A DNA stretch of 64,000 nucleotides from Aequorivita echinoideorum (lineage in GTDB: Bacteria; Bacteroidota; Bacteroidia; Flavobacteriales; Flavobacteriaceae). Below are positions 1 through 64,000 of this stretch, piece after piece (the first letter of the stretch is position 1; each line of letters starts with the position of its first letter). A program made the position numbers and the translations under genes. The notes under the pieces were generated by a model. The model saw only the letters and a program-made list of their open reading frames with translations. It did no database searches and was not told the DNA's origin. The DNA lies in contig NZ_JAHCTB010000001.1 in assembly GCF_018476645.1 (NCBI RefSeq), positions 682,001 through 746,000 of the forward strand, in the 5' to 3' direction.

Positions 1-80
1 TAATATTTTCGCTTTTGGGTGTTTTTATTTCGCTATATGCGGTTATAAAACAACTTCAGAATTTGAATAAAAAAGATTGA
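1..80 (+). CDS. AtpI/AtpZ-like protein, C-terminal end only
   Basis: A reading frame open from the window edge ends at the TGA at 78-80. The 26 visible residues start hydrophobic (IFSLLGVFISLYAVIKQL) and finish with a polar tail rich in Asn and Lys. A short protein with two membrane segments (AtpI/AtpZ type, an assembly or ion-handling helper) normally precedes atpB in Bacteroidota, and position and tail fit that. The stop codon overlaps the TTG start of the next gene, so the two are probably translationally coupled. Only the tail is visible, so the family call rests mainly on context. Confidence 0.45.
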   Translation, partial: IFSLLGVFISLYAVIKQLQNLNKKD

Positions 81-481
81 ATCTTTTGAAAATAGAAAAG
101 CCATTTTTTGGACCAGTATTATTGATTTTTGTCACGGCCGTACTTTTTTTCGTCCATAGACAAATAGTTTTAGGTATTTCTGAAGAATACACATTTTTTT
201 ATGATGTTTGGAAGATTTACCTTTTTCATTTCATAGTTACTTCACTTATTCTTTTGGTGCTTTATTTTGTTGGTAAAAAAGTCCCCGATTACGTTGGTTT
301 CACTTTTTTGGGATTTATTCTGCTCAAGATGGTCGCTGCGATTGCATTTTTAATTCCATTAATCAAAATGGAAAACGTTTCAAAAATTCCGGATTTTATT
401 TCATTTTTCGCACCGTATTTTATTTATCTTTTTATAGAGATTATACTCACATTGAGGCTTTTAAGGCAATCCTTAAAATAA
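77..481 (+). CDS. Small four-helix membrane protein upstream of atpB
   Basis: This 134-residue protein has about four hydrophobic segments (near residues 12-30, 45-65, 75-95 and 108-127) and a short basic tail, so it is an inner-membrane protein. It starts at a TTG overlapping the stop of the preceding AtpI/AtpZ-like gene. A small membrane protein of unknown role (DUF6168-like) often sits here in flavobacteria. Its place in front of atpB suggests a link with ATP synthase assembly or expression, but nothing in the sequence shows a biochemical role. A separate promoter-like box lies downstream at 551-558, so atpB need not depend on this gene's transcript. Confidence 0.6.
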   Translation: MNLLKIEKPFFGPVLLIFVTAVLFFVHRQIVLGISEEYTFFYDVWKIYLFHFIVTSLILLVLYFVGKKVPDYVGFTFLGFILLKMVAAIAFLIPLIKMENVSKIPDFISFFAPYFIYLFIEIILTLRLLRQSLK

Positions 482-550
482 AATACACACTTTAACTTTA
501 TAAAATTTAAACATTCGTACCTGCCCCCTTTTTTTTATGGGTAAAAGTTG

Positions 551-558
551 TACTTTTG
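551..558 (+). promoter_or_regulatory. Predicted -7 promoter box for the atp operon
   Basis: The octamer TACTTTTG matches the Bacteroidota -7 consensus TAnnTTTG exactly and lies 42 bases before the atpB start. No clear TTG -33 box is seen at the expected distance. The leader would be about 35 bases long. Confidence 0.45.
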
Positions 559-599
559 CACAAATTTTAACGAGCACACTTTTTTATAGTTATTAACAT

Positions 600-1688
600 A
601 TGAGGCTTACTCAAACATTTATTGGCACCTTGGCATTCATCGCCGTTTTGTTGATGCCCTTTAAAGGTACCGCATCAGACCCACATCAGGAAGAAGGTGG
701 TGGAAAATTTGATCCCAAGGAATTGATTGACAGCCACGTTTGGGATTCCCACGAATTTCATATTGCAGATTGGTCCGGTCACCCAATAACGCTGGCTCTT
801 CCAGTGATACTATGGACAGATAATGGGCTCACTATATTTTCTTCAGCAGAATTTCATCACGATAATTCTGGTACGCACGTAGTTGAGGCAAACGGTCAGG
901 AGTTTGTAAGATACCGTGAGCATATATTTTATGCAGATCGCTTCAGCCAAGAAAAATTTCAGGAAACTAGTACTATGGGTCGTCCATTTCTTTATGAGGA
1001 CAGACCACTGGATTTTTCCATTACCAAAACTGTTTTCTCCATGATTTTGGTTTCGTTGATACTTTTATTGCTTTTCAGCGTTGCCGCAAGACATTACAAA
1101 AAGAACAAAATGGCACCAAAGGGTGTTTCAGGATTTTTGGAGCCGGTAATTATTTTTGTTCGTGATGAGATAGCTGTTCCAAATATTGGAAGCAAATATG
1201 TAAAATATATGCCCTTTTTGCTGACTACTTTTTTCTTCATCTGGGTAAACAATTTGGTAGGCCTTATCCCATTTTTCCCTTTCAGCGGGAACGTAACCGG
1301 AAACATCATTTTCACATTGATTATGGCATTGATTGTTTTCATCATTACAGTTTTCAGCGGAAACAAATATTACTGGAAACACATTCTCACGCCAGATGTG
1401 CCAAAAGCATTATATCCTATTATGATCCCAATTGAAATTATTGGGATGTTCACAAAACCCTTCGCACTTATGGTTCGTCTTTTTGCGAACATTACTGCTG
1501 GGCATATTATAATTTTGAGCCTTGTTGGTTTGATTTTTATTTTCGAAACCGCCGCCATTTCGCCGGTGTCCATAGTATTCGTTCTTTTCATGAGCGTGCT
1601 GGAACTTTTGGTTGCCGCACTTCAAGCTTATGTATTTACGTTGCTTGCGGCGCTGTTCATTGGTCAAGCGGTGGAGGAGCATCATTAA
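600..1688 (+). CDS. atpB: F1Fo ATP synthase subunit a
   Basis: Subunit a forms the two proton half-channels of Fo next to the c ring. The 362-residue protein has an N-terminal signal-like segment, then a polar region of over 100 residues (about 25-135) typical of the long Bacteroidota form, then the membrane helices. The essential channel arginine is Arg293 in the motif ALMVRLFANITAGH; the last helix carries a conserved Gln in ALLAALFIGQAVEEHH. The gene opens the structural part of the operon and is followed 35 bases later by atpE. The long polar N-terminus is a lineage feature, not a fusion. Identification is secure. Confidence 0.97.
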   Translation: MRLTQTFIGTLAFIAVLLMPFKGTASDPHQEEGGGKFDPKELIDSHVWDSHEFHIADWSGHPITLALPVILWTDNGLTIFSSAEFHHDNSGTHVVEANGQEFVRYREHIFYADRFSQEKFQETSTMGRPFLYEDRPLDFSITKTVFSMILVSLILLLLFSVAARHYKKNKMAPKGVSGFLEPVIIFVRDEIAVPNIGSKYVKYMPFLLTTFFFIWVNNLVGLIPFFPFSGNVTGNIIFTLIMALIVFIITVFSGNKYYWKHILTPDVPKALYPIMIPIEIIGMFTKPFALMVRLFANITAGHIIILSLVGLIFIFETAAISPVSIVFVLFMSVLELLVAALQAYVFTLLAALFIGQAVEEHH

Positions 1689-1711
1689 TTTTTGTTTAAT
1701 TTATTTTTTAA

Positions 1712-1927
<216 letters not shown>

Positions 1928-1938
1928 TTTTAAAAACG

Positions 1939-1971
1939 CAACATTCCGTAGCGGTTGGCTGCGGGATGTTG
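1939..1971 (+). other. Stem-loop between atpE and atpF
   Basis: Ten pairs (CAACATTCCG with CGGGATGTTG, one T-G) enclose a 13-base loop, 11 bases after the atpE stop codon. Only a short T run follows, so full termination is unlikely. Partial termination, or protection of the 3' end of an atpE transcript, would both raise the amount of subunit c over downstream subunits. Confidence 0.6.
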
Positions 1972-2004
1972 TTTTAAACAAAAAGTTTTTCAAAAAAATA
2001 TAAA

Positions 2005-2496
2005 ATGAATATAGTAGCACCAGAGAGTTTAATATTTTGGACCACCATCATATTTTTATTGCTTTTGTTTCTTTTGCGAAAATTTGCTTGGAAACCCATT
2101 TTAGGAGCAGTTAGAACTCGTGAAACTTCCATCAACGATGCATTGGCAGCTGCCGAAAAAGCAAGGCTGGAAATGCAGAACCTTCACGCAGACAATGAAA
2201 AATTGTTGCAGGAAGCACGTGCCGAGCGCGAATTGATGCTCAAGGAAGCCAGAGAGCTAAAAACAAAAATGATCTCAGAAGCAAAAGATGAGGCAAAGGC
2301 CGAAGCAGATAAAATGGTTGCACAAGCACAGGCAGCTATTGAAAGCGAAAAGAAATCTGCCATTGCCGAAATGAAACAGCAAGTTGCAAGCCTTTCACTG
2401 GAAATTGCCGAGAAAGTGATGAAAAAGGAACTTTCCGATAAGGAAAAGCAATTGAAGCTTGTTGACGAAATGTTGGGCCAAGCCAAATTAAACTAA
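2005..2496 (+). CDS. atpF: F1Fo ATP synthase subunit b
   Basis: Subunit b is the peripheral stalk that holds F1 against the rotor torque. The 163-residue protein has one N-terminal membrane helix (about residues 8-25, with FWTTIIFLLLLFLLRKF) and then a long, highly charged coiled coil rich in Ala, Glu and Lys to the end, as expected for the dimeric stalk. The stop is six bases from the atpH start, indicating co-translation with its binding partner delta. Confidence 0.95.
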   Translation: MNIVAPESLIFWTTIIFLLLLFLLRKFAWKPILGAVRTRETSINDALAAAEKARLEMQNLHADNEKLLQEARAERELMLKEARELKTKMISEAKDEAKAEADKMVAQAQAAIESEKKSAIAEMKQQVASLSLEIAEKVMKKELSDKEKQLKLVDEMLGQAKLN

Positions 2497-2502
2497 CAAA
2501 CT

Positions 2503-3042
2503 ATGAGTAGCAGAGCAGCTATTAGATACGCTAAAGCAATATTGCATACCGCAAATGAAAACAACACACAATCGGTTGTCTTTGAGGATATGCAATCTGT
2601 TCAAAATACCATTGAGGCTAGTCGCGAATTGCAAGCTGTGCTGCAAAGCCCAGTTATTAAAGCCCACGATAAAAAAGAAGCTTTGCTGAAAATTTTCAGT
2701 GGGCAATCGGCCGCAACGCATTCATTAATCAAAATATTGGTGGATAATAAACGTACTTCTTTGCTAGCCAATGTTGCAAAGAGCTATATAGATCTTTATA
2801 ATGAAGAACAAGGCGTAAAGGTAGCGACGGTTATCACGGCAGTTCCACTTTCCTCAGAACTTGAATCAAGGGTAATGGCAAAAGTGAAGCAATTGACCAA
2901 TAGTGAAAAAGTAACGCTTCAAAATGAAATTGACCCAGAAATCATAGGAGGATTTATCCTTCGCGTGGGCGATATTCAATACAACGCAAGCATTGCGAAC
3001 CAATTAGGAAATTTAAAAAGAGAATTCAGTAAATCAATATAA
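2503..3042 (+). CDS. atpH: F1Fo ATP synthase subunit delta
   Basis: Delta (the OSCP homologue) joins the top of the alpha3-beta3 hexamer to the b stalk. The 179-residue length is usual. The helical N-terminal domain (residues 1-105, starting MSSRAAIRYAKAIL) and the conserved C-terminal signature (residues 146-165, IGGFILRVGDIQYNASI) are both present. It lies directly behind atpF. The following 62-base spacer before atpA is unusually long for this operon and contains A-rich repeats. Confidence 0.95.
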   Translation: MSSRAAIRYAKAILHTANENNTQSVVFEDMQSVQNTIEASRELQAVLQSPVIKAHDKKEALLKIFSGQSAATHSLIKILVDNKRTSLLANVAKSYIDLYNEEQGVKVATVITAVPLSSELESRVMAKVKQLTNSEKVTLQNEIDPEIIGGFILRVGDIQYNASIANQLGNLKREFSKSI

Positions 3043-3104
3043 TGTTGAAAGATTTTGAATTTAGGCTTAAATCTAAAATCACAAATCGAAAATCGTAAAT
3101 CAAA
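3043..3104 (+). repeat. A-rich degenerate heptamer spacer between atpH and atpA
   Basis: The spacer is built from near-copies of AAATCnn (aaatcta, aaatcac, aaatcga, aaatcgt, aaatcaa) running up to the atpA start codon. A 15-base piece (AAAATCGTAAATCAA, 3089-3103) recurs exactly at 25683-25697. It looks like a dispersed simple repeat rather than a protein site. Confidence 0.5.
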
Positions 3105-4685
3105 ATGGCAGAAGTAAAACCAGCTGAAGTATCAGCAATATTAAAGCAACAACTTACAGGCTTTGAAGCATCTGCTTCCCTGGATGAAGTAGGAACTGTA
3201 CTTACCGTAGGTGACGGGATTGCCCGTGTTTACGGCCTCTCAAACGCGCAATACGGTGAATTGGTTGCCTTTGAAAGCGGTCTGGAAGGTATTGTACTTA
3301 ACCTTGAAGAGGATAATGTAGGTATTGTACTTTTAGGCCCATCAAAAGGGATTAAAGAAGGTTCTACAGTTAAACGTACGCAACGTATTGCTTCACTTAA
3401 AGTTGGTGAAGGTATTGTGGGGCGCGTAGTAAATACATTAGGTCAGCCAATTGACGGTAAAGGACCTATTACCGGCGAAACTTACGAAATGCCCCTAGAG
3501 CGTAAAGCTCCTGGAGTTATCTACCGTCAGCCGGTAACTGAGCCGCTTCAAACTGGAATTAAGTCAATCGATGCGATGATTCCCGTAGGCCGTGGACAGC
3601 GTGAGCTTGTAATTGGTGACCGTCAAACAGGTAAATCTACCGTTTGTATCGATACCATTTTGAACCAAAAAGAATTTTACGACGCAGGTCAACCTGTGTA
3701 TTGTATCTATGTGGCGGTTGGGCAAAAAGCCTCAACGGTTGCAAACATTGCTCAAGTTCTTGAGGATAAAGGTGCTATGGCATACACTACTATTGTAGCG
3801 GCAAATGCATCAGATCCTGCGCCTATGCAGGTATATGCTCCATTTGCAGGTGCTGCAATCGGGGAATATTTCCGTGATACGGGCCGTCCAGCATTGATTA
3901 TTTATGATGATCTTTCAAAACAAGCGGTAGCATACCGTGAGGTGTCTCTTTTGCTTCGTCGTCCACCGGGACGTGAGGCGTATCCTGGAGACGTTTTCTT
4001 CCTTCACTCAAGATTGCTGGAGCGTGCCGCAAAGGTAATTGCTGATGATAATATTGCGAAGGAGATGAACGACCTTCCGGAAAACCTAAAACCAATAGTT
4101 AAAGGTGGAGGTTCGTTGACTGCCCTTCCTATTATTGAAACACAGGCAGGTGACGTTTCGGCGTATATTCCTACAAACGTAATTTCCATTACGGACGGAC
4201 AGATTTTCTTGGATGGGGATTTGTTCAACGCGGGTGTTCGTCCAGCTATCAACGTAGGTATTTCGGTATCGCGTGTGGGTGGTAACGCGCAGATTAAGTC
4301 AATGAAAAAAGTAGCGGGTACCTTGAAACTGGATCAGGCAGCTTTCCGTGAACTGGAAGCATTTGCAAAATTCGGTTCAGATTTGGATGCCGCAACATTA
4401 AATGTTATTGAAAAAGGAAAGCGTAACGTTGAAATCCTTAAGCAGGCGCAGAATGATCCATATACCGTGGAAGACCAAATTGCGGTTATCTATGCAGGTT
4501 CAAAAAATTTGATGCGTAACGTTCCTGTTGAAAAAATCAAGGAATTTGAAAGAGATTATCTTGAAATGCTTAACCTAAAGCACAGAGATACGTTGAACGA
4601 TTTAAAGGCCGGTAAACTAACGGACGACGCAATAGATGTATTGACGCAAACGGCAAACGAGCTTTCAGCGAAATATAAAAAGTAG
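3105..4685 (+). CDS. atpA: F1Fo ATP synthase subunit alpha
   Basis: Alpha carries the non-catalytic nucleotide sites and supplies the arginine finger to the catalytic beta subunit. The 526-residue protein shows the beta-barrel N-domain, the Walker A motif GDRQTGKS at residues 171-178 with Lys177, and the arginine finger Arg390 in ISVSRVGG. The C-terminal helical domain ends ELSAKYKK. Identification is secure. It is separated from atpG by an insertion with inverted repeats, and no atpD (beta) lies nearby, so the F1 genes are split across the genome. Confidence 0.98.
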
Positions 4686-4696
4686 TTAGGAGTTCA

Positions 4697-5083
4697 GAGT
4701 TATGAGTTATGAGCGATTTGCACAAAAGTCCAATTCGAATAAAAAGTTTTGAATTTGCTTGTGAAATTGTTCATTTCTCTAGAATTCTAAAAGAAATGCG
4801 AGAGTTTGAAATCGCAAGCCAGCTACTTAGAAGTGGAACAAGTATTGGAGCCAATGTTCGTGAGGCGCAACGTGGCGTTAGTACCAAAGATTTTAAAAAT
4901 AAATTTTCAATAGCTTTATAAGAAGCTGACGAAACGGAATATTGGTTAGAACTTATTGAGGCGACAACTATGGGTATTCCGAATAATTTGAAAAGTAAGT
5001 GTGACGAGTTAATTCGAATTTTGGTTTCAATAATCAAAAACTCATAACTCATAACTCATAACTCATAACTCGTAACTCATAAC
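4697..5083 (+). mobile_element. Intervening-sequence-like element between atpA and atpG
   Basis: The left arm GAGTTATGAGTTATGAG (4697-4713) is the exact reverse complement of CTCATAACTCATAACTC, which occurs three times in overlapping register in the right arm (5041-5071). The right arm continues as six AACTCAT-type heptamers to about 5083. The arms enclose a four-helix-bundle ORF: its start codon ATG lies inside the left arm and its full-length stop TAA inside the right arm. This is the layout of bacterial 23S rRNA intervening sequences, where inverted ends pair and are cut by RNase III. Here it sits in an mRNA. Mobility is inferred, not shown. Confidence 0.6.
4709..5047 (+). pseudogene. Four-helix-bundle protein (S23/IVP family), broken by a stop codon
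   Basis: Residues 1-70 (from MSDLHKSPIRIKSFEFACEI, through SGTSIGANVREAQRGVSTKDF) match the intervening-sequence protein family (PF05635/TIGR02436). An in-frame TAA at 4919-4921 follows IAL, exactly where the family has Lys in the motif ALKEADETEYWL. The same frame continues EADETEYWLELIEA to a second stop at 5045-5047, giving 112 residues without the stop, the usual family length. One A-to-T change in a Lys codon explains the break. The biochemical role of the family is unclear; members form pentameric helical bundles. A 70-residue fragment may still be made. Confidence 0.75.
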
Positions 5084-5090
5084 TTGAGAA

Positions 5091-5966
5091 ATGGCAAACC
5101 TTAAAGAAATACGTAACAGAATATCATCCGTAGGTTCAACGATGCAGATTACCAGCGCCATGAAAATGGTTTCTGCCGCAAAGTTGAAAAAAGCCCAGGA
5201 TGCGATTACGGCAATGCGCCCCTATTCTGAAAAACTTACCGAGCTTTTGCAAAATTTAAGTGCTACGCTAGATGCAGACAGCGGCGGAAAATATTCAGAA
5301 GTGCGCGAAATCAATAGAGTTTTGGTAGTTGCTATTACCAGCAACCGTGGTTTGGCAGGAGCATTCAATACAAATGTTATCAAAGAATCCCGTAACCTTG
5401 CATCAAATGTTTATTCTGGAAAGCAGGTAGATTTTTTAACGCTCGGTAAAAAGGGAAATGACATTTTGAAGAAATCAGGTACCGTTTTTGAAAATAACAA
5501 TGCCATTTTTGATGACCTTTCATTCGAAAACACTTCAGAAATTGCTGAAAAACTAATGAAACTGTACACAGACTGGAAGTACGACAAAATCATATTAGTA
5601 TACAATAACTTCAAAAATGCTGCAACGCAAGTTGTGATGACGGAACAGTTTCTTCCCATTTTGCCTCCAAAACAAATAGAAGGTCAAGAAGTAAAAAAGA
5701 CCGAAACGTTCTACATTTTTGAACCTTCCAAAGAAGAAATTATTGAAGCATTGATCCCAAAAAGCCTAAAAACCCAGCTTTTTAAGGCTTTGCGTGATAG
5801 CGCCGCCAGCGAGCACGGTGCCCGTATGACGGCGATGCACAAAGCTACGGATAACGCAAAGGAGCTTCGCGATTCATTAAAACTTCAATATAACAAAGCA
5901 CGTCAAGCCGCAATTACGAATGAGATTCTTGAAATCGTTGGTGGTGCTGAAGCTTTAGCGGGATAG
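5091..5966 (+). CDS. atpG: F1Fo ATP synthase subunit gamma
   Basis: Gamma is the rotor shaft inside the alpha3-beta3 hexamer. The 291-residue protein has the expected N-terminal helix (MANLKEIRNRISSVGSTMQITSAMKMVSAAKLKKA), a central Rossmann-like domain (about 75-215), and the conserved C-terminal helix with DSAASEHGARMTAMHKATDNA. The start lies just after the heptamer repeats of the upstream element. It is the last atp gene here; a lipoprotein gene follows after 16 bases. Confidence 0.96.
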   Translation: MANLKEIRNRISSVGSTMQITSAMKMVSAAKLKKAQDAITAMRPYSEKLTELLQNLSATLDADSGGKYSEVREINRVLVVAITSNRGLAGAFNTNVIKESRNLASNVYSGKQVDFLTLGKKGNDILKKSGTVFENNNAIFDDLSFENTSEIAEKLMKLYTDWKYDKIILVYNNFKNAATQVVMTEQFLPILPPKQIEGQEVKKTETFYIFEPSKEEIIEALIPKSLKTQLFKALRDSAASEHGARMTAMHKATDNAKELRDSLKLQYNKARQAAITNEILEIVGGAEALAG

Positions 5967-5982
5967 GTAATAGAAATCTTTT

Positions 5983-7152
5983 ATGAAAAAATCTTTTTTA
6001 ATAATATTAAATATTTTACTTATCATTTCTTGTGATAAAAATAATGATGATAGTGAAAATAATAATGAACCCGATATTATTCAGGAATTAGCTATTTTAA
6101 ATACAAATACACCTACAAATATTACTGAAAGCTCTGCAACATTCGTAGGTAATATTATTAATGATGGCAATAGCAACATTTCTTCAAGAGGTTTCTGCTG
6201 GAGCGTGAATACAAATCCTACTGTTAATGATAATTTGGTAAATGCTACTGGTAGTGGATTGGGAATATATCAAGCAGATATTTCCTTATTATTACCTGAG
6301 ACCAGCTATAATGTAAGAGCTTTTGCAGTAAATGATATAGGTATTGCATACGGTAATAATATAAATTTTACAACAGAATCCGCAGATATACCCCCACCAC
6401 CTTTACCCACTATTGAATCACTTGTGCCCAAAAAAATATTGACTAGCAGGGTTGAATTAACCGCTATTGTTAATGATGTTCCAGGAAATATTGGTAACAA
6501 AGGATTTGTTATAGCAACCTTTGAAAATCCTACTTTAAATGATATAGTAATTAATGAAGGGGACAGTGGAATAGGCCAATATATTGTTACAGCTACAGAA
6601 TTAAGTCCAAATACTATTTACTATGCACGTCCGTACGTTAGAATAAATTCCAATCCTGTGTATGGTAATCAAGTAACTTTTAGGACTACAGGCTATTTTG
6701 GGTCTTCCGGAGGATATGTAGTTTTTGATAATGGAGAAATAGTAGATGGTTGGAGATTTTTAGAAGCATCTCCTGAAACTTTTGAAAATAAATGGGGATG
6801 TAATGGAACATTTATATCTGGCACTTCTTCGCAATTAGGTAAGGGTTTAGAAAATACCCTCAAAATAATTAATAATTGTAATATTTCAGACTGTGCTGCT
6901 AAAAGATGCTCAAATTATGTTTTTGGGGGTTATTCTGATTGGTTCTTAGGATCTACTCAAGAATTGGAGGTCACATTGATTTCTTTGGCAGATATTAATG
7001 CTCTTATAGACTATAATCAATATTGGACTTCGACACAGGCCAATGCTTTACAATCTTACTATGTTTCACCTTCATCAAACGGAGGTAATCCTTATACTGA
7101 AATTGACGATAAGGGGTATTCATTTTTGGTTATACCTATTAGAAGGTATTAA
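5983..7152 (+). CDS. Secreted lipoprotein with fibronectin-like repeats and a C-terminal DUF1566-like domain
   Basis: The N-terminus (MKKSFLIILNILLIISC) is a lipoprotein signal with the lipid-bearing Cys at residue 17, followed by an Asp/Asn-rich linker. Two related beta-sandwich-like repeats follow (about residues 38-130 and 140-232; shared pattern of a short beta segment, then RGFCW or KGFVI, then NPT-hND). The C-terminal 150 residues contain Cys pairs and FGGYSDWFLGSTQEL and QYWTSTQAN, which recall the DUF1566/Fib_succ_major-type domain of Bacteroidota surface proteins. Codon use is strongly A/T-rich compared with atpG, suggesting separate history. Function is unknown; surface adhesion or binding is a guess. 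Confidence 0.75.
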   Translation: MKKSFLIILNILLIISCDKNNDDSENNNEPDIIQELAILNTNTPTNITESSATFVGNIINDGNSNISSRGFCWSVNTNPTVNDNLVNATGSGLGIYQADISLLLPETSYNVRAFAVNDIGIAYGNNINFTTESADIPPPPLPTIESLVPKKILTSRVELTAIVNDVPGNIGNKGFVIATFENPTLNDIVINEGDSGIGQYIVTATELSPNTIYYARPYVRINSNPVYGNQVTFRTTGYFGSSGGYVVFDNGEIVDGWRFLEASPETFENKWGCNGTFISGTSSQLGKGLENTLKIINNCNISDCAAKRCSNYVFGGYSDWFLGSTQELEVTLISLADINALIDYNQYWTSTQANALQSYYVSPSSNGGNPYTEIDDKGYSFLVIPIRRY

Positions 7153-7245
7153 TTTTAGATTTTATAAAACCTTCAACTTTAATTAAAGCATTGGTGGATT
7201 TTTTTCTTAATCCTTTTAGCTATCTTAATTAAAAATAACTAACCA

Positions 7246-7779
7246 ATGAAAAATACATTGCTCATTCTATTGATTTTATGCGGCCTAACTGTAAGTTCCC
7301 AAAACCAAAAAGGAGCCATGGAAATTTCGATTTCAGTCTCACCATACCCGACCACAACAAACGGAGAAGACGATTTTGGCGCCATTGGCTTGGCGAGTTT
7401 TGAATATTTCATATCAAATAAAGTTTCGTTTTCCGCTAGTTTTTTTTCATCAAATAACACATTGATAAGCAACAATAGCAAAACTACCATCCACGGTTAC
7501 GGCTTTGTACCTTCCATTCACTATTATTTCATAAATAAAGAAAAATGGAATGTGCACGGGCAATTGGGGTATGGTTATGGTTTTGAAGACAGAACGCTGG
7601 GGAATATTCAGAATAGCGCCTTGTCCATTGTAAATGTTGGGCCGGGCGCGCAGTATAGAATTAGCGATAAACTTTATGCGAAAGTTTTTTTACCATATTT
7701 CAGTGCAAAAAACTTAACCCTTAATGTTGAAAGTGCTCGTGGTGTGGCTGTTTTCTTGGGTCTTACTTTTAAACTGTGA
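7246..7779 (+). CDS. Outer-membrane beta-barrel-like protein
   Basis: The 177-residue protein begins with a Sec signal peptide (MKNTLLILLILCGLTVSSQ, cleavage near residue 18-20). The rest alternates polar and aromatic residues in short strands separated by turns and ends in VAVFLGLTFKL, a pattern typical of eight-stranded outer-membrane barrels of Bacteroidota. No enzymatic motif is seen. It is probably a monocistronic gene. The exact family cannot be set from sequence alone. Confidence 0.65.
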   Translation: MKNTLLILLILCGLTVSSQNQKGAMEISISVSPYPTTTNGEDDFGAIGLASFEYFISNKVSFSASFFSSNNTLISNNSKTTIHGYGFVPSIHYYFINKEKWNVHGQLGYGYGFEDRTLGNIQNSALSIVNVGPGAQYRISDKLYAKVFLPYFSAKNLTLNVESARGVAVFLGLTFKL

Positions 7780-7842
7780 TAGTTTAATATTCAAAAGAGG
7801 TTGTATTTCGCCGTTCTTCAAAAATATTCGTAAATTTCCGGA

Positions 7843-8367
7843 ATGAGATTAAATATGAAATTTCTTTCGGTTGTGGCTTTATTACCAATCCTATTTGTTG
7901 GATTTGCCAATTGCGGCGGATCAAAAGCAAATTCTGAAGCCATAAATTTTCAAAAAAATCCACCTTTTAAAATTGCTGAAGTATATTACCAAAATTGGGT
8001 AGCCGGTGTTGAAGAAGGTGGTTCTGGAAAAAATGTCCACATCACCTTTTCTGAAATGGAAACTGGCGTAAAGATTCAAAGTATTTATTTCAACAATAAA
8101 ATACTTGAATTAAAGAATAATTCAGCAAAACCGATGGAATATATTGGTTTTCATAGAAATGAAATGCGAAGCGATGTTATTATGGACAGCGACCCAATGA
8201 AAGAGGCACAAAATACTCCTTCAGAAAAGAATATTTTCAGCCTTCAAAAAAATGAAGCGGTACTTTCCTATACATTTAAAGGCAAAACGGAATATTTCAA
8301 AATTTCAAACCTCCCTGAAAAAGAAATGATGGCATATCCGCAATCAAACCCCAATTCCCACGAATAG
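7843..8367 (+). CDS. Predicted lipoprotein of unknown function
   Basis: The protein starts MRLNMKFLSVVALLPILFVGFANC, a lipoprotein signal with Cys24; the second ATG at 7855 would give a more usual n-region. The mature part (about 150 residues) is beta-rich and polar, with no motif I recognise. The text around KNVHITFSEMETGVKIQSIYF recalls small Bacteroidota lipoproteins of unknown role. It lies alone between two unrelated genes. Function is unassigned. Confidence 0.6.
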   Translation: MRLNMKFLSVVALLPILFVGFANCGGSKANSEAINFQKNPPFKIAEVYYQNWVAGVEEGGSGKNVHITFSEMETGVKIQSIYFNNKILELKNNSAKPMEYIGFHRNEMRSDVIMDSDPMKEAQNTPSEKNIFSLQKNEAVLSYTFKGKTEYFKISNLPEKEMMAYPQSNPNSHE

Positions 8368-8382
8368 ATTTATAAACTTCTT

Positions 8383-8402
8383 ACAGGTTCTCAAAACCTT
8401 GT
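8383..8402. repeat. Short palindrome, ACAAGGTTTT family
   Basis: ACAGGTTCTCAAAACCTTGT is an imperfect inverted repeat 16 bases after a stop codon. On the other strand it reads ACAAGGTTTTGAGAACCTGT and shares its first 12 bases with the longer palindrome at 47879-47905. It may act as a weak terminator or be a dispersed repeat. Confidence 0.45.
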
Positions 8403-8420
8403 TGGTCTTCTTCCGTAATC

Positions 8421-9371
8421 ATGAAAATTCTTCACCTAGACAGCAATCATCCGTTATTAATGAAAAAGTTGCGGGAAGCAGGATTTAGCAATGATGAAAA
8501 TTATACCTCAACAAAAACTGAAATTGAGCAAATTATTTCAGCGTATGACGGGATTGTAATCCGCAGCCGTTTTGATATTGATAGGCAATTTCTAGATGCC
8601 GCAGAAAACTTGAAATTTATTGCACGTGTGGGCGCGGGTATTGAAAGTATAGATGCTGATTATGCGCTAAAGCGTAAAGTGAAACTTATCGCCGCGCCAG
8701 AGGGCAATAGAAATGCCGTGGGCGAGCACGCGCTGGGAATGTTACTTTCACTGTTCAACAAACTGAATAAAGCGGACAGCGAGGTTAAAAATGGCCAATG
8801 GAACCGCGAAGCGAACCGAGGAGTGGAACTGGACGGAAAAACTGTGGGAATTATCGGCTACGGAAATATGGGAAAAGCTTTCGCCAAGAAATTGCGGGGC
8901 TTTGACTGTAAAGTACTTTGCTACGATATAAAAGAGAACGTGGGTAATGAAAATGCGAAGCAAGTTTCGCTTGCCGAATTTCAGCAGACGGTTGATGTGG
9001 TAAGTCTGCACACGCCATGGACGCCACAAACGGACAAAATGGTTGATGCTGAATTTATCCAATCCTTTTCAAAACCATTTTGGCTCATTAACACTGCCCG
9101 CGGGAAAAGCGTGGTTACCTCGGCTTTGGTTTCGGCATTAAAATCTGGGAAAGTTTTGGGTGCCGGACTCGATGTTTTGGAATATGAAAAGCTTTCGTTT
9201 GAGAATTTATTTGTCTCAGACCAATTTCCAGAATCATTGCAGGAATTATTTCAAATGGAAAATGTAATATTGAGCCCTCACATTGCCGGCTGGACAGTTG
9301 AAAGCAAAGAAAAATTGGCAACTGTGATAGCTGAAAAAATTATCAAAAATTTTAAAAATCAGGAAATATGA
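8421..9371 (+). CDS. D-2-hydroxyacid dehydrogenase (phosphoglycerate dehydrogenase-like)
   Basis: The family oxidises or reduces 2-hydroxyacids with NAD(P). The 316-residue protein has the split substrate domain and an internal Rossmann fold with GIIGYGNMG (near residues 143-151). The catalytic set is visible: Arg in NTARGKSVV, Glu in the GLDVLEYEKL region, and His in SPHIAGWT. There is no C-terminal ACT domain, so it is shorter than full serine-pathway SerA. The substrate may be 3-phosphoglycerate, hydroxypyruvate or another acid. Its stop overlaps the ATG of the next gene (ATGA), so the two are co-translated. Confidence 0.85.
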   Translation: MKILHLDSNHPLLMKKLREAGFSNDENYTSTKTEIEQIISAYDGIVIRSRFDIDRQFLDAAENLKFIARVGAGIESIDADYALKRKVKLIAAPEGNRNAVGEHALGMLLSLFNKLNKADSEVKNGQWNREANRGVELDGKTVGIIGYGNMGKAFAKKLRGFDCKVLCYDIKENVGNENAKQVSLAEFQQTVDVVSLHTPWTPQTDKMVDAEFIQSFSKPFWLINTARGKSVVTSALVSALKSGKVLGAGLDVLEYEKLSFENLFVSDQFPESLQELFQMENVILSPHIAGWTVESKEKLATVIAEKIIKNFKNQEI

Positions 9372-9754
9372 AAAAGCGGGTTACAGGTATTGGCGGTATT
9401 TTTTTCAAATCAACAAATCCGGACGCTACAAAAGATTGGTATAAAAATCATTTGGGATTGAATACGGACAGTTATGGATGCACATTTTGGTGGCAAAATG
9501 AAAATGGCGAAAAATGTTCTACACAGTGGAGTCCCTTTAAAGCCGATACCCAATATTTTGCGCCCAGCGAAAAGGAATTTATGATCAACTATAGGGTTGA
9601 AGATTTGAAGGGACTTTTGAAAGTTTTAGCGGAAGAAGGCGTAACCGTGGTAGGCGAAATGGAAGAATATGAGTATGGAAAATTTGGGTGGATACTTGAT
9701 CCGGATGGAAATAAAATTGAACTTTGGGAACCAATTGATAGCAAGCTCACCTAA
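9368..9754 (+). CDS. VOC-family protein (glyoxalase/dioxygenase fold)
   Basis: The 128-residue protein has the paired beta-alpha-beta-beta-beta modules of the vicinal-oxygen-chelate fold: module one from GIGGIFFKSTNPDATKDWY, module two ending FGWILDPDGNKIELWEP, the usual VOC C-terminal motif with its metal-ligand Glu position. The substrate cannot be read from sequence. The start overlaps the dehydrogenase stop by four bases, so the pair may act on related small molecules, but this is only context. Confidence 0.8.
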   Translation: MKKRVTGIGGIFFKSTNPDATKDWYKNHLGLNTDSYGCTFWWQNENGEKCSTQWSPFKADTQYFAPSEKEFMINYRVEDLKGLLKVLAEEGVTVVGEMEEYEYGKFGWILDPDGNKIELWEPIDSKLT

Positions 9755-9796
9755 AATTTTATAAATTTATTTCACATTAAAAACCAATCAAATACT

Positions 9797-10156
9797 ATGG
9801 AAAACCAACAAAACTCAGGATACGACAGCAGCAAAAATCGTATTAATCGTGATGCTGAAGATTTTGAAAGACAATCCCGCAATACCGGCAACGAAACTTG
9901 GAACCAGACCCCGCCACCGTATAATCAAGAAAATAAAAAGATTTTGGCAGGAATTCTTGGGATAGTTCTCGGCGGATTTGGAGTCCATAAATTTATTTTA
10001 GGATACACACAGGAAGGGATTATCCAAATAGTAATTACGGTAGTCACCTGCGGGATGGGAAGTATTATCGGCTTGATTGAAGGGATAATTTACCTCACAA
10101 AAACCGATGAAGAATTTTACCAAACCTATCAAGTTGGGAAAAAAGGATGGTTTTAA
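9797..10156 (+). CDS. TM2-domain membrane protein
   Basis: The first 45 residues are polar and Asn/Gln-rich. The rest is a TM2 domain: a basic residue pair before helix 1 (NKKILAGILGIVLGGFGVHKF), then the short turn and helix 2 (GIIQIVITVVTCGMGSIIGLIEGI). The hallmark GxxGxHxF pattern is present as GGFGVHKFILG. TM2 proteins are small, widespread and functionally undefined. The gene stands alone in front of a lipoprotein gene. Confidence 0.85.
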   Translation: MENQQNSGYDSSKNRINRDAEDFERQSRNTGNETWNQTPPPYNQENKKILAGILGIVLGGFGVHKFILGYTQEGIIQIVITVVTCGMGSIIGLIEGIIYLTKTDEEFYQTYQVGKKGWF

Positions 10157-10270
10157 AATTTTCAGTACTAAAGAAAATTTGAAATTAGAAAATGTAGGAA
10201 TATCGAAAGCAATTGTAAGGCTTCGGAATTAATAATCTATTTCAGAAAAGTAAACTTAAAAGATAAAGCT

Positions 10271-10696
10271 ATGAGAATAATATTTTCCATCCTTACCTCG
10301 CTTTTGCTTTGCATAGGGTGCAAAAATCCAAAAAGTGAAGAGCAATCACCAGATAAAGATGAAAGTGTGGCTATCGAAAAGTTGTGTTTCAGAAATGAAT
10401 ATCCTTTTCCCGATAGTACCGAAAATATAGATGTTCTTAGTCTTGACCTTAAAATACAGGGAGATTCTGTTACGGGAAATTATAATTGGCTTCCTGCATT
10501 AAAGGACCAGCGAAATGGAACATTGGTGGGAACAATAGAAAATACCGTTATAAGCGCTACGTATGAATATACGCAAGAGGGAATCGAAGAAAAGGCGGAA
10601 ATAACAATCGTTCTTAAAGACGACAAAGCCGTTATTAAGGGAAATAACTCTGAATCTGGTTTAGATACAGAAGTTTCGAGAATTCCGTGCAATTGA
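10271..10696 (+). CDS. Small lipoprotein of unknown function
   Basis: A lipoprotein signal (MRIIFSILTSLLLCIGC, Cys17) is followed by a charged linker and about 105 residues of alternating strands (IQGDSVTGNYNWLPALKDQRNGTLVGTI). The pattern DSVTGNYNW...GTLVGTI occurs in small Bacteroidota lipoproteins whose role is unknown. The 114 bases before it hold no other gene that I can see. Identification as a lipoprotein is firm; function is not. Confidence 0.65.
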   Translation: MRIIFSILTSLLLCIGCKNPKSEEQSPDKDESVAIEKLCFRNEYPFPDSTENIDVLSLDLKIQGDSVTGNYNWLPALKDQRNGTLVGTIENTVISATYEYTQEGIEEKAEITIVLKDDKAVIKGNNSESGLDTEVSRIPCN

Positions 10697-10731
10697 TTTC
10701 AAAATAATTTTTTCAAAGTTTTTGAACCGCA

Positions 10732-11481
10732 CTATAGCTGAAGTACCGAGACTATCTTTGCAACATTCTTCTTTTCAAAGAAGTAAATGGTCTTCACTAA
10801 ATATTTCAGAAGAAAACTTTTTTGAGTGATTATTTTTTCTGCCAGAAAACCAATGGCAGTGTCACGTTTTTTAAGACATTCCAATTTTTTTGGAGAAAAA
10901 TGGTATTCATTGGCAAAAAGCCAAGCACCATCGCGCGCTATGTTTATGCTGAAGCTTACCAATTTATCCTCACGGCCTTTCCCCACTTTATCCAAAAGCC
11001 CAAACAGTGGTGAAACGGAAATGATCTTTGCTTCCACGCTGGCAATCATTGAGGCCAATATTTCATTGATTTTGTTGAAATCGTTTTCAAAATCCATCAA
11101 CTCGCCATCTTTGCCCACGGTCTCCGCAACAGCAATGCCCAGGTCCAGATTTATGTGGGCGTTGATGCCCAAAAGTAGATGTTGCATAATGAGCATTTTT
11201 CCCGTTTTGGCGGCATCAAAGGCATTTTTCCAGCTTTTAGTGAAGGGTTTTTTGTCAATGGAATTTTGATAGGCTTCAATATATCTATTGGCAAATATTA
11301 CATCCAGCTTTTCCATTCGCTGGTTGTTTTCAAATTCATTTTTCAGAATTCCCTCTTTGATGCGAACCGTAACTTTTCGGTATAAAATGGGAAAATACGC
11401 CATACACGAATTTTGGGCGCATTCAAAATTGATAATTTCATCCAGCTGAAAAATTACCTCGTCAATAGTTTTGGCAGGCAT
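10732..11481 (-). CDS. DUF5995-family-like protein
   Basis: This 249-residue, mostly helical cytoplasmic protein begins MPAKTIDEVIFQLDEI. It contains FPILYRKVTVRIKEGI and RMEKLDVIFANRYIEAY, and near the middle HLLLGINAHINLDLGIAV with several His and Asp residues that could bind a metal. This His-rich helix and the FANRY motif match what I recall of DUF5995, an uncharacterised family. No signal peptide is present. It is transcribed convergently with the upstream lipoprotein gene and shares a strand with the acyltransferase gene beyond it. Confidence 0.6.
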   Translation of the reverse strand: MPAKTIDEVIFQLDEIINFECAQNSCMAYFPILYRKVTVRIKEGILKNEFENNQRMEKLDVIFANRYIEAYQNSIDKKPFTKSWKNAFDAAKTGKMLIMQHLLLGINAHINLDLGIAVAETVGKDGELMDFENDFNKINEILASMIASVEAKIISVSPLFGLLDKVGKGREDKLVSFSINIARDGAWLFANEYHFSPKKLECLKKRDTAIGFLAEKIITQKSFLLKYLVKTIYFFEKKNVAKIVSVLQL

Positions 11482-11561
11482 AACACATTGGGTTAGTTGC
11501 CACTAAGTTATACTATTTTGAAATTTTTTTGAGGAATGTTTCTAAGTAATTTTGGAACGGA

Positions 11562-13379
11562 TTACTTATCGCCGTTTTGCGAGGAATCCGCATATTTTTT
11601 CTCGAGTTCTGCCTGAAATTCTTCCATAACGGGTTTTACGGTACTCTCCGGTAAATCTGCAATGCGTATGTACATTAAGCCGTCCACGGCATTGTTAAAC
11701 AGCGGATCTACATTGAATGCCACCACTTTCGCGTTCTGTTTGATGTATTTTTTGATAAGCACCGGCAACCGAAGACTTCCAGGTTCCACTTCGTCAATTA
11801 TTTTATCAAACTTATTCAAATCTGCCTCGCTTTCATCGAAGATAAAATCCTTGTCCGCATCTTTCAGCTTTACCTTAAATTCCTTTTTCGGATTAATGTA
11901 TTGCGCTACGTACGGGTCATAATAATTGGATTTCATAAACTCAATCATCAAACTTTTAGAGAATTCAGAAAATTTATTGCTTATGCTGACCCCGCCAATC
12001 AAAAACCTGTGCTCTGGGTAGCGAAGTGTGGTGTGCACAATCCCCTTCCAAAGCAAAAATAGCGGCATAGGGCGTTGTTGGTATTCACTTATAATGAAGG
12101 CCCGACCCATCTCGATACTGGAGCTCATCATATCATACAATTCTGGCTCAAAACGGAAAAGGTCCTGCAAATAAAAACCGTCTATCCCAAAGCGTGAAAA
12201 AATTTCAGATCCCAGTCCCATCCGGTAAGCTCCGGCAATTTTTTGGGCATCGTTGTCCCAAAGAAACATGTGATGGTAATAGCTATCAAATTTGTCAAGA
12301 TCCGTACTATTGTTGGTTCCTTCGCCCACCTCGCGAAAGGTAATCTCCCGCAAGCGCCCAATTTCCTGCAGAATATATGGAATGGTATTGGCGCGCGCCA
12401 AGAATACTTCGTAATTTTTGCTTACCAGCAAGCGCTTGTCATTCTCACGGAGTTTTTCAATTTCTGCCTCCATCGATTTCAGTGGAATGGGACCTGCAAT
12501 CTTTTTTGGCGGCTTCGGAAATTTGAGGGTTTTTGGAATGTTATCCAGCAATTTTTTCTTCTGAAAAGCATTGGAAAGCATATAGGTTTTCTTCCGAAGA
12601 AATTCAGTAAAAACAGATAGCGACTCGTGTTCCTTTTGGTCTTCCACCGAAATGGGATTGCCTATTCGCACTTTTATGAGCCGTTCCTTTTGCGTCAACA
12701 ATTCTGAGGGAAGTTTTGCCGTGCGCAAGGTGTCGCTCATTTTTGCCAAATGGTAGAAAAGTTTGCTGTTTTTGGCATGAAAATAAATGGGAACCACTGG
12801 AACTTCAGCCCTTTTTACCAGTTTCATCGCGGCTTCCTCCCACGGTTTGTCAACCAATAGTTTGCCATCCCGATACGTTGAAACCTCGCCCGCGGGAAAA
12901 ATGCCCAATGGGTGACCGTCCTGTAAATGTTTCAAAGCTGCCTTAAAACCACTCACGCTGGATTTTACATCCTTTCTGTCCTCAAAAGGATTTACGGGCA
13001 TTACATAAGGCTTCAAGGGTTCAATGCGGTGCAAGAGAAAATTGGCTACAATCTTGAAATCCGGGCGGTGTTCCAGTAATAATTTGAGCAACAAAATACC
13101 GTCAATTCCACCCAATGGATGGTTTGAAATAGTAATAAAAGCTCCTGTTTTTGGGATTCGGCGAAGGTCTTCTTCGGGAATTTCGAATTTGATTTCAAAT
13201 TCCTCAATCAACCCATTTATGAAATCAAGATCTTTTAAATGCTTGTTTTCGTCATAAATTTTATTGAGCGTGGTAATGTTGAGAATTTTCATCAGTGACC
13301 AACCCATAAAAGTGCCAAAAATGCCGAATTTATCGACATTTATTGCTTTTGCAACTTCTTTGGCGTTGACCAATCCCAT
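11562..13379 (-). CDS. olsF: Bifunctional aminolipid acyltransferase, PlsC-like plus GNAT-like (OlsF type)
   Basis: The N-terminal half (about residues 60-300) is a PlsC-like O-acyltransferase with the catalytic motif ITISNHPLGGIDG (near residue 85) and LGIFPAGEVSTYRDG. The C-terminal half (about 320-600) is a hemolysin/OlsB-like N-acyltransferase with LREITFREVGEGTN and the SSIEMGRAFIISEYQQR segment. This order matches OlsF, which makes ornithine lipid by N- then O-acylation; in other Bacteroidota separate GlsB and GlsA make glycine lipids. The head-group amino acid (ornithine, glycine or other) cannot be told from sequence. The 605-residue length fits one fused enzyme. Confidence 0.8.
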   Translation of the reverse strand: MGLVNAKEVAKAINVDKFGIFGTFMGWSLMKILNITTLNKIYDENKHLKDLDFINGLIEEFEIKFEIPEEDLRRIPKTGAFITISNHPLGGIDGILLLKLLLEHRPDFKIVANFLLHRIEPLKPYVMPVNPFEDRKDVKSSVSGFKAALKHLQDGHPLGIFPAGEVSTYRDGKLLVDKPWEEAAMKLVKRAEVPVVPIYFHAKNSKLFYHLAKMSDTLRTAKLPSELLTQKERLIKVRIGNPISVEDQKEHESLSVFTEFLRKKTYMLSNAFQKKKLLDNIPKTLKFPKPPKKIAGPIPLKSMEAEIEKLRENDKRLLVSKNYEVFLARANTIPYILQEIGRLREITFREVGEGTNNSTDLDKFDSYYHHMFLWDNDAQKIAGAYRMGLGSEIFSRFGIDGFYLQDLFRFEPELYDMMSSSIEMGRAFIISEYQQRPMPLFLLWKGIVHTTLRYPEHRFLIGGVSISNKFSEFSKSLMIEFMKSNYYDPYVAQYINPKKEFKVKLKDADKDFIFDESEADLNKFDKIIDEVEPGSLRLPVLIKKYIKQNAKVVAFNVDPLFNNAVDGLMYIRIADLPESTVKPVMEEFQAELEKKYADSSQNGDK

Positions 13380-13428
13380 ACCGTTTTTGAATAATTACTT
13401 TGGGCAAAGATAGCGAATCGAATCCATA

Positions 13429-14688
13429 CTATTCTTGAATGACAAGTTGCACGGTCTCACGGCTTTCCTGTTTCAGCAATACTTTTTTATTTTCTGAAAG
13501 TGTTTTTATTTCAGTAGGGTTAAAATGCCGAACGGTATAGAGCGTCACATTTTCATTCCAGTTTACACTGAATTTTTCACGGAGTTTCGCCAAAAGCGCT
13601 TCAAGGTTTTTGAATTTATCATTGATGCACACCGAAAAACTAATGGCAGAATTTTGAATGAGCTCTACTTTCATTTTATGCTTATGCAACCACTTAAATA
13701 CATCGCCAATGTTGTCTTCCATCATAAATGAAAAATCTAAAGATGAAAGCGAAATAAGTACCAAATCCTTTTTCAAGATAAAGCACGATATCATTGGATC
13801 CAGCGTTACGCCTTTGCCCACACAGGTTCCGGCGGCAGTGGGATTTAAAAATGACTTCACATAAAGTGGAATTTCCTTTCTTTGCAAAGGTTGCAGGGTT
13901 TTTGGGTGGATGACCGATGCGCCGTAAAATGCCAGCTCAATCGCCTCCCGATAGCTGATGTGGTTTAATAATTGCGTCTGGGCAAAGTATCGTGGGTCCG
14001 CATTTAAAACACCTGGAACATCTTTCCAAATAGTAACGTTTTCCGCATTTAAACAATACGCAAAAATTGCGGCGGTGTAATCGCTCCCCTCACGGCCCAG
14101 CGTGGTTGTAAAATTATTGGTGGTTTCTGAACCCAAAAAACCTTGGGTTATGGTTATGCCCGAATTGTGAACGTTTTTGAGAATTTCTGTTTGCGTTGCC
14201 TCCCAATCTACATTGGCATCACGGTAACTGGCATCCGTTTTTATGCATTTGCGAACGTCGAGTAATGTATTATGAATATGTATTTCTGAAAGATAGGCAG
14301 AAACAATGGTGCTTGAGACAATCTCCCCGAAACTTACTACTTGGTCATAGACAAATGCGTGATTGCTGGATTTATTGGTTTCCAAAAAAGAATTCAATTT
14401 TGAAAAAATTTCAGAAATATTTCCAAATATGGAATGATTTGGGTTTTCAAAAAGCCCGTTTAATATTTGAAAGTGGTTTTCCCTGAATTCCGAAACAAAT
14501 TCCTTGCATAGTTCTGAGTTTTCCTTTAAATATTCGGTGACTACGTTTTCCAGCAGATTGGTGGTTTTTCCCATCGCCGAGACAACAATCAGTAAATTTT
14601 TTTCAGAAGTTATTTTTAAAACCTCTGCAAGATTTTGCACGCCCGCCGCATCTTTAATCGAGGCTCCCCCGAATTTGAAAACTTTCAT
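13429..14688 (-). CDS. lysC: Aspartate kinase (monofunctional)
   Basis: Aspartate kinase phosphorylates aspartate at the first step to lysine, threonine and methionine. The N-terminal nucleotide motif MKVFKFGGASIKDAAGV is present, as are TLGREGSDYTAAIFA and WKDVPGVLNADPR of the amino-acid kinase fold. The regulatory C-terminus after residue 300 is short and diverged, with one or two weak ACT-like units, so feedback control may differ from the classical enzyme. It is not fused to homoserine dehydrogenase. It lies 15 bases downstream of the GNAT gene on the same strand, so they probably share a transcript. Confidence 0.88.
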   Translation of the reverse strand: MKVFKFGGASIKDAAGVQNLAEVLKITSEKNLLIVVSAMGKTTNLLENVVTEYLKENSELCKEFVSEFRENHFQILNGLFENPNHSIFGNISEIFSKLNSFLETNKSSNHAFVYDQVVSFGEIVSSTIVSAYLSEIHIHNTLLDVRKCIKTDASYRDANVDWEATQTEILKNVHNSGITITQGFLGSETTNNFTTTLGREGSDYTAAIFAYCLNAENVTIWKDVPGVLNADPRYFAQTQLLNHISYREAIELAFYGASVIHPKTLQPLQRKEIPLYVKSFLNPTAAGTCVGKGVTLDPMISCFILKKDLVLISLSSLDFSFMMEDNIGDVFKWLHKHKMKVELIQNSAISFSVCINDKFKNLEALLAKLREKFSVNWNENVTLYTVRHFNPTEIKTLSENKKVLLKQESRETVQLVIQE

Positions 14689-14703
14689 GTATCGTTTACT
14701 TTA

Positions 14704-15174
14704 TTAAGAATTTATATAATCCCGCAATCCTTTTTCGTCCATATGGACCACACGCCATGTTTTCAAAACATTGGCTCCACTGCGTTCATAAAACCGAATT
14801 GCTCCAGTGTTCCAGTCCAGCACATCCCAAGCTACGCGCTTCAGGCCGCGATCAAAAGCAAATTGCATCACTTTCTTGTATAATGCCTGGCCAATGCCCT
14901 TGCCGCGATGTGCTTCCTTCACAATTAAATCTTCAAGATGCAGCGTTCTGCCTTTCCAAGTTGAAAATCTGAAGTATACCAACGCAGCTCCCACCGTTTC
15001 TCCATCCATTTCAGCAACAAAGCACGTAAACAATGGGTTTTCACCGAAACCTTCCCTTTCTAAATCTGCCACGGAAATCTCCACGGCTTCCGGTTCTTTC
15101 TCAAATACCGCAAGCTCTTTTATCAATTCCAAAACTTGGGGCATGTCTTCTCTTAAAGCTTCTCTTACTATCAT
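14704..15174 (-). CDS. GNAT-family N-acetyltransferase (SSAT-like)
   Basis: The 156-residue protein has a complete GNAT fold: strand and helix 1 (IVREALREDMPQVLELIKELA), the central LHLEDLIVKEAHRGKGIG with the acetyl-CoA pyrophosphate loop HRGKGIG, and the C-terminal WDVLDWNTGAIRFYERSGA. The phrase FSTWKGRTLHLEDL is typical of the diamine and thialysine acetyltransferase branch (SSAT-like). The substrate is probably a small amine or lysine analogue. It precedes the aspartate kinase gene and is divergent from fbp across a promoter region with an inverted repeat. Confidence 0.85.
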   Translation of the reverse strand: MIVREALREDMPQVLELIKELAVFEKEPEAVEISVADLEREGFGENPLFTCFVAEMDGETVGAALVYFRFSTWKGRTLHLEDLIVKEAHRGKGIGQALYKKVMQFAFDRGLKRVAWDVLDWNTGAIRFYERSGANVLKTWRVVHMDEKGLRDYINS

Positions 15175-15197
15175 TTCCCAGAAAATTAATTAGAATT

Positions 15198-15237
15198 GCA
15201 AATATCGGTTCAATTTCTTAAAAATCCCGATATTTGC
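15198..15237. promoter_or_regulatory. Divergent promoter pair between GNAT gene and fbp
   Basis: GCAAATATCGG (15198-15208) is the exact inverse of CCGATATTTGC (15227-15237). Each arm contains GATATTTG, one base from the -7 consensus TAnnTTTG, facing outwards. The left arm would serve the GNAT gene (start 15174), the right arm fbp (start 15266). The 11-base arms could also form a symmetrical operator. Confidence 0.5.
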
Positions 15238-15265
15238 GTCTAAATTCAGAATACCAAAGCTTCAC

Positions 15266-16273
15266 ATGGCAAAGAAAAATCAGTCTCTCGGGGAATTTAT
15301 TATTGAAAACCAAAATGAATTCAAATATTCTTCCGGAGAACTTTCGCGATTGATAAATTCAATTCGTTTGGCAGCAAAAGTGGTAAACCACGAAGTGAAC
15401 AAAGCCGGTCTCGTAGATATTCTGGGCGCCGCCGGAGATTTGAATATTCAAGGGGAAGACCAGCAAAAACTGGATGTGTATGCAAATGAGGTTTTTATAA
15501 AAACATTGACAAATCGCGAAATCGTTTGCGGAATTGCCAGCGAAGAGGAGGACGATTACATAACGATAAAGGGCAGAAACGAGAAGAATGATAATAAATA
15601 CGTGGTCTTGATTGATCCTTTGGACGGTTCTTCAAATATTGATGTAAACGTTTCGGTTGGCACCATTTTTTCCGTTTACCGCCGGGTAACCCCTTCCGGC
15701 ACACCGGTTACAATGGATGATTTTCTACAGCCCGGGATCAATCAAGTTGCCGCTGGTTATATTGTTTACGGGACTTCCACGATGATTGTATACACAACTG
15801 GGCACGGTGTTAATGGTTTTACGTTGAATCCCGCCATTGGAACATACTATCTATCACATCCATTGATGAAATTTCCCGAAACCGGCACAATTTACTCTGT
15901 GAATGAAGGTAATTACATCCATTTTCCGCAGGGCGTGAAGGATTATATTAAATACTGCCAAAAAGAGGAAGAGGACAGGCCCTACACCTCGCGCTATATA
16001 GGTTCTTTGGTTTCAGATTTTCATAGGAATATGATAAAAGGCGGAATATACATTTATCCGAATACTTCAAAAAATCCAGATGGCAAACTACGGTTGTTAT
16101 ATGAATGTAACCCAATGGCAATGATTGCCGAACAGGCCGGCGGATTGGCTTCAAACGGTTTTAAACGTATTTTGGAAATTCAGCCTATATCACTCCACCA
16201 GCGTGTTCCCTTTTTCTGCGGAAGTAAAAAAATGGTAGAAAAAGCGGAGGAATTTATGGCAAATGCCAAATAA
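15266..16273 (+). CDS. fbp: Fructose-1,6-bisphosphatase, class I
   Basis: The enzyme hydrolyses fructose 1,6-bisphosphate to fructose 6-phosphate, the control step of gluconeogenesis. The 335-residue length is usual. The metal-binding motif [10 protein letters not shown] starts at Asp117, with the acidic cluster GIASEEEDD just before it; the sugar-phosphate site appears as [18 protein letters not shown] and [19 protein letters not shown]. The gene is single and ends in a short bidirectional terminator. It is divergent from the GNAT and aspartate kinase genes. Confidence 0.97.
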
Positions 16274-16274
16274 A

Positions 16275-16302
16275 AAAACCCGAAGCTTTCACAAAGGGTT
16301 TT
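16275..16302. terminator. Terminator between convergent fbp and TerB-like gene
   Basis: AAAACCC and GGGTTTT form a seven-pair stem with a 14-base loop, starting two bases after the fbp stop. A and T runs on both sides suit termination from either strand, though the stem is weak. Confidence 0.5.
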
Positions 16303-16322
16303 ATAAATTCGATAATCCAGAA

Positions 16323-16751
16323 TTAATCTTTTCTATTCAATAAATAGCGATAGTCTTCTAAGCTTAGACCGCCGCTGTATATTTTAATGGATCTTTTTAT
16401 CAAATCCTGCGCAATCTCTGCGGAATAGCCCAAGCCGATTGCATATTTTTCAATCAAGAAACGTTCGTGATCATCAATTTCATGATCTGCAAAAATCATT
16501 TCAAAAAGATCGTGAATTCGCTCTAAACGTCTTTCGGAATCGTTGGGCGGATTGATGGGATATTTGGAAGGATTTTTCAAAACCGCTTCATATTCCTGTT
16601 CATCAATATCCAGTTTTCTGGCAAAGCGCTTTAATAATTTTTCCTCTTCGGCATTAATTTCCCCATCAATGGAAGCAATATTCGCAATGGATGCGAAATG
16701 ACCTAAGTTTCGGGAATGCTCCCCGCTCTCAAATAAATCTGTAAATGACAT
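16323..16751 (-). CDS. TerB-like acidic helical protein
   Basis: The 142-residue protein shows two TerB-like halves, each with an acidic pair in a loop: IASIDGEINAEEEKLLKRFARKL and MIFADHEIDDHERFLIEKYA. These DGEI and DHEIDD segments are the metal-binding style of TerB/DjlA-type domains. It is cytoplasmic and very acidic in the middle. TerB proteins are linked with tellurite resistance and membrane stress, but single-domain members like this have no fixed role. A TATATTTG box lies just upstream on the minus strand. Confidence 0.7.
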   Translation of the reverse strand: MSFTDLFESGEHSRNLGHFASIANIASIDGEINAEEEKLLKRFARKLDIDEQEYEAVLKNPSKYPINPPNDSERRLERIHDLFEMIFADHEIDDHERFLIEKYAIGLGYSAEIAQDLIKRSIKIYSGGLSLEDYRYLLNRKD

Positions 16752-16929
16752 AATTTGGTTTTAATGTGCAAATATAAAACGAAATGGGAGCAAAGCGAAG
16801 CAATAACTTCACGTTTTTCACCATTTTCTTTCGAAACCCCGCACCCTAAACTTTTCTTAACGCTGAATGGTGTGAAATAATCCTTGAGTACTTTTAAAGT
16901 GCTACTGAAAAACTTCAGAAAAATTGAAA

Positions 16930-17952
16930 ATGGACACACCCCTATTGGTCTTCAACGAGAAGGGAATATATTGCGAACAGGCAGACGTTTACATAGATGC
17001 CTGGCGGCCTGTGGACAAATGCATCGTCACCCACGGTCACGCAGACCACAGCCGTTGGGGGCATAAACAATACATTACCCAAACCAATAACGTTCCTATC
17101 ATAAAACATCGGTTGGGCGAAATCTCCGTAACGGGAAAGGATTGGAACGAAACCTTCACGATAAATGGCGTAAAATTTTCATTGCATCCCGCTGGGCATA
17201 TTATGGCATCGGCGCAGGTTCGCGTGGAATATAAAGGCGAAGTCTGGGTTTTTACGGGCGATTTTAAAACCGAGGATGACGGCTTGGCAGAAATTTACGA
17301 ACCCGTGAAGTGCCACACGTTTATAACAGAATGCACGTTCGGCTTGCCTGCTTTTAAATGGGAACCGCAAGCGGAAGTTTTTAAGGATATCAATAATTGG
17401 TGGGCAACGAATAAATCTGAAGGCAGAACTTCGATTTTGTTCGGCTATAGTTTGGGAAAAGCCCAGCGTTTGCTGAAGCATTTGGACACTTCCATCGGAA
17501 AAATCTATACCCACGGCGCTGTTGAAAATATGACCGAAGTGGTTCGGGAACACTACAAACTGCCGGAAACCACAAGGATTACCCGAGATATTTCAAAAGA
17601 AGAAATTAAAGGAAACATCATCGTTGCCCCACCAAGTGCCCACGGCAGTACGTGGATTCGCCGATTTGTACCCTATGTAACAGCTTCCGCCAGCGGTTGG
17701 ATGACGTTTCGCGGGGCACGGAGAAGACGCGCAATTGACCGCGGTTTTGTGCTCAGCGACCACGCAGATTGGGAAGGTTTGCTGAATGCAATTGATGCCA
17801 CAGGCTGTGAAAAAGTAATCGCAACCCACGGGTATACCGATATTTTTGCGCGCTATTTACGGGAAGAATTAGGCTACGACGCCCGCACCGAAAAAACGCA
17901 ATACGAAGAGGAAAGCGCCGAAATTGATAAAAAAATTGAAAATGAAGATTGA
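16930..17952 (+). CDS. Ligase-associated DNA exonuclease (metallo-beta-lactamase fold)
   Basis: The enzyme belongs to the MBL/beta-CASP nucleases found beside bacterial ATP-dependent ligases (TIGR04122). The metal motif THGHADHSRWGH appears near residue 37, followed by HPAGHIMASAQV, FTGDFKTEDDG and the beta-CASP region ending LSDHADWEGLL and ATHGYTDIFARYLRE. The ATG at 16930 is preferred over an in-frame TTG two codons earlier. It is the first gene of a repair set continued by the ligase and helicase. Exonuclease activity is predicted from the family. Confidence 0.88.
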   Translation: MDTPLLVFNEKGIYCEQADVYIDAWRPVDKCIVTHGHADHSRWGHKQYITQTNNVPIIKHRLGEISVTGKDWNETFTINGVKFSLHPAGHIMASAQVRVEYKGEVWVFTGDFKTEDDGLAEIYEPVKCHTFITECTFGLPAFKWEPQAEVFKDINNWWATNKSEGRTSILFGYSLGKAQRLLKHLDTSIGKIYTHGAVENMTEVVREHYKLPETTRITRDISKEEIKGNIIVAPPSAHGSTWIRRFVPYVTASASGWMTFRGARRRRAIDRGFVLSDHADWEGLLNAIDATGCEKVIATHGYTDIFARYLREELGYDARTEKTQYEEESAEIDKKIENED

Positions 17953-17968
17953 AAATGAAATAAAACTT

Positions 17969-18003
17969 CCCTCACCTTTTGGGGGAGGGATTGAGGGAGG
18001 GGG
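17969..18003. repeat. G-rich intergenic hairpin repeat
   Basis: CCCTCACCTTTTGGGGGAGGG forms a short stem and is followed by a second G-rich arm (GAGGGAGGGGG). It fills the gap between the exonuclease and ligase genes. Similar CCCTC/GAGGG elements are common between genes in Bacteroidota. Confidence 0.45.
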
Positions 18004-18006
18004 CTT

Positions 18007-19599
18007 ATGAAACAATTTGCACAACTCATAAAAAAGCTCGACAGCACCAACAAAACCAATGAAAAGGTTTCGGCGCTAACCGAGTATTTCCAAAATGCGA
18101 ATGATGCCGACAAGCTTTGGACCATCGCCATTCTTTCGCATCGTCGGCCGAAACGTCCCGTAAACACAACATTGCTTCGACTTTGGGCTACGGAAATAAG
18201 CGGGATTCCGCTTTGGCTTTTTGAGGAAAGCTACCATATTGTTGGTGATTTAGCCGAAACGATTGCGCTCGTTTTGCCTACTTCGGAAGAACATTCCGAG
18301 AAATCCCTTTCACAATTTGTTTCAGAAATTATTGAATTACGAACACTTCCCGATGCAGAAAAAAAGAAATACCTGCACGATAATTGGCTGGCACTGAATT
18401 ATTTTGAACGCTTCGTTTTCAACAAAATCCTTACCGGGAGTTTCCGCATCGGCGTGAGCCAAAAATTGATGACGCGCGCCCTTTCAAAAGCTACGGGCAT
18501 CGATGAGGATATTTTAGCCTATAAATTAATGGGCGATTGGACGCCGGAAAAGACCACATATAAAAAGCTGATTCTCGAGCAAAATGAGGAAGATTACCTC
18601 AGTAAACCCTATCCTTTTTATTTGGCGTATGCGGTGGAAGATAATTTTCAGGAGGATTTGGGACCGATTTCCAATTGGAGTTTTGAGCATAAATGGGATG
18701 GTATTCGCAGTCAGGTAATCATCAGAAATGATGAGGTTTTCGTGTGGTCGCGCGGTGAGGAACTGGTTACAGATAAATATCCCGAATTTCAAAATTTTCT
18801 GAAGGAAATTCCCAACGGTACTGTCATTGACGGCGAAATTCTGCCCTTCGGAAAAGGGGAAATTGGAAATTTCAATGCGCTTCAAACGCGAATTGGACGG
18901 AAAAACATTTCAAAAGCATTGCTGAAAAAAACGCCAGTAATCTTGAACGCGTACGATTTATTGGAATGGAATGGCGAGGATATTCGGCAAAAACCTTTTT
19001 CGGAACGAAGAAAGATTTTGGATGAATTGATTCAAAAATGCAACTGTAATGAAATAGGTCTTTTTTTGAGCGAAACGATGCATTTTGGATCGTGGGAGGA
19101 AGCTTCCGCGGAACGCGACCTTTCCCGAGAAAAACGAAGCGAAGGATTGATGCTGAAGCGAAAGGATTCGCCATATTTAGTGGGAAGAAAAAAAGGCGAT
19201 TGGTGGAAATGGAAAATTGATCCCTTCACTATTGATGCAGTTTTAACCTATGCAATGCGAGGCCACGGAAGGCGCGCAAATCTTTATACAGACTATACTT
19301 TTGCGCTTTGGGACGAGGGCGAATTGGTAACGTTCGCAAAAGCGTATTCCGGCCTAACCGATGCCGAATTTCGGCAAGTGGATGCGTGGATTAAACGAAA
19401 TACGTTGGAGCGTTTTGGTCCGGTGCGAAGTGTAACGCCACAACACGTTTTTGAAATTGCTTTTGAGGGAATCGCGGAAAGCAGTCGGCATAAAAGTGGC
19501 ATCGCCACCCGTTTCCCGCGAATTCTTCGTTGGCGAAAAGACAAACCGATCGAAGAGGCCAATACGCTGGATGATTTAAAGGCATTGATCCCAAAATGA
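18007..19599 (+). CDS. ATP-dependent DNA ligase of the ligase-associated repair cluster
   Basis: The enzyme seals nicks in DNA with ATP. The order is an N-terminal DNA-binding domain (about residues 1-200), the adenylation domain with the catalytic Lys229 in EHKWDGIR, then motif III-like GTVIDGEILPF, motif IV SEGLMLKRKDSPYLVG, motif V WWKWKIDPFTID, and an OB domain. The 530-residue length is that of the TIGR04120 group, which lacks the extra nuclease and polymerase domains of LigD. The helicase gene overlaps its stop codon (ATGA), so ligase and helicase are co-translated. Confidence 0.92.
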   Translation: MKQFAQLIKKLDSTNKTNEKVSALTEYFQNANDADKLWTIAILSHRRPKRPVNTTLLRLWATEISGIPLWLFEESYHIVGDLAETIALVLPTSEEHSEKSLSQFVSEIIELRTLPDAEKKKYLHDNWLALNYFERFVFNKILTGSFRIGVSQKLMTRALSKATGIDEDILAYKLMGDWTPEKTTYKKLILEQNEEDYLSKPYPFYLAYAVEDNFQEDLGPISNWSFEHKWDGIRSQVIIRNDEVFVWSRGEELVTDKYPEFQNFLKEIPNGTVIDGEILPFGKGEIGNFNALQTRIGRKNISKALLKKTPVILNAYDLLEWNGEDIRQKPFSERRKILDELIQKCNCNEIGLFLSETMHFGSWEEASAERDLSREKRSEGLMLKRKDSPYLVGRKKGDWWKWKIDPFTIDAVLTYAMRGHGRRANLYTDYTFALWDEGELVTFAKAYSGLTDAEFRQVDAWIKRNTLERFGPVRSVTPQHVFEIAFEGIAESSRHKSGIATRFPRILRWRKDKPIEEANTLDDLKALIPK

Positions 19600-22055
19600 A
19601 ACGGTCCGAGCTCATTTCTTTGGCCGAGAATTGGTTCCAATCCAAAAATTGGAAGTCCTTCCCCTTTCAACAAAAAACTTGGAAAGCGTTTCTCGATGGC
19701 AAACACGGACTGTTGAACGCTCCAACGGGAAGCGGAAAAACATACGCGCTTTGGGTGTCCATTGTACTTCAATATATAAAGGAAAATCCTGACTATAAAA
19801 CGAAACATACCAAAGGATTAAAAGCAATTTGGATTACGCCATTGCGTGCACTTTCAGTAGAAATTCAGCAAGCGGCGCAACGTTTTGCGAACGATTTGGA
19901 AACGGGTTTGACCGTTGGAATCCGCACGGGCGATACCCCACAAAGTGAACGCGCAAAGCAAAAACGCCAAATGCCCGATTTGCTCATTACAACGCCCGAA
20001 AGTTTGATGCTGTTGCTGGCTTCCAAAGGCTATGAAAAAACTTTCAAAACCTTAACGGCCGTTGTGGTGGACGAATGGCACGAACTTTTGGGAAGCAAGC
20101 GTGGCGTACAAATGGAGCTCGCGCTTTCACGGTTGAAAACCGTTTCAAAAGAATTGAGGATTTGGGGAATTTCAGCCACAATTGGAAATCTCGAAGAAGC
20201 GCAGGATGTGCTGTTAGGGATGGATCCCGAATTCAGAAAAAATGCCGTTCTTATAAAATCTTCGGAAAAAAAGAAAATTGAAGTCCGCTCCATCATCCCG
20301 GAAAAAATGGAAACCTTCCCGTGGCGCGGGCATTTGGGTTTGCATCTTTTGGAAGAAATTGTTCCCATCATAAAAGCCAGTAAAACCACGCTTATTTTCA
20401 CGAATACGCGTAGCCAAAGCGAAATCTGGTTTCAGAAAATATTGGAAAAACACCCTGAATTTGCCGGAGAAATCGCGATGCACCACGGAAGCATCGGCAA
20501 AGACACCCGGCTTTGGGTGGAACAGGCAATCAGAAATGAGTCGTTAAAGGCCGTTGTCGCCACTTCAAGCCTTGATTTGGGCGTTGATTTTGCTCCTGTG
20601 GAAACCATTATCCAAATCGGTGGGCCCAAAGGAATCGCAAAATTTCTGCAACGCGCCGGCCGAAGCAATCACCGCCCGGGCGAACCTTCGGTGATTTATT
20701 TTTTGCCCACGCACGCGCTGGAATTGGTGGAAGCTTCGGCATTAAAACGCGCGGTGAAAGAAGAAGTGATGGAAGATAGAATCCCATATTTGCTGAGTTT
20801 TGACGTGCTTATTCAATATTTGGTGACGCTCGCTATCAGCAACGGCTTTTTTCCGAAGGAAATTTTCCCCGAAATAAAAAGCACGTTTTGTTTTCAGGGA
20901 ATTACGGAAGAACAATGGAATTGGTGCCTCAATTTTATCACCTTGGGAAGCCAAAGTTTGCAAGCCTACGACGAATATAAAAAAGTAGAGGTTACAGAGG
21001 AAGGCCTTTTTAAAGTGGAAAGCCGGCAAATTGCAATGATGCACCGTTTGAGCATCGGCACGATTGTGAGCGATAGTATGATGCTGGTAAAATACGTTTC
21101 CGGCGGATTTATAGGGACTATCGAAGAATGGTTTTTAAGTAAAATGAAACCTGGCGATACTTTTGTTTTTGCGGGACGAACGTTGGAATTGGTACGGCTT
21201 CGGCAAATGCAGGCGCAAGTTCGAAAATCGAGTAAAAGAACTGCAAAAGTGGTGAGTTTTATGGGCGGACGATTGCCACTTTCTTCACAAATGAGTAAAA
21301 TTCTTAGGGAAGAATTGCAAAGCGAAGCGGATCACAAACGGAATACGCCGGAATTAAAAGCGCTGAGCCACATTTTTGACAGACAGGAAAAGGAAAGCAT
21401 CGTTCCCGGCGAAAATGAATTCTTGATTGAAACCTTCAAAACCCGCGAAGGGTATCACACGCTTTTTTATCCGTTTGAAGGGCGATTTGTGCACGAGGCG
21501 ATGAGCAGTTTGTTGGCGTACCGAATTAGTTTGTTGGTGCCAATCACATTTTCTTTGGCGTATAATGATTACGGTTTTGAATTGTTGAGCGACCAATTTC
21601 TGGACGTTCAAAACGTGATTGATAACAATCTTTTTTCTTCGGAATATCTGTTTGACGACCTTCAAAAAAGCTTGAATGCTACCGAATTGGCGCGTCGAAA
21701 ATTCCGTGATATTGCTGTTATCAGCGGAATGGTCTTTCAGGGTTATCCAAACAAAGTGATTAAAACGAAGCATTTACAGAGCAATAGCCAATTGCTATTT
21801 GATGTTTTTAGGGATTATGAACCGGACAACCTTTTGTACCTGCAAGCCTATCGCGAAACGTTTGAGCATCAATTGGAAGAAGGCCGATTGCGCTTGGCCT
21901 TAGAGCGCATCAACTCACAAAAAATAATTTGGAAACAATGCAAAAAAGCAACGCCTTTCAGCTTCCCGATAATCACGGACAGACTTCGTGAAAAGCTTTC
22001 TTCAGAGAAATTGGCGGATAGAATTAAGAAAATGACATTGAAATTGATGAAGTAA
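19596..22055 (+). CDS. Ligase-associated DEXH-box helicase (Lhr-like)
   Basis: This superfamily 2 helicase (819 residues) has Walker A APTGSGKT at residues 42-49, motif Ia TPLRALS, DEWH at 159-162, SATIGN, the motif IV-V region TSSLDLGVDFAP, and motif VI QRAGRSNHRPG. The C-terminal half holds the winged-helix and Lhr-specific regions. It matches the TIGR04121 group and resembles the Lhr core of Pseudomonas putida, a 3'-5' DNA translocase. It overlaps the ligase gene by four bases. The fourth gene of the set, pdeM, lies 2 kb further, beyond acs. Confidence 0.92.
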   Translation: MKRSELISLAENWFQSKNWKSFPFQQKTWKAFLDGKHGLLNAPTGSGKTYALWVSIVLQYIKENPDYKTKHTKGLKAIWITPLRALSVEIQQAAQRFANDLETGLTVGIRTGDTPQSERAKQKRQMPDLLITTPESLMLLLASKGYEKTFKTLTAVVVDEWHELLGSKRGVQMELALSRLKTVSKELRIWGISATIGNLEEAQDVLLGMDPEFRKNAVLIKSSEKKKIEVRSIIPEKMETFPWRGHLGLHLLEEIVPIIKASKTTLIFTNTRSQSEIWFQKILEKHPEFAGEIAMHHGSIGKDTRLWVEQAIRNESLKAVVATSSLDLGVDFAPVETIIQIGGPKGIAKFLQRAGRSNHRPGEPSVIYFLPTHALELVEASALKRAVKEEVMEDRIPYLLSFDVLIQYLVTLAISNGFFPKEIFPEIKSTFCFQGITEEQWNWCLNFITLGSQSLQAYDEYKKVEVTEEGLFKVESRQIAMMHRLSIGTIVSDSMMLVKYVSGGFIGTIEEWFLSKMKPGDTFVFAGRTLELVRLRQMQAQVRKSSKRTAKVVSFMGGRLPLSSQMSKILREELQSEADHKRNTPELKALSHIFDRQEKESIVPGENEFLIETFKTREGYHTLFYPFEGRFVHEAMSSLLAYRISLLVPITFSLAYNDYGFELLSDQFLDVQNVIDNNLFSSEYLFDDLQKSLNATELARRKFRDIAVISGMVFQGYPNKVIKTKHLQSNSQLLFDVFRDYEPDNLLYLQAYRETFEHQLEEGRLRLALERINSQKIIWKQCKKATPFSFPIITDRLREKLSSEKLADRIKKMTLKLMK

Positions 22056-22089
22056 TATCAATTTCAATAAAGAATATTTCAGAAATATA

Positions 22090-23997
22090 CTACAACGCAT
22101 TATCAATAATCTCCTGCACCACTTCCGGATTCAATAATGTGCTGGTATCGCCCAGATCCTTAATATCTTTTGAAGCGATTTTCCGAAGAATTCTACGCAT
22201 AATTTTCCCCGAACGGGTTTTTGGCAACCCGCTTGTAAATTGAATTTTATCCAGTTTCGCAATGGGCCCAATTCGGTCCGAGATCATTTGGTTTATCTCC
22301 TTTCGAAGATTATCCTGATTTCTGGATTCGCCAGATTCCTTTAAAATCACGTAGCCATAAAGCGCATTTCCCTTCACCTCGTGCGGAAATCCAACAATCG
22401 CGCTTTCCGCAACAGCCGGATGTTCATTAATGGCATCTTCTATGGGCGCAGTTCCCAAATTATGGCCAGAAACGATTATAACATCATCCACACGCCCCGT
22501 AATTCTGTAAAAGCCCGTGCTATTGCGCAATGCGCCATCACCCGTAAAATAACTATTTTCAAAAGTTGAAAAATAAGTTTCGCGGTAGCGTTCGTGGTTG
22601 CCCCAAATGGTTCGCGCCATTGCTGGCCACGGAAATTTAATGCAAAGCCTTCCGCTTACCTGATTTCCTTCTAATTCTTTCCCGTTTTCATCCATCAGTG
22701 CGGGTTGAATTCCCGGTAACGGTAATGTGGCGAACGTAGGTATGGCAGGGGTTGCGTACGGTATGGGCGAAATCATAATCCCGCCCGTTTCGGTTTGCCA
22801 CCACGTATCAACAATTGGGCATTTTTGATGGCCGATTGCATCGTTGTACCAGTGCCACGCTTCCTCGTTTATGGGTTCGCCAACGGTTCCCAATACTTTA
22901 AGCGAGGAAAGGTCGTGTTTTTCAACAAAATCTATTTTCTCTTTTGCCAAAGCACGAATCGCGGTAGGCGCGGTGTAAAACTGTGTAATTTTATGTTTTT
23001 CAACTATTTCCCAAAACCTGCCGTGATTGGGATAGCTGGGAACCCCTTCAAACATTACAGTTGTTGCGCCGTTTGCCAAGGGGCCGTAAACAATATAGCT
23101 GTGGCCAGTAATCCAGCCAATATCTGCAGTGCACCAATAAACATCCGCTTCGCGGTATTGAAAAACATTTTTAAAAGTATATGCCGAGTAAACCATATAT
23201 CCGGCGGTGGTATGCACCATTCCTTTAGGTTTTCCCGTGGAACCGGAGGTGTAAAGTATAAATAGCGGATCTTCCGCATCCATCATTTCTGCGGGACAGT
23301 TTGATGAAGCCTCATCTAATAATGGTTGTAGCCAGACATCGCAACCTTCCTTCATTTGTACTTCGGTGTTTGTTCTTTTCGCCACTAAAACGGAACTTAC
23401 GCCGTCGCAGGATTTAAGCGCTTCGTCCACGATTCCTTTTAAATCGATGCTTTTGCTTCCGCGGAAAGACCCATCACTGCTTATTACAATTTTACAATCG
23501 CAATCGTTTATTCTCGTGGCCAGCGCGCTTGCGGAAAAGCCCGCAAAAACCACAGAATGTATGGCGCCAATGCGCGCGCAGGCCAAAACTGAAACAGCTA
23601 ATTCCGGTATCATTGGCAAATAAATACACACCCTATCGCCCTTTTTAACTCCCTGGTTTTTTAGCACATTTGCAAATTTGCAAACGCGTTCGTGCAATTC
23701 GTTATAGGTTATGTGCTGCGCTTTTTCGGAAGGGTCATTCGGTTCAAATATAATTGCGGTTTTTTCTCCCCGCGAAAATAAGTGGCGATCTATGCAATTT
23801 TCGGTGATGTTCAATTTTGCACCTTTAAACCACGAAACTTCGGGTTTGCTGAGGTCATATTCCAAAACCTTGTCCCACGTTTTTCGCCAAAGGAAATTTT
23901 CTTCGGCAATTTCGCCCCAAAAATTTTCAGGGTTTTGGACGGATTTTCTATATACCTGAAAATATTCTTCCAGGTTTTTGATGTGGTAATTGCTCAT
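22090..23997 (-). CDS. acs: Acetyl-coenzyme A synthetase
   Basis: The enzyme activates acetate to acetyl-AMP and then acetyl-CoA. The 635-residue protein carries the AMP-loop YTSGSTGKPKGMVHT, the acetate-pocket region DVYWCTADIGWITGHSYIVYG, the TWWQTETGG motif, and the C-terminal PKTRSGKIMRR with Lys598, the residue acetylated in other bacteria to switch the enzyme off. It lies alone on the minus strand between the DEXH helicase and pdeM, dividing the repair cluster. Confidence 0.97.
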   Translation of the reverse strand: MSNYHIKNLEEYFQVYRKSVQNPENFWGEIAEENFLWRKTWDKVLEYDLSKPEVSWFKGAKLNITENCIDRHLFSRGEKTAIIFEPNDPSEKAQHITYNELHERVCKFANVLKNQGVKKGDRVCIYLPMIPELAVSVLACARIGAIHSVVFAGFSASALATRINDCDCKIVISSDGSFRGSKSIDLKGIVDEALKSCDGVSSVLVAKRTNTEVQMKEGCDVWLQPLLDEASSNCPAEMMDAEDPLFILYTSGSTGKPKGMVHTTAGYMVYSAYTFKNVFQYREADVYWCTADIGWITGHSYIVYGPLANGATTVMFEGVPSYPNHGRFWEIVEKHKITQFYTAPTAIRALAKEKIDFVEKHDLSSLKVLGTVGEPINEEAWHWYNDAIGHQKCPIVDTWWQTETGGIMISPIPYATPAIPTFATLPLPGIQPALMDENGKELEGNQVSGRLCIKFPWPAMARTIWGNHERYRETYFSTFENSYFTGDGALRNSTGFYRITGRVDDVIIVSGHNLGTAPIEDAINEHPAVAESAIVGFPHEVKGNALYGYVILKESGESRNQDNLRKEINQMISDRIGPIAKLDKIQFTSGLPKTRSGKIMRRILRKIASKDIKDLGDTSTLLNPEVVQEIIDNAL

Positions 23998-24083
23998 ATG
24001 CGTAAAAAACTATTTCAAAAAAAATGAGGGTATAAATTACAAAGAATTTTTTCTGAACTAATCGTAAAACGTAATTTTATGTC

Positions 24084-24725
24084 GTGCAAATAACGATAGA
24101 AATAAGTCAAAACCATTTTTCGCTTCACCCCAGTGGTGCCATTTTTTGGGAAGAGAAAGCTATGTTGCTTATTGCCGATGTGCACTTGGGAAAAGTTTCC
24201 CATTTTCGAAAACACGGATCGGCCATCCCCGCACACGTGGCGTATAAAAATTTGGAAAAACTGACGGAAATCGCCAATCAATTCCAGCCGAAAACCATTT
24301 GCTTTTTGGGCGATCTTTTCCACAGTAAATTGAATGAAGAGTGGCAGGATTTTGAGAAATGGGTGGAATATACAAAGGCCGGAGTGATTTTAATTTCGGG
24401 CAACCACGATATTATCCCAAATTATTTATATGAAGATTTGGGCATAAGGGTTTATGACGAATGGGTATTGGATGGATTTCATTTAACGCATCATCCTTCA
24501 GAATTGACGGGTACTTTTAATTTTTCCGGCCACGTGCATCCCGGAATTATGATGAAGGGAGTGGGACGGCATTTTTTGAAATTCCCGTGTTTTTATAAAA
24601 CCGAAAGTCAGCTTATTTTGCCCGCATTTGGTAACTTTACGGGGAAGTACATTTTAACACCCACTGAAATGGATGAGGTTTTTGCGATCGTGGAGGGCGA
24701 GGTGATTTGTGTCTCAAAAAAATAA
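24084..24725 (+). CDS. pdeM: Ligase-associated metallophosphoesterase / DNA endonuclease PdeM
   Basis: The calcineurin-like fold is complete: LLIADVHLGKVSHFRKHG (metal ligands Asp and His), FLGDLFHSKLN, LISGNHD, LTHHPSE and FSGHVHPGIMMKG. The family (TIGR04123) is a manganese-dependent endonuclease found with ATP-dependent ligase, Lhr-like helicase and MBL exonuclease, all encoded just upstream. The start is a GTG at 24084; the next in-frame ATG (24163) would cut off the first strand. The gene is separated from its partners by acs on the opposite strand, so it must have its own promoter. Confidence 0.9.
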   Translation: MQITIEISQNHFSLHPSGAIFWEEKAMLLIADVHLGKVSHFRKHGSAIPAHVAYKNLEKLTEIANQFQPKTICFLGDLFHSKLNEEWQDFEKWVEYTKAGVILISGNHDIIPNYLYEDLGIRVYDEWVLDGFHLTHHPSELTGTFNFSGHVHPGIMMKGVGRHFLKFPCFYKTESQLILPAFGNFTGKYILTPTEMDEVFAIVEGEVICVSKK

Positions 24726-24796
24726 TGTCTGGTCGAGCGCAGTCAAGACTTAAAAAATAATCGCAAAAAGTTCTCGACTGCGCTCGAACGGACACT
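24726..24796. repeat. Inverted repeat, TCGAGCGCAGTC / GACTGCGCTCGA
   Basis: A perfect 12-base inverted pair (24733-24744 and 24776-24787) is extended by TGTC and GACA at the ends, with an A-rich 31-base loop. It begins right after the pdeM stop and ends 12 bases before the next gene. The GACTGCGCTCGA core is a recurrent intergenic element in Bacteroidota genomes. It could act as a weak terminator. Confidence 0.6.
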
Positions 24797-24807
24797 AAAT
24801 TCACTCT

Positions 24808-25608
24808 ATGAAAAAAACGCTACAAATTGCGAATATAATTGCGTTCATCACTACTGTTTTCATCAATTATCTCGGAAGTTCCGGTGCCATCAACGGAACG
24901 ACAATGGGCGATATTTCTGATCCGCTCAAAAATCTTTTTACGCCCGCAGATTATGCCTTCTCCATTTGGGGATTTATCTATATGTTGCTTTTGGGCTTTA
25001 TTATTTACCAAAGCCGAAGTCTTTTCACCAAAGTGCGCGACGATGCATTTATTATCCAAACCGGCTGGTGGTTCGTGCTGTCCTGCTTTGCCAATATTAT
25101 GTGGATTATTTTCTGGCTCTATGGTTATATCGAATTTTCAATTATTGCCATTTTTGTATTGCTTTTTGCACTTTTGAAAATCGTCATGAAAAACCGAATG
25201 GAACTTTGGGATGCGCCCATTTCAGTAATTGCATTTCTTTGGTGGCCGTTCGTGTTTTACAGTGGTTGGGTTACCGTTGCAGCCATAACAAATGTTTCCG
25301 CCTATCTCGTCAGTATTGATTGGGATGCTTGGGGTTATAGTGAAAGCTCTTGGGCAATTACGATGATCATTATCGCCGGAATAATAAATATGGTGGTAAC
25401 TTGGAAGCGCAACATGCGGGAATTTGCATTGGTGGGAGCTTGGGCCTTGGCTGCCATTGCCGTCACAGATTGGGAAATTAGCCGAAGCGCTTCTTACGCG
25501 GCAATTGCGGTAGCTGCGGTTTTATTTGTAAGTAGCGGCTATCACGGTTTTAAAAATCGCGGAACAAGCCCGGTGAATAAGTGCAAGGAATATTTTAAAA
25601 AGACCTAA
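24808..25608 (+). CDS. TspO/MBR-like tryptophan-rich membrane protein (long form)
   Basis: The 266-residue protein has about seven or eight membrane helices and is rich in Trp and Tyr. Helix 1 begins IANIIAFITTVFINYLGSSG; the TspO-like signature is FTPADYAFSIWGFIYMLLLG (near residue 50) with later WWFVLSCFANIMWIIFWLYG. It is longer than classical TspO (about 160 residues) and resembles the extended TspO/MBR-related group. TspO proteins bind porphyrins and act in stress responses; the ligand here is unknown. The gene appears monocistronic. Confidence 0.75.
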   Translation: MKKTLQIANIIAFITTVFINYLGSSGAINGTTMGDISDPLKNLFTPADYAFSIWGFIYMLLLGFIIYQSRSLFTKVRDDAFIIQTGWWFVLSCFANIMWIIFWLYGYIEFSIIAIFVLLFALLKIVMKNRMELWDAPISVIAFLWWPFVFYSGWVTVAAITNVSAYLVSIDWDAWGYSESSWAITMIIIAGIINMVVTWKRNMREFALVGAWALAAIAVTDWEISRSASYAAIAVAAVLFVSSGYHGFKNRGTSPVNKCKEYFKKT

Positions 25609-25619
25609 GACGTAAGACC

Positions 25620-25700
25620 GCTTTGCTGAAAGACAAAAAACAAAAGGACAAAAGGACAAAAGAGAAAAAGACAAATAATTCAAAAATCGTAAATCAACAA
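25620..25700. repeat. Simple repeat tract (AAAAGGAC units) between convergent genes
   Basis: Four or five degenerate copies of a nine-base unit (acaaaagga, acaaaagga, acaaaagag, aaaaagaca) are followed by the 15-base piece AAAATCGTAAATCAA shared with 3089-3103. The unit is close to the DNA that encodes the Lys-Asp repeats at 46.3 kb. No gene is seen. Confidence 0.45.
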
Positions 25701-25705
25701 TTCCC

Positions 25706-27058
25706 CTACACCATTCCTTTTATATCATTTCCCCACGTGGGGTAAGCAAAAATCATCTCTTTTATATTTTCGCAGGTCAGTTTGCCGCACATCGCGAGCA
25801 CAAATAAATTAATCATTTCGCCCGCTTCCGGAGCAATGATGTGGGCACCTAAAATTAAGTTCCGCTTTTTGTCGACCAACGTTTTATAGGCATACGTCTT
25901 CTCGTTTACACGCTTAGCGTTGAACCACTTGGGGACACTTTTATATTCTACCACAAAGTCATATCCTTTTTTCTTTGCTTCTTCTTCTGTTAACCCTATT
26001 GAGGCAACTTGCGGAATGGTAAAAACGACGGAAGGTACGGGCGGAAAATCCATTTTGGTGTGGTTCCCTTTTCTTATATTTTCTGAAACAATTCGCGCTT
26101 CCTGTGAAGAAACAGGCGTTAACGGCAAACTTCCGCTCGCCGAAACATCGCCGCAGGCATACACGGATGGATTTTTGGTATTTTGAAGAAATTCATTAAC
26201 CGAAATTCCTTCTTTTTGGTAGGCAACATTTCCTTTTTCCAAATCGAGCTCGCCAATGGAAGGCACACGTCCCGCAGTATTGAAAACCATTCGGGCGTCA
26301 ATCGATTCGGTTTTTCCATTTTTTTCGAAAGAAACACGGAAATTCTTTTGAAGTTTTTCCACTTCGGAAACTTTTGCGTTGAAAATAAATTTGATTCCAA
26401 TTTCTTCAGAAGATTGTACCAAATGTGAAACAATGTCTGCATCAAATGGTGCAAGCGGATACTCCCCAAATTCAACGACCGTTACTTTTGCACCGCAACG
26501 TGCCGCGATATGCGCAAATTCCATCCCTATGTAACCAGCGCCTACAAAAACAATGCTTTCAGGCAGTTCTTCCAAATCCAGAAAATCATCGCTTTCTTTT
26601 AGATGTTCCCGACCAGGGATTTTTAGTGCCATTGGTTTTTGTCCGGTCGCGATCACAATTTTTTTTGCTTTCACAGTTTTTCCTTCCACGGAAAGTGTGT
26701 TTTCATCCAAGAATTTGGGGGATTGATGGTACATCTCAATGCCTGCTTCTTTCAAGTCGCGTTCCGTGGAATAGGGAATGGCATCGGTAAAAGTTGACTT
26801 GAATTTTTGAAGTTCCTGCCAATTTATTTCCGGTACTGAGGCAATTCCTTTTCCCTTTAAATTTTCAGAAAGATGTAGGGCTTCGGTAATTCCAACCAAT
26901 ACCTTTTTAGGATCGCAACCGCGGTTTGCACACGTTCCGCCAAATTCGCGATTATCAGCGATGGCGACTTTCATTCCTTCCGCGGCACAATCGTACGCTA
27001 CGGTTTTTCCGGCAGTTCCGGTTCCTATTACAAAAACATCATATTCTTTAAAAGCCAT
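25706..27058 (-). CDS. NAD(P)/FAD pyridine nucleotide-disulfide oxidoreductase
   Basis: The protein has the FAD motif VIGTGTAGKTVAYDCA, the redox-active disulfide in GGTCANRGCDPKK (Cys spaced CxxxxC), a second Rossmann motif VFVGAGYIGMEFAHIAA, and the dimerisation domain with VFTIPQVASIGLTEEEA. The His-Glu catalytic pair usual at the C-terminus of dihydrolipoamide dehydrogenase and glutathione reductase is not in its normal HxxxxE context (AHIIAPEAGEMI instead). A glutathione- or mycothiol-type reductase or quinone reductase role is possible. It is third in a DoxX, SDR, reductase operon; the ATG at 27058 is preferred over a TTG at 27067. Confidence 0.85.
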   Translation of the reverse strand: MAFKEYDVFVIGTGTAGKTVAYDCAAEGMKVAIADNREFGGTCANRGCDPKKVLVGITEALHLSENLKGKGIASVPEINWQELQKFKSTFTDAIPYSTERDLKEAGIEMYHQSPKFLDENTLSVEGKTVKAKKIVIATGQKPMALKIPGREHLKESDDFLDLEELPESIVFVGAGYIGMEFAHIAARCGAKVTVVEFGEYPLAPFDADIVSHLVQSSEEIGIKFIFNAKVSEVEKLQKNFRVSFEKNGKTESIDARMVFNTAGRVPSIGELDLEKGNVAYQKEGISVNEFLQNTKNPSVYACGDVSASGSLPLTPVSSQEARIVSENIRKGNHTKMDFPPVPSVVFTIPQVASIGLTEEEAKKKGYDFVVEYKSVPKWFNAKRVNEKTYAYKTLVDKKRNLILGAHIIAPEAGEMINLFVLAMCGKLTCENIKEMIFAYPTWGNDIKGMV

Positions 27059-27063
27059 AAAAT

Positions 27064-27849
27064 TCAATAAATAGTTTTAACCACACCGCCATCTACGCGC
27101 AATGATGCGCCATTTGTGGCCGAGGAAAGCGGGCTCGCCACATAGGCAATCATATTTGCTATTTCCTGTGGATCTGTGAAACGTTGAAGTAAACTTGTGG
27201 GCCGTTCTGTTTTGAAAAATCGCTTTTCTACTTGCTTTCTGGATTTTCCATCTTCAATTCCGGTCATTTCCTTTACCCCATCAGAAAAAGTTGGTCCTGG
27301 CAACACGCTGTTTACGGTAACATTTGTGCCTTTTGTGGTCTCTGCAATGCCGCGGGAGATTGCAAGTTGCGCTGTTTTTGTCATTCCGTAATGAATCATT
27401 TCCACGGGAATATTCACACCGCTTTCCGAAGAAATAAAAATGATGCGCCCCCAATTATTTTCCATCATTTTTGGCAAAAAAGCGCGAGAGAGCCTTACAC
27501 CGCTCATCACGTTTACCTCAAAGAAATTTTGCCAATCGCTGTCGGGGATTTCCAGAAATTCCTTCGGATCAAAAATACCTACATTGTTTATCAAAATATC
27601 GACCGAACCCATTTCCTCGATAAGTTTTCCTACTTCCACGGTATTTCCAAAATCGCAAGCAATCCCGTTAATTTTCCCGTTGGCAACTTCTTTTTTTAGC
27701 GATTTTAAAGCCTTGTTTACTGAATCCTCACTTCTTCCGTTAATAATAACCTCAGCGCCCTCTTGAGCAAGTGTTTTTGCAGTTGCATATCCTATTCCTT
27801 TGGTAGAGCCGGTAATCAGGGCTTTTTTATTCGATAATTGTAAATCCAT
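27064..27849 (-). CDS. SDR-family oxidoreductase
   Basis: A classical short-chain dehydrogenase: the cofactor loop ITGSTKGIGYATA near residue 15, NNVG, and the catalytic Ser, Tyr and Lys in FISSESGVNIPVEMIHYGMTKTA. The C-terminus NGASLRVDGGVVKTIY is standard. The substrate is unknown. The ATG at 27849 fits the usual SDR N-terminus; an upstream ATG at 27864 is also in frame. The stop of the DoxX gene overlaps this region, and the reductase start follows its stop directly, so the three genes form one operon. Confidence 0.88.
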   Translation of the reverse strand: MDLQLSNKKALITGSTKGIGYATAKTLAQEGAEVIINGRSEDSVNKALKSLKKEVANGKINGIACDFGNTVEVGKLIEEMGSVDILINNVGIFDPKEFLEIPDSDWQNFFEVNVMSGVRLSRAFLPKMMENNWGRIIFISSESGVNIPVEMIHYGMTKTAQLAISRGIAETTKGTNVTVNSVLPGPTFSDGVKEMTGIEDGKSRKQVEKRFFKTERPTSLLQRFTDPQEIANMIAYVASPLSSATNGASLRVDGGVVKTIY

Positions 27850-27850
27850 T

Positions 27851-28249
27851 TTATTTTTTGTCAAGCGCTAATGCGTTGTGATTTAAGTTTTTAATAAGCA
27901 AAAAGATGAAAATCGCATAGACCATTTGCGTGCTTACAGCCGTCCAATCTTCCTTGATTCCAGAGCCAAAAATGAGAATGGCAATGAGAAATCCTGATGC
28001 CGTTAGCGAATTGCGTGTTTTATGACCGAGTAACAGTAAAAAACCTAAAATCAATTCTACAAAAGGAAGAATGTACGCAAACGGCAACACCAAAAATTCT
28101 GGAAGCGGACTTGTTTCAAAACCTTTTGCCATTCCTTCGGCAAAACCGGAAAGTTTCGGGATTCTAATTGCACCGTGAACAAATAGATTGATTCCCAGAA
28201 TTATTCTTCCCAAGAAAAAGGCAAGCTGGTCGTTAGTTAGATTTTTCAT
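27851..28249 (-). CDS. DoxX-family membrane protein
   Basis: The 132-residue protein from MKNLTNDQLAFFLGRIILG has four membrane helices, the GRIILGINLFVHGAIRI opening, and the LPFVELILGFLLLLGHKTR loop of DoxX proteins. A longer open frame upstream to 28399 lacks family features and is not used. DoxX proteins form redox complexes with thiol oxidoreductases in some bacteria. Here it is first in an operon with an SDR and a disulfide reductase, which fits a membrane-linked redox module, but the link is only contextual. Confidence 0.8.
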   Translation of the reverse strand: MKNLTNDQLAFFLGRIILGINLFVHGAIRIPKLSGFAEGMAKGFETSPLPEFLVLPFAYILPFVELILGFLLLLGHKTRNSLTASGFLIAILIFGSGIKEDWTAVSTQMVYAIFIFLLIKNLNHNALALDKK

Positions 28250-28354
28250 CTGCCATAAAATTATACATTCAGAATTGCGGATGATGTTAGTGAAATGATA
28301 AAGTTCCACATTTCTATTTTCAGAAATTACGGAACATACTATATTTGCCGATCG

Positions 28355-31300
28355 ATGAGTAAAAGTCTTGTAACTGCCCTGTACGCACAGTCTCCCCAAA
28401 CACGGAAACTGGGGGGATCTATTGCTTCTTCTGAAAATAAAATCGAGGTTTCGGGCCTCGTGGGTTCATCGGTTTCGCTGGTTTTGGCTGAAGTTTTTAC
28501 CTCCGAATTACTCGGAGCGGAAGCTCCTTTTCTTTTAATTTTGAATGACAAAGAGGAAGCCGCCTACCATTTGAACGATCTCGAAAATCTTCTTGGCGAA
28601 AAAAATGTGCTTTTCTATCCGGCAAGCTACCGAAGACCATACGATATTGAAGAGACCGACAATGCCAATGTGCTGTTGCGGAGCGAGGTCTTGAACCGGA
28701 TCAATTCCCGAAAAAAACCGGCGTTCATCGTCACCTATCCCGAAGCGCTTTTTGAAAAAGTGGTCACGCGGAAGGAACTGGAGCGGAATACGCTGAAAAT
28801 TGCCGTAAACGACCAACTTTCCATTGATTTTGTGAATGAGGTTTTATTCGAATACCGTTTCAAAAGAACTGATTTTGTTACCGAGCCGGGTGAGTTTTCG
28901 GTACGTGGGGGAATTTTGGATGTTTTCAGTTTTAGCAATGACGAGCCGTACCGCATTGAGTTTTTTGGCGATGATGTGGACAGCATCCGCACGTTTGATG
29001 TGGAAACGCAACTTTCCAAAGAGCAAGTGAAAAAAGTTTCCATTATTCCGAATGTGGAAAACAAAATGGTGGATGAAAGCCGCGAGAGTTTTCTGAAATA
29101 TATCGCTTCCAAAACCGTGGTTTTTCTGAAAAACGAGGAACTTTTCAAAAGTGCCATCGACAATCTTTTTAAAAAAGCGACCGAGGCTTACAACAAAATC
29201 GATTCTGAAATAAAGCGCGCAAAACCTTCGGATTTGTTCTCTACTTCAGAATTGTTGAAAGAACAATTGAATGATTTCACGAAAATTCAATTAAAGAATA
29301 CCCTTCGACAAGCTCAGGATAACACGATAGTATTTTCCACCAAACCCCAGCCATCTTTCAACAAACAATTCAATTTACTGATTGAAAATTTGAATGAAAA
29401 TTCTGAGAAAGGCTATAGAAACTACATTTTCTGCAGTACCGAACAGCAGGCAAAACGTTTCCACGATATTTTTGAGGATGCACAGCAAAATGTGCAACAG
29501 TTTGAAACCATTGTGTTCCCACTATTTCAAGGGTTTATAGATGATGATTTAAAGATTGTTTGCTACACCGACCATCAAATTTTTGAGCGCTACCATAAAT
29601 TTCAACTGAAAAACGGCTATGCCAAAAAACAGGCGATCACTTTAAAGGAAATAACCAATCTTGAAGTGGGCGATTATGTAACGCACATTGACCACGGCAT
29701 CGGGAAATTTGGCGGTCTTCAGAAAATTGAGGTTGAAGGAAAAATGCAAGAAGCCATCAAACTTTTTTACGGCGAGCGAGATATTCTCTACCTAAGCATC
29801 CATTCGTTGCATAAGATTTCAAAATACAATGGCAAGGACGGAAAGGAGCCCAAAATCTACAAACTGGGCAGTGACGCGTGGAAAAAACTGAAGCAGAAAA
29901 CCAAAACGCGCGTCAAGGAAATCGCTTTCAATTTAATTGAATTATACGCCAAACGCCGCACGCTAAAAGGCTTTGCGTTCGATCCCGATAGTTATTTGCA
30001 GGCAGAGTTGGAATCTTCTTTTATTTATGAAGATACGCCAGATCAAAGCTCCGCCACCGAAGACGTAAAAAAAGATATGGAAAACGAGCGCCCAATGGAC
30101 CGATTGGTTTGTGGCGACGTGGGTTTCGGGAAAACGGAGGTTGCTGTTCGCGCAGCTTTTAAGGCGGTAGACAATGGGAAACAAGTGGCGGTTTTGGTGC
30201 CTACCACCATTTTGGCGTTTCAGCATTTTAAAACTTTCAGCGAACGTTTGTCCGAAATGCCCGTAAAAGTTGATTATCTCAACCGTTTTCGGACTGCCAA
30301 AGAACGAAAAACAGTTTTGGAGGAATTGAAAAACGGCAAGCTCGACATTGTAATCGGCACGCATCAATTGGTAAACAAATCGGTTGAATTTAAGGATTTG
30401 GGACTTTTAATTATTGACGAAGAGCAGAAATTTGGCGTGGCCGTAAAAGATAAATTGAAGACCATCAAAGAAAATGTGGATACGCTCACGCTCACGGCGA
30501 CGCCCATACCGCGTACGTTGCAGTTCAGTTTGATGGCCGCGCGCGACCTTTCGGTCATTACCACGCCACCGCCCAACCGTTACCCCGTGGAAACGCACGT
30601 GATTCGATTTGGAGAGGAAAGCATTCGCGATGCCATTCGGTATGAAATCTCGCGCGGCGGACAGGTTTTCTTCGTTCACAACAGGATTGAAAACATAAAA
30701 GAAGTCGCCGGAATGCTCCAACGTTTGGTGCCGGATGCGAAAATTGGCATCGGTCACGGGCAAATGGACGGTAAGAAATTGGAAGATTTGATGCTTCGGT
30801 TTATGAACAATGAATTCGACGTTTTGGTTTCAACCACCATAATTGAAAGCGGACTCGACGTGCCAAATGCGAACACCATTTTCATCAATAATGCGAATAA
30901 TTTCGGTCTTTCCGATTTGCACCAAATGCGCGGTCGTGTGGGCCGAAGCAACAAAAAAGCATTCTGTTATTTCATCACTCCGGATTATTCGGCGATGACG
31001 GACGAGGCGCGAAAACGCATTACGGCTTTGGAACAATTTAGTGAATTGGGAAGCGGGATCAACATTGCGATGAAAGATTTGGAAATCCGCGGTGCGGGTG
31101 ATTTGTTGGGTGGCGAACAAAGCGGGTTTATCAATGAAATCGGTTTTGAAACCTATCAAAAAATTCTTGCCGAAGCCATTGAGGAATTGAAAGACAAAGA
31201 ATTCAAAAGTCTTTATGAAGAAACGGAAGGGCCGAAGAAAAATTTTGTCAAGGAAATGACTATCGATACCGATTTCGAATTACTGTTTCCCGATGATTAC

Positions 31301-31708
31301 GTCAATAATATTACGGAAAGACTCAATCTCTACACGAAACTCAACGAGCTTAAAAACGAGGCCGAACTTCAGAAATTTGAAAAGGAATTGCTGGATCGTT
31401 TCGGCGAAATGCCCAAACAGGCCGAGGATTTGCTGAACAGCGTTCGCATAAAATGGATTGCTATTGCAATGGGCTTGGAACGCGTAATTATGAAACAGAA
31501 AAAATTGGTCGGTTATTTTGTGGCAGACCAGCAAAGCAGTTTTTACCAAAGCGAAGCATTTACAAAAGTGTTGCAATACGTGCAAAGCCATCCCCAAAAA
31601 GTAACGATGAAGGAAAAACAGACCCGTACCGGATTGCGACTGTTGTTGACTTTTGAAGAAATTTCTTCCGTTGAAAAAGCTCTTCGGGCACTGGAGCCAT
31701 TTGTTTAA
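28355..31708 (+). CDS. mfd: Transcription-repair coupling factor
   Basis: Mfd removes stalled RNA polymerase and recruits UvrA. Numbering from the ATG at 28355 (1117 residues): UvrB-like N-domains (about 1-340), the RNA polymerase interaction domain with GDYVTHIDHGIGKFGG, the translocase with Walker A GDVGFGKT at 587-594 and DEEQ at 688-691, GRVGRSNKKAFCYF, and the TRCF C-domain. The N-terminus is slightly short, as usual in Bacteroidota. A 23-base palindromic repeat is read in frame at residues 316-323 (TLRQAQDN). An upstream in-frame ATG at 28295 is less likely. Confidence 0.96.
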   Translation: MSKSLVTALYAQSPQTRKLGGSIASSENKIEVSGLVGSSVSLVLAEVFTSELLGAEAPFLLILNDKEEAAYHLNDLENLLGEKNVLFYPASYRRPYDIEETDNANVLLRSEVLNRINSRKKPAFIVTYPEALFEKVVTRKELERNTLKIAVNDQLSIDFVNEVLFEYRFKRTDFVTEPGEFSVRGGILDVFSFSNDEPYRIEFFGDDVDSIRTFDVETQLSKEQVKKVSIIPNVENKMVDESRESFLKYIASKTVVFLKNEELFKSAIDNLFKKATEAYNKIDSEIKRAKPSDLFSTSELLKEQLNDFTKIQLKNTLRQAQDNTIVFSTKPQPSFNKQFNLLIENLNENSEKGYRNYIFCSTEQQAKRFHDIFEDAQQNVQQFETIVFPLFQGFIDDDLKIVCYTDHQIFERYHKFQLKNGYAKKQAITLKEITNLEVGDYVTHIDHGIGKFGGLQKIEVEGKMQEAIKLFYGERDILYLSIHSLHKISKYNGKDGKEPKIYKLGSDAWKKLKQKTKTRVKEIAFNLIELYAKRRTLKGFAFDPDSYLQAELESSFIYEDTPDQSSATEDVKKDMENERPMDRLVCGDVGFGKTEVAVRAAFKAVDNGKQVAVLVPTTILAFQHFKTFSERLSEMPVKVDYLNRFRTAKERKTVLEELKNGKLDIVIGTHQLVNKSVEFKDLGLLIIDEEQKFGVAVKDKLKTIKENVDTLTLTATPIPRTLQFSLMAARDLSVITTPPPNRYPVETHVIRFGEESIRDAIRYEISRGGQVFFVHNRIENIKEVAGMLQRLVPDAKIGIGHGQMDGKKLEDLMLRFMNNEFDVLVSTTIIESGLDVPNANTIFINNANNFGLSDLHQMRGRVGRSNKKAFCYFITPDYSAMTDEARKRITALEQFSELGSGINIAMKDLEIRGAGDLLGGEQSGFINEIGFETYQKILAEAIEELKDKEFKSLYEETEGPKKNFVKEMTIDTDFELLFPDDYVNNITERLNLYTKLNELKNEAELQKFEKELLDRFGEMPKQAEDLLNSVRIKWIAIAMGLERVIMKQKKLVGYFVADQQSSFYQSEAFTKVLQYVQSHPQKVTMKEKQTRTGLRLLLTFEEISSVEKALRALEPFV
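29301..29323. repeat. CCTTCGACAAGCTCAGG repeat inside mfd
   Basis: The core CCTTCGACAAGCTCAGG is a widely dispersed, mostly intergenic short palindrome in Bacteroidota. Here it lies within mfd and adds the residues LRQAQD without shifting the frame. Confidence 0.6.
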
Positions 31709-32067
31709 AAATGATAGAAAGCATTTTCGAAATGCTGCAACTTTTCTTCTTTTTGGTTCTTCAGAACGGCAATAATATCGAAACGCACTTCGGCATTTAG
31801 GTTGTTTGAAATTATATATTCATTGGCGGCCTTAACCAAAAGTTTGATTTTATTTTTGGTTACAAATTCCTGCGGATCTCCAAAAAATGCGCTGTTTCGC
31901 GTTTTTACTTCCACCATTACAACGGTATCTTTTTCTTTTTGGGCAATGATGTCAATTTCGGCTTTATCAAAATAAAAATTTCGGCGCAGAATACTGTAAC
32001 CATTCTTCAGAAGATATTGGGCGGCTATTTCCTCGCCAATTTTTCCAAGTTCGTTATGTGTTGCCAT
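31705..32067 (-). CDS. yraN: YraN/UPF0102 family nuclease-like protein
   Basis: The 120-residue protein begins MATHNELGKIGEEIAAQYL, with the family signature RNFYFDKAEIDIIAQ and VMVEVKTRNSAFFG, the Asp and EVK residues of a PD-(D/E)xK-like nuclease core. The true substrate is unknown. Its stop codon overlaps the mfd stop tail to tail (31705-31708). It is usually found alone in Bacteroidota; the pairing with mfd is a positional note only. Confidence 0.88.
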   Translation of the reverse strand: MATHNELGKIGEEIAAQYLLKNGYSILRRNFYFDKAEIDIIAQKEKDTVVMVEVKTRNSAFFGDPQEFVTKNKIKLLVKAANEYIISNNLNAEVRFDIIAVLKNQKEEKLQHFENAFYHF

Positions 32068-32122
32068 AGTTCGATTTCTTCTTTAAAGCATTTATAAAGT
32101 GTTTGTTCCTTTGCCCAAAAAT

Positions 32123-32183
32123 TGTTCAACACTATTAAATATTAGTTAAACATTATTTTTTGATAGTATTACTTTTAATTTTG
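32123..32183 (+). promoter_or_regulatory. Promoter and possible operator of the TetR/ABC operon
   Basis: The -7 box TAATTTTG (32176-32183) matches TAnnTTTG exactly and lies 11 bases before the GTG start. Upstream at 32123-32152 is an imperfect palindrome starting TGTTCAACACTA and ending TTAGTTAAACA, whose outer bases (TGTT with AACA) and AA/TT positions are symmetric. This is a plausible TetR operator controlling the operon. Confidence 0.45.
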
Positions 32184-32194
32184 CAAGTTCAAAA

Positions 32195-32872
32195 GTGATT
32201 TGTGTGAAATTATCGTGTATAAATATAAGCGTTGATGATTCATTATTCATCAAAAATCCAGAAACTACTGATCTTGGAAAGAAGATAGTGGAAAATGGGA
32301 TTTCATTGATGGTGGAACTGGGGTATGAAGCGTTTACTTTTAAAAAGCTGGGCGAGGCCATTGGTTCCAATGAAAGTTCCATTTATCGGTATTTTGAAAG
32401 CAAACATTCCCTGCTGTTATATTTTGTAAACTGGTATTGGTCGTGGATTGAGTACCGTCTTGTGTTACAGACCCACGCTTTGCAAGATAAACAGGAAAAA
32501 CTGAAAATTGCTATTAAAATACTTACCGAAAAAGTCACCGAGGACAAGCAGATTTCATTTGTAGATGAGGCGAAGCTATACAAAATTATTATGTGCGAAG
32601 CTACAAAGGCCTATTACATCAAGGAAGTAGATCAAGAAAATAAAAAGGGATATTACAGAGCATACAAAAGAGTGGTGCAACGTGTAAGCGATATGGTTCT
32701 GGAAATAAACCCAGAATTTAAATTTCCGCATATGTTGATTTCGACCATAATTGAAGGCTCACATAACCAATATTATTTTTCAGAACATCTGCCATCATTG
32801 ACTGATGTTAACAATAAAAACACGAATGTAGTTGAATTTTACACCACGCTGGTCCAAAAAGTAATCTCATAA
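32195..32872 (+). CDS. TetR/AcrR-family transcriptional regulator
   Basis: The N-terminal helix-turn-helix (about residues 25-75) reads GKKIVENGISLMVELGYEAFTFKKLGEAIGSNESSIYRYFESKHSLL in order, a full TetR DNA-binding domain (motif GSNESSIYRYF). The rest is a helical ligand domain of low conservation. GTG at 32195 is the given start; later in-frame ATGs lie within the DNA-binding domain. It is the first gene of a four-gene export operon and probably represses it. The effector is unknown. Confidence 0.88.
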   Translation: MICVKLSCINISVDDSLFIKNPETTDLGKKIVENGISLMVELGYEAFTFKKLGEAIGSNESSIYRYFESKHSLLLYFVNWYWSWIEYRLVLQTHALQDKQEKLKIAIKILTEKVTEDKQISFVDEAKLYKIIMCEATKAYYIKEVDQENKKGYYRAYKRVVQRVSDMVLEINPEFKFPHMLISTIIEGSHNQYYFSEHLPSLTDVNNKNTNVVEFYTTLVQKVIS

Positions 32873-32875
32873 TTT

Positions 32876-34546
32876 ATGGAAAAAGAAATAACCCCTTGGA
32901 GGCGCTTTGTGAACCTCTTAAAAATGGATAGACGCGATATATATCAAATCGTGTTTTATGCCACTTTTGCTGGGCTTGTAAGCCTTACGTTGCCTTTGGG
33001 GATACAGGCTATCATCAATTTAATTCAAGGCGCGCAGGTAAGCACCTCGTGGATTGTTCTTGTTGTGCTGGTGACGCTGGGCGTGGCTTTTCAAGGAACC
33101 CTGCAGATAATGCAAATTCGAATTTTGGAAAATGTACAGCAGAAAATCTTTATGCGTTCTTCCTTTGAATTTGCATACCGTTTCCCGAAAATAAAACTGA
33201 AGGAACTCGTTAATTCCTATCCCCCAGAAATGGCCAATCGATTTTTTGATACGTTGACCATTCAAAAAGGTTTGGCAAAGTTGCTGTTAGACTTTCCCAC
33301 GGCGATTATTCAGATTGTGTTTGGGCTTATACTTCTTTCCCTTTATCATCCATTCTTTATTTTATACGGCTTTCTTCTTATTCTATTTATCACTTTGGTT
33401 TTTCAGTTTACATCCAAAAAGGGACTCAGCACGAGTTTGAAGGGAAGCAAATTGAAATACAAAGTAGCCTACTGGTTGCAGGAAGTGGCACGATCGCTTC
33501 TTACCTTTAAACTTTCAGGAAAAACTAGCCTTGCCATGGACAGAAATGATACCCTCACGGATTCATATCTATTTGAACGCGAAAAGCATTTTAAGGTTTT
33601 GCTGGTTCAGTTTTCCATGATGGTGGTGTTCAAGGTATTGGTAACAGCTGGATTGTTGTTAATTGGCGGTATGCTCGTGCTTAATCAACAAATGAATATT
33701 GGTCAATTTGTAGCGGCAGAAATCATTATTCTTCTGGTCATTACCTCCGTTGAAAAATTAATTACAGGGCTGGAAATTTTTTACGATGTACTCACCTCAT
33801 TAGAGAAAATGGGAGAAGTTGTGGATAAAGAACTAGAGCCCCAAGAAGGAATAAATCCATTTCAGAACAATGGCGAAGTAAATCTTGAACTGAAGAATAT
33901 TTCTTTCACAAACCATTACGGAAATGAAATTCTGAAAAATATAGATTTTATGGTGCGCCCACAGGACCGAATATTTATTGATGGCGATCCCGGCGCAGGC
34001 AAGGCGACGTTTTTTAAGATACTTGCGGGATTGATTTCCCCAACGTTTGGCAGTATTTACATCAATGATAACTCGGTAAAGGGAATCCACCCCAATGCTT
34101 ACCGTTCTGTGGTTGGGCTGGTTTTGCCGGAGCAACTTCCATTCGAGGGGACTATACGTGAGAACATCTGCTTGGGAAACCAAGAGATAGATCAGGATTA
34201 TTTAAATGAAATCTTGAAAAACACCCGTTTGCTGAAATTTTTAAAACAACAACCCAATGGGCTAAATACCATTTTGCAACCGGACGGGCAGGAAATACCC
34301 AGAAGTGTTTCCAGCCGCATCGCGCTTGCCAGGGCTATTATAAATAAACCGAAAATCCTTGTGCTCAAGGATACGCTCACTTATTTTGACAAGGATGAAG
34401 CCAAGGAAGTGGCGGAATATCTCGCTTCAAAAGATAGACCGTGGACGCTTATTATTTCAGATTCTAGAAATCATTGGAAGCGCCACTGCAACAGATTTTA
34501 TTTATTGAAGGATCAAACCTTAAAACCGATAGAAAAAGATGCTTAA
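32876..34546 (+). CDS. ABC-type exporter protein with degenerate ATPase domain
   Basis: The N-terminal half (about residues 1-310) is a six-helix ABC exporter membrane domain. The C-terminal half keeps the shape of an ATPase domain but not its motifs: Walker A is GDPGAGKAT (370-378, Ala377 where Ser/Thr binds magnesium), the LSGGQ signature is replaced by RSVSSR (476-481), Walker B has LKDT (Lys498, Asp499) instead of LDEP, and the switch His is Asp529. The frame is intact, so this is not decay. It is followed by HlyD and TolC partners. The protein may bind ATP weakly, or work without hydrolysis. Confidence 0.8.
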   Translation: MEKEITPWRRFVNLLKMDRRDIYQIVFYATFAGLVSLTLPLGIQAIINLIQGAQVSTSWIVLVVLVTLGVAFQGTLQIMQIRILENVQQKIFMRSSFEFAYRFPKIKLKELVNSYPPEMANRFFDTLTIQKGLAKLLLDFPTAIIQIVFGLILLSLYHPFFILYGFLLILFITLVFQFTSKKGLSTSLKGSKLKYKVAYWLQEVARSLLTFKLSGKTSLAMDRNDTLTDSYLFEREKHFKVLLVQFSMMVVFKVLVTAGLLLIGGMLVLNQQMNIGQFVAAEIIILLVITSVEKLITGLEIFYDVLTSLEKMGEVVDKELEPQEGINPFQNNGEVNLELKNISFTNHYGNEILKNIDFMVRPQDRIFIDGDPGAGKATFFKILAGLISPTFGSIYINDNSVKGIHPNAYRSVVGLVLPEQLPFEGTIRENICLGNQEIDQDYLNEILKNTRLLKFLKQQPNGLNTILQPDGQEIPRSVSSRIALARAIINKPKILVLKDTLTYFDKDEAKEVAEYLASKDRPWTLIISDSRNHWKRHCNRFYLLKDQTLKPIEKDA

Positions 34547-35927
34547 CATTGCTAAAGAATCGATTCATAGATTTGTAGATCTATCGAAGTATAATGCTGC
34601 CAAAAGAGTTTCAAGGCCTAATCATTATAAATATTTCAATAGGTTTTTGCTGGTATTTATGCTAATAGCCATCATAGTACTGTTTCTTCCGTGGACACAG
34701 AACGTGAGCGGCAATGGGTATGTTACCACACTTACGCCGGGACAGCGGCCGCAGACCATCCAATCTCCCATTCCGGGACGTATAGAAGAATGGTACGTAA
34801 ACGAAGGCGATTTTGTGAAAAAAGGCGATACTATTTTACATATTTCAGAAATTGTGAACCAGTATCAAGATCCCTATCTGGTTGAAAGAACCATTGAACA
34901 GCAAGAAGCTAAATCACGTTCGGCATCATCTTATTCAAATAAAATTATCGCCTTGGAAAATAGAATAAATGCACTTGGGCAAGAACGTAATTTAAAATTG
35001 AGTCAGGGAGAAAATATGGTACGGCAACTTGAATTTACTATCATTAGCGATAGCACAGACTTGATTGCCATGCGGAATAATTTGGAAATCGCCCAGCGGC
35101 AGTATGAGCGATTCAGGCAATTGAATGAAGAGGGATTAAAATCACTGTCTGACGTTGAAGCCAAAAGGTTGAAACAGCAGGAACTTTTGGCAAAAGTGGT
35201 TTCACAAGAAAATAAATTGCTCACAAGTAAAAATCGCCTTTCAAACGCTATTACAGAGTTGAACCGGATAAAAGCGGAGTACAGCGATAAAATTTCCAGT
35301 GCACAGAGCGATATAGCATCGGCAGCATCGTCCCAATTTGAGGCAGAAGCAGAAGTTTCAAAATTGGCTAATCAGTCCACTAATTACAGCATACGGCAGT
35401 CTTTTTATTACGTAACCGCCCCTCAAAGTGGTTATATTAACAAGGCTTTGCGAAGCGGTCTCGGTGAAACTTTTAATGAAGGCGAACAACTTGTGGGCAT
35501 TATGCCTGCCAATTATGACCTTGCTGTTGAAGCCTATGTGGACCCACTCAATCTGCCGTTGCTCCACACGGGTGAAAACGTACGTTTGCAGTTTGATGGT
35601 TGGCCCGCTATATTTTTTAGCGGTTGGCCCAATGCTTCCTATGGGACCTACGGCGGAAAAATAGTAGTGGTGGAAACCTTTAGAAGCCCCAACGGAAAAT
35701 TCAGGATTCTTATCGCTCCAAATGAATCTGAAAAAGAATGGCCAGATAGATTGCGTGTAGGCAGCGGTGCTTATATGATAGCTCTGTTGGAAGATGTGCC
35801 CATTTGGTATGAAATATGGCGAAAGCTCAACGGTTTCCCACCAAATTATTACCAACCCGCAAATTCTGGTGATCCATCTATTCTCGATGGTTCAACAAAA
35901 TCAATGAAACCAAAAAATTCAAAATAA
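34539..35927 (+). CDS. HlyD-family periplasmic adaptor protein
   Basis: The adaptor links an inner-membrane exporter to an outer-membrane channel. It has one N-terminal membrane helix (about residues 30-48), a lipoyl-like half (IPGRIEEWYVNEGDFVKKGDTIL), a long coiled-coil hairpin with ITELNRIKAEYSDKI, and the second lipoyl/beta-barrel half (VTAPQSGYINKALRSGLGETF). It starts eight bases before the ABC gene ends and its stop overlaps the TolC start, so the three are tightly coupled. The 462-residue length is normal. The cargo is unknown. Confidence 0.9.
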   Translation: MLNIAKESIHRFVDLSKYNAAKRVSRPNHYKYFNRFLLVFMLIAIIVLFLPWTQNVSGNGYVTTLTPGQRPQTIQSPIPGRIEEWYVNEGDFVKKGDTILHISEIVNQYQDPYLVERTIEQQEAKSRSASSYSNKIIALENRINALGQERNLKLSQGENMVRQLEFTIISDSTDLIAMRNNLEIAQRQYERFRQLNEEGLKSLSDVEAKRLKQQELLAKVVSQENKLLTSKNRLSNAITELNRIKAEYSDKISSAQSDIASAASSQFEAEAEVSKLANQSTNYSIRQSFYYVTAPQSGYINKALRSGLGETFNEGEQLVGIMPANYDLAVEAYVDPLNLPLLHTGENVRLQFDGWPAIFFSGWPNASYGTYGGKIVVVETFRSPNGKFRILIAPNESEKEWPDRLRVGSGAYMIALLEDVPIWYEIWRKLNGFPPNYYQPANSGDPSILDGSTKSMKPKNSK

Positions 35928-37342
35928 TGTCAATGCAACGGTTCATTTTATTGGCACTTTTCGGTTTATTAATGTCCCTTGCTGGACGTTCGCAGGAGCG
36001 GGTTTTGAACGACTCCATTCTTTCTTTTGAAGAATATATTGCATACATAAAAGAGTACAACCCGCTGGTAAAACAGGCAAACCTAAAACTTACCGAGGGA
36101 GAGGCCACATTGCTTGCGGCACGAGGTGGTTTTGATCCCAAAGCAGAAGTATACACGGACAGAAAGGATTTTAAGGATACCGAATATTGGGATAAACTTA
36201 AAGGTACCTTCAGCATTCCTACATGGTACGGCGTGGAATTCAAGGCAAATTACGAAGATTACACAGGCACCTATCTCAATAACGAATTGACGGTTCCCGA
36301 GGACGGATTGTATTCGGCAGGGGTTTCACTCAACCTCGCCCGGGATTTGCTCATCAATAAGCGAATGGCAGATTTAAAAAGCGCCAGAGCATACGTAAAC
36401 CAAACACAGGCAGAGCGGGATTTGCTGGTCAACAATTTTATTTATGAAGCCGGCCTCGCATACCTCAAGTGGGTTGAAGCATTTACGGAACGTGAAATTT
36501 ATCGCTCCTTCGTTGAAAACGCCCAAGAACGTTTGAACAATATCGAAATTAGCGTAAGGGCCGGAGATATGGCGCGTATTGATATTACCGAAGCTAGAAT
36601 CCAGCTTAAAAATAGACAGTTGAGTTTGGAGATGGCAAATCTAAATACACGGAAAGCGTTATTGGAAGCTTCTTCCTATTTATGGTTTGAGGAAGTCCCA
36701 CTGGAAATTGAGCCAAATGTGGTTCCGGCATTGCCGGCGCCAACGGTTCTATCCTCTTCGCTGCAAGTTCTCATTTCTGAAGACGAAGCGAGTTTAAATG
36801 AAAATCATCCAAAACTCCGTAGCCTTAACGCAAAAATTGAAGGTCTTGAAGTGGATAGAAATTTGAAAAGAAACAATCTTCTCCCTAAAATTACTCTAGA
36901 TTACTATTTTCTTTCAGATGAAGTTGAGCAGCTTTCAGAATTTAATACCCAAAATTACAAAACGGGACTTACCTTTTCCATGCCGTTATTTTTAAGAAAG
37001 GAACGCGGGGAATTGAAATTGGCAAATGCCAAATTACAATCCACAATCTTTGAAAGACAGAGCACACTGCTTACGTTACAGAACAAAATAAAAGCAATCA
37101 ATCAAGAAATAAATTCTATCCAAACCCAACAACAATTGATTGGTGAAATAATTACGGGGTACGATGAGCTTGTGATTGCTGAGGTACGAAAATTCGAAAT
37201 TGGCGAAAGTTCCCTTTTTTTGATAAACCAGCGGGAAGTGAATTTGATAGAAGCATTTCTGAAAGAAAACAATTTAAATATTAAGGAATTGCAGGCCATC
37301 TTTACCTTATTCAATACATTGGGTACGCAAGTTAGGACCTAA
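35927..37342 (+). CDS. TolC-family outer-membrane channel protein
   Basis: The protein has a Sec signal (MSMQRFILLALFGLLMSLAGRSQ), then two long helical repeats and the strand-like linkers typical of TolC trimers (LNLARDLLINKRMADLKSARAYVNQTQAERDLLV). The start codon overlaps the stop of the adaptor gene (TAATG). It completes a tripartite export apparatus with the upstream ABC and HlyD proteins. The following LD-carboxypeptidase gene is convergent, so the operon ends here. Confidence 0.9.
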   Translation: MSMQRFILLALFGLLMSLAGRSQERVLNDSILSFEEYIAYIKEYNPLVKQANLKLTEGEATLLAARGGFDPKAEVYTDRKDFKDTEYWDKLKGTFSIPTWYGVEFKANYEDYTGTYLNNELTVPEDGLYSAGVSLNLARDLLINKRMADLKSARAYVNQTQAERDLLVNNFIYEAGLAYLKWVEAFTEREIYRSFVENAQERLNNIEISVRAGDMARIDITEARIQLKNRQLSLEMANLNTRKALLEASSYLWFEEVPLEIEPNVVPALPAPTVLSSSLQVLISEDEASLNENHPKLRSLNAKIEGLEVDRNLKRNNLLPKITLDYYFLSDEVEQLSEFNTQNYKTGLTFSMPLFLRKERGELKLANAKLQSTIFERQSTLLTLQNKIKAINQEINSIQTQQQLIGEIITGYDELVIAEVRKFEIGESSLFLINQREVNLIEAFLKENNLNIKELQAIFTLFNTLGTQVRT

Positions 37343-37354
37343 TATGAAGAATTT

Positions 37355-38254
37355 CTAAAGATATTTTAATTCAATTTTTTCTGAAATTTCCAGTTTAATT
37401 TTTCTCCCGAAAATCAAGGCACGGTTGTCGTCAATATGGCCGGCAGGAAAATTGAAACAAACGGGATAATTGTATTCTGAAATGGCATCAGTTATAATTT
37501 CTTCCGCCGTTTTCCCAAATGGAATTTTGCTGTCGTGCATAGTAGTCATTCCGCCCACAATAAGTCCTGCAAGATTTTTCAGCATTCCATTTCGTTTTAA
37601 ATTCAGCATCATCCTATCCACGTGGTACAAATATTCATCAAGATCTTCAATAAAAAGAATTTTCCCGCGCGTATCAATTGCAGAAGCGCTTCCGCAAAGC
37701 GAATATAAAATTGAAAGATTACCGCCTACCAACTGGCCTTCAGCCGTGCCAAATTTGTTGCCGGAATGTTTTTCAGAAATATAATTAAGGGATGCATTTT
37801 CGCCGAAAAGCGAAGCATAAAGCGTCCTTCGCGCCTCCTCACTTTTCTTTTCAATATTCTCACAAATCTGGGCGTGCAAAGTCTCGATCCCCAATGTATG
37901 TATGTGCGAATGCAGCACCGTAACATCGCTGTAGCCAACAATCCATTTCGGGTTTTTTACGAATTCGGAAAAATCCAATCCATCGAGCATCCGCACCGTT
38001 CCATAACCGCCCTTGGCGCACCAAATCGCAGAAATGCTGGGATCGTCCATCATATTTTGAAAATCTTTTTTACGAAGTGCATCACTACCCGCAAATTGAT
38101 TTTCCTCGGCGCCAATTGTTTCGCCCAAAACATACTTTAACCCCCATTTTTCCAGTAAATGCAATGCAGGTTCAATGGTTTCTTTTGAAATTTTTCGGGC
38201 CGTGGAGACGATGGCAACGGTATCTCCCTTCTTTAGATAAGCCGGAGTTTTCAC
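37355..38254 (-). CDS. LD-carboxypeptidase (peptidase S66 family)
   Basis: S66 enzymes remove the terminal D-Ala from murein tetrapeptides or cleave MccC7-like adducts. The nucleophile is Ser109 in WIVGYSDVTVLH; the glycine-rich WCAKGGYGTVRMLDGLDF precedes it. The relay residues are expected at the Glu of ILFIEDLDEY and the His of NFPAGHIDDNRALIFG. The 299-residue length is normal. No signal peptide is seen, so it acts in the cytoplasm on recycled muropeptides. It overlaps the upstream lipoprotein gene by four bases. Confidence 0.9.
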   Translation of the reverse strand: MKTPAYLKKGDTVAIVSTARKISKETIEPALHLLEKWGLKYVLGETIGAEENQFAGSDALRKKDFQNMMDDPSISAIWCAKGGYGTVRMLDGLDFSEFVKNPKWIVGYSDVTVLHSHIHTLGIETLHAQICENIEKKSEEARRTLYASLFGENASLNYISEKHSGNKFGTAEGQLVGGNLSILYSLCGSASAIDTRGKILFIEDLDEYLYHVDRMMLNLKRNGMLKNLAGLIVGGMTTMHDSKIPFGKTAEEIITDAISEYNYPVCFNFPAGHIDDNRALIFGRKIKLEISEKIELKYL

Positions 38255-38907
38255 AATTGATTGGATTTTGAAGGTTCAAAAATGATTTTATTCACATAAA
38301 GATCCAGCTTGGCAGCTTTTGCTTGCTCAAAGGTGTGTGGCGTATCTCCCATTAATGATTTATCAATTTTTTTATCCGTTTTTAAATAGACACTGATGTT
38401 CTGCGCTTCTAGTTGTCCATCATTAAATTTTACGGCACCTGCAAAATCCCACCCAAACCCATAGAAATCAACTGGTTTTCGGTTTACGGAATTCAGCCCA
38501 TCAATGGTCATACCCGGTTTTACGCCCGTCTGTGAAGCATATTTATTTTCTTTGCCTTCCACCGTTACCCGAAAAACCTTAGTGGAATCCTTCGGCTGAA
38601 AATCGATTCGCACTTCGTTTTTACTGCCTTTATTCACATAAATAACTTTTACGTTGCCCATTCCCTCATTTATTGAAACCATTTCTGTATTTATTTCGGC
38701 GTCGCCAAATGCCTCAAAAAGCATTTTAGCATTGGCCAATTCAGCAATTTTTTCAATGGTGAAAGATTCTTCCTCTATGGGAATTTCTGTGATTGGATTT
38801 TCAGTATTTTCAATACTTTCAGCGGGTATGGTTTCTTTTTTCATATTTTGATTGCAACCAAAAAAAAGGAAAATCCCAATAAAAAATAGAATAGAAAAAC
38901 GTTTCAT
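38251..38907 (-). CDS. Lipoprotein upstream of the LD-carboxypeptidase gene
   Basis: The signal MKRFSILFFIGIFLFFGC gives a lipidated Cys18. A Glu-rich linker (residues 20-50) is followed by a beta-rich domain of about 150 residues with TGVKPGMTIDGLNSVNRKPVDFYGFGWD. The pattern resembles uncharacterised Bacteroidota lipoproteins. It shares four bases with the LD-carboxypeptidase start and is probably in the same transcript, which hints at cell-envelope work, but no function is evident. Confidence 0.65.
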   Translation of the reverse strand: MKRFSILFFIGIFLFFGCNQNMKKETIPAESIENTENPITEIPIEEESFTIEKIAELANAKMLFEAFGDAEINTEMVSINEGMGNVKVIYVNKGSKNEVRIDFQPKDSTKVFRVTVEGKENKYASQTGVKPGMTIDGLNSVNRKPVDFYGFGWDFAGAVKFNDGQLEAQNISVYLKTDKKIDKSLMGDTPHTFEQAKAAKLDLYVNKIIFEPSKSNQL

Positions 38908-38981
38908 AGCATTGTTTTTTTAAAGATAAAAATCTTCAGCGTTTAGCAAAATATCTTTTATCTATTTCTTTTTGAAAGCAG

Positions 38982-38989
38982 TACCTTTG
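38982..38989 (+). promoter_or_regulatory. Predicted -7 promoter box for metG
   Basis: TACCTTTG matches TAnnTTTG exactly, 18 bases before the metG ATG. No clear -33 TTG is seen at the usual spacing. The leader would be about ten bases. Confidence 0.4.
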
Positions 38990-39006
38990 CGCATTAAAAT
39001 TTGAAT

Positions 39007-41115
39007 ATGAATTCACCTCAAAAACCCGCCACGGCGGACAAATATACCATTACCGCCGCTTTGCCCTACACAAACGGCCCTGTGCACATTGGCCATTTGG
39101 CTGGCGTTTACGTTCCGGCAGATATTTATGCGCGCTATCAACGCCTTCAAAATAAGGATGTTGCCTTTATCTGCGGAAGCGATGAGCACGGTGTTGCCAT
39201 AACGTTAAAGGCGAAAAAGGAAGGAATTACGCCACAGGAAGTGGTGGATAAATACCACGCCATCATCAAAAAAAGCTTTGAAGATTTCGGGATTTCATTT
39301 GATAATTATTCGCGCACTTCGGCGGAAATACACCATAAAACCGCTTCGGAATTTTTCAGAAAAATGTACGATGCCGGACAATTTATAGAGGAGGTTACCG
39401 AGCAGCTTTTTGACGCAGAAGCCAACCAATTTTTGGCAGACAGATTTGTAGTTGGTACCTGCCCTAAATGTGGTTTTGAGGAAGCCTATGGCGATCAATG
39501 CGAAAAATGCGGAACCAGCCATAATGCTACGGATTTAATTAATCCGCGCAGCGTAATTTCTGGAAATAAACCCGTTTTAAAAGAAACAAAACACTGGTTT
39601 TTACCATTGGAAAACTACGAGGATTTTCTGAAACAGTGGATTTTGGTCGATCATAAAAAAGATTGGAAAACCAATGTGCTTGGCCAATGCAAAAGCTGGC
39701 TGGATGATGGACTGCGACCGCGAGCCGTAACCCGCGATTTGGATTGGGGAATTCCCGTGCCGGTAAAAGGCGCGGATGGAAAAGTGCTTTACGTTTGGTT
39801 TGATGCGCCCATTGGTTATATTTCTTCAACCAAGGAATGGGCGGAGCGCGAAGGCAAAAATTGGGAAGATTATTGGAAAGACGAAAACACCAAACTTCTA
39901 CATTTTATAGGGAAAGACAACATCGTTTTCCATTGCATTATTTTTCCGGCAATGCTGAAAGCGGAAGGAAGTTACATTTTGCCAACAAATGTTCCCGCAA
40001 ATGAATTTTTGAATCTCGAGGGAAATAAAATTTCGACCAGTAAAAATTGGGCGGTTTGGCTGCATGAATATTTGGAGGATTTTTCAAACCAACAAGATGT
40101 TTTGCGTTACGCGTTGACTGCGAATGCGCCGGAAACAAAGGATAACGATTTTACTTGGGCCGATTTTCAGGCGAGAAATAACAACGAATTGGTTGCCATT
40201 TTTGGGAATTTCATCAATCGCGTGATGGTTTTGACCGATAAATATTACGAAGGTATTATTCCCGAACCAGCAACTTTTTCTGAAGTAGACGAGCAAACTT
40301 TAGCGGAATTGAAAGCCTATCCCGAAGTGATTGCGAGTTCTTTGGAACGTTATCGCTTCCGCGAAGCGCAAGCAGAATTGATGAATGTTGCCAGACTCGG
40401 GAATAAATATTTGGCAGACGAAGAACCGTGGAAAACCATCAAGATTGACGAAGAACGCACCAAAACCGTAATGTATGTGGCGTTGCAGATTGCTTCGGCG
40501 TTGGCGGTTTTAAGCGAACCGTTTTTGCCGTTTACGAGTCAAAAACTCAAAGAAATGTTGGGTCACGCTGCGCTTGTCGAAGCGCTTTCGTGGAACGACA
40601 TTTCCACAAAACCGGAATTGCTAAAACCCGGTCACAAAATAAATAAGGCCGAATTGCTATTCAGCAAAATTGAAGATGAACAGATTGAAAACCAATTGAA
40701 TAAATTGAAACAAACTAAAATGGAGAACACAGAAAATAAGGAAAAGATTGCTTCGGCTGAAGCCTCGCAAGTTACTCCGCAAAAGGAGACTATTCAATAT
40801 GATGATTTCGCAAAACTCGATTTGCGCGTGGGAACAATCATTGAAGCCGAAAAAATGCCCAAGGCAGATAAACTTTTAGTCTTAAAAATTGACACAGGAA
40901 TCGATGTTCGCACCATTGTTTCCGGTATCGCCGAAAGTTTTAAACCCGAGGAAATCATTGGAAAAAAAGTTACAGTTTTGGCAAATCTTGCACCGCGTGC
41001 GCTTCGTGGCGTGGAAAGCCAAGGAATGATTTTAATGACTGAAAATGCTGACGGGAAATTGGTTTTTGTAAATCCGGGCGAAGATGGCGTTGAAAATGGG
41101 GCTACGATTAACTAA
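39007..41115 (+). CDS. metG: Methionyl-tRNA synthetase with C-terminal tRNA-binding domain
   Basis: The enzyme charges initiator and elongator tRNA-Met. Numbering from the ATG at 39007 (702 residues): HIGH motif in [13 protein letters not shown], a zinc knuckle [18 protein letters not shown], the KMSKS-type loop KISTSK, an anticodon-binding domain, a low-complexity linker (about 560-600), and a C-terminal EMAP/Trbp domain [25 protein letters not shown]. The domain order and length are standard for Bacteroidota. A TTG two codons earlier is also in frame. The next gene overlaps the end. Confidence 0.97.
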
Positions 41116-42616
41116 AAATATTAAAATTTTGAAACAGTTATTTAGGCTATTTTTCATTGTTTCACTTCCGCTTTTTGCGCAAAAACAAGTGGTACAATTA
41201 GAAAATATTGAATATTCCAATTTTATAAAAGATGAAACGGCTTTTTCACTTTCCAATTCAGAAACGGGTGAACTGGCATTGGTTATTCCTGATAAAAGGA
41301 GTGTGACGGCATATCTTTTTGATGAAAATTTTGAAAGAACAGATTCTATAACAGCTGAGAGTCTTCGGATAAAATTTAAAGATATAATTGGGTATCGAGT
41401 AACTAATAAACATTATACAACCTTATTTTCTACTGAAAACAAACAGTTTTTTGGGGTAGTGGATTTCGATTTTAAAACAGGAAAGACCGTAACGGAGCAA
41501 CTGGACATAGATTTGAAAAATGAGCAGCTTTTAGAAACTGTGACTTACGACAATCGTTTTTTTCTTTTAACTCTGGATGATGATTATAATGGTATTGTAA
41601 TACGTGAGCTTTTAGAAGATAGAACATTTGCCACACACAAAATAGAAATAAACGGGCCGGTCTCCTTTGAGGATATGTTGCGGCTGCGCAATAAAGCAGA
41701 TGATCTTGGAGAGCTCAAAGGCAGTGTTTTTAACGATGTTTTGCCGCCTCAAATAATAGAAATCGATCATAAAAACCCAAATTCTTTAGAGACAACTTCT
41801 AGGCTGAATAAACTGTATGCCAAAGACAATAACCTAATCTTGACATTCGATAATTTTCAAGAATTCACATTAGCCTATTTTATTGACCTCGAGAATTTCT
41901 CGGTTTCAGAAAAGAGATTTCAGAAACAACTAATTGATAATCAAAATTTAGAAAAAAGTAATTCATTTATATACCAAAACTATTTTTTTCAGATAGTAGT
42001 AGATAATGATCGAATGGTTTTAACGATTGATGATTTTGTCACAGGTAATAATATTAAAACATATAGAGCAACAAAAGAGCAAAATATAAATTTTAAAAAT
42101 TCTGAAATTTTACAAAAAAATGGTGCTTTTATGGCAAGCGATGGTGTTAGGGAATTGAACATGACTTCCCAATACTTGCGAAAAATTGCTAACGGTCAGC
42201 CGGGTATTGCAATCCAACAAATCAATGGTATTTACCAAGCAACAATTGGCGGGTTACAAAGTTCACAAGATGGAGGTTCGAGTAATGCAATTGTGATAGG
42301 TGTTACGGTTGCTGGTCTGGCTGGAGGAATGATAGGCGGAATGGCTATTACACCTTTTTATAATCCCACTTATGCGAGTTTCGGAAGTTATGCTACTACA
42401 AAATCCATTTATGTTGAATCACTTTTTGATACAGATTTTAATCACATTGAAGGATATCCAGTTGAGAACGTTTTCGATAAAATTGAAACTTTCCAAGAAT
42501 CCTTGAAAAAAGTTGATGCTGAAGAAGTTTTCTCGCATAATGGGAAAGTTTTTTTCGGGTATTTTGAGAAGAGAACGCACACCTATAACATTATCAGTTT
42601 CAGCACTGAAGAATAA
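41096..42616 (+). CDS. Secreted protein of unknown function
   Basis: The protein has a signal peptide ending [11 protein letters not shown] and a mature part of about 475 residues rich in beta strands with repeated acidic DD/DE turns. A short Gly-rich hydrophobic segment lies late in the chain ([20 protein letters not shown], about residue 400), possibly a membrane helix. No domain is recognised. The start is uncertain: ATG 41096 overlaps metG, while TTG 41129 just after the metG stop would give a compact signal [11 protein letters not shown]. No operon role is known. Confidence 0.55.
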
Positions 42617-42633
42617 GACTCAAGCGTCGTACA

Positions 42634-44793
42634 ATGTATAAACTTTTTGATTATATAACCTCCCACACCCAGCTCCCCCAAAAAAGTGTTGAAAATACAG
42701 TAAAACTTTTAAACGAAGACTGCACCATTCCCTTCATTTCGCGCTATCGAAAAGAACTGACGGGCAATCTCGATGAGGTTCAAATTGGCGAAATTGTAAA
42801 ATTCAAAGAGCAATTTGAAGCGTTGGAAAAGCGAAAAGCCGCAATCCTAAAATCGTTGGAAGAGCAGGAGGTCTTGACTGCGGAGCTTCAAAAGAAAATT
42901 GAGGAGACAACAGATTTAATCGCTTTGGAAGATTTGTATCTTCCCTATAAAAAGAAGCGCAAAACCAAAGCCGACACCGCACGCGAAAACGGTTTGGAGC
43001 CATTGGCGAAAATAATAATGGCGCAATCCAGAACCCTCGGGACTTCCGACATCTCTTCCATTGCCTTAAAATATGTAAAAGGTGAAGTAAATTCCGAAGA
43101 GGAAGCGTTGGAAGGCGCGCGCCACATAATTGCAGAATGGATCAACGAGCGCACCGATATTCGGAATATGCTTCGAAACCAGTTGGAACGCTTTGCCGTG
43201 GTTTCAACCAAAGTGGTAAAGAAGTTTGAAGATGATGAAAAAGCACAAAAATTCCGGGATTACTTCGACTGGAACGAAGCGTTGAACAAAATTCCATCGC
43301 ACAGATTATTGGCAATTCTCCGTGCCACTTCAGAAGGATTTATTCGTCTCAAAATTGATCCCGATAGCTATCGGGATGACGACGAAAAGGCACTTTCAAA
43401 AATTGAAAAGCGCATCATAAAATCAAATAATGCCACTTCAGAACAAATAAAACTTGCCATTGAAGACAGTTATAAGCGACTGTTGTTTCCAGCGATTTCA
43501 AACGAAATTTTAACTACCGCAAAGGAAAAAGCAGATGAAACCGCGATCCAAGTTTTTGCTAAAAATCTGAAACAATTGTTGTTGGGTTCTCCTTTAGGCG
43601 AAAAGCGGGTGTTGGCAATCGATCCCGGTTTTAGGACTGGTTGCAAAGTGGTTTGCCTCGATGCGCAGGGAAATTTACAGCACAACGAAACCATTTTTCC
43701 GCATCCGCCAAAAAACGATACTTCCACAGCAATAAAAAAAATAAGTTCGCTCGCCGATGCCCATAAAATTGAGGCAATTGCGATTGGCAACGGAACGGCT
43801 TCGCGCGAAACGGAACAATTTATAAAACGAATCCATTTTAAAAATGCGATGCAGGTTTTTGTGGTAAGCGAAGCTGGGGCATCCATTTATTCGGCTTCCA
43901 AAATTGCGCGGGATGAATTCCCAAACTATGATGTTACGGTTCGTGGTGCGGTTTCCATAGGTCGGCGTTTGCAGGATCCGTTGGCGGAATTGGTGAAAAT
44001 TGATGCAAAATCCATTGGCGTTGGGCAATATCAACACGATGTTGACCAAGCAAAACTGAAGCGTTCGCTGGATACTTCTGTGGAATTGTGCGTAAATGCC
44101 GTGGGCGTAAATGTGAATACGGCAAGTGTTCCGCTGTTGAGTTATGTTTCGGGAATTGGTCCAAAATTGGCTGAAAACGTTGTGAATTATCGAGAAGAGA
44201 ATGGGGCATTTTCTTCCCGTGAAGCCATTAAAAATGTAGCGCGCTTGGGCGGAAAAGCCTTTGAGCAAGCCGCTGGATTTCTTCGAATAAAAAATGGTAA
44301 TAACCCGCTCGATGATTCTTCGGTGCATCCGGAAAGTTATGCGGTAGTTTCAAAAATGGCGAAAGATGAAAATGTAAAAGTATCAGAATTGATTGGAAAC
44401 AAAGCGCTTCTTCAAAAAATAAATCTGGAAAAATACATTTCAGAAAAAATTGGGCTGCCGACTTTAAAAGATATCATTAAAGAACTTGAAAAACCGGGGC
44501 TCGACATTCGCGAAGAGGCAAAAGTGTTTACTTTCAACCAAAATATAAAAACCATAAATGATTTACGGGAAGGGCAATTGCTTCCCGGGATTGTGAACAA
44601 CATCACCAATTTTGGGGCTTTTGTGGATATTGGGATTAAAGAAAGTGGCCTCATTCACGTTTCCAATCTTTCAGATTCTTTTGTGAAAGATGTAAATGAA
44701 CACGTGCATCTGCAGCAACAGATTGTGGTAAAAGTGCTGGATGTTGATGTTCCGCGCAAGCGAATTCAGTTGAAATTGCATCATTTAAATTAA
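42634..44793 (+). CDS. tex: Tex-family RNA-binding transcription accessory protein
   Basis: Tex is an RNA-binding protein involved in transcription fidelity and virulence-gene expression in other bacteria. The 719-residue protein shows an N-terminal helical domain, the YqgF/RuvC-like core with VLAIDPGFRTGCKVVCLD, helix-hairpin-helix motifs (VNTASVPLLSYVSGIGPKLAENVV) and a C-terminal S1 domain (GQLLPGIVNNITNFGAFVDIG). Length and order are those of the family. It follows the secreted protein gene after 17 bases. Confidence 0.94.
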   Translation: MYKLFDYITSHTQLPQKSVENTVKLLNEDCTIPFISRYRKELTGNLDEVQIGEIVKFKEQFEALEKRKAAILKSLEEQEVLTAELQKKIEETTDLIALEDLYLPYKKKRKTKADTARENGLEPLAKIIMAQSRTLGTSDISSIALKYVKGEVNSEEEALEGARHIIAEWINERTDIRNMLRNQLERFAVVSTKVVKKFEDDEKAQKFRDYFDWNEALNKIPSHRLLAILRATSEGFIRLKIDPDSYRDDDEKALSKIEKRIIKSNNATSEQIKLAIEDSYKRLLFPAISNEILTTAKEKADETAIQVFAKNLKQLLLGSPLGEKRVLAIDPGFRTGCKVVCLDAQGNLQHNETIFPHPPKNDTSTAIKKISSLADAHKIEAIAIGNGTASRETEQFIKRIHFKNAMQVFVVSEAGASIYSASKIARDEFPNYDVTVRGAVSIGRRLQDPLAELVKIDAKSIGVGQYQHDVDQAKLKRSLDTSVELCVNAVGVNVNTASVPLLSYVSGIGPKLAENVVNYREENGAFSSREAIKNVARLGGKAFEQAAGFLRIKNGNNPLDDSSVHPESYAVVSKMAKDENVKVSELIGNKALLQKINLEKYISEKIGLPTLKDIIKELEKPGLDIREEAKVFTFNQNIKTINDLREGQLLPGIVNNITNFGAFVDIGIKESGLIHVSNLSDSFVKDVNEHVHLQQQIVVKVLDVDVPRKRIQLKLHHLN

Positions 44794-44823
44794 ATTTTAT
44801 TCAGAAATAATCATCGACTTTTA

Positions 44824-45381
44824 ATGAAAAACGGAATTGTACTAATCGTCCTATTGTTTGCAGCCCAGTTAGCAAACGCTCAGTTTATCAAAGAAAAATC
44901 TATCAATGCCCAAATTGGACTCGGTCTGAGTTATCCGTACGAAAGTAGCGATAACATTGCTAGTTTTGGGTTTTTCACACAAGGTGAATTGGTTTTAAAA
45001 ATTACTTCGTGGTTTGCTTTAAGACCTTATGCTGGCTTGATTATCACAAATTCTGACGGAACGGACTTAAACGATAACCCCACAAATGAAAGAACAGAAA
45101 CAAAGGCTTTTCTGTTAGGCGGAAAAGCTAGAGTTAGAGCGCCAATACCTTGGGTTGCTCCCTACATTGAATTGGGATTAGGAGCTTCAGTAGGAAAATT
45201 TGAGACTTTCACCATTTACGATTCTATAGACAAAGGTGGTATAATCTATCATATTCCAGTATCTTTTGGATTGGAGTTGGGAAGAAACCATAATGTGGAT
45301 TTGGGATTATATTATTTTTACCAACCCACTGTTCGTCAATATTTGGGGAGTTTAGCGGTTGGGGTAACTTTTCCTATTTAA
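44824..45381 (+). CDS. Outer-membrane beta-barrel-like protein
   Basis: A Sec signal (MKNGIVLIVLLFAAQLANAQ) precedes about 165 residues of amphipathic strands and Gly/Tyr-rich turns (LGLSYPYESSDNIASFGF), ending YLGSLAVGVTFPI, a typical barrel C-terminus with an aromatic-hydrophobic final strand. No ligand or enzyme motif is seen. It is similar in size and layout to the barrel-like protein at 7.2 kb but not obviously a close paralogue. Confidence 0.65.
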   Translation: MKNGIVLIVLLFAAQLANAQFIKEKSINAQIGLGLSYPYESSDNIASFGFFTQGELVLKITSWFALRPYAGLIITNSDGTDLNDNPTNERTETKAFLLGGKARVRAPIPWVAPYIELGLGASVGKFETFTIYDSIDKGGIIYHIPVSFGLELGRNHNVDLGLYYFYQPTVRQYLGSLAVGVTFPI

Positions 45382-45398
45382 TTTTTTGAATTGATCTT

Positions 45399-46301
45399 TT
45401 GCTTAAAATAGCATTCCATCCCATTTACAAATACCAATTGCCACCGGGCCATCGCTTCCCGATGGAAAAATATGAGCTATTGCCACAACAATTGTTGCAC
45501 GAAGGCACTTGTAAAGCCGAAAATTTTTTTGAGCCGAAAATCCTTTCCGAAGAAAATATTCTGGCTGTCCATACAAAAGAATATTTTGAAAGTTTATTGA
45601 ATTTAACTTTGGATAAAAGCGCTGCAAGAAAAATTGGCTTTCCGCTTTCTGAAACGCTTGTAAAAAGAGGAAGAATTATTTCGCAGGGAACAATAGACTG
45701 TTGTGAATTTGCCCTGAATTATGGAATTGCGATGAATATTGCGGGAGGCACGCACCACTCCTATGCAGACCACGGCGAGGGTTTTTGCCTGTTTAACGAC
45801 CAAGCAATAGCGGCAAAATATCTTTTGAAAAAAGGATTTGCAAAACGTATATTAATTGTGGATTTGGACGTGCACCAAGGCAACGGAACAGCAAAAATTT
45901 TTGAAAATAACGATTCCGTTTTTACATTTTCCATGCACGGCGCGGGCAATTATCCTTTCAAAAAAGAAAAAAGCAATTTGGATATCGCAGTACCCGACGG
46001 AAGTGGTGATGCTGTTTATCTTCAAATTTTAAAAAAGACCTTGCCGAAATTAATAGAAGAACAAAAACCAGATTTCATTTTTTATTTAAGCGGAGTCGAT
46101 ATTTTGGAAACCGATAAATTGGGAAGATTGAATTGTACGGTTGAAGGCTGCAAAGAGCGCGATCGGTTTGTGCTGCAAACGTGCAAGGATTTACATATTC
46201 CCGTGGAAGTGAGTATGGGCGGCGGCTATTCGCCAGAAATAAAGATAATTATCGAGGCACACGCAAACACGTTTCGGTTGGCGCAGGAAATTTTCTTTTG
46301 A
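45399..46301 (+). CDS. Histone-deacetylase-superfamily protein (class IV-like)
   Basis: Zinc-dependent amidohydrolases of this superfamily act on acetylated polyamines, lysines or acetoin-type substrates. The metal and active-site motifs are present: GGTHHSYADHGEGFCLFND and LIVDLDVHQGNGTAKIF, then FSMHGAGNYPF and LSGVDILETDKLG. The size (300 residues) and motif spacing resemble the HDAC11-type group of bacterial enzymes. No ATG is available, so the TTG at 45399 is the likely start. The natural substrate is unknown. Confidence 0.85.
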   Translation: MLKIAFHPIYKYQLPPGHRFPMEKYELLPQQLLHEGTCKAENFFEPKILSEENILAVHTKEYFESLLNLTLDKSAARKIGFPLSETLVKRGRIISQGTIDCCEFALNYGIAMNIAGGTHHSYADHGEGFCLFNDQAIAAKYLLKKGFAKRILIVDLDVHQGNGTAKIFENNDSVFTFSMHGAGNYPFKKEKSNLDIAVPDGSGDAVYLQILKKTLPKLIEEQKPDFIFYLSGVDILETDKLGRLNCTVEGCKERDRFVLQTCKDLHIPVEVSMGGGYSPEIKIIIEAHANTFRLAQEIFF

Positions 46302-46304
46302 ATT

Positions 46305-46538
46305 ATGGGAAAAGATAAAAAGGACCTAAAAGACCTAAAAGACAAAAAGGACAAAAAGGACAAAAAGGACAGAAAAGATAAAAGGAAAAAGGATAAAAAA
46401 ATTTTCAAAACTGAATGCTGCGAAAAGTATCTCAAAAAAGGAGAGCACAAACGTTGCAAACGCTGTCCTTGTTTTGATCTTCCAGAGGCAGAACGGAAAA
46501 AAAGAAAGGCCGCCCTTTTGGACGACCTTTTAGAGTAG
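46305..46538 (+). CDS. Small Lys-rich protein with a Cys cluster
   Basis: The first 32 residues are KDK-type repeats encoded by nine-base units (GAC AAA AAG). The C-terminal 45 residues look folded: FKTECCEKYLKKGEHKRCKRCPCF holds five cysteines (CC, C, C, C) and a His that could bind a metal. Because the Cys-rich part is not explained by the repeat, I read this as a real gene, three bases behind the HDAC-like gene. No known domain is recognised. Zinc or iron binding is an inference. Confidence 0.55.
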   Translation: MGKDKKDLKDLKDKKDKKDKKDRKDKRKKDKKIFKTECCEKYLKKGEHKRCKRCPCFDLPEAERKKRKAALLDDLLE

Positions 46539-46539
46539 G

Positions 46540-47643
46540 TTATTTACCCGAGGCAAATATTTCCTTTAACTGCTTCACCATACCTCCGTTTCCGGAAACT
46601 GTGATTTCGCCAATTTTGTCGGCGATGGTTTCAACAAATTCCATTTCCTTAAGCTTGTAAAGCATTTCGTTTTCTTCCATCAATTTGGCGGTGTTCAACA
46701 AGCTTCTGGTTGAAGCTGTTTCTTCACGCCTAGTGATTACGTTGGCTTGCGCTTTCTTTTGCGCCACCAATACTTGGTTCATAATATCCTTCATTTCACC
46801 GGTCAAAATTACATCACGGATACCGCAGTTCAATACCGCTACACCCAACTTAGCCGCGGCTGTCTTTGTGTCTTCAAACACAGCTTTCGCAATTTGCGCT
46901 TTGTTTTCCAAAAGCTCATCAAGTGTATATGTTCCCACGTACGCACGCAGCGCGAGCTGCAACGCAACGTACAATTGCTTTTCAAAATCCTTGTTTTCCA
47001 ACAACGCTTTCTCAATATCTATTACTTTGTACTGCGTGTCAAAGTTGATACGGATTGCAGCTTTGTCTTTGGTCAACAATTCCTGTCCGGCAACCTCAAA
47101 TTGCAATTGACGCAAATCTACCTTTGCGATTTTAATGGTTGTGTCATTTCTCCAGAAACGGTATGTACCGCTTTCCAAAGTTTTTACATACACATCGTCC
47201 ACAATGAATACCGCTTTTTCAAAAGCCGCCACCTCAAAAACCCTGATGTATTTGCTTAATTCAACATTGCTGAAAAGCGCTTTATCAATTTTTTCGGTGA
47301 TGTAGATTTTGCTCAAATCCGCAGTTGTGAATTCATACTCCATCAAACCTTTCCAAAAAGCGTAGCGTCCGGATTTCAAAACTTGGCTAAAGCGTCCATT
47401 TTTGTAAACCAAAACCAATTCGTTATCCTTCACTTCAATGATGTGAAGCATTGCTTTCAATTTTTCATCTTTCAGCAAAATTTCCAATTCCTTGGGTGCG
47501 TTAAAGGCTGCCGCCATGCTATATTGCAGCACCGTTTTGCCAAAACCCAACCAGTGGATACCTTGGGTGATTACGCCTTGGTAATCGCCCCTTTTAAAAA
47601 CCAAACCTACATTTCCCGCGTTGATTCTTACTCTTTTCATCAT
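46540..47643 (-). CDS. Slipin/SPFH-domain protein with N-terminal repeats, no membrane helix
   Basis: The C-terminal part (about residues 170-340) is an SPFH/band-7 domain (LLTKDKAAIRINFDTQYKVIDIEKALLENK, then AQANVITRREETASTRSLLNTAKLMEEN) in the slipin group. The N-terminal 150 residues hold three related units (VGLVFKRGDYQGVI, LVLVYKNGRFSQVLKSGRYAFW, AVFIVDDVYVKTLESGTYRFW). Unlike classical slipins there is no N-terminal membrane helix. The gene is alone and convergent with the HDAC-like pair. SPFH proteins scaffold membranes or protease complexes; the partner here is unknown. Confidence 0.75.
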   Translation of the reverse strand: MMKRVRINAGNVGLVFKRGDYQGVITQGIHWLGFGKTVLQYSMAAAFNAPKELEILLKDEKLKAMLHIIEVKDNELVLVYKNGRFSQVLKSGRYAFWKGLMEYEFTTADLSKIYITEKIDKALFSNVELSKYIRVFEVAAFEKAVFIVDDVYVKTLESGTYRFWRNDTTIKIAKVDLRQLQFEVAGQELLTKDKAAIRINFDTQYKVIDIEKALLENKDFEKQLYVALQLALRAYVGTYTLDELLENKAQIAKAVFEDTKTAAAKLGVAVLNCGIRDVILTGEMKDIMNQVLVAQKKAQANVITRREETASTRSLLNTAKLMEENEMLYKLKEMEFVETIADKIGEITVSGNGGMVKQLKEIFASGK

Positions 47644-47739
47644 TTCTACTTTTTATTATTCAACATTAATTTGACTGCGCCCGTCAAGGCATGTCCACTT
47701 ACTTTTCAAGCTACCGGTGCTGCTTTTGGGTAAGTTTAT

Positions 47740-47803
47740 TTTGGGCGTTCCCCAGAGATTGCTTCGTTTCTCGCAATTCTGGGTCGGGCTTTCGGCACTC
47801 GCT
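47740..47803. repeat. Structured intergenic element (GGGCGTTCCCC ... GGTCGGGCTTTCGGC)
   Basis: CCCAGA and TCTGGG, then ATTGC and GCAAT, pair around TTCGTTTCTC with one bulged G, giving an 11-pair hairpin (47751-47783). It is flanked by GGGCGTT on one side and GGTCGGGCTTTCGGCACTCGC on the other. Elements with the GGTCGGGCT tail recur between genes in flavobacterial genomes as I remember them. Function unknown. Confidence 0.5.
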
Positions 47804-47878
47804 TTTATTTTTATTTTCAAAAAAAATAAAGAGCTCAAACAAAGCCTTAATCCCTAACGCACTTCATCTTCAATAATA

Positions 47879-47905
47879 CCTACAAGGTTTTGAAAACCTT
47901 GCAGG
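47879..47905. repeat. Palindrome CCTaCAAGGTTTTgAAAACCTTGcAGG
   Basis: A 27-base near-perfect palindrome: 13-base arms with one mismatch around a single central G. It shares ACAAGGTTTTGA with the element at 8383-8402. It is probably a dispersed repeat able to fold as a hairpin in RNA from either strand. Confidence 0.6.
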
Positions 47906-47943
47906 AAAGGAAAACAGTAAAGGAAAACCATCCTTCCGGCACG

Positions 47944-48088
47944 GAAATACTGAGAATTTAAAAGAAAACTAATTGGTTTTATGCGAAGGGATTCAGCCGA
48001 AAGATTATTCAAAAAAGCGAACAATCCTTTCAAAAGAACCCGATTGCGAAAAGCAACTACTTTCGGTTTTTAAATTTGTCAGTATTTC
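47944..48088. repeat. Inverted repeat with about 100 bases between arms
   Basis: GAAATACTGAGAATTTAAAA (47944-47963) matches the inverse of TTTTAAATTTGTCAGTATTTC (48067 onward) with one or two mismatches. No ORF fills the loop. The layout resembles a small MITE or a structured RNA. The stretch 47644-48240 otherwise shows no gene. Confidence 0.45.
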
Positions 48089-48244
48089 AAAGTACTTTTT
48101 GGACTGTTTTTATTTCCGAAGAAATAGCAACCGATTTTCCATTTACTCTTTTCATCACAATTTTTACAGCGTGACAGGCTGTTGGTCTGTTTTTAAAAGT
48201 TGACCTTCTTTGTTGAATGGTGGATTTTTAATCCTTTTCATAGA

Positions 48245-48287
48245 TGCTAGAACCTAAATCTAGTGCGTTTACCATTTCGCCATCCGC
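48245..48287 (-). pseudogene. 5' half of a tRNA-Leu(UAG)
   Basis: Reading the minus strand from 48287: acceptor and D region GCGGATGGCGAAATGGTAAA, then anticodon stem CTAGA/TCTAG around the loop TTTAGGT, anticodon TAG. No T-arm or closing acceptor strand follows in the next 100 bases, so the gene is cut after the anticodon arm. Confidence 0.6.
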
Positions 48288-48291
48288 CAAA

Positions 48292-48357
48292 TTGCGGAGC
48301 AGGAATCGAACCTGCAATCTACTCCTGTTGTTCTAACCAAACTGAACTAACTCAAAT
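48292..48357 (-). pseudogene. tRNA fragment lacking its anticodon arm
   Basis: On the minus strand a D-arm (TTAGTTCAGTTTGGTTAGAA) and a full T-arm (GCAGGTTCGATTCCTGC) are separated by only 14 bases where 23 are needed, so the anticodon arm is deleted. The 3' acceptor strand TCCGCAA has no partner at the 5' side. Confidence 0.55.
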
Positions 48358-48361
48358 CAAA

Positions 48362-48404
48362 ATTGAGTGTGGGAGTCGAACCCACGACCTACAGCGTGTG
48401 ATCG
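48362..48404 (-). pseudogene. 3' half of a tRNA
   Basis: The T-arm GTGGGTTCGACTCCCAC, a five-base variable region and a 3' acceptor strand ACTCAAT are present on the minus strand. The would-be anticodon loop reads ATCACAC (anticodon CAC if functional), but the 5' stem does not pair and no matching 5' acceptor or D-arm exists upstream. Confidence 0.5.
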
Positions 48405-48573
48405 TTTTTTGGGAAACAACCAAAACCTTCAAGTCAAGTTGGATATAAAACCGCAATGTATTGCTGCAACGGTTTATACAATGGTGCTATACTGAAACAC
48501 GCAACAAGACTTACTTGATAACTTAAATTCCAAATACCTGAAACTTTTAACTTGAAACTTGAAACTACTTTCG

Positions 48574-48646
48574 CAGTACCGATGGGACTCGAACCCATAC
48601 CTTCCCCATAGACAGTGGGGCGCTCTAGCCTTTGAACTACGGTACT
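48574..48646 (-). tRNA. tRNA-Asp(GTC), unusual acceptor stem
   Basis: All four arms fold: acceptor AGTACCG/CGGTACT, D-stem GTTC/GAGC, anticodon stem CCCCA/TGGGG around CTGTCTA (anticodon GTC), T-stem ATGGG/CCCAT with loop TTCGAGT. The discriminator is G, as needed for Asp. The first pair is A-T instead of the usual G-C and CCA is not encoded. It lies next to three broken tRNA pieces on the same strand. Confidence 0.8.
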
Positions 48647-48648
48647 AA

Positions 48649-48668
48649 ATTCCTGCGAAAGCAGGAAT
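48649..48668. repeat. ATTCCTGC/GCAGGAAT hairpin with GAAA loop
   Basis: An eight-pair stem closes a four-base GAAA loop between the TPR gene end and the tRNA-Asp start. This short palindrome is another recurrent intergenic type. It may end TPR-gene transcripts and help process the tRNA. Confidence 0.55.
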
Positions 48669-48672
48669 CTCT

Positions 48673-49206
48673 TTATTTTTTCTCCTTTCTTTTAGTTTTA
48701 CTTTTTTTCTTTGCCTTCCTTTTTTTCGGAAGCTTTTTCTTTATTCGTTCAATTTCGTTTTCCGCGAAAGTGATAAAATGATTGTTCAGCCCCAATTTTA
48801 GTCCGCACTTGTATGCTTTCAACGCTTTTTTGTTGCGCTTTTGAGCTTCAAAAAGTTGACCTTGCAAAAGGTTTAATAATGCTTTGTCTGCACCTTTTAA
48901 TAGTAATGCGTAATCCAAAACTTTTTGTGCTTCGTCAAAATCCTCGTTACGTATCAACGTGTAAACGTAATCTGGATAAATTCTTGGAAGCTCCATTTTG
49001 CTGGCAACCGCGGCTTCAAAATAATGCTTGGCAGCTTCAAAATCGTTTAGTTGATCAGCTTGTAAATTCGCCATTAAGCAAAGTGCCTGTACATTTTTTT
49101 CGTCATAAGACAAAGCGTAGTTTAAGGCTTCAATCGCTTCTTCCAAAGCAAAAGGATATGCGTCCAGCGCCTTGAACAAATAAATATTTTGTGTATTTGT
49201 GTCCAT
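48673..49206 (-). CDS. TPR-repeat protein with strongly basic tail
   Basis: From the ATG at 49206 (177 residues) the protein contains three to four tetratricopeptide units (ALEEAIEALNYALSYDEKN, ALCLMANLQADQLNDFEAAKHYFEAAV, ALLNLLQGQLFEAQKRNKKALKAY). It ends in a Lys/Arg tail of about 25 residues (KKLPKKRKAKKKSKTK), which could bind nucleic acid or ribosomes. Extra in-frame codons up to 49284 look non-coding. Function unknown; TPRs mediate protein contacts. Confidence 0.75.
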   Translation of the reverse strand: MDTNTQNIYLFKALDAYPFALEEAIEALNYALSYDEKNVQALCLMANLQADQLNDFEAAKHYFEAAVASKMELPRIYPDYVYTLIRNEDFDEAQKVLDYALLLKGADKALLNLLQGQLFEAQKRNKKALKAYKCGLKLGLNNHFITFAENEIERIKKKLPKKRKAKKKSKTKRKEKK

Positions 49207-49298
49207 TACAGTTTTGTTATTACTAGTTTTATCAGAATTGATTCTGAATTCATTTTTCCACTGTAACGGAGAGGGATACGTCAAAAATTGACATAAAA

Positions 49299-49330
49299 AA
49301 ATCCGAAACAGTTTTGTTTGCTTCGGATTT
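49299..49330 (-). terminator. Terminator of the 26-codon ORF
   Basis: A nine-pair stem (AAATCCGAA with TTCGGATTT) is followed on the minus strand by a run of T. It lies 20 bases after the stop codon of the tiny ORF at 49350-49430 and is a standard intrinsic terminator for it. Confidence 0.8.
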
Positions 49331-49349
49331 TCATAGAAGAGTTTATTTT

Positions 49350-49430
49350 CTAACTATAATAGTTCCGAAGCTGGTTCTCTGGCGAATCATCTATCCAGTT
49401 TTGTCCTTTTGTGATCGTTAGGTAAAACAT
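49350..49430 (-). CDS. Tiny ORF, 26 codons, own promoter and terminator
   Basis: The minus strand encodes a 26-residue peptide, MFYLTITKGQNW followed by IDDSPENQLRNYYS, with 1 Cys-free, mixed-charge composition and no membrane helix. About 60 bases upstream lies a promoter-like pair (TTG at 49525-49527, AATATTTG at 49497-49504). The leader has a short inverted pair GCAGTT/AACTGC (49464-49469 and 49487-49492). A strong terminator follows. Such a compact unit is either a small-protein gene or a small RNA with a short ORF. I do not recognise the peptide. Translation is unproven. Confidence 0.5.
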   Translation of the reverse strand: MFYLTITKGQNWIDDSPENQLRNYYS

Positions 49431-49496
49431 AGCTTCTTAGTTTATATATTATTATTTCGTTTTGCAGTTGAAATGTTTTTCTCTAAAACTGCGGTG

Positions 49497-49527
49497 CAAA
49501 TATTAAATGCATTTTTGAATTACACAA
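49497..49527 (-). promoter_or_regulatory. Promoter-like pair before the 26-codon ORF
   Basis: TTG (49525-49527) and AATATTTG (49497-49504, one mismatch to TAnnTTTG) are 20 bases apart on the minus strand. The start of transcription would fall near 49490, leaving a leader of about 60 bases. Confidence 0.4.
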
Positions 49528-49712
49528 ATAAAATTTTAATTTATTTCGTTGAAAATTAAATAGTTATATTGAATTTAGGGTGAAGAATTCCTGTTCGGTT
49601 TTTCACGAACTTTGGAATAATCTGCAACGTACTGTCTATCATTTGCTTATTACTCAACTGCTATTTTGGCTTAGATACTTTTCAAATACAATTAATTTTT
49701 AAAAAAAATCCA

Positions 49713-49743
49713 TAAAAAAAGGCGCCCGATGTATCGAGCGCCT
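49713..49743 (-). terminator. Strong terminator of the 36-codon ORF
   Basis: AGGCGC, then a mismatch-tolerant CGAT, pairs with ATCG and GCGCCT (11 positions, one G-T), followed on the minus strand by seven T. It stands 31 bases after the ORF stop. It is the most stable intrinsic terminator in the gene-poor stretch. Confidence 0.85.
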
Positions 49744-49774
49744 GTAAAAATCTTTTTATAGGTGTTAAATCACT

Positions 49775-49885
49775 TCAAAAATAATTACATAACGCTCCGT
49801 ATCGTAAAAATGGATCAACCATTTTGCGATATTCAGACTGAAAAATTAGTCCTTTGGGTGTATTATGTAAACTTATGCTTTTCAT
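49775..49885 (-). CDS. Tiny ORF, 36 codons, near-leaderless, own terminator
   Basis: The minus strand encodes 36 residues beginning MKSISLHNTPKGLIFQ and ending FLRYGALCNYF, a basic, aromatic peptide with one Cys and no clear membrane segment. A -7-like box CATATTTG (49893-49900) and a TTG (49922-49924) place the start of transcription within a few bases of the ATG, so the mRNA would be nearly leaderless. A strong terminator follows. It starts 57 bases after the recQ stop and could also be read through from recQ. I do not recognise it with certainty; the balanced codon use argues for real coding. Confidence 0.55.
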   Translation of the reverse strand: MKSISLHNTPKGLIFQSEYRKMVDPFLRYGALCNYF

Positions 49886-49892
49886 TATGGTG

Positions 49893-49924
49893 CAAATATG
49901 CGGTAAATTTTGGCTAATTACCAA
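49893..49924 (-). promoter_or_regulatory. Promoter-like pair before the 36-codon ORF
   Basis: TTG (49922-49924) and CATATTTG (49893-49900, one mismatch to TAnnTTTG) are 21 bases apart on the minus strand, within the range known for Bacteroidota. Transcription would begin at about 49886-49889, almost at the ATG. Confidence 0.4.
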
Positions 49925-49942
49925 ATGATTAGTGAATGGATT

Positions 49943-52021
49943 TTATAAATAAAGTCCCATTTTTATTTTCCAATACTGAAATTTTCCTTCGAAATATTCA
50001 AAATATGGTTTTAATGCCTCAGTGTTTTCAAGTATTTTTTGAGCATTTTTTATTTGTTCGATTTCTTCGGAAGAAATAAATTCAGAAAAGTCAAAATCTT
50101 TGCCCGATTGATGCATTTTTATGAAATGTCCATAAATGGAATCTTCGGAAAGCCCACGTTTTGCTGCAATTTGAGAAGGTGAAAGATTTTCTATTTTAAA
50201 CATTCTATAACTTTTTTCGTGTGAAGGCAAGTCCTTTTCCTGTGCGTCCAAATGTTTATTGATCACTTTTAGAAAATCATCAGCATATTTTTCAAGTTTC
50301 GCATCGCCCACTCCGGAAACCTCGGCAAATTCCTCACGTGTCCGTGGTTTTTTAAATTCCATATCTTCCAAAGTAGCATCGCTGAAAATTACGAATGCGG
50401 GTTTGTCTATTTCCTGTGCTAATTTCATTCGTAAATTGCGCAATTGGTCAAATAATTCGGCACGTTTGCGCGGCGTTTTTTCTGAAGCAACTTGGTTTTT
50501 CTCCTGATTTATATGAGCCAACCGTACTTTTTTTCCTTCAAATAAAACTTTTTTGGCGGAAGGCGAAAGCAACAATCTCCCGTTTTCGTGAAAATGGATT
50601 TCAAGAATTCCCTGATTCAAAAGTTGAATAATGTATTGTTGCAGATCACGCCAGGAAATATCTTTTGCCGCGCCAAAAGTTTTAATATTTTGATATCCTT
50701 TTTCAAAAACCTGCGCGTTTTGCGAACCACGAAGTACGTCTAAAACCATTCCCAATGCTTCCTGTTCCTGCAATCGAGCTACTGCAGAACAAACTTTTTG
50801 GGCGATGAGCGTACCGTCAAAATACTTAGGTGGCGTTTTACAGATATCGCAATTGCCGCAATCTTCGGTTATGTGTTCCCCAAAATAACCGAGCAATGCT
50901 CTTCTTCGGCAGCTCAAGGCTTCGGCATATTGTTGCATTCTTTCCAGTTTTGCCAGTTGATATTCTTCATTGGCGGCACCTTCGGTGAATTTCCGAAGCA
51001 TAATTATATCTGAAAAACTATAAAAAAGAATGGTGTGCGCAGCGAGGCCATCACGTCCACTTCTACCGATTTCCTGATAATACCCATCAATATTCTTGGG
51101 CATATTATAATGGATTACCCAGCGCACGTTGCTCTTGTCGATGCCCATTCCAAAGGCAATTGTGGCTACGATAATGGGTGTAGTGTCGTTCAAAAAAGCA
51201 TCTTGAACCGTATTCCTTTCTTCCGAAGTTAAACCTGCGTGATAGGCTTCAGCTTTGTATCCTTTCGCTTTTAGGGTTGAAGCGAGTTTCTCTGTGCTTT
51301 TTCTGCTCAAACAGTAAATTATGCCGCTCTGTTCTCCACGCTTTGAAAGAAAATTTAAAATTTGTTTGTTGCGATTTTGTCCTGGGCGAACGTCTAAATA
51401 TAAATTTGGCCTATCAAACGAAGCTATAAAAGTATTGGCGTTCGGGATCGAAAGTTGGTTGGCAATATCTATCCGGGTGGCGCGATCTGCCGTTGCGGTG
51501 AGTGCGATTATAGGGGTATTGGGAAATTGCTTTTTTAAATTTCCAAGCTGAGTGTAAGCAGGCCTAAAATCGTGGCCCCAACTGGAAATACAATGTGCTT
51601 CATCAATTGCGAAAAGACTGATTTTAATTGAATTTAAGATGAAATTCAACTGCGGAAGACTTTCTGGAGCAACATAAAGTAATTTCAATTCTCCTTTCTG
51701 AAAATTTTTTAAAACGGTTTGCTGTTCTTCGGAAGGTTGTGAACTGTTGAAAAAAGATGCTGAAATTCCATTAGCTTTTAAAGCGTCAACTTGGTCTTTC
51801 ATCAAAGCAATTAATGGTGAAATTATAACAGCCGTGCCCTCTAAAGCCAAGGCCGGGAGCTGAAAGCACAATGATTTGCCACCGCCAGTAGGCATAATGG
51901 CAATGGTGTCTTTTTTATTTAAAACGTTATTGATTATTTCTTCTTGATTTGGAAGAAACCTATCATAACCAAAATAAGTTTTGAGCAAATCGTTCGTTGT
52001 ATGCTTTGTGTCTGTTTTCAT
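49943..52021 (-). CDS. recQ: ATP-dependent DNA helicase RecQ
   Basis: RecQ is a 3'-5' helicase for recombination repair. The 692-residue protein has Walker A MPTGGGKSLCFQLPA, FAIDEAHCISSWGHDFRPAY (DEAH plus the aromatic loop), QEIGRSGRDG, the zinc-binding RQC domain (CRRRALLGYF...CGNCDIC), an HRDC domain (about 510-590), and a further C-terminal region with a helix-turn-helix-like SPSQIAAKRGLSEDSIYGHF. This extra C-terminus is usual in Bacteroidota RecQ. A terminator for ssb lies upstream, so recQ has its own promoter. Confidence 0.95.
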   Translation of the reverse strand: MKTDTKHTTNDLLKTYFGYDRFLPNQEEIINNVLNKKDTIAIMPTGGGKSLCFQLPALALEGTAVIISPLIALMKDQVDALKANGISASFFNSSQPSEEQQTVLKNFQKGELKLLYVAPESLPQLNFILNSIKISLFAIDEAHCISSWGHDFRPAYTQLGNLKKQFPNTPIIALTATADRATRIDIANQLSIPNANTFIASFDRPNLYLDVRPGQNRNKQILNFLSKRGEQSGIIYCLSRKSTEKLASTLKAKGYKAEAYHAGLTSEERNTVQDAFLNDTTPIIVATIAFGMGIDKSNVRWVIHYNMPKNIDGYYQEIGRSGRDGLAAHTILFYSFSDIIMLRKFTEGAANEEYQLAKLERMQQYAEALSCRRRALLGYFGEHITEDCGNCDICKTPPKYFDGTLIAQKVCSAVARLQEQEALGMVLDVLRGSQNAQVFEKGYQNIKTFGAAKDISWRDLQQYIIQLLNQGILEIHFHENGRLLLSPSAKKVLFEGKKVRLAHINQEKNQVASEKTPRKRAELFDQLRNLRMKLAQEIDKPAFVIFSDATLEDMEFKKPRTREEFAEVSGVGDAKLEKYADDFLKVINKHLDAQEKDLPSHEKSYRMFKIENLSPSQIAAKRGLSEDSIYGHFIKMHQSGKDFDFSEFISSEEIEQIKNAQKILENTEALKPYFEYFEGKFQYWKIKMGLYL

Positions 52022-52050
52022 TGCTGTAAAAATAATAGTTCACAAATAAA

Positions 52051-52074
52051 AAGCCCCCATATAAATGGGGGCTT
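52051..52074 (-). terminator. Terminator downstream of ssb
   Basis: AAGCCCCCAT and ATGGGGGCTT form a ten-pair stem with a four-base loop, followed on the minus strand by T-rich sequence. It separates ssb from recQ. Confidence 0.8.
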
Positions 52075-52091
52075 GATTGGCCAGTCATTTT

Positions 52092-52427
52092 TTATTTACT
52101 CCCCAGCATGACTAGCTCATTGCATACTACCTCAGTTATATATCGCTTTACTCCATCTTTGTCATCATAAGATCTTGACGTTAATTTACCTTCGACTGCA
52201 ATTTCTTTTCCTTTGGACACATATTTTTCAATAATTTCGGCAGTTTTTCCCCAAGCTACAATATTGTGCCATTGCGTATCTGTTACGCGGTCACCCTTTT
52301 GGTTTTTGTAGGTTTCATTGGTTGCAATACTGAATTTTGCCAATTTTTTTCCACCGTCAAGATTAATAATTTCTGGGTCGTTCCCTAAATTTCCAATCAA
52401 CTGTACTTTGTTTTTTAGCGTGCTCAT
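52092..52427 (-). CDS. ssb: Short single-stranded DNA-binding protein
   Basis: The 111-residue protein is a complete OB fold of the SSB family (KVQLIGNLGNDPEI, FSIATNETYKNQKGDRVTDTQWHNIVAWGK, then GKEIAVEGKLTSRSYDDKDG). It stops right after the last strand at NELVMLGSK: the flexible linker and acidic DDDIPF-type tip that recruits repair partners are missing. It is probably a second SSB of the genome rather than the main one. The -7 box TACATTTG lies about 60 bases upstream. Its neighbour is recQ, but in a separate transcript. Confidence 0.9.
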   Translation of the reverse strand: MSTLKNKVQLIGNLGNDPEIINLDGGKKLAKFSIATNETYKNQKGDRVTDTQWHNIVAWGKTAEIIEKYVSKGKEIAVEGKLTSRSYDDKDGVKRYITEVVCNELVMLGSK

Positions 52428-52486
52428 AATAATAAATTTTAATGTTAAACAATTGATGCTATCGAAGTTGTTATGACTCGACAGGA

Positions 52487-52494
52487 CAAATGTA
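52487..52494 (-). promoter_or_regulatory. Predicted -7 promoter box for ssb
   Basis: The minus strand reads TACATTTG, an exact match to TAnnTTTG, about 60 bases before the ssb start. No good -33 TTG is seen at the normal spacing. Confidence 0.4.
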
Positions 52495-52600
52495 TTTTAC
52501 GCCCCAAAAATTAGCTGGTAGTTACCCATTTACTATCGTTTATAAATGATTGTAAATGTTTGAAAACGGATAAAATTCAGAAATTCAAACTATTATAAAT

Positions 52601-52632
52601 AAAAAAATCTCAGATTTCTCTGAGATTTTTTT
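52601..52632. terminator. Strong terminator after the ferritin-like operon
   Basis: AAAAAAATCTCAGA and TCTGAGATTTTTTT form a perfect 14-pair stem with a TTTC loop. It lies 25 bases beyond the stop of the second ferritin-like gene on the minus strand and, being symmetrical, could stop transcripts from both sides. Confidence 0.85.
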
Positions 52633-52656
52633 CAAGTTAATTTTTGAAATATTTAC

Positions 52657-53463
52657 TTACGCAATAAATATACTTGCTATCGCATTTACTTCGGCCATTG
52701 TTAGTGGCTCATCAAATGCAGCAGTTGTTGCATCATCACCACCAAAACTTCCAAACATTCCGGAAAGATTTACTCCACCTTGCGATAAGTTGTCCTCACC
52801 AGCATATATTGCAGCAAAATCATCTGGAAGGGTATTATTATCTTGAATGATCCAACCTCTTTCTTGACGCATTCTTCTTACTTGTGATGCATGACGTGCT
52901 TCAACGGAGTGAATTTGAAGGGCATATCGCAATAATTCGTTACTGTTTGCCAATGCACCCGCTTGTCCTTTATAAGCGCGAACGCCTGTATCTTCAAATC
53001 CTTGAGCTAAAGCCATAAATGTGGGGTAATCGTTGAAAGGGTCTAACATTAGGTCACCACCTGTAAAGTCAAAAGTTGGCTTTTCGATGGCGTCGTCACC
53101 CAATGCAGCTACAAGAAATGCAACGTGAGAATCTTCGTGTTTCGAAATTTGATTGAAAACAGCTTGATCCTCAGCTGGAATTACACCGCTGTCCAATCCC
53201 ATTTGGTAAAAATCTGCTTCTAAATATTCTAAAGTAAGTGCAAAATTCAAAACATCTGTGTTTGATGCTTGAAACGCTGCAGTCGCCATAGAGCTAGTCG
53301 CGGCTTTAGTTTTTGAACTGGTAGCTGCCAAACCAAATGGAATAGAAGCTAATGCTATACCTTTACCTACGTTCTTAAATTGTTGAAATGAATCTCTTCT
53401 CGAACCTTTTTCATTTAAAAGTTCTTTGTTTGAGAGAATATCTAATATTTTTATAAAATTCAT
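52657..53463 (-). CDS. Ferritin-like-domain protein, second of a pair
   Basis: The 268-residue protein has a basic start, a hydrophobic stretch (GKGIALASIPFGLAATSS, about residues 33-50) and then a four-helix ferritin-like domain (PF13668 type). Likely metal or structural residues recur in LEYLEADFYQMG, KHEDSHVAFL, FEDTGVRAYKG and VEARHASQVRRM. The C-terminal end is a short extra segment (residues 225-268). Such proteins are stress or desiccation-related in other lineages, but the function here is unknown. It shares a transcript with the paralogue upstream, 28 bases apart. Confidence 0.8.
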   Translation of the reverse strand: MNFIKILDILSNKELLNEKGSRRDSFQQFKNVGKGIALASIPFGLAATSSKTKAATSSMATAAFQASNTDVLNFALTLEYLEADFYQMGLDSGVIPAEDQAVFNQISKHEDSHVAFLVAALGDDAIEKPTFDFTGGDLMLDPFNDYPTFMALAQGFEDTGVRAYKGQAGALANSNELLRYALQIHSVEARHASQVRRMRQERGWIIQDNNTLPDDFAAIYAGEDNLSQGGVNLSGMFGSFGGDDATTAAFDEPLTMAEVNAIASIFIA

Positions 53464-53491
53464 GATTTTGTTTTTTTTAGTTGATAATTAA

Positions 53492-54259
53492 TTACGAGTT
53501 AGGTAAGTTGTTTGCCGTAAATGGCGTTACAACAAAACCGGTGTTAACCACAGCTGTTAAAACATCTGCCGGAGGCGTAGCTTTATCGTAAGCTAGTCCA
53601 CTTCCACCAATATCAACCAATACCATATCACTTGCAAAATTGGTAGAACCTGGGCTAATTAAATCTCTAATTGCAGAGGCATGACGAGCTTCTACTGAAA
53701 CTATTTTGCCAGCAAGTGTCAAATAAGTTAGACCTGCTGAATCGCTTACATCTATTAGTTCCCCAGCACCATTATAGGCACTAACACCAGTGTCTTCCAG
53801 AATTTGAGAAATATTTAATACGTTGTCTCTGCTTCCGAAGTCAACAGTAGAAAAATCAAATTCCAAATCTGGAAGAACCAAACTTGTATCACTACCTACT
53901 GCCGCAGTAATAGCAGTTTTAAAGAATTCTCTATGGATAACTTCGTGATTTCTAAGGTCTTCAAAGATTTGCTTTTCACTTGAAGGAGCACCTGCCCAAT
54001 AAGAACCATCCAAAACACGCTCGTAAAAAGCGGCTTCAAGTTGTTCTAATGCATATGCGTAATTAAGAATCCCTAAATTACCAGGGCCTAAATCGAATAC
54101 TTCTGGATCCGGTTCTGGCATAGGCTGATCATCGTCATCGCTACATCCTGTCATAAACAGAAATCCTGATCCTACGATTGCAGCACCACTTAATTTTAGG
54201 AAATTCCTTCGATCATTTCGGATCGAATTCTGTAAATTGTTACTCTTCATTTTTTTCAT
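53492..54259 (-). CDS. Ferritin-like-domain lipoprotein with Tat-type signal, first of a pair
   Basis: The N-terminus has a twin-arginine motif (NDRRNFLKLSGAAIVGSG) and a lipobox ending FMTGC, then an Asp/Pro linker, so the protein is predicted to be exported folded and lipidated. The ferritin-like domain repeats the paralogue motifs: LEQLEAAFYERVL, NHEVIHREFF, LEDTGVSAYNG and VEARHASAIRD. The Tat route fits export after metal loading. It is the first gene of the pair, starting near 54259 (a second ATG is 54250). Confidence 0.82.
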   Translation of the reverse strand: MKKMKSNNLQNSIRNDRRNFLKLSGAAIVGSGFLFMTGCSDDDDQPMPEPDPEVFDLGPGNLGILNYAYALEQLEAAFYERVLDGSYWAGAPSSEKQIFEDLRNHEVIHREFFKTAITAAVGSDTSLVLPDLEFDFSTVDFGSRDNVLNISQILEDTGVSAYNGAGELIDVSDSAGLTYLTLAGKIVSVEARHASAIRDLISPGSTNFASDMVLVDIGGSGLAYDKATPPADVLTAVVNTGFVVTPFTANNLPNS

Positions 54260-54593
54260 AACGGTTCTACTTTTTAGTTAATTGTTAAATGTACGTTCAT
54301 AACTTCCGCACAGTTTTTATATTTCAGTTAAACTTTTGTTACAACAATCACATTCTATGTTAAAAGGATTTTGTTTTTCTTAATAATTGTTAAAAAAAAG
54401 CCTTATCAACATCATTTCGAAAACATTTAGAATGAAATCTTAATATTTCAAATCAAACGTGAATGTGTAATATGTACGAATAAGTTGCTGACCTTGGTTT
54501 TCAAAAACTAAAAGAATCTTTCAAAATGACTGATTTCTATATTATGAAATATTGAGATTATATAATTCGTATTTTTAAAACTTAAAACGTAGG
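54260..54593. other. A+T-rich intergenic region between divergent genes
   Basis: This 334-base stretch separates the ferritin-like pair (left) from the M28 peptidase (right). I see no ORF. An inverted pair AATCTTAATATTTC (54436-54449) and GAAATATTGAGATT (54546-54559, one mismatch) could be a regulatory or structural element. Both promoters must lie here, but no clear TAnnTTTG box is found. Confidence 0.5.
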
Positions 54594-56939
54594 ATGAAAT
54601 TTTTTAGCGCAATTCTTTCAGCAGTTATAATCGTTGCACTGGTTTATTTGAGTTTTTTCTGCCTTATGCCAAATAACGGCAGTGATGCTGCTACGCCTAG
54701 TACCGAATTTTCAACGGAACGTGCTTTGGTACCATTGCAAACCATTTCATCCGCGCAACACTATATAGGTACGGAGGCACACGAAGGGGTTCGTCAATTT
54801 TTGGTTTCAGAATTTGAGAAAATGGGATTGGAAGTAGAGATCCAAGAAGATTTTGTACTTAACAATAAGTCTCGCAGCCTGGATAAGCCAAAAAATATTA
54901 TTGCCAGAATAAAAGGGAGCGGTACAGGAAAATCCCTTCTTCTGCTATCACATTACGATAGTGCGCTAACCCCTTCCTATGGTGCGAGTGATGCGGGAAG
55001 CGGTATTGTTACTATTCTTGAAAGCTTGCGGGCATATTTGGCGGGAGGCAATAAACCTATTAATGATATTATCATTCTGTTTACCGATGCAGAGGAAATA
55101 GGTTTGGACGGCGCCTATCTTTTTGTAACGGAACATCGCTGGGCAAAAAATGTGGGACTGGCATTGAATTTTGAAGCACGCGGAAGTGGCGGTCCCAGTA
55201 ATATGATTTTGGAAACGAATGGTGGAAATAAAAATTTAATCAACGCTTTCATAGAAGCAAATCCAGATTTTCCGGTTGCGTCTTCTTTGATGTATAGCGT
55301 TTATAAAATGCTCCCGAATGACACCGATAGCACAGTTTTGAGGGAAGAAGCAGATGTTGACGGTTTCTTTTTTGCTTTTATTGATGATCATTTTGATTAT
55401 CATACCGCAAATGACACGGTCGAAAATCTTGATATTAATACATTACAACATCAAGGGAGTTATTTATTGCCTCTTTTAAAATATTTTTCCAATGCAGATC
55501 TCTCCCAATTAAAATCTGCGGAAGATGATGTTTACGTCAATTTTCCTCTCGTTAAAATGATCAGTTATCCATTTTCGTGGATTTTACCAATGCTTATCAT
55601 CGCGATCATAATTTTTCTTTTTCTCATTTTTTATGGCTTCTTCAAAAGAAAGCTGGATCTTAAAATTGTAGGAAAAGGATTTGCTACTTTTTTGGGTGCC
55701 TTGCTTTTGTGTGGGTCACTGGGATTTTTTGGATGGAAACTTTTATTGAATATTTATCCGCATTATAACGAAATTTTACACGGCTTCAAATACAATGGTC
55801 ATAGTTACGTCGCTTTTTTCGTGCTCTTTTCTATTTCCATTTTATTCGCATTATATAAAAATTACGGAAGAAGGGATCAGATTGCTAGCTTGTTAGTGGC
55901 CCCCGTAACCTTTTGGTTAATTATAAACGCGCTGGTATTTTGGAAATTGAAAGGCGCAGCTTTTTTTATCATTCCCGTGTTTTTTTCGCTGATTGCATTA
56001 TTTCTATTGATACGCCAAGAAAAGCCAAATCTATTTGTAATGGTTTTTTTGGCAATTCCGGCAATTTTTCTCTTTTCTCCACTTATTCAGTTTTTTCCGG
56101 TGGGTCTAGGCTCTTCAATGGTGGTAATAAGTTCTGTTTTTACCGTGCTCTTATTTGGACTTTTACTACCGGTCTTCGGATTTTATAAATGGAAAAACAC
56201 CCTCGCAGCTCTTTGTTTTCTTTCTGCTGTTGGTTTTCTAATTAAAGCCCATATAACAAGTGATTTTTCTGAAAATAGACAAAAGCCGAACAGTTTAAAC
56301 TATTTTGAGGATAAGGATTCCAATCAAAGTTATTGGCTTACGTATGATGGGATTCTGGACAGTTGGACTCAAAATTATTTGGGTGAAAATCCGGAGGATG
56401 CAACTAAATTTATCAAGAATTTTTCCACGAGCAAATATAATTCTGGATATACCTTTGCCGCTCCGGCACCTTTTAAGAATCTGGAACATTTCGAAATTAT
56501 TTTAGAAAAGGACTCTGTAGGCACAGCGAATAAATACGCTGCTTTCACAATTTTTCCAAAGAAGAATAGCAACCAAATAGAACTCTATGTGCCGAAAAAT
56601 ATAGAATTCAAAAACTTGGAGTTTAATGGAAAACAAGCCGAATTCAGCAAACGGGAATCTAATTTATTGCTTCGCTACTATATTTCAGATAGCGATTCGC
56701 TTCATATTAATTATAGCATTTCTAAAGATATTCCCGTGGCATTCACAGTTTTTGAATCCTCATTCGATTTATTAAAAAACAGAAATTTCTCAATCCCCAA
56801 AAGACCAAAAAGTATGATGCCAAAGCCTTTTGTGGTGACAGATGCCGTAATTGCAAAACGAAGTTTTACGCCGGATACGCTTCAAAAAAAGAAAAGGGAT
56901 TCCATATTTATTTTATCTGAAATTCTTTCAACCCAATGA
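54594..56939 (+). CDS. Membrane-bound M28 metallopeptidase
   Basis: The protein has an N-terminal membrane anchor (about residues 5-25) and a secreted M28 aminopeptidase domain (about 45-300): zinc ligands His and Asp in LLLSHYDSALT and GASDAGSG, the catalytic Glu pair DAEEIGLDGA, NFEARGSGG and DDHFDYHTANDT. Eight or so membrane helices follow (about 325-570), then a periplasmic or cytoplasmic tail of about 200 residues. This is the layout of ER metallopeptidase-like M28 proteins of Bacteroidota. The substrate is unknown. Its stop overlaps the next gene. Confidence 0.88.
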   Translation: MKFFSAILSAVIIVALVYLSFFCLMPNNGSDAATPSTEFSTERALVPLQTISSAQHYIGTEAHEGVRQFLVSEFEKMGLEVEIQEDFVLNNKSRSLDKPKNIIARIKGSGTGKSLLLLSHYDSALTPSYGASDAGSGIVTILESLRAYLAGGNKPINDIIILFTDAEEIGLDGAYLFVTEHRWAKNVGLALNFEARGSGGPSNMILETNGGNKNLINAFIEANPDFPVASSLMYSVYKMLPNDTDSTVLREEADVDGFFFAFIDDHFDYHTANDTVENLDINTLQHQGSYLLPLLKYFSNADLSQLKSAEDDVYVNFPLVKMISYPFSWILPMLIIAIIIFLFLIFYGFFKRKLDLKIVGKGFATFLGALLLCGSLGFFGWKLLLNIYPHYNEILHGFKYNGHSYVAFFVLFSISILFALYKNYGRRDQIASLLVAPVTFWLIINALVFWKLKGAAFFIIPVFFSLIALFLLIRQEKPNLFVMVFLAIPAIFLFSPLIQFFPVGLGSSMVVISSVFTVLLFGLLLPVFGFYKWKNTLAALCFLSAVGFLIKAHITSDFSENRQKPNSLNYFEDKDSNQSYWLTYDGILDSWTQNYLGENPEDATKFIKNFSTSKYNSGYTFAAPAPFKNLEHFEIILEKDSVGTANKYAAFTIFPKKNSNQIELYVPKNIEFKNLEFNGKQAEFSKRESNLLLRYYISDSDSLHINYSISKDIPVAFTVFESSFDLLKNRNFSIPKRPKSMMPKPFVVTDAVIAKRSFTPDTLQKKKRDSIFILSEILSTQ

Positions 56940-57745
56940 TCAAAAATATTGCTATTGTAGGCTTGGGATGGCTCGGCCAGCCCTTGGCAGTGCGTCTTTC
57001 CACAATCGGTTACATCGTAATAGGTTCTGTCACCACCTTGGAAAAAGCCAAAACGCTCCAACAAAATGGAATCAATGCCTTCAAGCTTGAAATCTCTGAA
57101 AATGGAATTTCAGGTGAAATAAAAGTCCTCATGAAAAATACGGATTGCCTAATTATTATGGTTCCACCGGGACTTCGGAAAAACACGGGAGCAAATTATG
57201 TATTGAAAATGAAACACTTGCTAAAAGTAATCGAGGCTTCCGAAGAAAAAAAAGTAATTTTTATAAGCAGTACTTCCGTTTATGGCGATGCACAGGGGAA
57301 AGTTACCGAAAATGATGCGCCGAAACCGGAAACCAATGCCGGCCAACAATTATTGGAAGCGCAAAATTTATTTGCTGATTCAAAAAAAATTGAAACTGCC
57401 ATAGTGCGTTTCGGTGGTTTGTACGGTGGGAGCCGGGAACCTGCAAGGTTTCTGGCAGGAAGAAAAGATTTAAATGATGGAAATGCCCCGGTAAATTTGA
57501 TTCATAGAAAGGATTGCATCGCCATTATTGAAGAGATTTTGAAAAGGGAATCATTCGGTTATGTCTTTAATGCCGTAAATCCACAACATCCCAAAAAATC
57601 AGACTATTATATAATGAGAGCGAAAGCGTTGGGCCTGGAACCTCCCACTTTTTCCGAAGCCAACGAAGGTGAAACTTTTAAGCAAGTGGATTCGGAAAAC
57701 CTGCAAGAAATTTTAAAATATCAATTTACAAGTACTCTTGTTTAA
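56936..57745 (+). CDS. NAD(P)-dependent sugar-epimerase-like protein
   Basis: The extended-SDR fold starts IAIVGLGWLGQPLAVRLSTIGY (cofactor loop GLGWLGQ) and continues with IFISSTSVYGDAQG, but the classical YxxxK pair is not seen in the normal place, as in the YeeZ-like NAD-binding group. The 269-residue length agrees with that group. The start overlaps the M28 gene stop (ATGA). Role unknown; possibly a non-catalytic or atypical dehydrogenase. Confidence 0.75.
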   Translation: MIKNIAIVGLGWLGQPLAVRLSTIGYIVIGSVTTLEKAKTLQQNGINAFKLEISENGISGEIKVLMKNTDCLIIMVPPGLRKNTGANYVLKMKHLLKVIEASEEKKVIFISSTSVYGDAQGKVTENDAPKPETNAGQQLLEAQNLFADSKKIETAIVRFGGLYGGSREPARFLAGRKDLNDGNAPVNLIHRKDCIAIIEEILKRESFGYVFNAVNPQHPKKSDYYIMRAKALGLEPPTFSEANEGETFKQVDSENLQEILKYQFTSTLV

Positions 57746-57749
57746 ATAA

Positions 57750-57778
57750 AAAAAGGAGCCCAATAAAGGCTCCTTTTT
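57750..57778. terminator. Bidirectional terminator between convergent genes
   Basis: AAAAAGGAGCC and GGCTCCTTTTT form an 11-pair stem with a seven-base loop, starting five bases after the stop of the epimerase-like gene and 21 bases before that of the M13 peptidase gene. Poly-A and poly-T ends suit both strands. Confidence 0.85.
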
Positions 57779-57798
57779 CAATCAATAATTTTATTAAA

Positions 57799-59880
57799 TT
57801 ACCAAATGCGCACGCGATCTTCGGGAGCCAAATACATTGGGTCTCCTTCTTTTATATCAAAGGCTTCGTAAAAAGCATCCACATTTTGTAATGGTTGCGT
57901 TGCTCTATAGCGGCCCGGCGAATGTGGATCCGTTTTTACCTGGTTGCGCAAGGCTTCTTCGCGGGCTTTGGTTCTCCAAACGGTTGCCCAACTCATAAAG
58001 AAACGTTGCTCTGGAGTGAACCCGTCAATGTTTTCAGGTCTTCCATTTTCTTTGTAAAAACGTTGCAAACCATCGTAAGCTGCAAGAACGCCGCCAAGGT
58101 CACCAATGTTTTCACCCAAGGTAAATTTTCCATTGATATAAACGCTGTCCAAAACGGCAACATTGCTGTATTGGTCTGCCAATTTATTTCCACGGGCGGT
58201 GAAATTTTCAAGGTCTTTTTCGGTCCACCAGTTTACTAGATTTCCATTGGCATCAAAACGGGCGCCGCTGTCATCAAACGCGTGCGATATTTCGTGACCT
58301 ATCACGGCTCCCATTCCGCCATAATTTACAGCTTCATCTGCTTTGTAATCATAAAACGGTGGCTGAAGAATTGCAGCTGGGAAAACAATTTCATTGTTGA
58401 ACGGATTGAAATATGCATTTACCGTTTGCGGGCTCATTCCCCATTCGGTGCGGTCCACGGGCTCATCAATTCTGTCAAGATTATCCTTTTTGTTCCATTT
58501 TTGAACAGCAACCATATTGTCGTAGAAAGTATTTCCTGGTTTTACTTCCATAGCGCTGTAATCTTTCCATTTGTCTGGGTAACCAATTTTAACGGTGAAT
58601 TTATCCAGCTTTTCGATAGCTTTCGTTTTGGTACTATCAGTCATCCAGTCCAGTGCTTGAATTCTGTCTTTATAGGCTGCAATTACGTTTGCAATCATTT
58701 TTTCAGCCTTTTCTTTTGCTTCCGGAGGAAACATTTCATCAACATACAGTTTTCCAAGCGCTTCGCCCACACTTCCGTTCACGGTTTCCAGCGCGCGCTC
58801 ATCTGCAGGCTTCTGTTTTTTGGAACCATTCAACGTTGCGCTGTAAAAATCCCAGTTCGCTTTTTCCATTTCTGGAGTGAGCATGCCGGCGGCATCATTT
58901 AGTGTAGACCAGCGAAGCACTGTTTTCCAGGTTTCCACATCATTCTTAGCTAAAATATTCTGAACCGTCTCCATATACTTTGGCTGCATTACAAAAATGG
59001 TATCCGGAATTTTTTTGATGTCAAGATTTTTCAAAACCTGTTCCCACTGGAAGGCAGGAACCATTTTTTGAACCTCGGCAAGCGTTCTTGGATTATTGAA
59101 ATTTCTGAAATCACGGCTAGCAACTTTATCCAGTCGGGGGGTAGCAAGCTTGGTTTCAAAATCCAAAATTGTTTTTGCCTGGGTACGTGCAGATTCTTCC
59201 GAATCTCCCAAAAACTGAAGCATTCGTGTAATATGGTCTACATACTGCTCACGAATTTTTACAGAGGCAGGATCTGTATTTGTGTAAAAATCACGGTCCG
59301 GCAATCCAAGTCCGCCCGGTGCAAGATAAGCCGAATTCATTGAGCTGTCATTGGGATTTGAAGTTGCGAAGAGCCCAAAGAATGGCTGTGAAATGGTTAC
59401 TGAATTTTCAGAAATTACCTTTTGCAAATCTGCCGCGGTTTTAATGGAAGCAATTTTGTCAAGCTCAGGCTGTAGCGGTGCAATTCCTGCTTTTTCTCTG
59501 GCAACGGTATCAAGCTCAGATTCGTAGATCATTATTGCTTTTGCTTGGTCTGTATTTTCTCCGTATTTATCGCTCTTTTTTGCGCGGTCAAGAATATCCA
59601 GCACATTGGCCGCGGTTTGTTTGCGTAGAATTGTAAATCCACCCCAGCTGGTCTGATCGTCTGGAATTTCATTATTCTTCATCCAGTTTCCGTTTACGTA
59701 ATTGTAGAAATCTACTTTTGGGCTTACGGTGGTGTCCATATTTGCCAAAATAATTCCGTGTGGTTCGGTATCCGCTTTTGCAACTTCGGTTTTTTCCTTG
59801 CAGGCCATAACTGAAACAGCAAGCGCAGCCGTTGCAAGCATTGGTTTTAGAAAATTGTTTTTCATTGGATTATATTTCAT
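57799..59880 (-). CDS. M13-family metallopeptidase (neprilysin/PepO-like), lipoprotein
   Basis: The start MKYNPMKNNFLKPMLATAALAVSVMAC carries a lipobox (an ATG at 59865 is an alternative). The large helical domain is followed by the M13 core with zinc motif VIGHEISHAFDDSG, the third-ligand helix GENIGDLGGVLAAYDG and the C-terminal EDRVRIW with the conserved Trp. Thus a zinc endopeptidase anchored on the periplasmic or outer face of the envelope, cutting peptides up to about 30 residues. The gene is convergent with the epimerase-like gene and monocistronic. Confidence 0.93.
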   Translation of the reverse strand: MKYNPMKNNFLKPMLATAALAVSVMACKEKTEVAKADTEPHGIILANMDTTVSPKVDFYNYVNGNWMKNNEIPDDQTSWGGFTILRKQTAANVLDILDRAKKSDKYGENTDQAKAIMIYESELDTVAREKAGIAPLQPELDKIASIKTAADLQKVISENSVTISQPFFGLFATSNPNDSSMNSAYLAPGGLGLPDRDFYTNTDPASVKIREQYVDHITRMLQFLGDSEESARTQAKTILDFETKLATPRLDKVASRDFRNFNNPRTLAEVQKMVPAFQWEQVLKNLDIKKIPDTIFVMQPKYMETVQNILAKNDVETWKTVLRWSTLNDAAGMLTPEMEKANWDFYSATLNGSKKQKPADERALETVNGSVGEALGKLYVDEMFPPEAKEKAEKMIANVIAAYKDRIQALDWMTDSTKTKAIEKLDKFTVKIGYPDKWKDYSAMEVKPGNTFYDNMVAVQKWNKKDNLDRIDEPVDRTEWGMSPQTVNAYFNPFNNEIVFPAAILQPPFYDYKADEAVNYGGMGAVIGHEISHAFDDSGARFDANGNLVNWWTEKDLENFTARGNKLADQYSNVAVLDSVYINGKFTLGENIGDLGGVLAAYDGLQRFYKENGRPENIDGFTPEQRFFMSWATVWRTKAREEALRNQVKTDPHSPGRYRATQPLQNVDAFYEAFDIKEGDPMYLAPEDRVRIW

Positions 59881-59941
59881 TTTATCTATTTGGGTAATGT
59901 TCAATTGTATATTAGTTGTGAAAAATCTAAAAAGTTACAAA

Positions 59942-60526
59942 TCATCTGTTTTTATTATCCTGAAGCTCAAGTCTGTAAATGGAATCCGAAAATTGCTTCT
60001 GTTTTTTTAGTTCATTTTCCTCATCTTCCCTTCGTTCATAATCTATCATTTGCTTTCGGAATTTTTCATTCAACTGAATGACGAAATTTTCTACCGAAGT
60101 ATTGAATTCCAAAATGGAATTTTGCACCTGCGCCGAATCTATTCTGGACTCATGCGCGACTTGGTATAACAGGCTGGTACGTGTTTTTATTACTTTTAGC
60201 CTACTTTGTATAAAATTAGTGTTTAACGTATCCGGAATCATTTTTATTACCGAATCTGCATATTCCTGCAACCTTTCAGAACGATTTTTCAGCGCTTCAA
60301 AATTACTGCCGTTTACATTATTTGCTTCCGCAAGCAGGTCTTCAAGTCCTCCCCATTTCAGCATTTCCTCCCGCGCTGGGGCAGAGAGTTGGGGCAGGGA
60401 AAAGTTTTTTTCACCAAAAACAATGGAAAAATCTGGTGATGTATCCTCGGGCAAGGTTTGCTGGCTGTTGTTTCTGCAGGAATAAAGCAGAAATAAACAA
60501 AGGAATAGTGGAAATAAAAACTTCAT
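59942..60526 (-). CDS. Lipoprotein with coiled-coil, unknown function
   Basis: From the ATG at 60526 the signal MKFLFPLFLCLFLLYSC gives a lipid-bearing Cys17. The rest is polar and strongly helical, with a predicted coiled-coil in the last 60 residues (FVIQLNEKFRKQMIDYERREDEENELKKQKQ). The open frame extends upstream to 60574 but that part is not protein-like. No family is recognised. A role as a periplasmic spacer or binding protein is only a guess. Confidence 0.65.
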   Translation of the reverse strand: MKFLFPLFLCLFLLYSCRNNSQQTLPEDTSPDFSIVFGEKNFSLPQLSAPAREEMLKWGGLEDLLAEANNVNGSNFEALKNRSERLQEYADSVIKMIPDTLNTNFIQSRLKVIKTRTSLLYQVAHESRIDSAQVQNSILEFNTSVENFVIQLNEKFRKQMIDYERREDEENELKKQKQFSDSIYRLELQDNKNR

Positions 60527-60639
60527 ATTTAATATAAGAGCACAAATATACTTGATATAAAGAATATGGTACATTATTTTTTGATGTGAAAAAGCCTTTG
60601 GAATGGCTATATTTACACTCGATTATTTCAAAAATTATT

Positions 60640-61575
60640 ATGAAAAAGAGAATTCTCATCATTGGAGCTTGCGGACAGATAGGCACGGAGTTAACGGCGT
60701 ATTTAAGAAGTATTCACGGAAATCACAAGGTTATAGCAAGCGATATTCGTGAAGGAGATGCTGCTATGATGCAATCCGGACCTTTTGAGGTATTGGACGC
60801 AATGGATTACGATGCGGTTGAAGAGGTGGTAATTCGCCATGAGATAACCGATGTATATTTAATGGCCGCCATGCTATCCGCAACCGCTGAGAAATTCCCA
60901 ATGAAAGGATGGAACCTAAATATGGATTCCCTTTTTCACGTGCTCAATTTAGCAAAGGACAAAAAAGTAGATAAGGTTTTTTGGCCTTCCAGCATCGCGG
61001 TATTTGGTCCATCAACCCCCAAAACCGATACGCCCCAGCGCACAGTGATGGAGCCAACAACCGTTTATGGAATCAGCAAACAAACAGGAGAGCGCTGGTG
61101 CGAATATTATTATAATCGATACGGTGTGGACGTGCGCAGTATACGTTATCCGGGATTGATTAGTTACAAAACATTGCCCGGCGGTGGTACAACAGATTAT
61201 GCCGTGGATATTTATCATAAAGCGCTTAAACACAAAAAATATATTTGTTTTCTGAATAGTGAAACCACGCTTCCTATGATGTTTATGGACGATGCCATTA
61301 AAGCGACCGTTGGGATTATGGATGCGCCAAAAGAAAATATCAAAATAAGATGCTCATACAATCTTGCCTCTATGAGTTTCAACCCTGAGGAAATTGCCGA
61401 AAGTATAAAAAAACATATACCTGAATTCCAAATAAGCTATGAGCCGGATTTTCGGCAGGCAATAGCAGATAGTTGGCCACAAAGTATTGATGACAGCGAA
61501 GCGCAAAGAGATTGGGGTTGGAAAAGTGAATTTACACTGGATGAAATGACCAAAACAATGCTCGATAATTTATAG
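60640..61575 (+). CDS. tdh: L-threonine 3-dehydrogenase, SDR type
   Basis: From the ATG at 60640 (311 residues) the protein is an extended SDR with the cofactor loop LIIGACGQIGTELTA, catalytic SSIAVFGPSTPKTDTPQ and the YxxxK in TTVYGISKQTGERWCEYYY. This is the epimerase-like form of L-threonine dehydrogenase known from flavobacteria such as Flavobacterium frigidimaris. It would oxidise threonine to 2-amino-3-ketobutyrate with NAD. The matching ligase (kbl) is not in the window. A GTG upstream at 60586 gives an unlikely longer start. Confidence 0.85.
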   Translation: MKKRILIIGACGQIGTELTAYLRSIHGNHKVIASDIREGDAAMMQSGPFEVLDAMDYDAVEEVVIRHEITDVYLMAAMLSATAEKFPMKGWNLNMDSLFHVLNLAKDKKVDKVFWPSSIAVFGPSTPKTDTPQRTVMEPTTVYGISKQTGERWCEYYYNRYGVDVRSIRYPGLISYKTLPGGGTTDYAVDIYHKALKHKKYICFLNSETTLPMMFMDDAIKATVGIMDAPKENIKIRCSYNLASMSFNPEEIAESIKKHIPEFQISYEPDFRQAIADSWPQSIDDSEAQRDWGWKSEFTLDEMTKTMLDNL

Positions 61576-61589
61576 TCGAATAAATTTTT

Positions 61590-62471
61590 TTATTCGTTCT
61601 TTTCCTCTTCAAATTCAACTTCGAGGATAGTTGCAGTGCCATTTTTACCTTCGTTTGAAATAAAAATAGCTCCCTCGGCACCAAAGTCAATACCTTCTGG
61701 TTGCGGAAAGGCTTCAGCATCCAGCGGATGCAATTCTATAGGTTTTCCAGTAGCATCTGTAATCAAGAGTCTGGCGGGATTGCTTTGCAAAATGTAGATA
61801 TTGTTTGTGGTAGGGTGTACAGCAATATCTGAAGGATAAAAGGAAGGGTCAATTTCATCGTCATCGTCCGCATCCTTACTTTGAAATATTGGGTCATTTA
61901 ATGAAATACGAATTATGGGGTTGGTTTCTACGGCTTTATTTTCCAGATTAAAAGCATAGATGCCTTTATGGCCGTCATCTTCGGGACCTTTGTTCTTTGT
62001 AATCAAAAGAAGCCTATTGTTTTTCTTGTCCAGCGTCAATGATTCCATATTATTTTTTCCGGTAAAAGCAGTCTTATGTTGTGTTACGCTGAAATTTGGA
62101 TTTAGATAATTGGCAACTTCAAAAAGAACACCATCGCTTCGTAGCACATAGGCCGTACTGTCTACAATGGACAATGCTTCGTAATCGCCAGGCTTTCCGA
62201 AATTTATCTGCTTTTCAACCAAAGAGGTTGAGAGATTATATATAAAGATAATTCCCTCCTCATCCTGAACGCAGGCAATATTGTTCTCATCAACAACTGA
62301 AATTCCGGAGATTTCATCTAGCGGCACCGGCATATTCCACTTTCTGCTAATTACGTAGCTTACTTCTTCTAGTCGGGGATTTAGCGCGGGGTTTTCAAAC
62401 ATATACCACATTACCCCTACAAATGCCAAGACTCCCACAATTATTGCCGCTGCTATCCCGTTTTCTTTCAT
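61590..62471 (-). CDS. SdiA-regulated-domain protein, membrane anchored
   Basis: A single N-terminal membrane helix (GIAAAIIVGVLAFVGVMWYMF) is followed by a periplasmic beta-propeller-like region with repeated NNIYILQS, NNRLLLITKNKGPEDDGHKGIYAF and EGAIFISNEGKNG segments, as in PF06977 (SdiA-regulated/YjiK family). An acidic stretch DADDDDEIDPS may bind calcium. The propeller likely binds a ligand; no enzyme motif is seen. It is convergent with the threonine dehydrogenase gene, 14 bases apart. Confidence 0.75.
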   Translation of the reverse strand: MKENGIAAAIIVGVLAFVGVMWYMFENPALNPRLEEVSYVISRKWNMPVPLDEISGISVVDENNIACVQDEEGIIFIYNLSTSLVEKQINFGKPGDYEALSIVDSTAYVLRSDGVLFEVANYLNPNFSVTQHKTAFTGKNNMESLTLDKKNNRLLLITKNKGPEDDGHKGIYAFNLENKAVETNPIIRISLNDPIFQSKDADDDDEIDPSFYPSDIAVHPTTNNIYILQSNPARLLITDATGKPIELHPLDAEAFPQPEGIDFGAEGAIFISNEGKNGTATILEVEFEEEKNE

Positions 62472-62598
62472 TATTAGTTAAACTATTTTAAGTTGAAAAG
62501 ATGGATAAAATAAAGGAAAATATACGTTTCTTTACTTAAAATTTTTATAAAAAGCGAAAGATTGGATTTTGGGTTCACACAATTGCGATGAATTTATT

Positions 62599-62714
62599 GT
62601 AGCCTCACCAACCGCGAGGCTTAGGGGGAAGGTGGAATCTGGGTCTATGGGACTTTGTAGCCTCACCAGCCCTGAGGCTTCGGGGGAACGTGGGATCTGG
62701 GTCTATGGAATTTT
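62599..62714. repeat. Two 58-bp tandem repeats carrying a tRNA-Arg acceptor-stem motif
   Basis: Units at 62599-62656 and 62657-62714 each start GTAGCCTCACCA, the same 12 bases that form the 3' end of tRNA-Arg beginning at 62715, in the same register. In the minus-strand sense each ends in a stem GCCTCA, a seven-base loop, and TGAGGC (unit 2; GCCTC/GAGGC in unit 1), in effect the acceptor stem with the tRNA body removed. Together with the tRNA this gives three copies spaced by 58. Confidence 0.75.
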
Positions 62715-62715
62715 G

Positions 62716-62787
62716 TAGCCTCACCAAGAATCGAACTTGGATCTAAAGTTTAGGAAACTTCTATTCTATCCATTGAACTATGAGGCC
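62716..62787 (-). tRNA. tRNA-Arg(CCT)
   Basis: The minus strand folds as a normal tRNA: acceptor GGCCTCA/TGAGGCT, D-arm TAGTTCAATGGATAGAAT, anticodon stem GAAGT/ACTTT around TTCCTAA (anticodon CCT), T-arm CCAAGTTCGATTCTTGG. The discriminator is A; CCA is not encoded. Its 3' end is echoed in the two 58-bp repeats downstream. Confidence 0.93.
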
Positions 62788-62793
62788 CAAACA

Positions 62794-62823
62794 AAAAATC
62801 CCAACAGAAATGTTGGGATTTTT
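62794..62823 (-). terminator. Hairpin between tRNA-Asn and tRNA-Arg
   Basis: AAAAATCCCAACA and TGTTGGGATTTTT form a 13-pair stem closed by GAAA. T-runs on the minus strand make it a terminator-like structure just after tRNA-Asn, so tRNA-Arg may depend on read-through or on RNA processing. Confidence 0.75.
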
Positions 62824-62824
62824 G

Positions 62825-62898
62825 CTCCTCCTCTTGGGCTCGAACCAAGGACCCTCTGATTAACAGTCAGATGCTCTAACCAACTGAGCTAAGGAGGA
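62825..62898 (-). tRNA. tRNA-Asn(GTT)
   Basis: Acceptor TCCTCCT/AGGAGGA with discriminator G, D-arm TAGCTCAGTTGGTTAGAGC, anticodon stem TCTGA/TCAGA around CTGTTAA (anticodon GTT), T-arm CTTGGTTCGAGCCCAAG. CCA is not encoded. A good promoter lies 75 bases upstream on the minus strand. Confidence 0.95.
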
Positions 62899-62972
62899 AT
62901 ATTTCTTTTTATTACACCATCCCGAAGGCTGTTTGTAATGCTAAATATATGGCTTTTCTCATTTAGCGGTTG

Positions 62973-63001
62973 CAAATATACCTATTTTTTAATTCCATCA
63001 A
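62973..63001 (-). promoter_or_regulatory. Promoter of the tRNA-Asn/tRNA-Arg unit
   Basis: The minus strand has TTG (62999-63001), an 18-base spacer and TATATTTG (62973-62980), an exact match to the Bacteroidota -33/-7 pattern. The leader to tRNA-Asn would be about 68 bases. Confidence 0.6.
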
Positions 63002-63050
63002 AATAAAAAATAGAACTTTCTGAAAATTTTGAAATCTTTTCTGCCAATGC

Positions 63051-63785
63051 TTATTCCAAATCTTTCAATCGTTGTAGCAACGAAACACTTTCCGAAGTAT
63101 TTATGTGTTCCAAAATTGTCTTTGCCTCGCTTATTTTTCCATCGTTAATTTTACTCAAAGCCAAATAGTATCGGGCATCGTCGTTGAAGATGCTGTTTTT
63201 TTTAATGGTTACATTTTCCAAGAAACCAGATGCTTGGCTCGAGTTACCCTTTGCCAGATACGCCACGCCTACAAAATAATTCAAAGTATCACTTTCTTTA
63301 TTTTTTTGAAGAAGCGGTTGCCATTTTTCTAAAGCCTCATCATATTTTTTTCTTTTGTAATCTACCATTCCTTCATAGAAAACATAATCTTCTGAAGGGC
63401 CCATTGTAGTGGGTAGGCCAGGGTCCGGTCTAAAATTTTCAGCAAATACGGACTGTGGTGTTTCATTTTGAAAAAAAAGCGCCCAACTTGTGACTCCAAT
63501 AATTACAAGGATGGCAGCCGCTGCGGCAAACCAAAACGAGCGATTTTTTGTTGAATTTTCCGTATACATTTCACGATGGAAAACGTCAAGAGAATCACGC
63601 AAAAAATATTCCTCCGCGCCATCTGTAATAGCTTTCTGTTCTTCAACCGCCGCTTTCAAAATAGTATCGCTCTCCAATCTTTTCTCGAACGCATCAAGCT
63701 GGTTTGCTGGCAATTCTCCGCGCAGATATTGATCAATTTGATCTTGAATAAGCTGCGCTCTGTGTTTGTTTTTATCGGTTTCCAT
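63051..63785 (-). CDS. Membrane TPR protein, anti-sigma-factor-like
   Basis: The 244-residue protein has a cytoplasmic N-terminus (DQIDQYLRGELPANQLDAFEKRLESD, typical of the anti-sigma zinc-less start), one membrane helix (about residues 84-104, FWFAAAAAILVIIGVTSWALFF) and a periplasmic part with TPR-like units (YEGMVDYKRKKYDEALEKWQPLL, YFVGVAYLAKGNSSQASGFLE, YYLALSKINDGKISEAKTILEHI). It overlaps the sigma-factor gene by 14 bases. This argues for a membrane sensor holding that sigma factor, though TPR periplasmic domains are unusual. Confidence 0.7.
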   Translation of the reverse strand: METDKNKHRAQLIQDQIDQYLRGELPANQLDAFEKRLESDTILKAAVEEQKAITDGAEEYFLRDSLDVFHREMYTENSTKNRSFWFAAAAAILVIIGVTSWALFFQNETPQSVFAENFRPDPGLPTTMGPSEDYVFYEGMVDYKRKKYDEALEKWQPLLQKNKESDTLNYFVGVAYLAKGNSSQASGFLENVTIKKNSIFNDDARYYLALSKINDGKISEAKTILEHINTSESVSLLQRLKDLE

Positions 63786-64000
63786 TTGGGGTGGACTCTG
63801 TTTTTTTTCTAAGTTGCTCTAGGCAACGATATTTTGCATTTTTTGCGGAAGCTTCATCTATTGAAAGAATTTCGGCAATAATTTTAAAGGATTTCTTTTC
63901 AAAATAAAATAGTTTTAAAATCAATTGGCATTTTTCACCCAAATGCGAAATGGCTTCAAGAATTTTTTCAATTTGTTTATTTTTGATTCGGATCTCTTCG
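63772..64000 (-). CDS. ECF-type sigma factor, C-terminal part only
   Basis: The frame enters at the window edge and ends at TAA (63772-63774). The 75 visible residues include a sigma region 4 helix-turn-helix: ILEAISHLGEKCQLILKLFYFEKK, then SFKIIAEILSIDEASAKNAKYR and CLEQLRKK. This is the promoter -35-binding end of a sigma-70-family regulator of the small ECF type. Its stop lies inside the first codons of the anti-sigma-like gene, so the two are translationally coupled. Region 2 is outside the window. Confidence 0.8.
   Translation of the reverse strand, partial: EEIRIKNKQIEKILEAISHLGEKCQLILKLFYFEKKSFKIIAEILSIDEASAKNAKYRCLEQLRKKTESTPNGNR

Follow-up and report, generated by a model that had tools for sequence, protein, structure and literature searches.

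Organization of the locus

The locus lies on the minus strand of a 64,000-nucleotide stretch of Aequorivita echinoideorum DNA, which we refer to as the window. Two short units, each with a promoter, a leader ORF, and a terminator, flank a middle element and are followed by a gene for a TPR-like protein and by tRNA sequences. In the order in which they would be transcribed, the features are:

49893..49925 (-), predicted promoter of unit 1; TTTG at 49925-49922 (-33) and CATATTTG at 49900-49893 (-7), read by eye
49775..49885 (-), leader ORF of unit 1; 36 codons, M-x5-H...
49857..49871 (-), seg1 of unit 1, UUUACAUAAUACACC; contains the conserved ACAUA and the CAT of codon 7
49791..49797 (-), seg2 of unit 1, GAGCGUU, the putative antiterminator strand; identified by complementarity to the terminator 5' arm and by co-variation
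49714..49743 (-), terminator of unit 1; seg3 at 49743-49734, seg4 at 49729-49720, T run to 49714
49585..49657 (-), middle element between the units, diverged in the window; hairpin GUUCG..CGAAC, from alignments
49497..49504 (-), -7 box of the unit 2 promoter, AATATTTG; read from the sequence and conserved in the alignment
49350..49430 (-), leader ORF of unit 2; 26 codons, MFYLTITKGQNWIDDSPENQLRNYYS
49364..49371 (-), seg2 of unit 2, GCUUCGGA
49295..49330 (-), terminator of unit 2, AAAUCCGAAGCA...UGUUUCGGAUUU, with T run
48673..49206 (-), gene for a TPR-like protein between unit 2 and the tRNAs; start at MDTNTQ (the ORF list starts it at 49284)
48574..48646 (-), remaining array tRNA-Asp(GTC); 64% identical to the dispersed tRNA-Asp of the genome
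48217..48289 (-), degenerate tRNA, a remnant of the array; 29.7 bits against a cut-off of 29

The frame of unit 1 runs for 36 codons from an ATG at 49885-49883 to a stop codon ending at 49775, and the ORF listing extends it to an upstream TTG (49924-49775, minus strand). We predict a Bacteroidota-type promoter, for which excerpts of a published study give the -7 consensus TAnnTTTG (PMC9723704), with transcription starting a few nucleotides before the ATG; the same or nearly the same -7 box abuts the ATG in relatives. This promoter type lies outside the coverage of the sigma-70 promoter scan. The stop codon (+111) and the terminator arm (+142) are separated by 31 nucleotides. Our analysis confirmed that this ORF, which lies on the minus strand, has the promoter abutting its ATG and the terminator beyond its stop that the original prediction described, and it supported the view of a separate transcription unit with a near-leaderless ORF missed by gene callers. 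The terminator scan alone was not significant (1 found against 0.5 +/- 0.8 expected in 1 kb), and the unit 1 RNA folded better than shuffled versions (z -3.1; 2 of 200 shuffles were equally good). We regard unit 1 as beyond chance because relatives have the same set of elements, from the promoter box and ATG through the open frame to the terminator.

TPR matches of the protein encoded at 48673-49206 fall below the Pfam cut-offs. This TPR-like protein has a Lys-rich tail and accompanies the cassette at other loci as well, where its gene is placed either ahead of unit 1 or in the interval from unit 2 to the tRNAs. Around 48150-48290 on the minus strand, apparent further tRNA pieces (a T-arm and a tRNA-Leu-like 5' half) were noticed by eye and seem to be remnants of a longer array. 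The array of the window has shrunk to the one tRNA-Asp and the degenerate copy. At 46305-46538 on the plus strand, a low-complexity ORF starts MGKDKKDLKDLKDKKDKKDKKDRKDK, and its opposite strand reads FLSFLSFLS.

Distribution of unit 1 and the middle element

The locus is patchy in the genus. A search with the peptide missed unit 1 in most genomes and found full-length open relatives in just 3 of the 27 other genus genomes (G003, G041, and G020). The unit is kept in Flavobacteriaceae, though not chiefly as a protein. A covariance model of the 5' part matched at least 27 of 397 family genomes, nine candidates having been scored per genome, and one of these matches is the truncated unit of a congener (G017). 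At E <= 0.1, matches occurred in 64 of the 397 genomes, and the fetched loci were read one by one. Loci with a promoter box, ORF, and terminator were kept, the terminator being waived for G241, in which it is broken, and for truncated G017; L069, L071, and L074-L080 were discarded as chance matches. Throughout the kept relatives, the -7 box ends in TTTG or a near variant (TTAG in G020 and TTTA in G017) and abuts the ATG, and, except in G017 and G241, a T-run terminator follows about 165-190 nucleotides on.

Three congeners depart from this layout. Unit 1 and the middle element are on separate contigs in G020, G003 has other sequence ahead of its -7 box, and in G017 unit 1 is cut short and runs into the remnant of a slipin gene. 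By eye, the first half of unit 1 in G017 (L004/L051) adjoins the 3' terminus of a slipin-like gene that sits further on in the window, at 46540-47643; this is the layout that would result if the remaining cassette had been deleted along with the TPR gene and tRNAs. One genome with a unit 1 locus (L113) contains a second, weak copy (L108, G163:C21; 36.9 bits), with no tRNA called in the fetched stretch and no middle element nearby. The window genome has no second copy of unit 1 (next match E 0.14), and we rejected a multi-copy repeat as its identity.

The middle element is well conserved (GACAG..TTG....TATCCGU..ACGGACAGG; the copy in L164 is at 3687-3733). The inner pair of its hairpin is TA in 45, CG in 7, AT in 3, and AG in 1 of 56 copies, and a TTGATTATCAA-like palindrome follows. 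No clear promoter or terminator of its own was seen by eye. Its pattern matched 57 times among 84,980 species genomes, and 56 of the matches are Flavobacteriaceae-like. They fall in Flavobacterium, Kordia, Aquimarina, Tenacibaculum, Winogradskyella, Psychroserpens, Lacinutrix, and other Flavobacteriaceae, and in MAGs labelled Flavobacteriaceae, Weeksellaceae, or Bacteroidia. We took the match in a Lachnospiraceae MAG (L163) as chance and left it out of the leader-arm fit, tRNA identity, arm-pairing control, and 51-locus count described below. Within a sample of the order, the pattern occurred in 4 of 50 family genomes and in 0 of 246 genomes of other families. These counts are lower bounds, the diverged copy of the window itself being missed. 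A phage origin was rejected after the pattern gave 0 matches in viral contigs, as was a plasmid gene, tblastn of the peptide in plasmids yielding 2 records, both Roseomonas, at E 3.

For comparative analysis, unit 1 was parsed from 78 loci (21 G loci and 57 found by the pattern) with a rule that asks for the promoter and ATG...ACATA. A unit 1 was obtained from 65 loci; the 13 that failed the rule, several of which visibly have one, are L121, L122, L123, L136, L144, L150, L151, L152, L155, L159, L160, L163, and L168. Two units with a wrong start (L147 and L171) and one in which the rule gave no terminator (G020) were then excluded, leaving 62 units, 59 of them distinct. The automatic assignment of seg2 is doubtful in 4 of the 59 (L125, L131, L156, and L169).

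The leader frame is kept open through seg2

Frame 0 is open through seg2 in 58 of the 59 distinct units, and each of the other frames is open in 1 of 59. In the one exception, L125, the frame ends after 17 codons, and without the 4 units of doubtful seg2, frame 0 is open in 55 of 55 and the others in 1 and 0. Since the G loci were first found via a protein profile or a model derived from it, they may favour open frames. Among the 39 units found by the middle-element pattern, which is blind to the ORF, frame 0 is open in 38 and the other frames in 0 and 1. Kinship among the sequences was handled in part, by clustering: with one representative per 75%-identity cluster, frame 0 is open in 24 of 24 and the others in 1 and 1. 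Frame +1 is a weak control because the sequence ATGA closes it at once in most units; when the TGA of ATGA is ignored, frame 0 is open in 55, frame +1 in 4 of 55, and the third frame in 0. These counts support selection for translation. The stop codon of unit 1 lies 22-44 nucleotides ahead of the terminator arm in 58 of 59 units.

The start of seg2 falls in all three registers relative to the frame (25, 22, and 12 of the 59 units), so that the amino acids encoded by seg2 vary from species to species. All of the 54 distinct units counted have CAT as codon 7. This His codon is partly selected, and its frame is not, because the parsing rule asks for ACATA 11-17 nucleotides after the ATG in any frame; in G197, where the spacing is three bases shorter, CAT is still in frame. 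Translation through seg2 thus seems to be kept by selection, and the peptide itself does not.

Co-variation and mutually exclusive pairing in the unit 1 RNA

Across 49 distinct sequences, 80.7% of 1241 cells in the whole structure are paired, and 125 cells are changed on both sides compared with 42.0 in shuffled and 24-54 in slid versions; this alignment was fitted to the covariance model and leans towards structure. The 16-sequence alignment used for model building has 82.8% of cells paired and 30 cells changed on both sides compared with 14.4. Two of five co-variation measures were unremarkable in the small alignments: the number of pairs changed on both sides was matched by 63 of 500 shuffles and the pair types by 197 of 500 in the 16-sequence alignment, and the figures for seg2:seg3 were 40 of 500 and 340 of 500. 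Two hairpins within the ORF, P2 and P3 (helices 4 and 6), co-vary, with two-sided changes at every pair (5 of 5 and 6 of 6).

The segment seg2, GAGCGUU in the window and GGACGUU in most relatives, is complementary to seg3, the 5' arm of the terminator. Among the 16 sequences, 97.3% of 112 seg2:seg3 cells are paired compared with 24-51% in slid versions, and 9 cells are changed on both sides compared with 2.8 in shuffles. The two strands interchange together as GGACG/CGUCC, GAGCG/CGCUC, GGGCG/CGCCC, and AGACG/CGUCU. Within single units, the seg2 match frequently did not stand out from shuffled sequence (p <= 0.05 in 30 of 59). The seg2:seg3 pairing and the terminator are mutually exclusive.

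We calculated pairing probabilities for nascent and full-length RNAs of 56 of the 59 units. In the ribosome-free nascent RNA, before the 3' arm has emerged, the median probability of seg2:seg3 is 0.94. The full-length RNA prefers the terminator, with a median probability of seg3:seg4 of 0.95 with and 0.94 without seg1 masked, and any switch must therefore be kinetic. The nascent 5' arms of units 1 and 2 pair upstream more than those of control hairpins do (0.73 and 0.61 against a median of 0.44; p 0.0009 and 0.02), the control being a small set of 24 other terminator-like hairpins from the same loci. Helix 1, seg1:seg2, is weak (74.4% paired; median probability 0.006), and the model given below has a default antiterminator in place of a trp-type switch.

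A second unit repeats the logic of the first

Unit 2 lies about 400 nucleotides downstream of unit 1 and follows the same logic, with its own promoter, ORF, internal seg2, and terminator. We parsed 64 units 2 from 76 loci. No promoter was matched in 7 loci (G127, L121, L123, L124, L135, L140, and L163) and no terminator in 5 (G359, L117, L147, L151, and L153), in most of which the sequence ends early. The ORF spans seg2 in 63 of the 64 units, and its stop codon lies 16-27 nucleotides ahead of the terminator arm.

The terminators of unit 2 vary by lineage, with UCCGAAGC, GCACCUU, GCAUCUC, GACGCC, and GGCGCC types, and seg2 follows suit. When leaders were matched to terminator arms in 67 units, the fit to the own arm was 10.9 compared with 8.1 for foreign arms, and 0 of 2000 permutations were as good; 62 of the 67 units score above their foreign-arm mean.

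The units precede a second set of tRNA genes

Same-strand tRNA genes lie downstream in 49 of the 51 pattern-found loci that have more than 600 nucleotides of downstream sequence; L117, L147, L148, L151, and L153 were excluded from this count for their short downstream sequence. Two loci, L125 and L156, have long downstream sequence and the TPR gene, and no tRNA was called in them. For the 49 loci with a called tRNA and a hairpin, we measured the distance from the terminator to the first tRNA. It is less than 100 nucleotides past the T run of unit 2 in 38, and in 36 of these 38 it is 13-39 nucleotides. No -7 box was present in these gaps, and TAnnTTTG was found in the 70 nucleotides before the tRNA in 0 of 38. 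With such small gaps, the array tRNAs can hardly be made except via read-through of the unit 2 terminator. Genes lying directly downstream with no promoter of their own are thus found in 38 of the 49 loci and not in the TPR arrangement, which is that of the window; there the gap from terminator to tRNA is 666-741 nucleotides in the four loci measured, with room for other promoters.

The 49 loci, several of which are incompletely covered by the stored sequence, carry 454 array tRNAs, 1 to 20 per locus. We compared them with the dispersed tRNAs of Kordia algicida OT-1 and of the window genome. The median identity of the 446 comparable array tRNAs is 67%, and 0 of the 446 reach >=85%, whereas the dispersed tRNAs of the window genome and K. 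algicida OT-1 share 94.5% identity with each other (median of 36, with a minimum of 77%). In K. algicida OT-1 (G393, L164), 18 tRNAs were called in the region and 42 elsewhere; of the 18, 4 precede the cassette, 13 follow it, and 1 lies roughly 7 kb further along. Fifteen of the 18 share an anticodon with a dispersed tRNA, at an identity of 59-74%. The array tRNAs are a second set, supernumerary to the dispersed housekeeping tRNAs. Upstream of unit 1, two Kordia loci (L148 and L154) carry a short cluster of tRNAs, one of which is called as a selenocysteine tRNA.

A candidate translation-failure switch

We propose, with a probability of roughly 75%, that a redundant tRNA array is controlled in cis by two leader-ORF transcription attenuators in tandem, unit 1 being the first. 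This proposal draws directly on the anatomy of unit 1, its conservation, the co-variation of seg2 with seg3, and its place before tRNA arrays. As we model the switch, a ribosome reading the leader ORF to its stop codon would break the seg2 pairing, so that the terminator forms and transcription stops. If translation does not initiate, or if the ribosome stalls ahead of seg2, seg2 would capture the emerging 5' arm of the terminator, and the polymerase would continue into the divergent tRNA genes. The simplest model has the antiterminator as the default state, which translation must break, because seg2:seg3 is favoured in the nascent, ribosome-free RNA and seg1:seg2 is weak. Such a switch would need no special codon, which fits the weak conservation of the peptide. 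Overall, the two units would act as a general sensor of translation failure that turns on a backup set of tRNAs. With the array of the window reduced to a single tRNA and a remnant, the switch there may be vestigial and do nothing now, or it may mainly serve the TPR gene.

Alternative explanations

Unit 1 could instead be a small RNA that stands on its own, has a structured body, and acts in trans, its place before tRNA arrays being mere synteny. Such an RNA would have its own promoter and terminator and co-varying hairpins, as unit 1 does (P2 and P3, in 49 distinct sequences), and might be found apart from the rest of the cassette, as in G020 and, once, with no middle element or tRNA nearby (L108); conserved flavobacterial small RNAs exist, Rfp18 being an example in excerpts of a published account (PMC9723704). 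However, a small RNA of this kind leaves unexplained a frame kept open through seg2 across shifting registers, the repetition of the same logic in unit 2, and tRNAs that begin 13-39 nucleotides past the unit 2 terminator. We consider it unlikely; a leader that is one of two in tandem before a tRNA array is a better reading than either a free-standing small RNA or the dual-function small RNA envisaged in the original prediction.

That the ORF is a functional small-protein gene, the other identity offered at the outset, appears quite improbable, even with its conserved ATG and open frame. Its peptide was examined over the first 63 nucleotides of 54 distinct units, with G197 and L125 also left out of this and the cluster test. 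Substitutions in frame 0 are more conservative than in all-column shuffles (0 of 300 and 2 of 300 reach the observed value), but 16 of 300 and 11 of 300 within-codon shuffles match the peptide score, so that the protein-level signal over the first 21 codons is weak. M1 and H7 are the only residues constant throughout the 54 N-terminal parts, the second half is read in differing frames between species, and the peptide has no match in Pfam or NCBIfam.

A ligand- or tRNA-binding riboswitch with an incidental ORF, which the junction-like fold with conserved bases and the mutually exclusive antiterminator and terminator might suggest, is most improbable, given that, apart from tRNA, neither the window nor 18 loci (17 from relatives) yielded any Rfam family at its gathering score and that an incidental ORF would not remain open in one frame only. 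The best sub-threshold Rfam match, rteR, scores 29.7 bits against a cut-off of 72, rests largely on the terminator, and was rejected. 6S-Flavo RNA (RF01685) was rejected as well, the genome having its match elsewhere (G000:C22), with none at the locus.

Relation to known systems and implications

In trp-type leader-peptide attenuators, a short ORF overlaps mutually exclusive antiterminator and terminator pairings. The flavobacterial units share this overlap. They differ in that their leaders have no run of codons for one amino acid, their seg1:seg2 pairing is weak, unit 1 is nearly leaderless, two units with their own promoters stand in tandem, and the downstream genes are tRNAs. As a sensor of translation stress, the role that we propose for these units, a short ORF has a counterpart in toiL, the uORF of E. 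coli topAI-yjhQ, which senses several translation stresses according to excerpts of its description (PMC12121999). The target of toiL is a protein gene, whose translation and Rho-dependent termination it affects, whereas the flavobacterial units have intrinsic terminators and tRNA genes.

The array itself resembles the L-array (trn operon) of Anabaena sp. PCC 7120 in being a redundant multi-tRNA operon beside housekeeping tRNAs. As described in parts of the source, the L-array is repressed by default and activated under translational stress, and a DNA-binding repressor, TrcR, silences it at the -10 box (PMC10272220); the main text of that article contains no word beginning with attenuat, leader, or terminator. 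Whereas Anabaena uses the TrcR repressor, the flavobacterial array has two putative leader-ORF attenuators in front of it. The Rfp RNAs of Flavobacterium psychrophilum, compared here by parts of their published description, are conserved, structured, short transcripts from the same bacterial family and could include one of these units. One of them, Rfp18, is reported to be needed for normal levels of metalloprotease mRNAs, to which it is predicted to pair (PMC9723704, as excerpted).

In the literature searched, which comprised sources other than subscription papers, preprints, and supplements, attenuators before tRNA arrays were not described, and such arrays were not reported in Flavobacteriaceae. 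Both tRNA arrays and leader-ORF sensors are known kinds of element; that literature yielded no case of the two combined, with leader-ORF attenuators in tandem ahead of divergent tRNAs.

A bolder proposal, which we put forward tentatively and which may well prove wrong, is that Flavobacteriaceae hold a shadow set of tRNAs under a double translation-failure switch. The set would be off while ribosomes finish both leader ORFs and on when housekeeping tRNAs are destroyed or uncharged or when ribosomes are blocked, and the divergent tRNAs would then restore translation. Differing in about one-third of their bases, the array tRNAs could evade the nuclease or toxin behind the attack.

Scattered bacteria are known to carry redundant tRNA arrays, whose activation, in the literature searched, has been worked out only for Anabaena. 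Two translated attenuators would explain both the silence of an array and its switching on by translation failure with no regulator protein. An apparent missed small protein may be a translated sensor whose peptide hardly matters. The arrangement offers a testable model for a whole bacterial family, and tRNA genes would become a further kind of target for leader-ORF attenuation.
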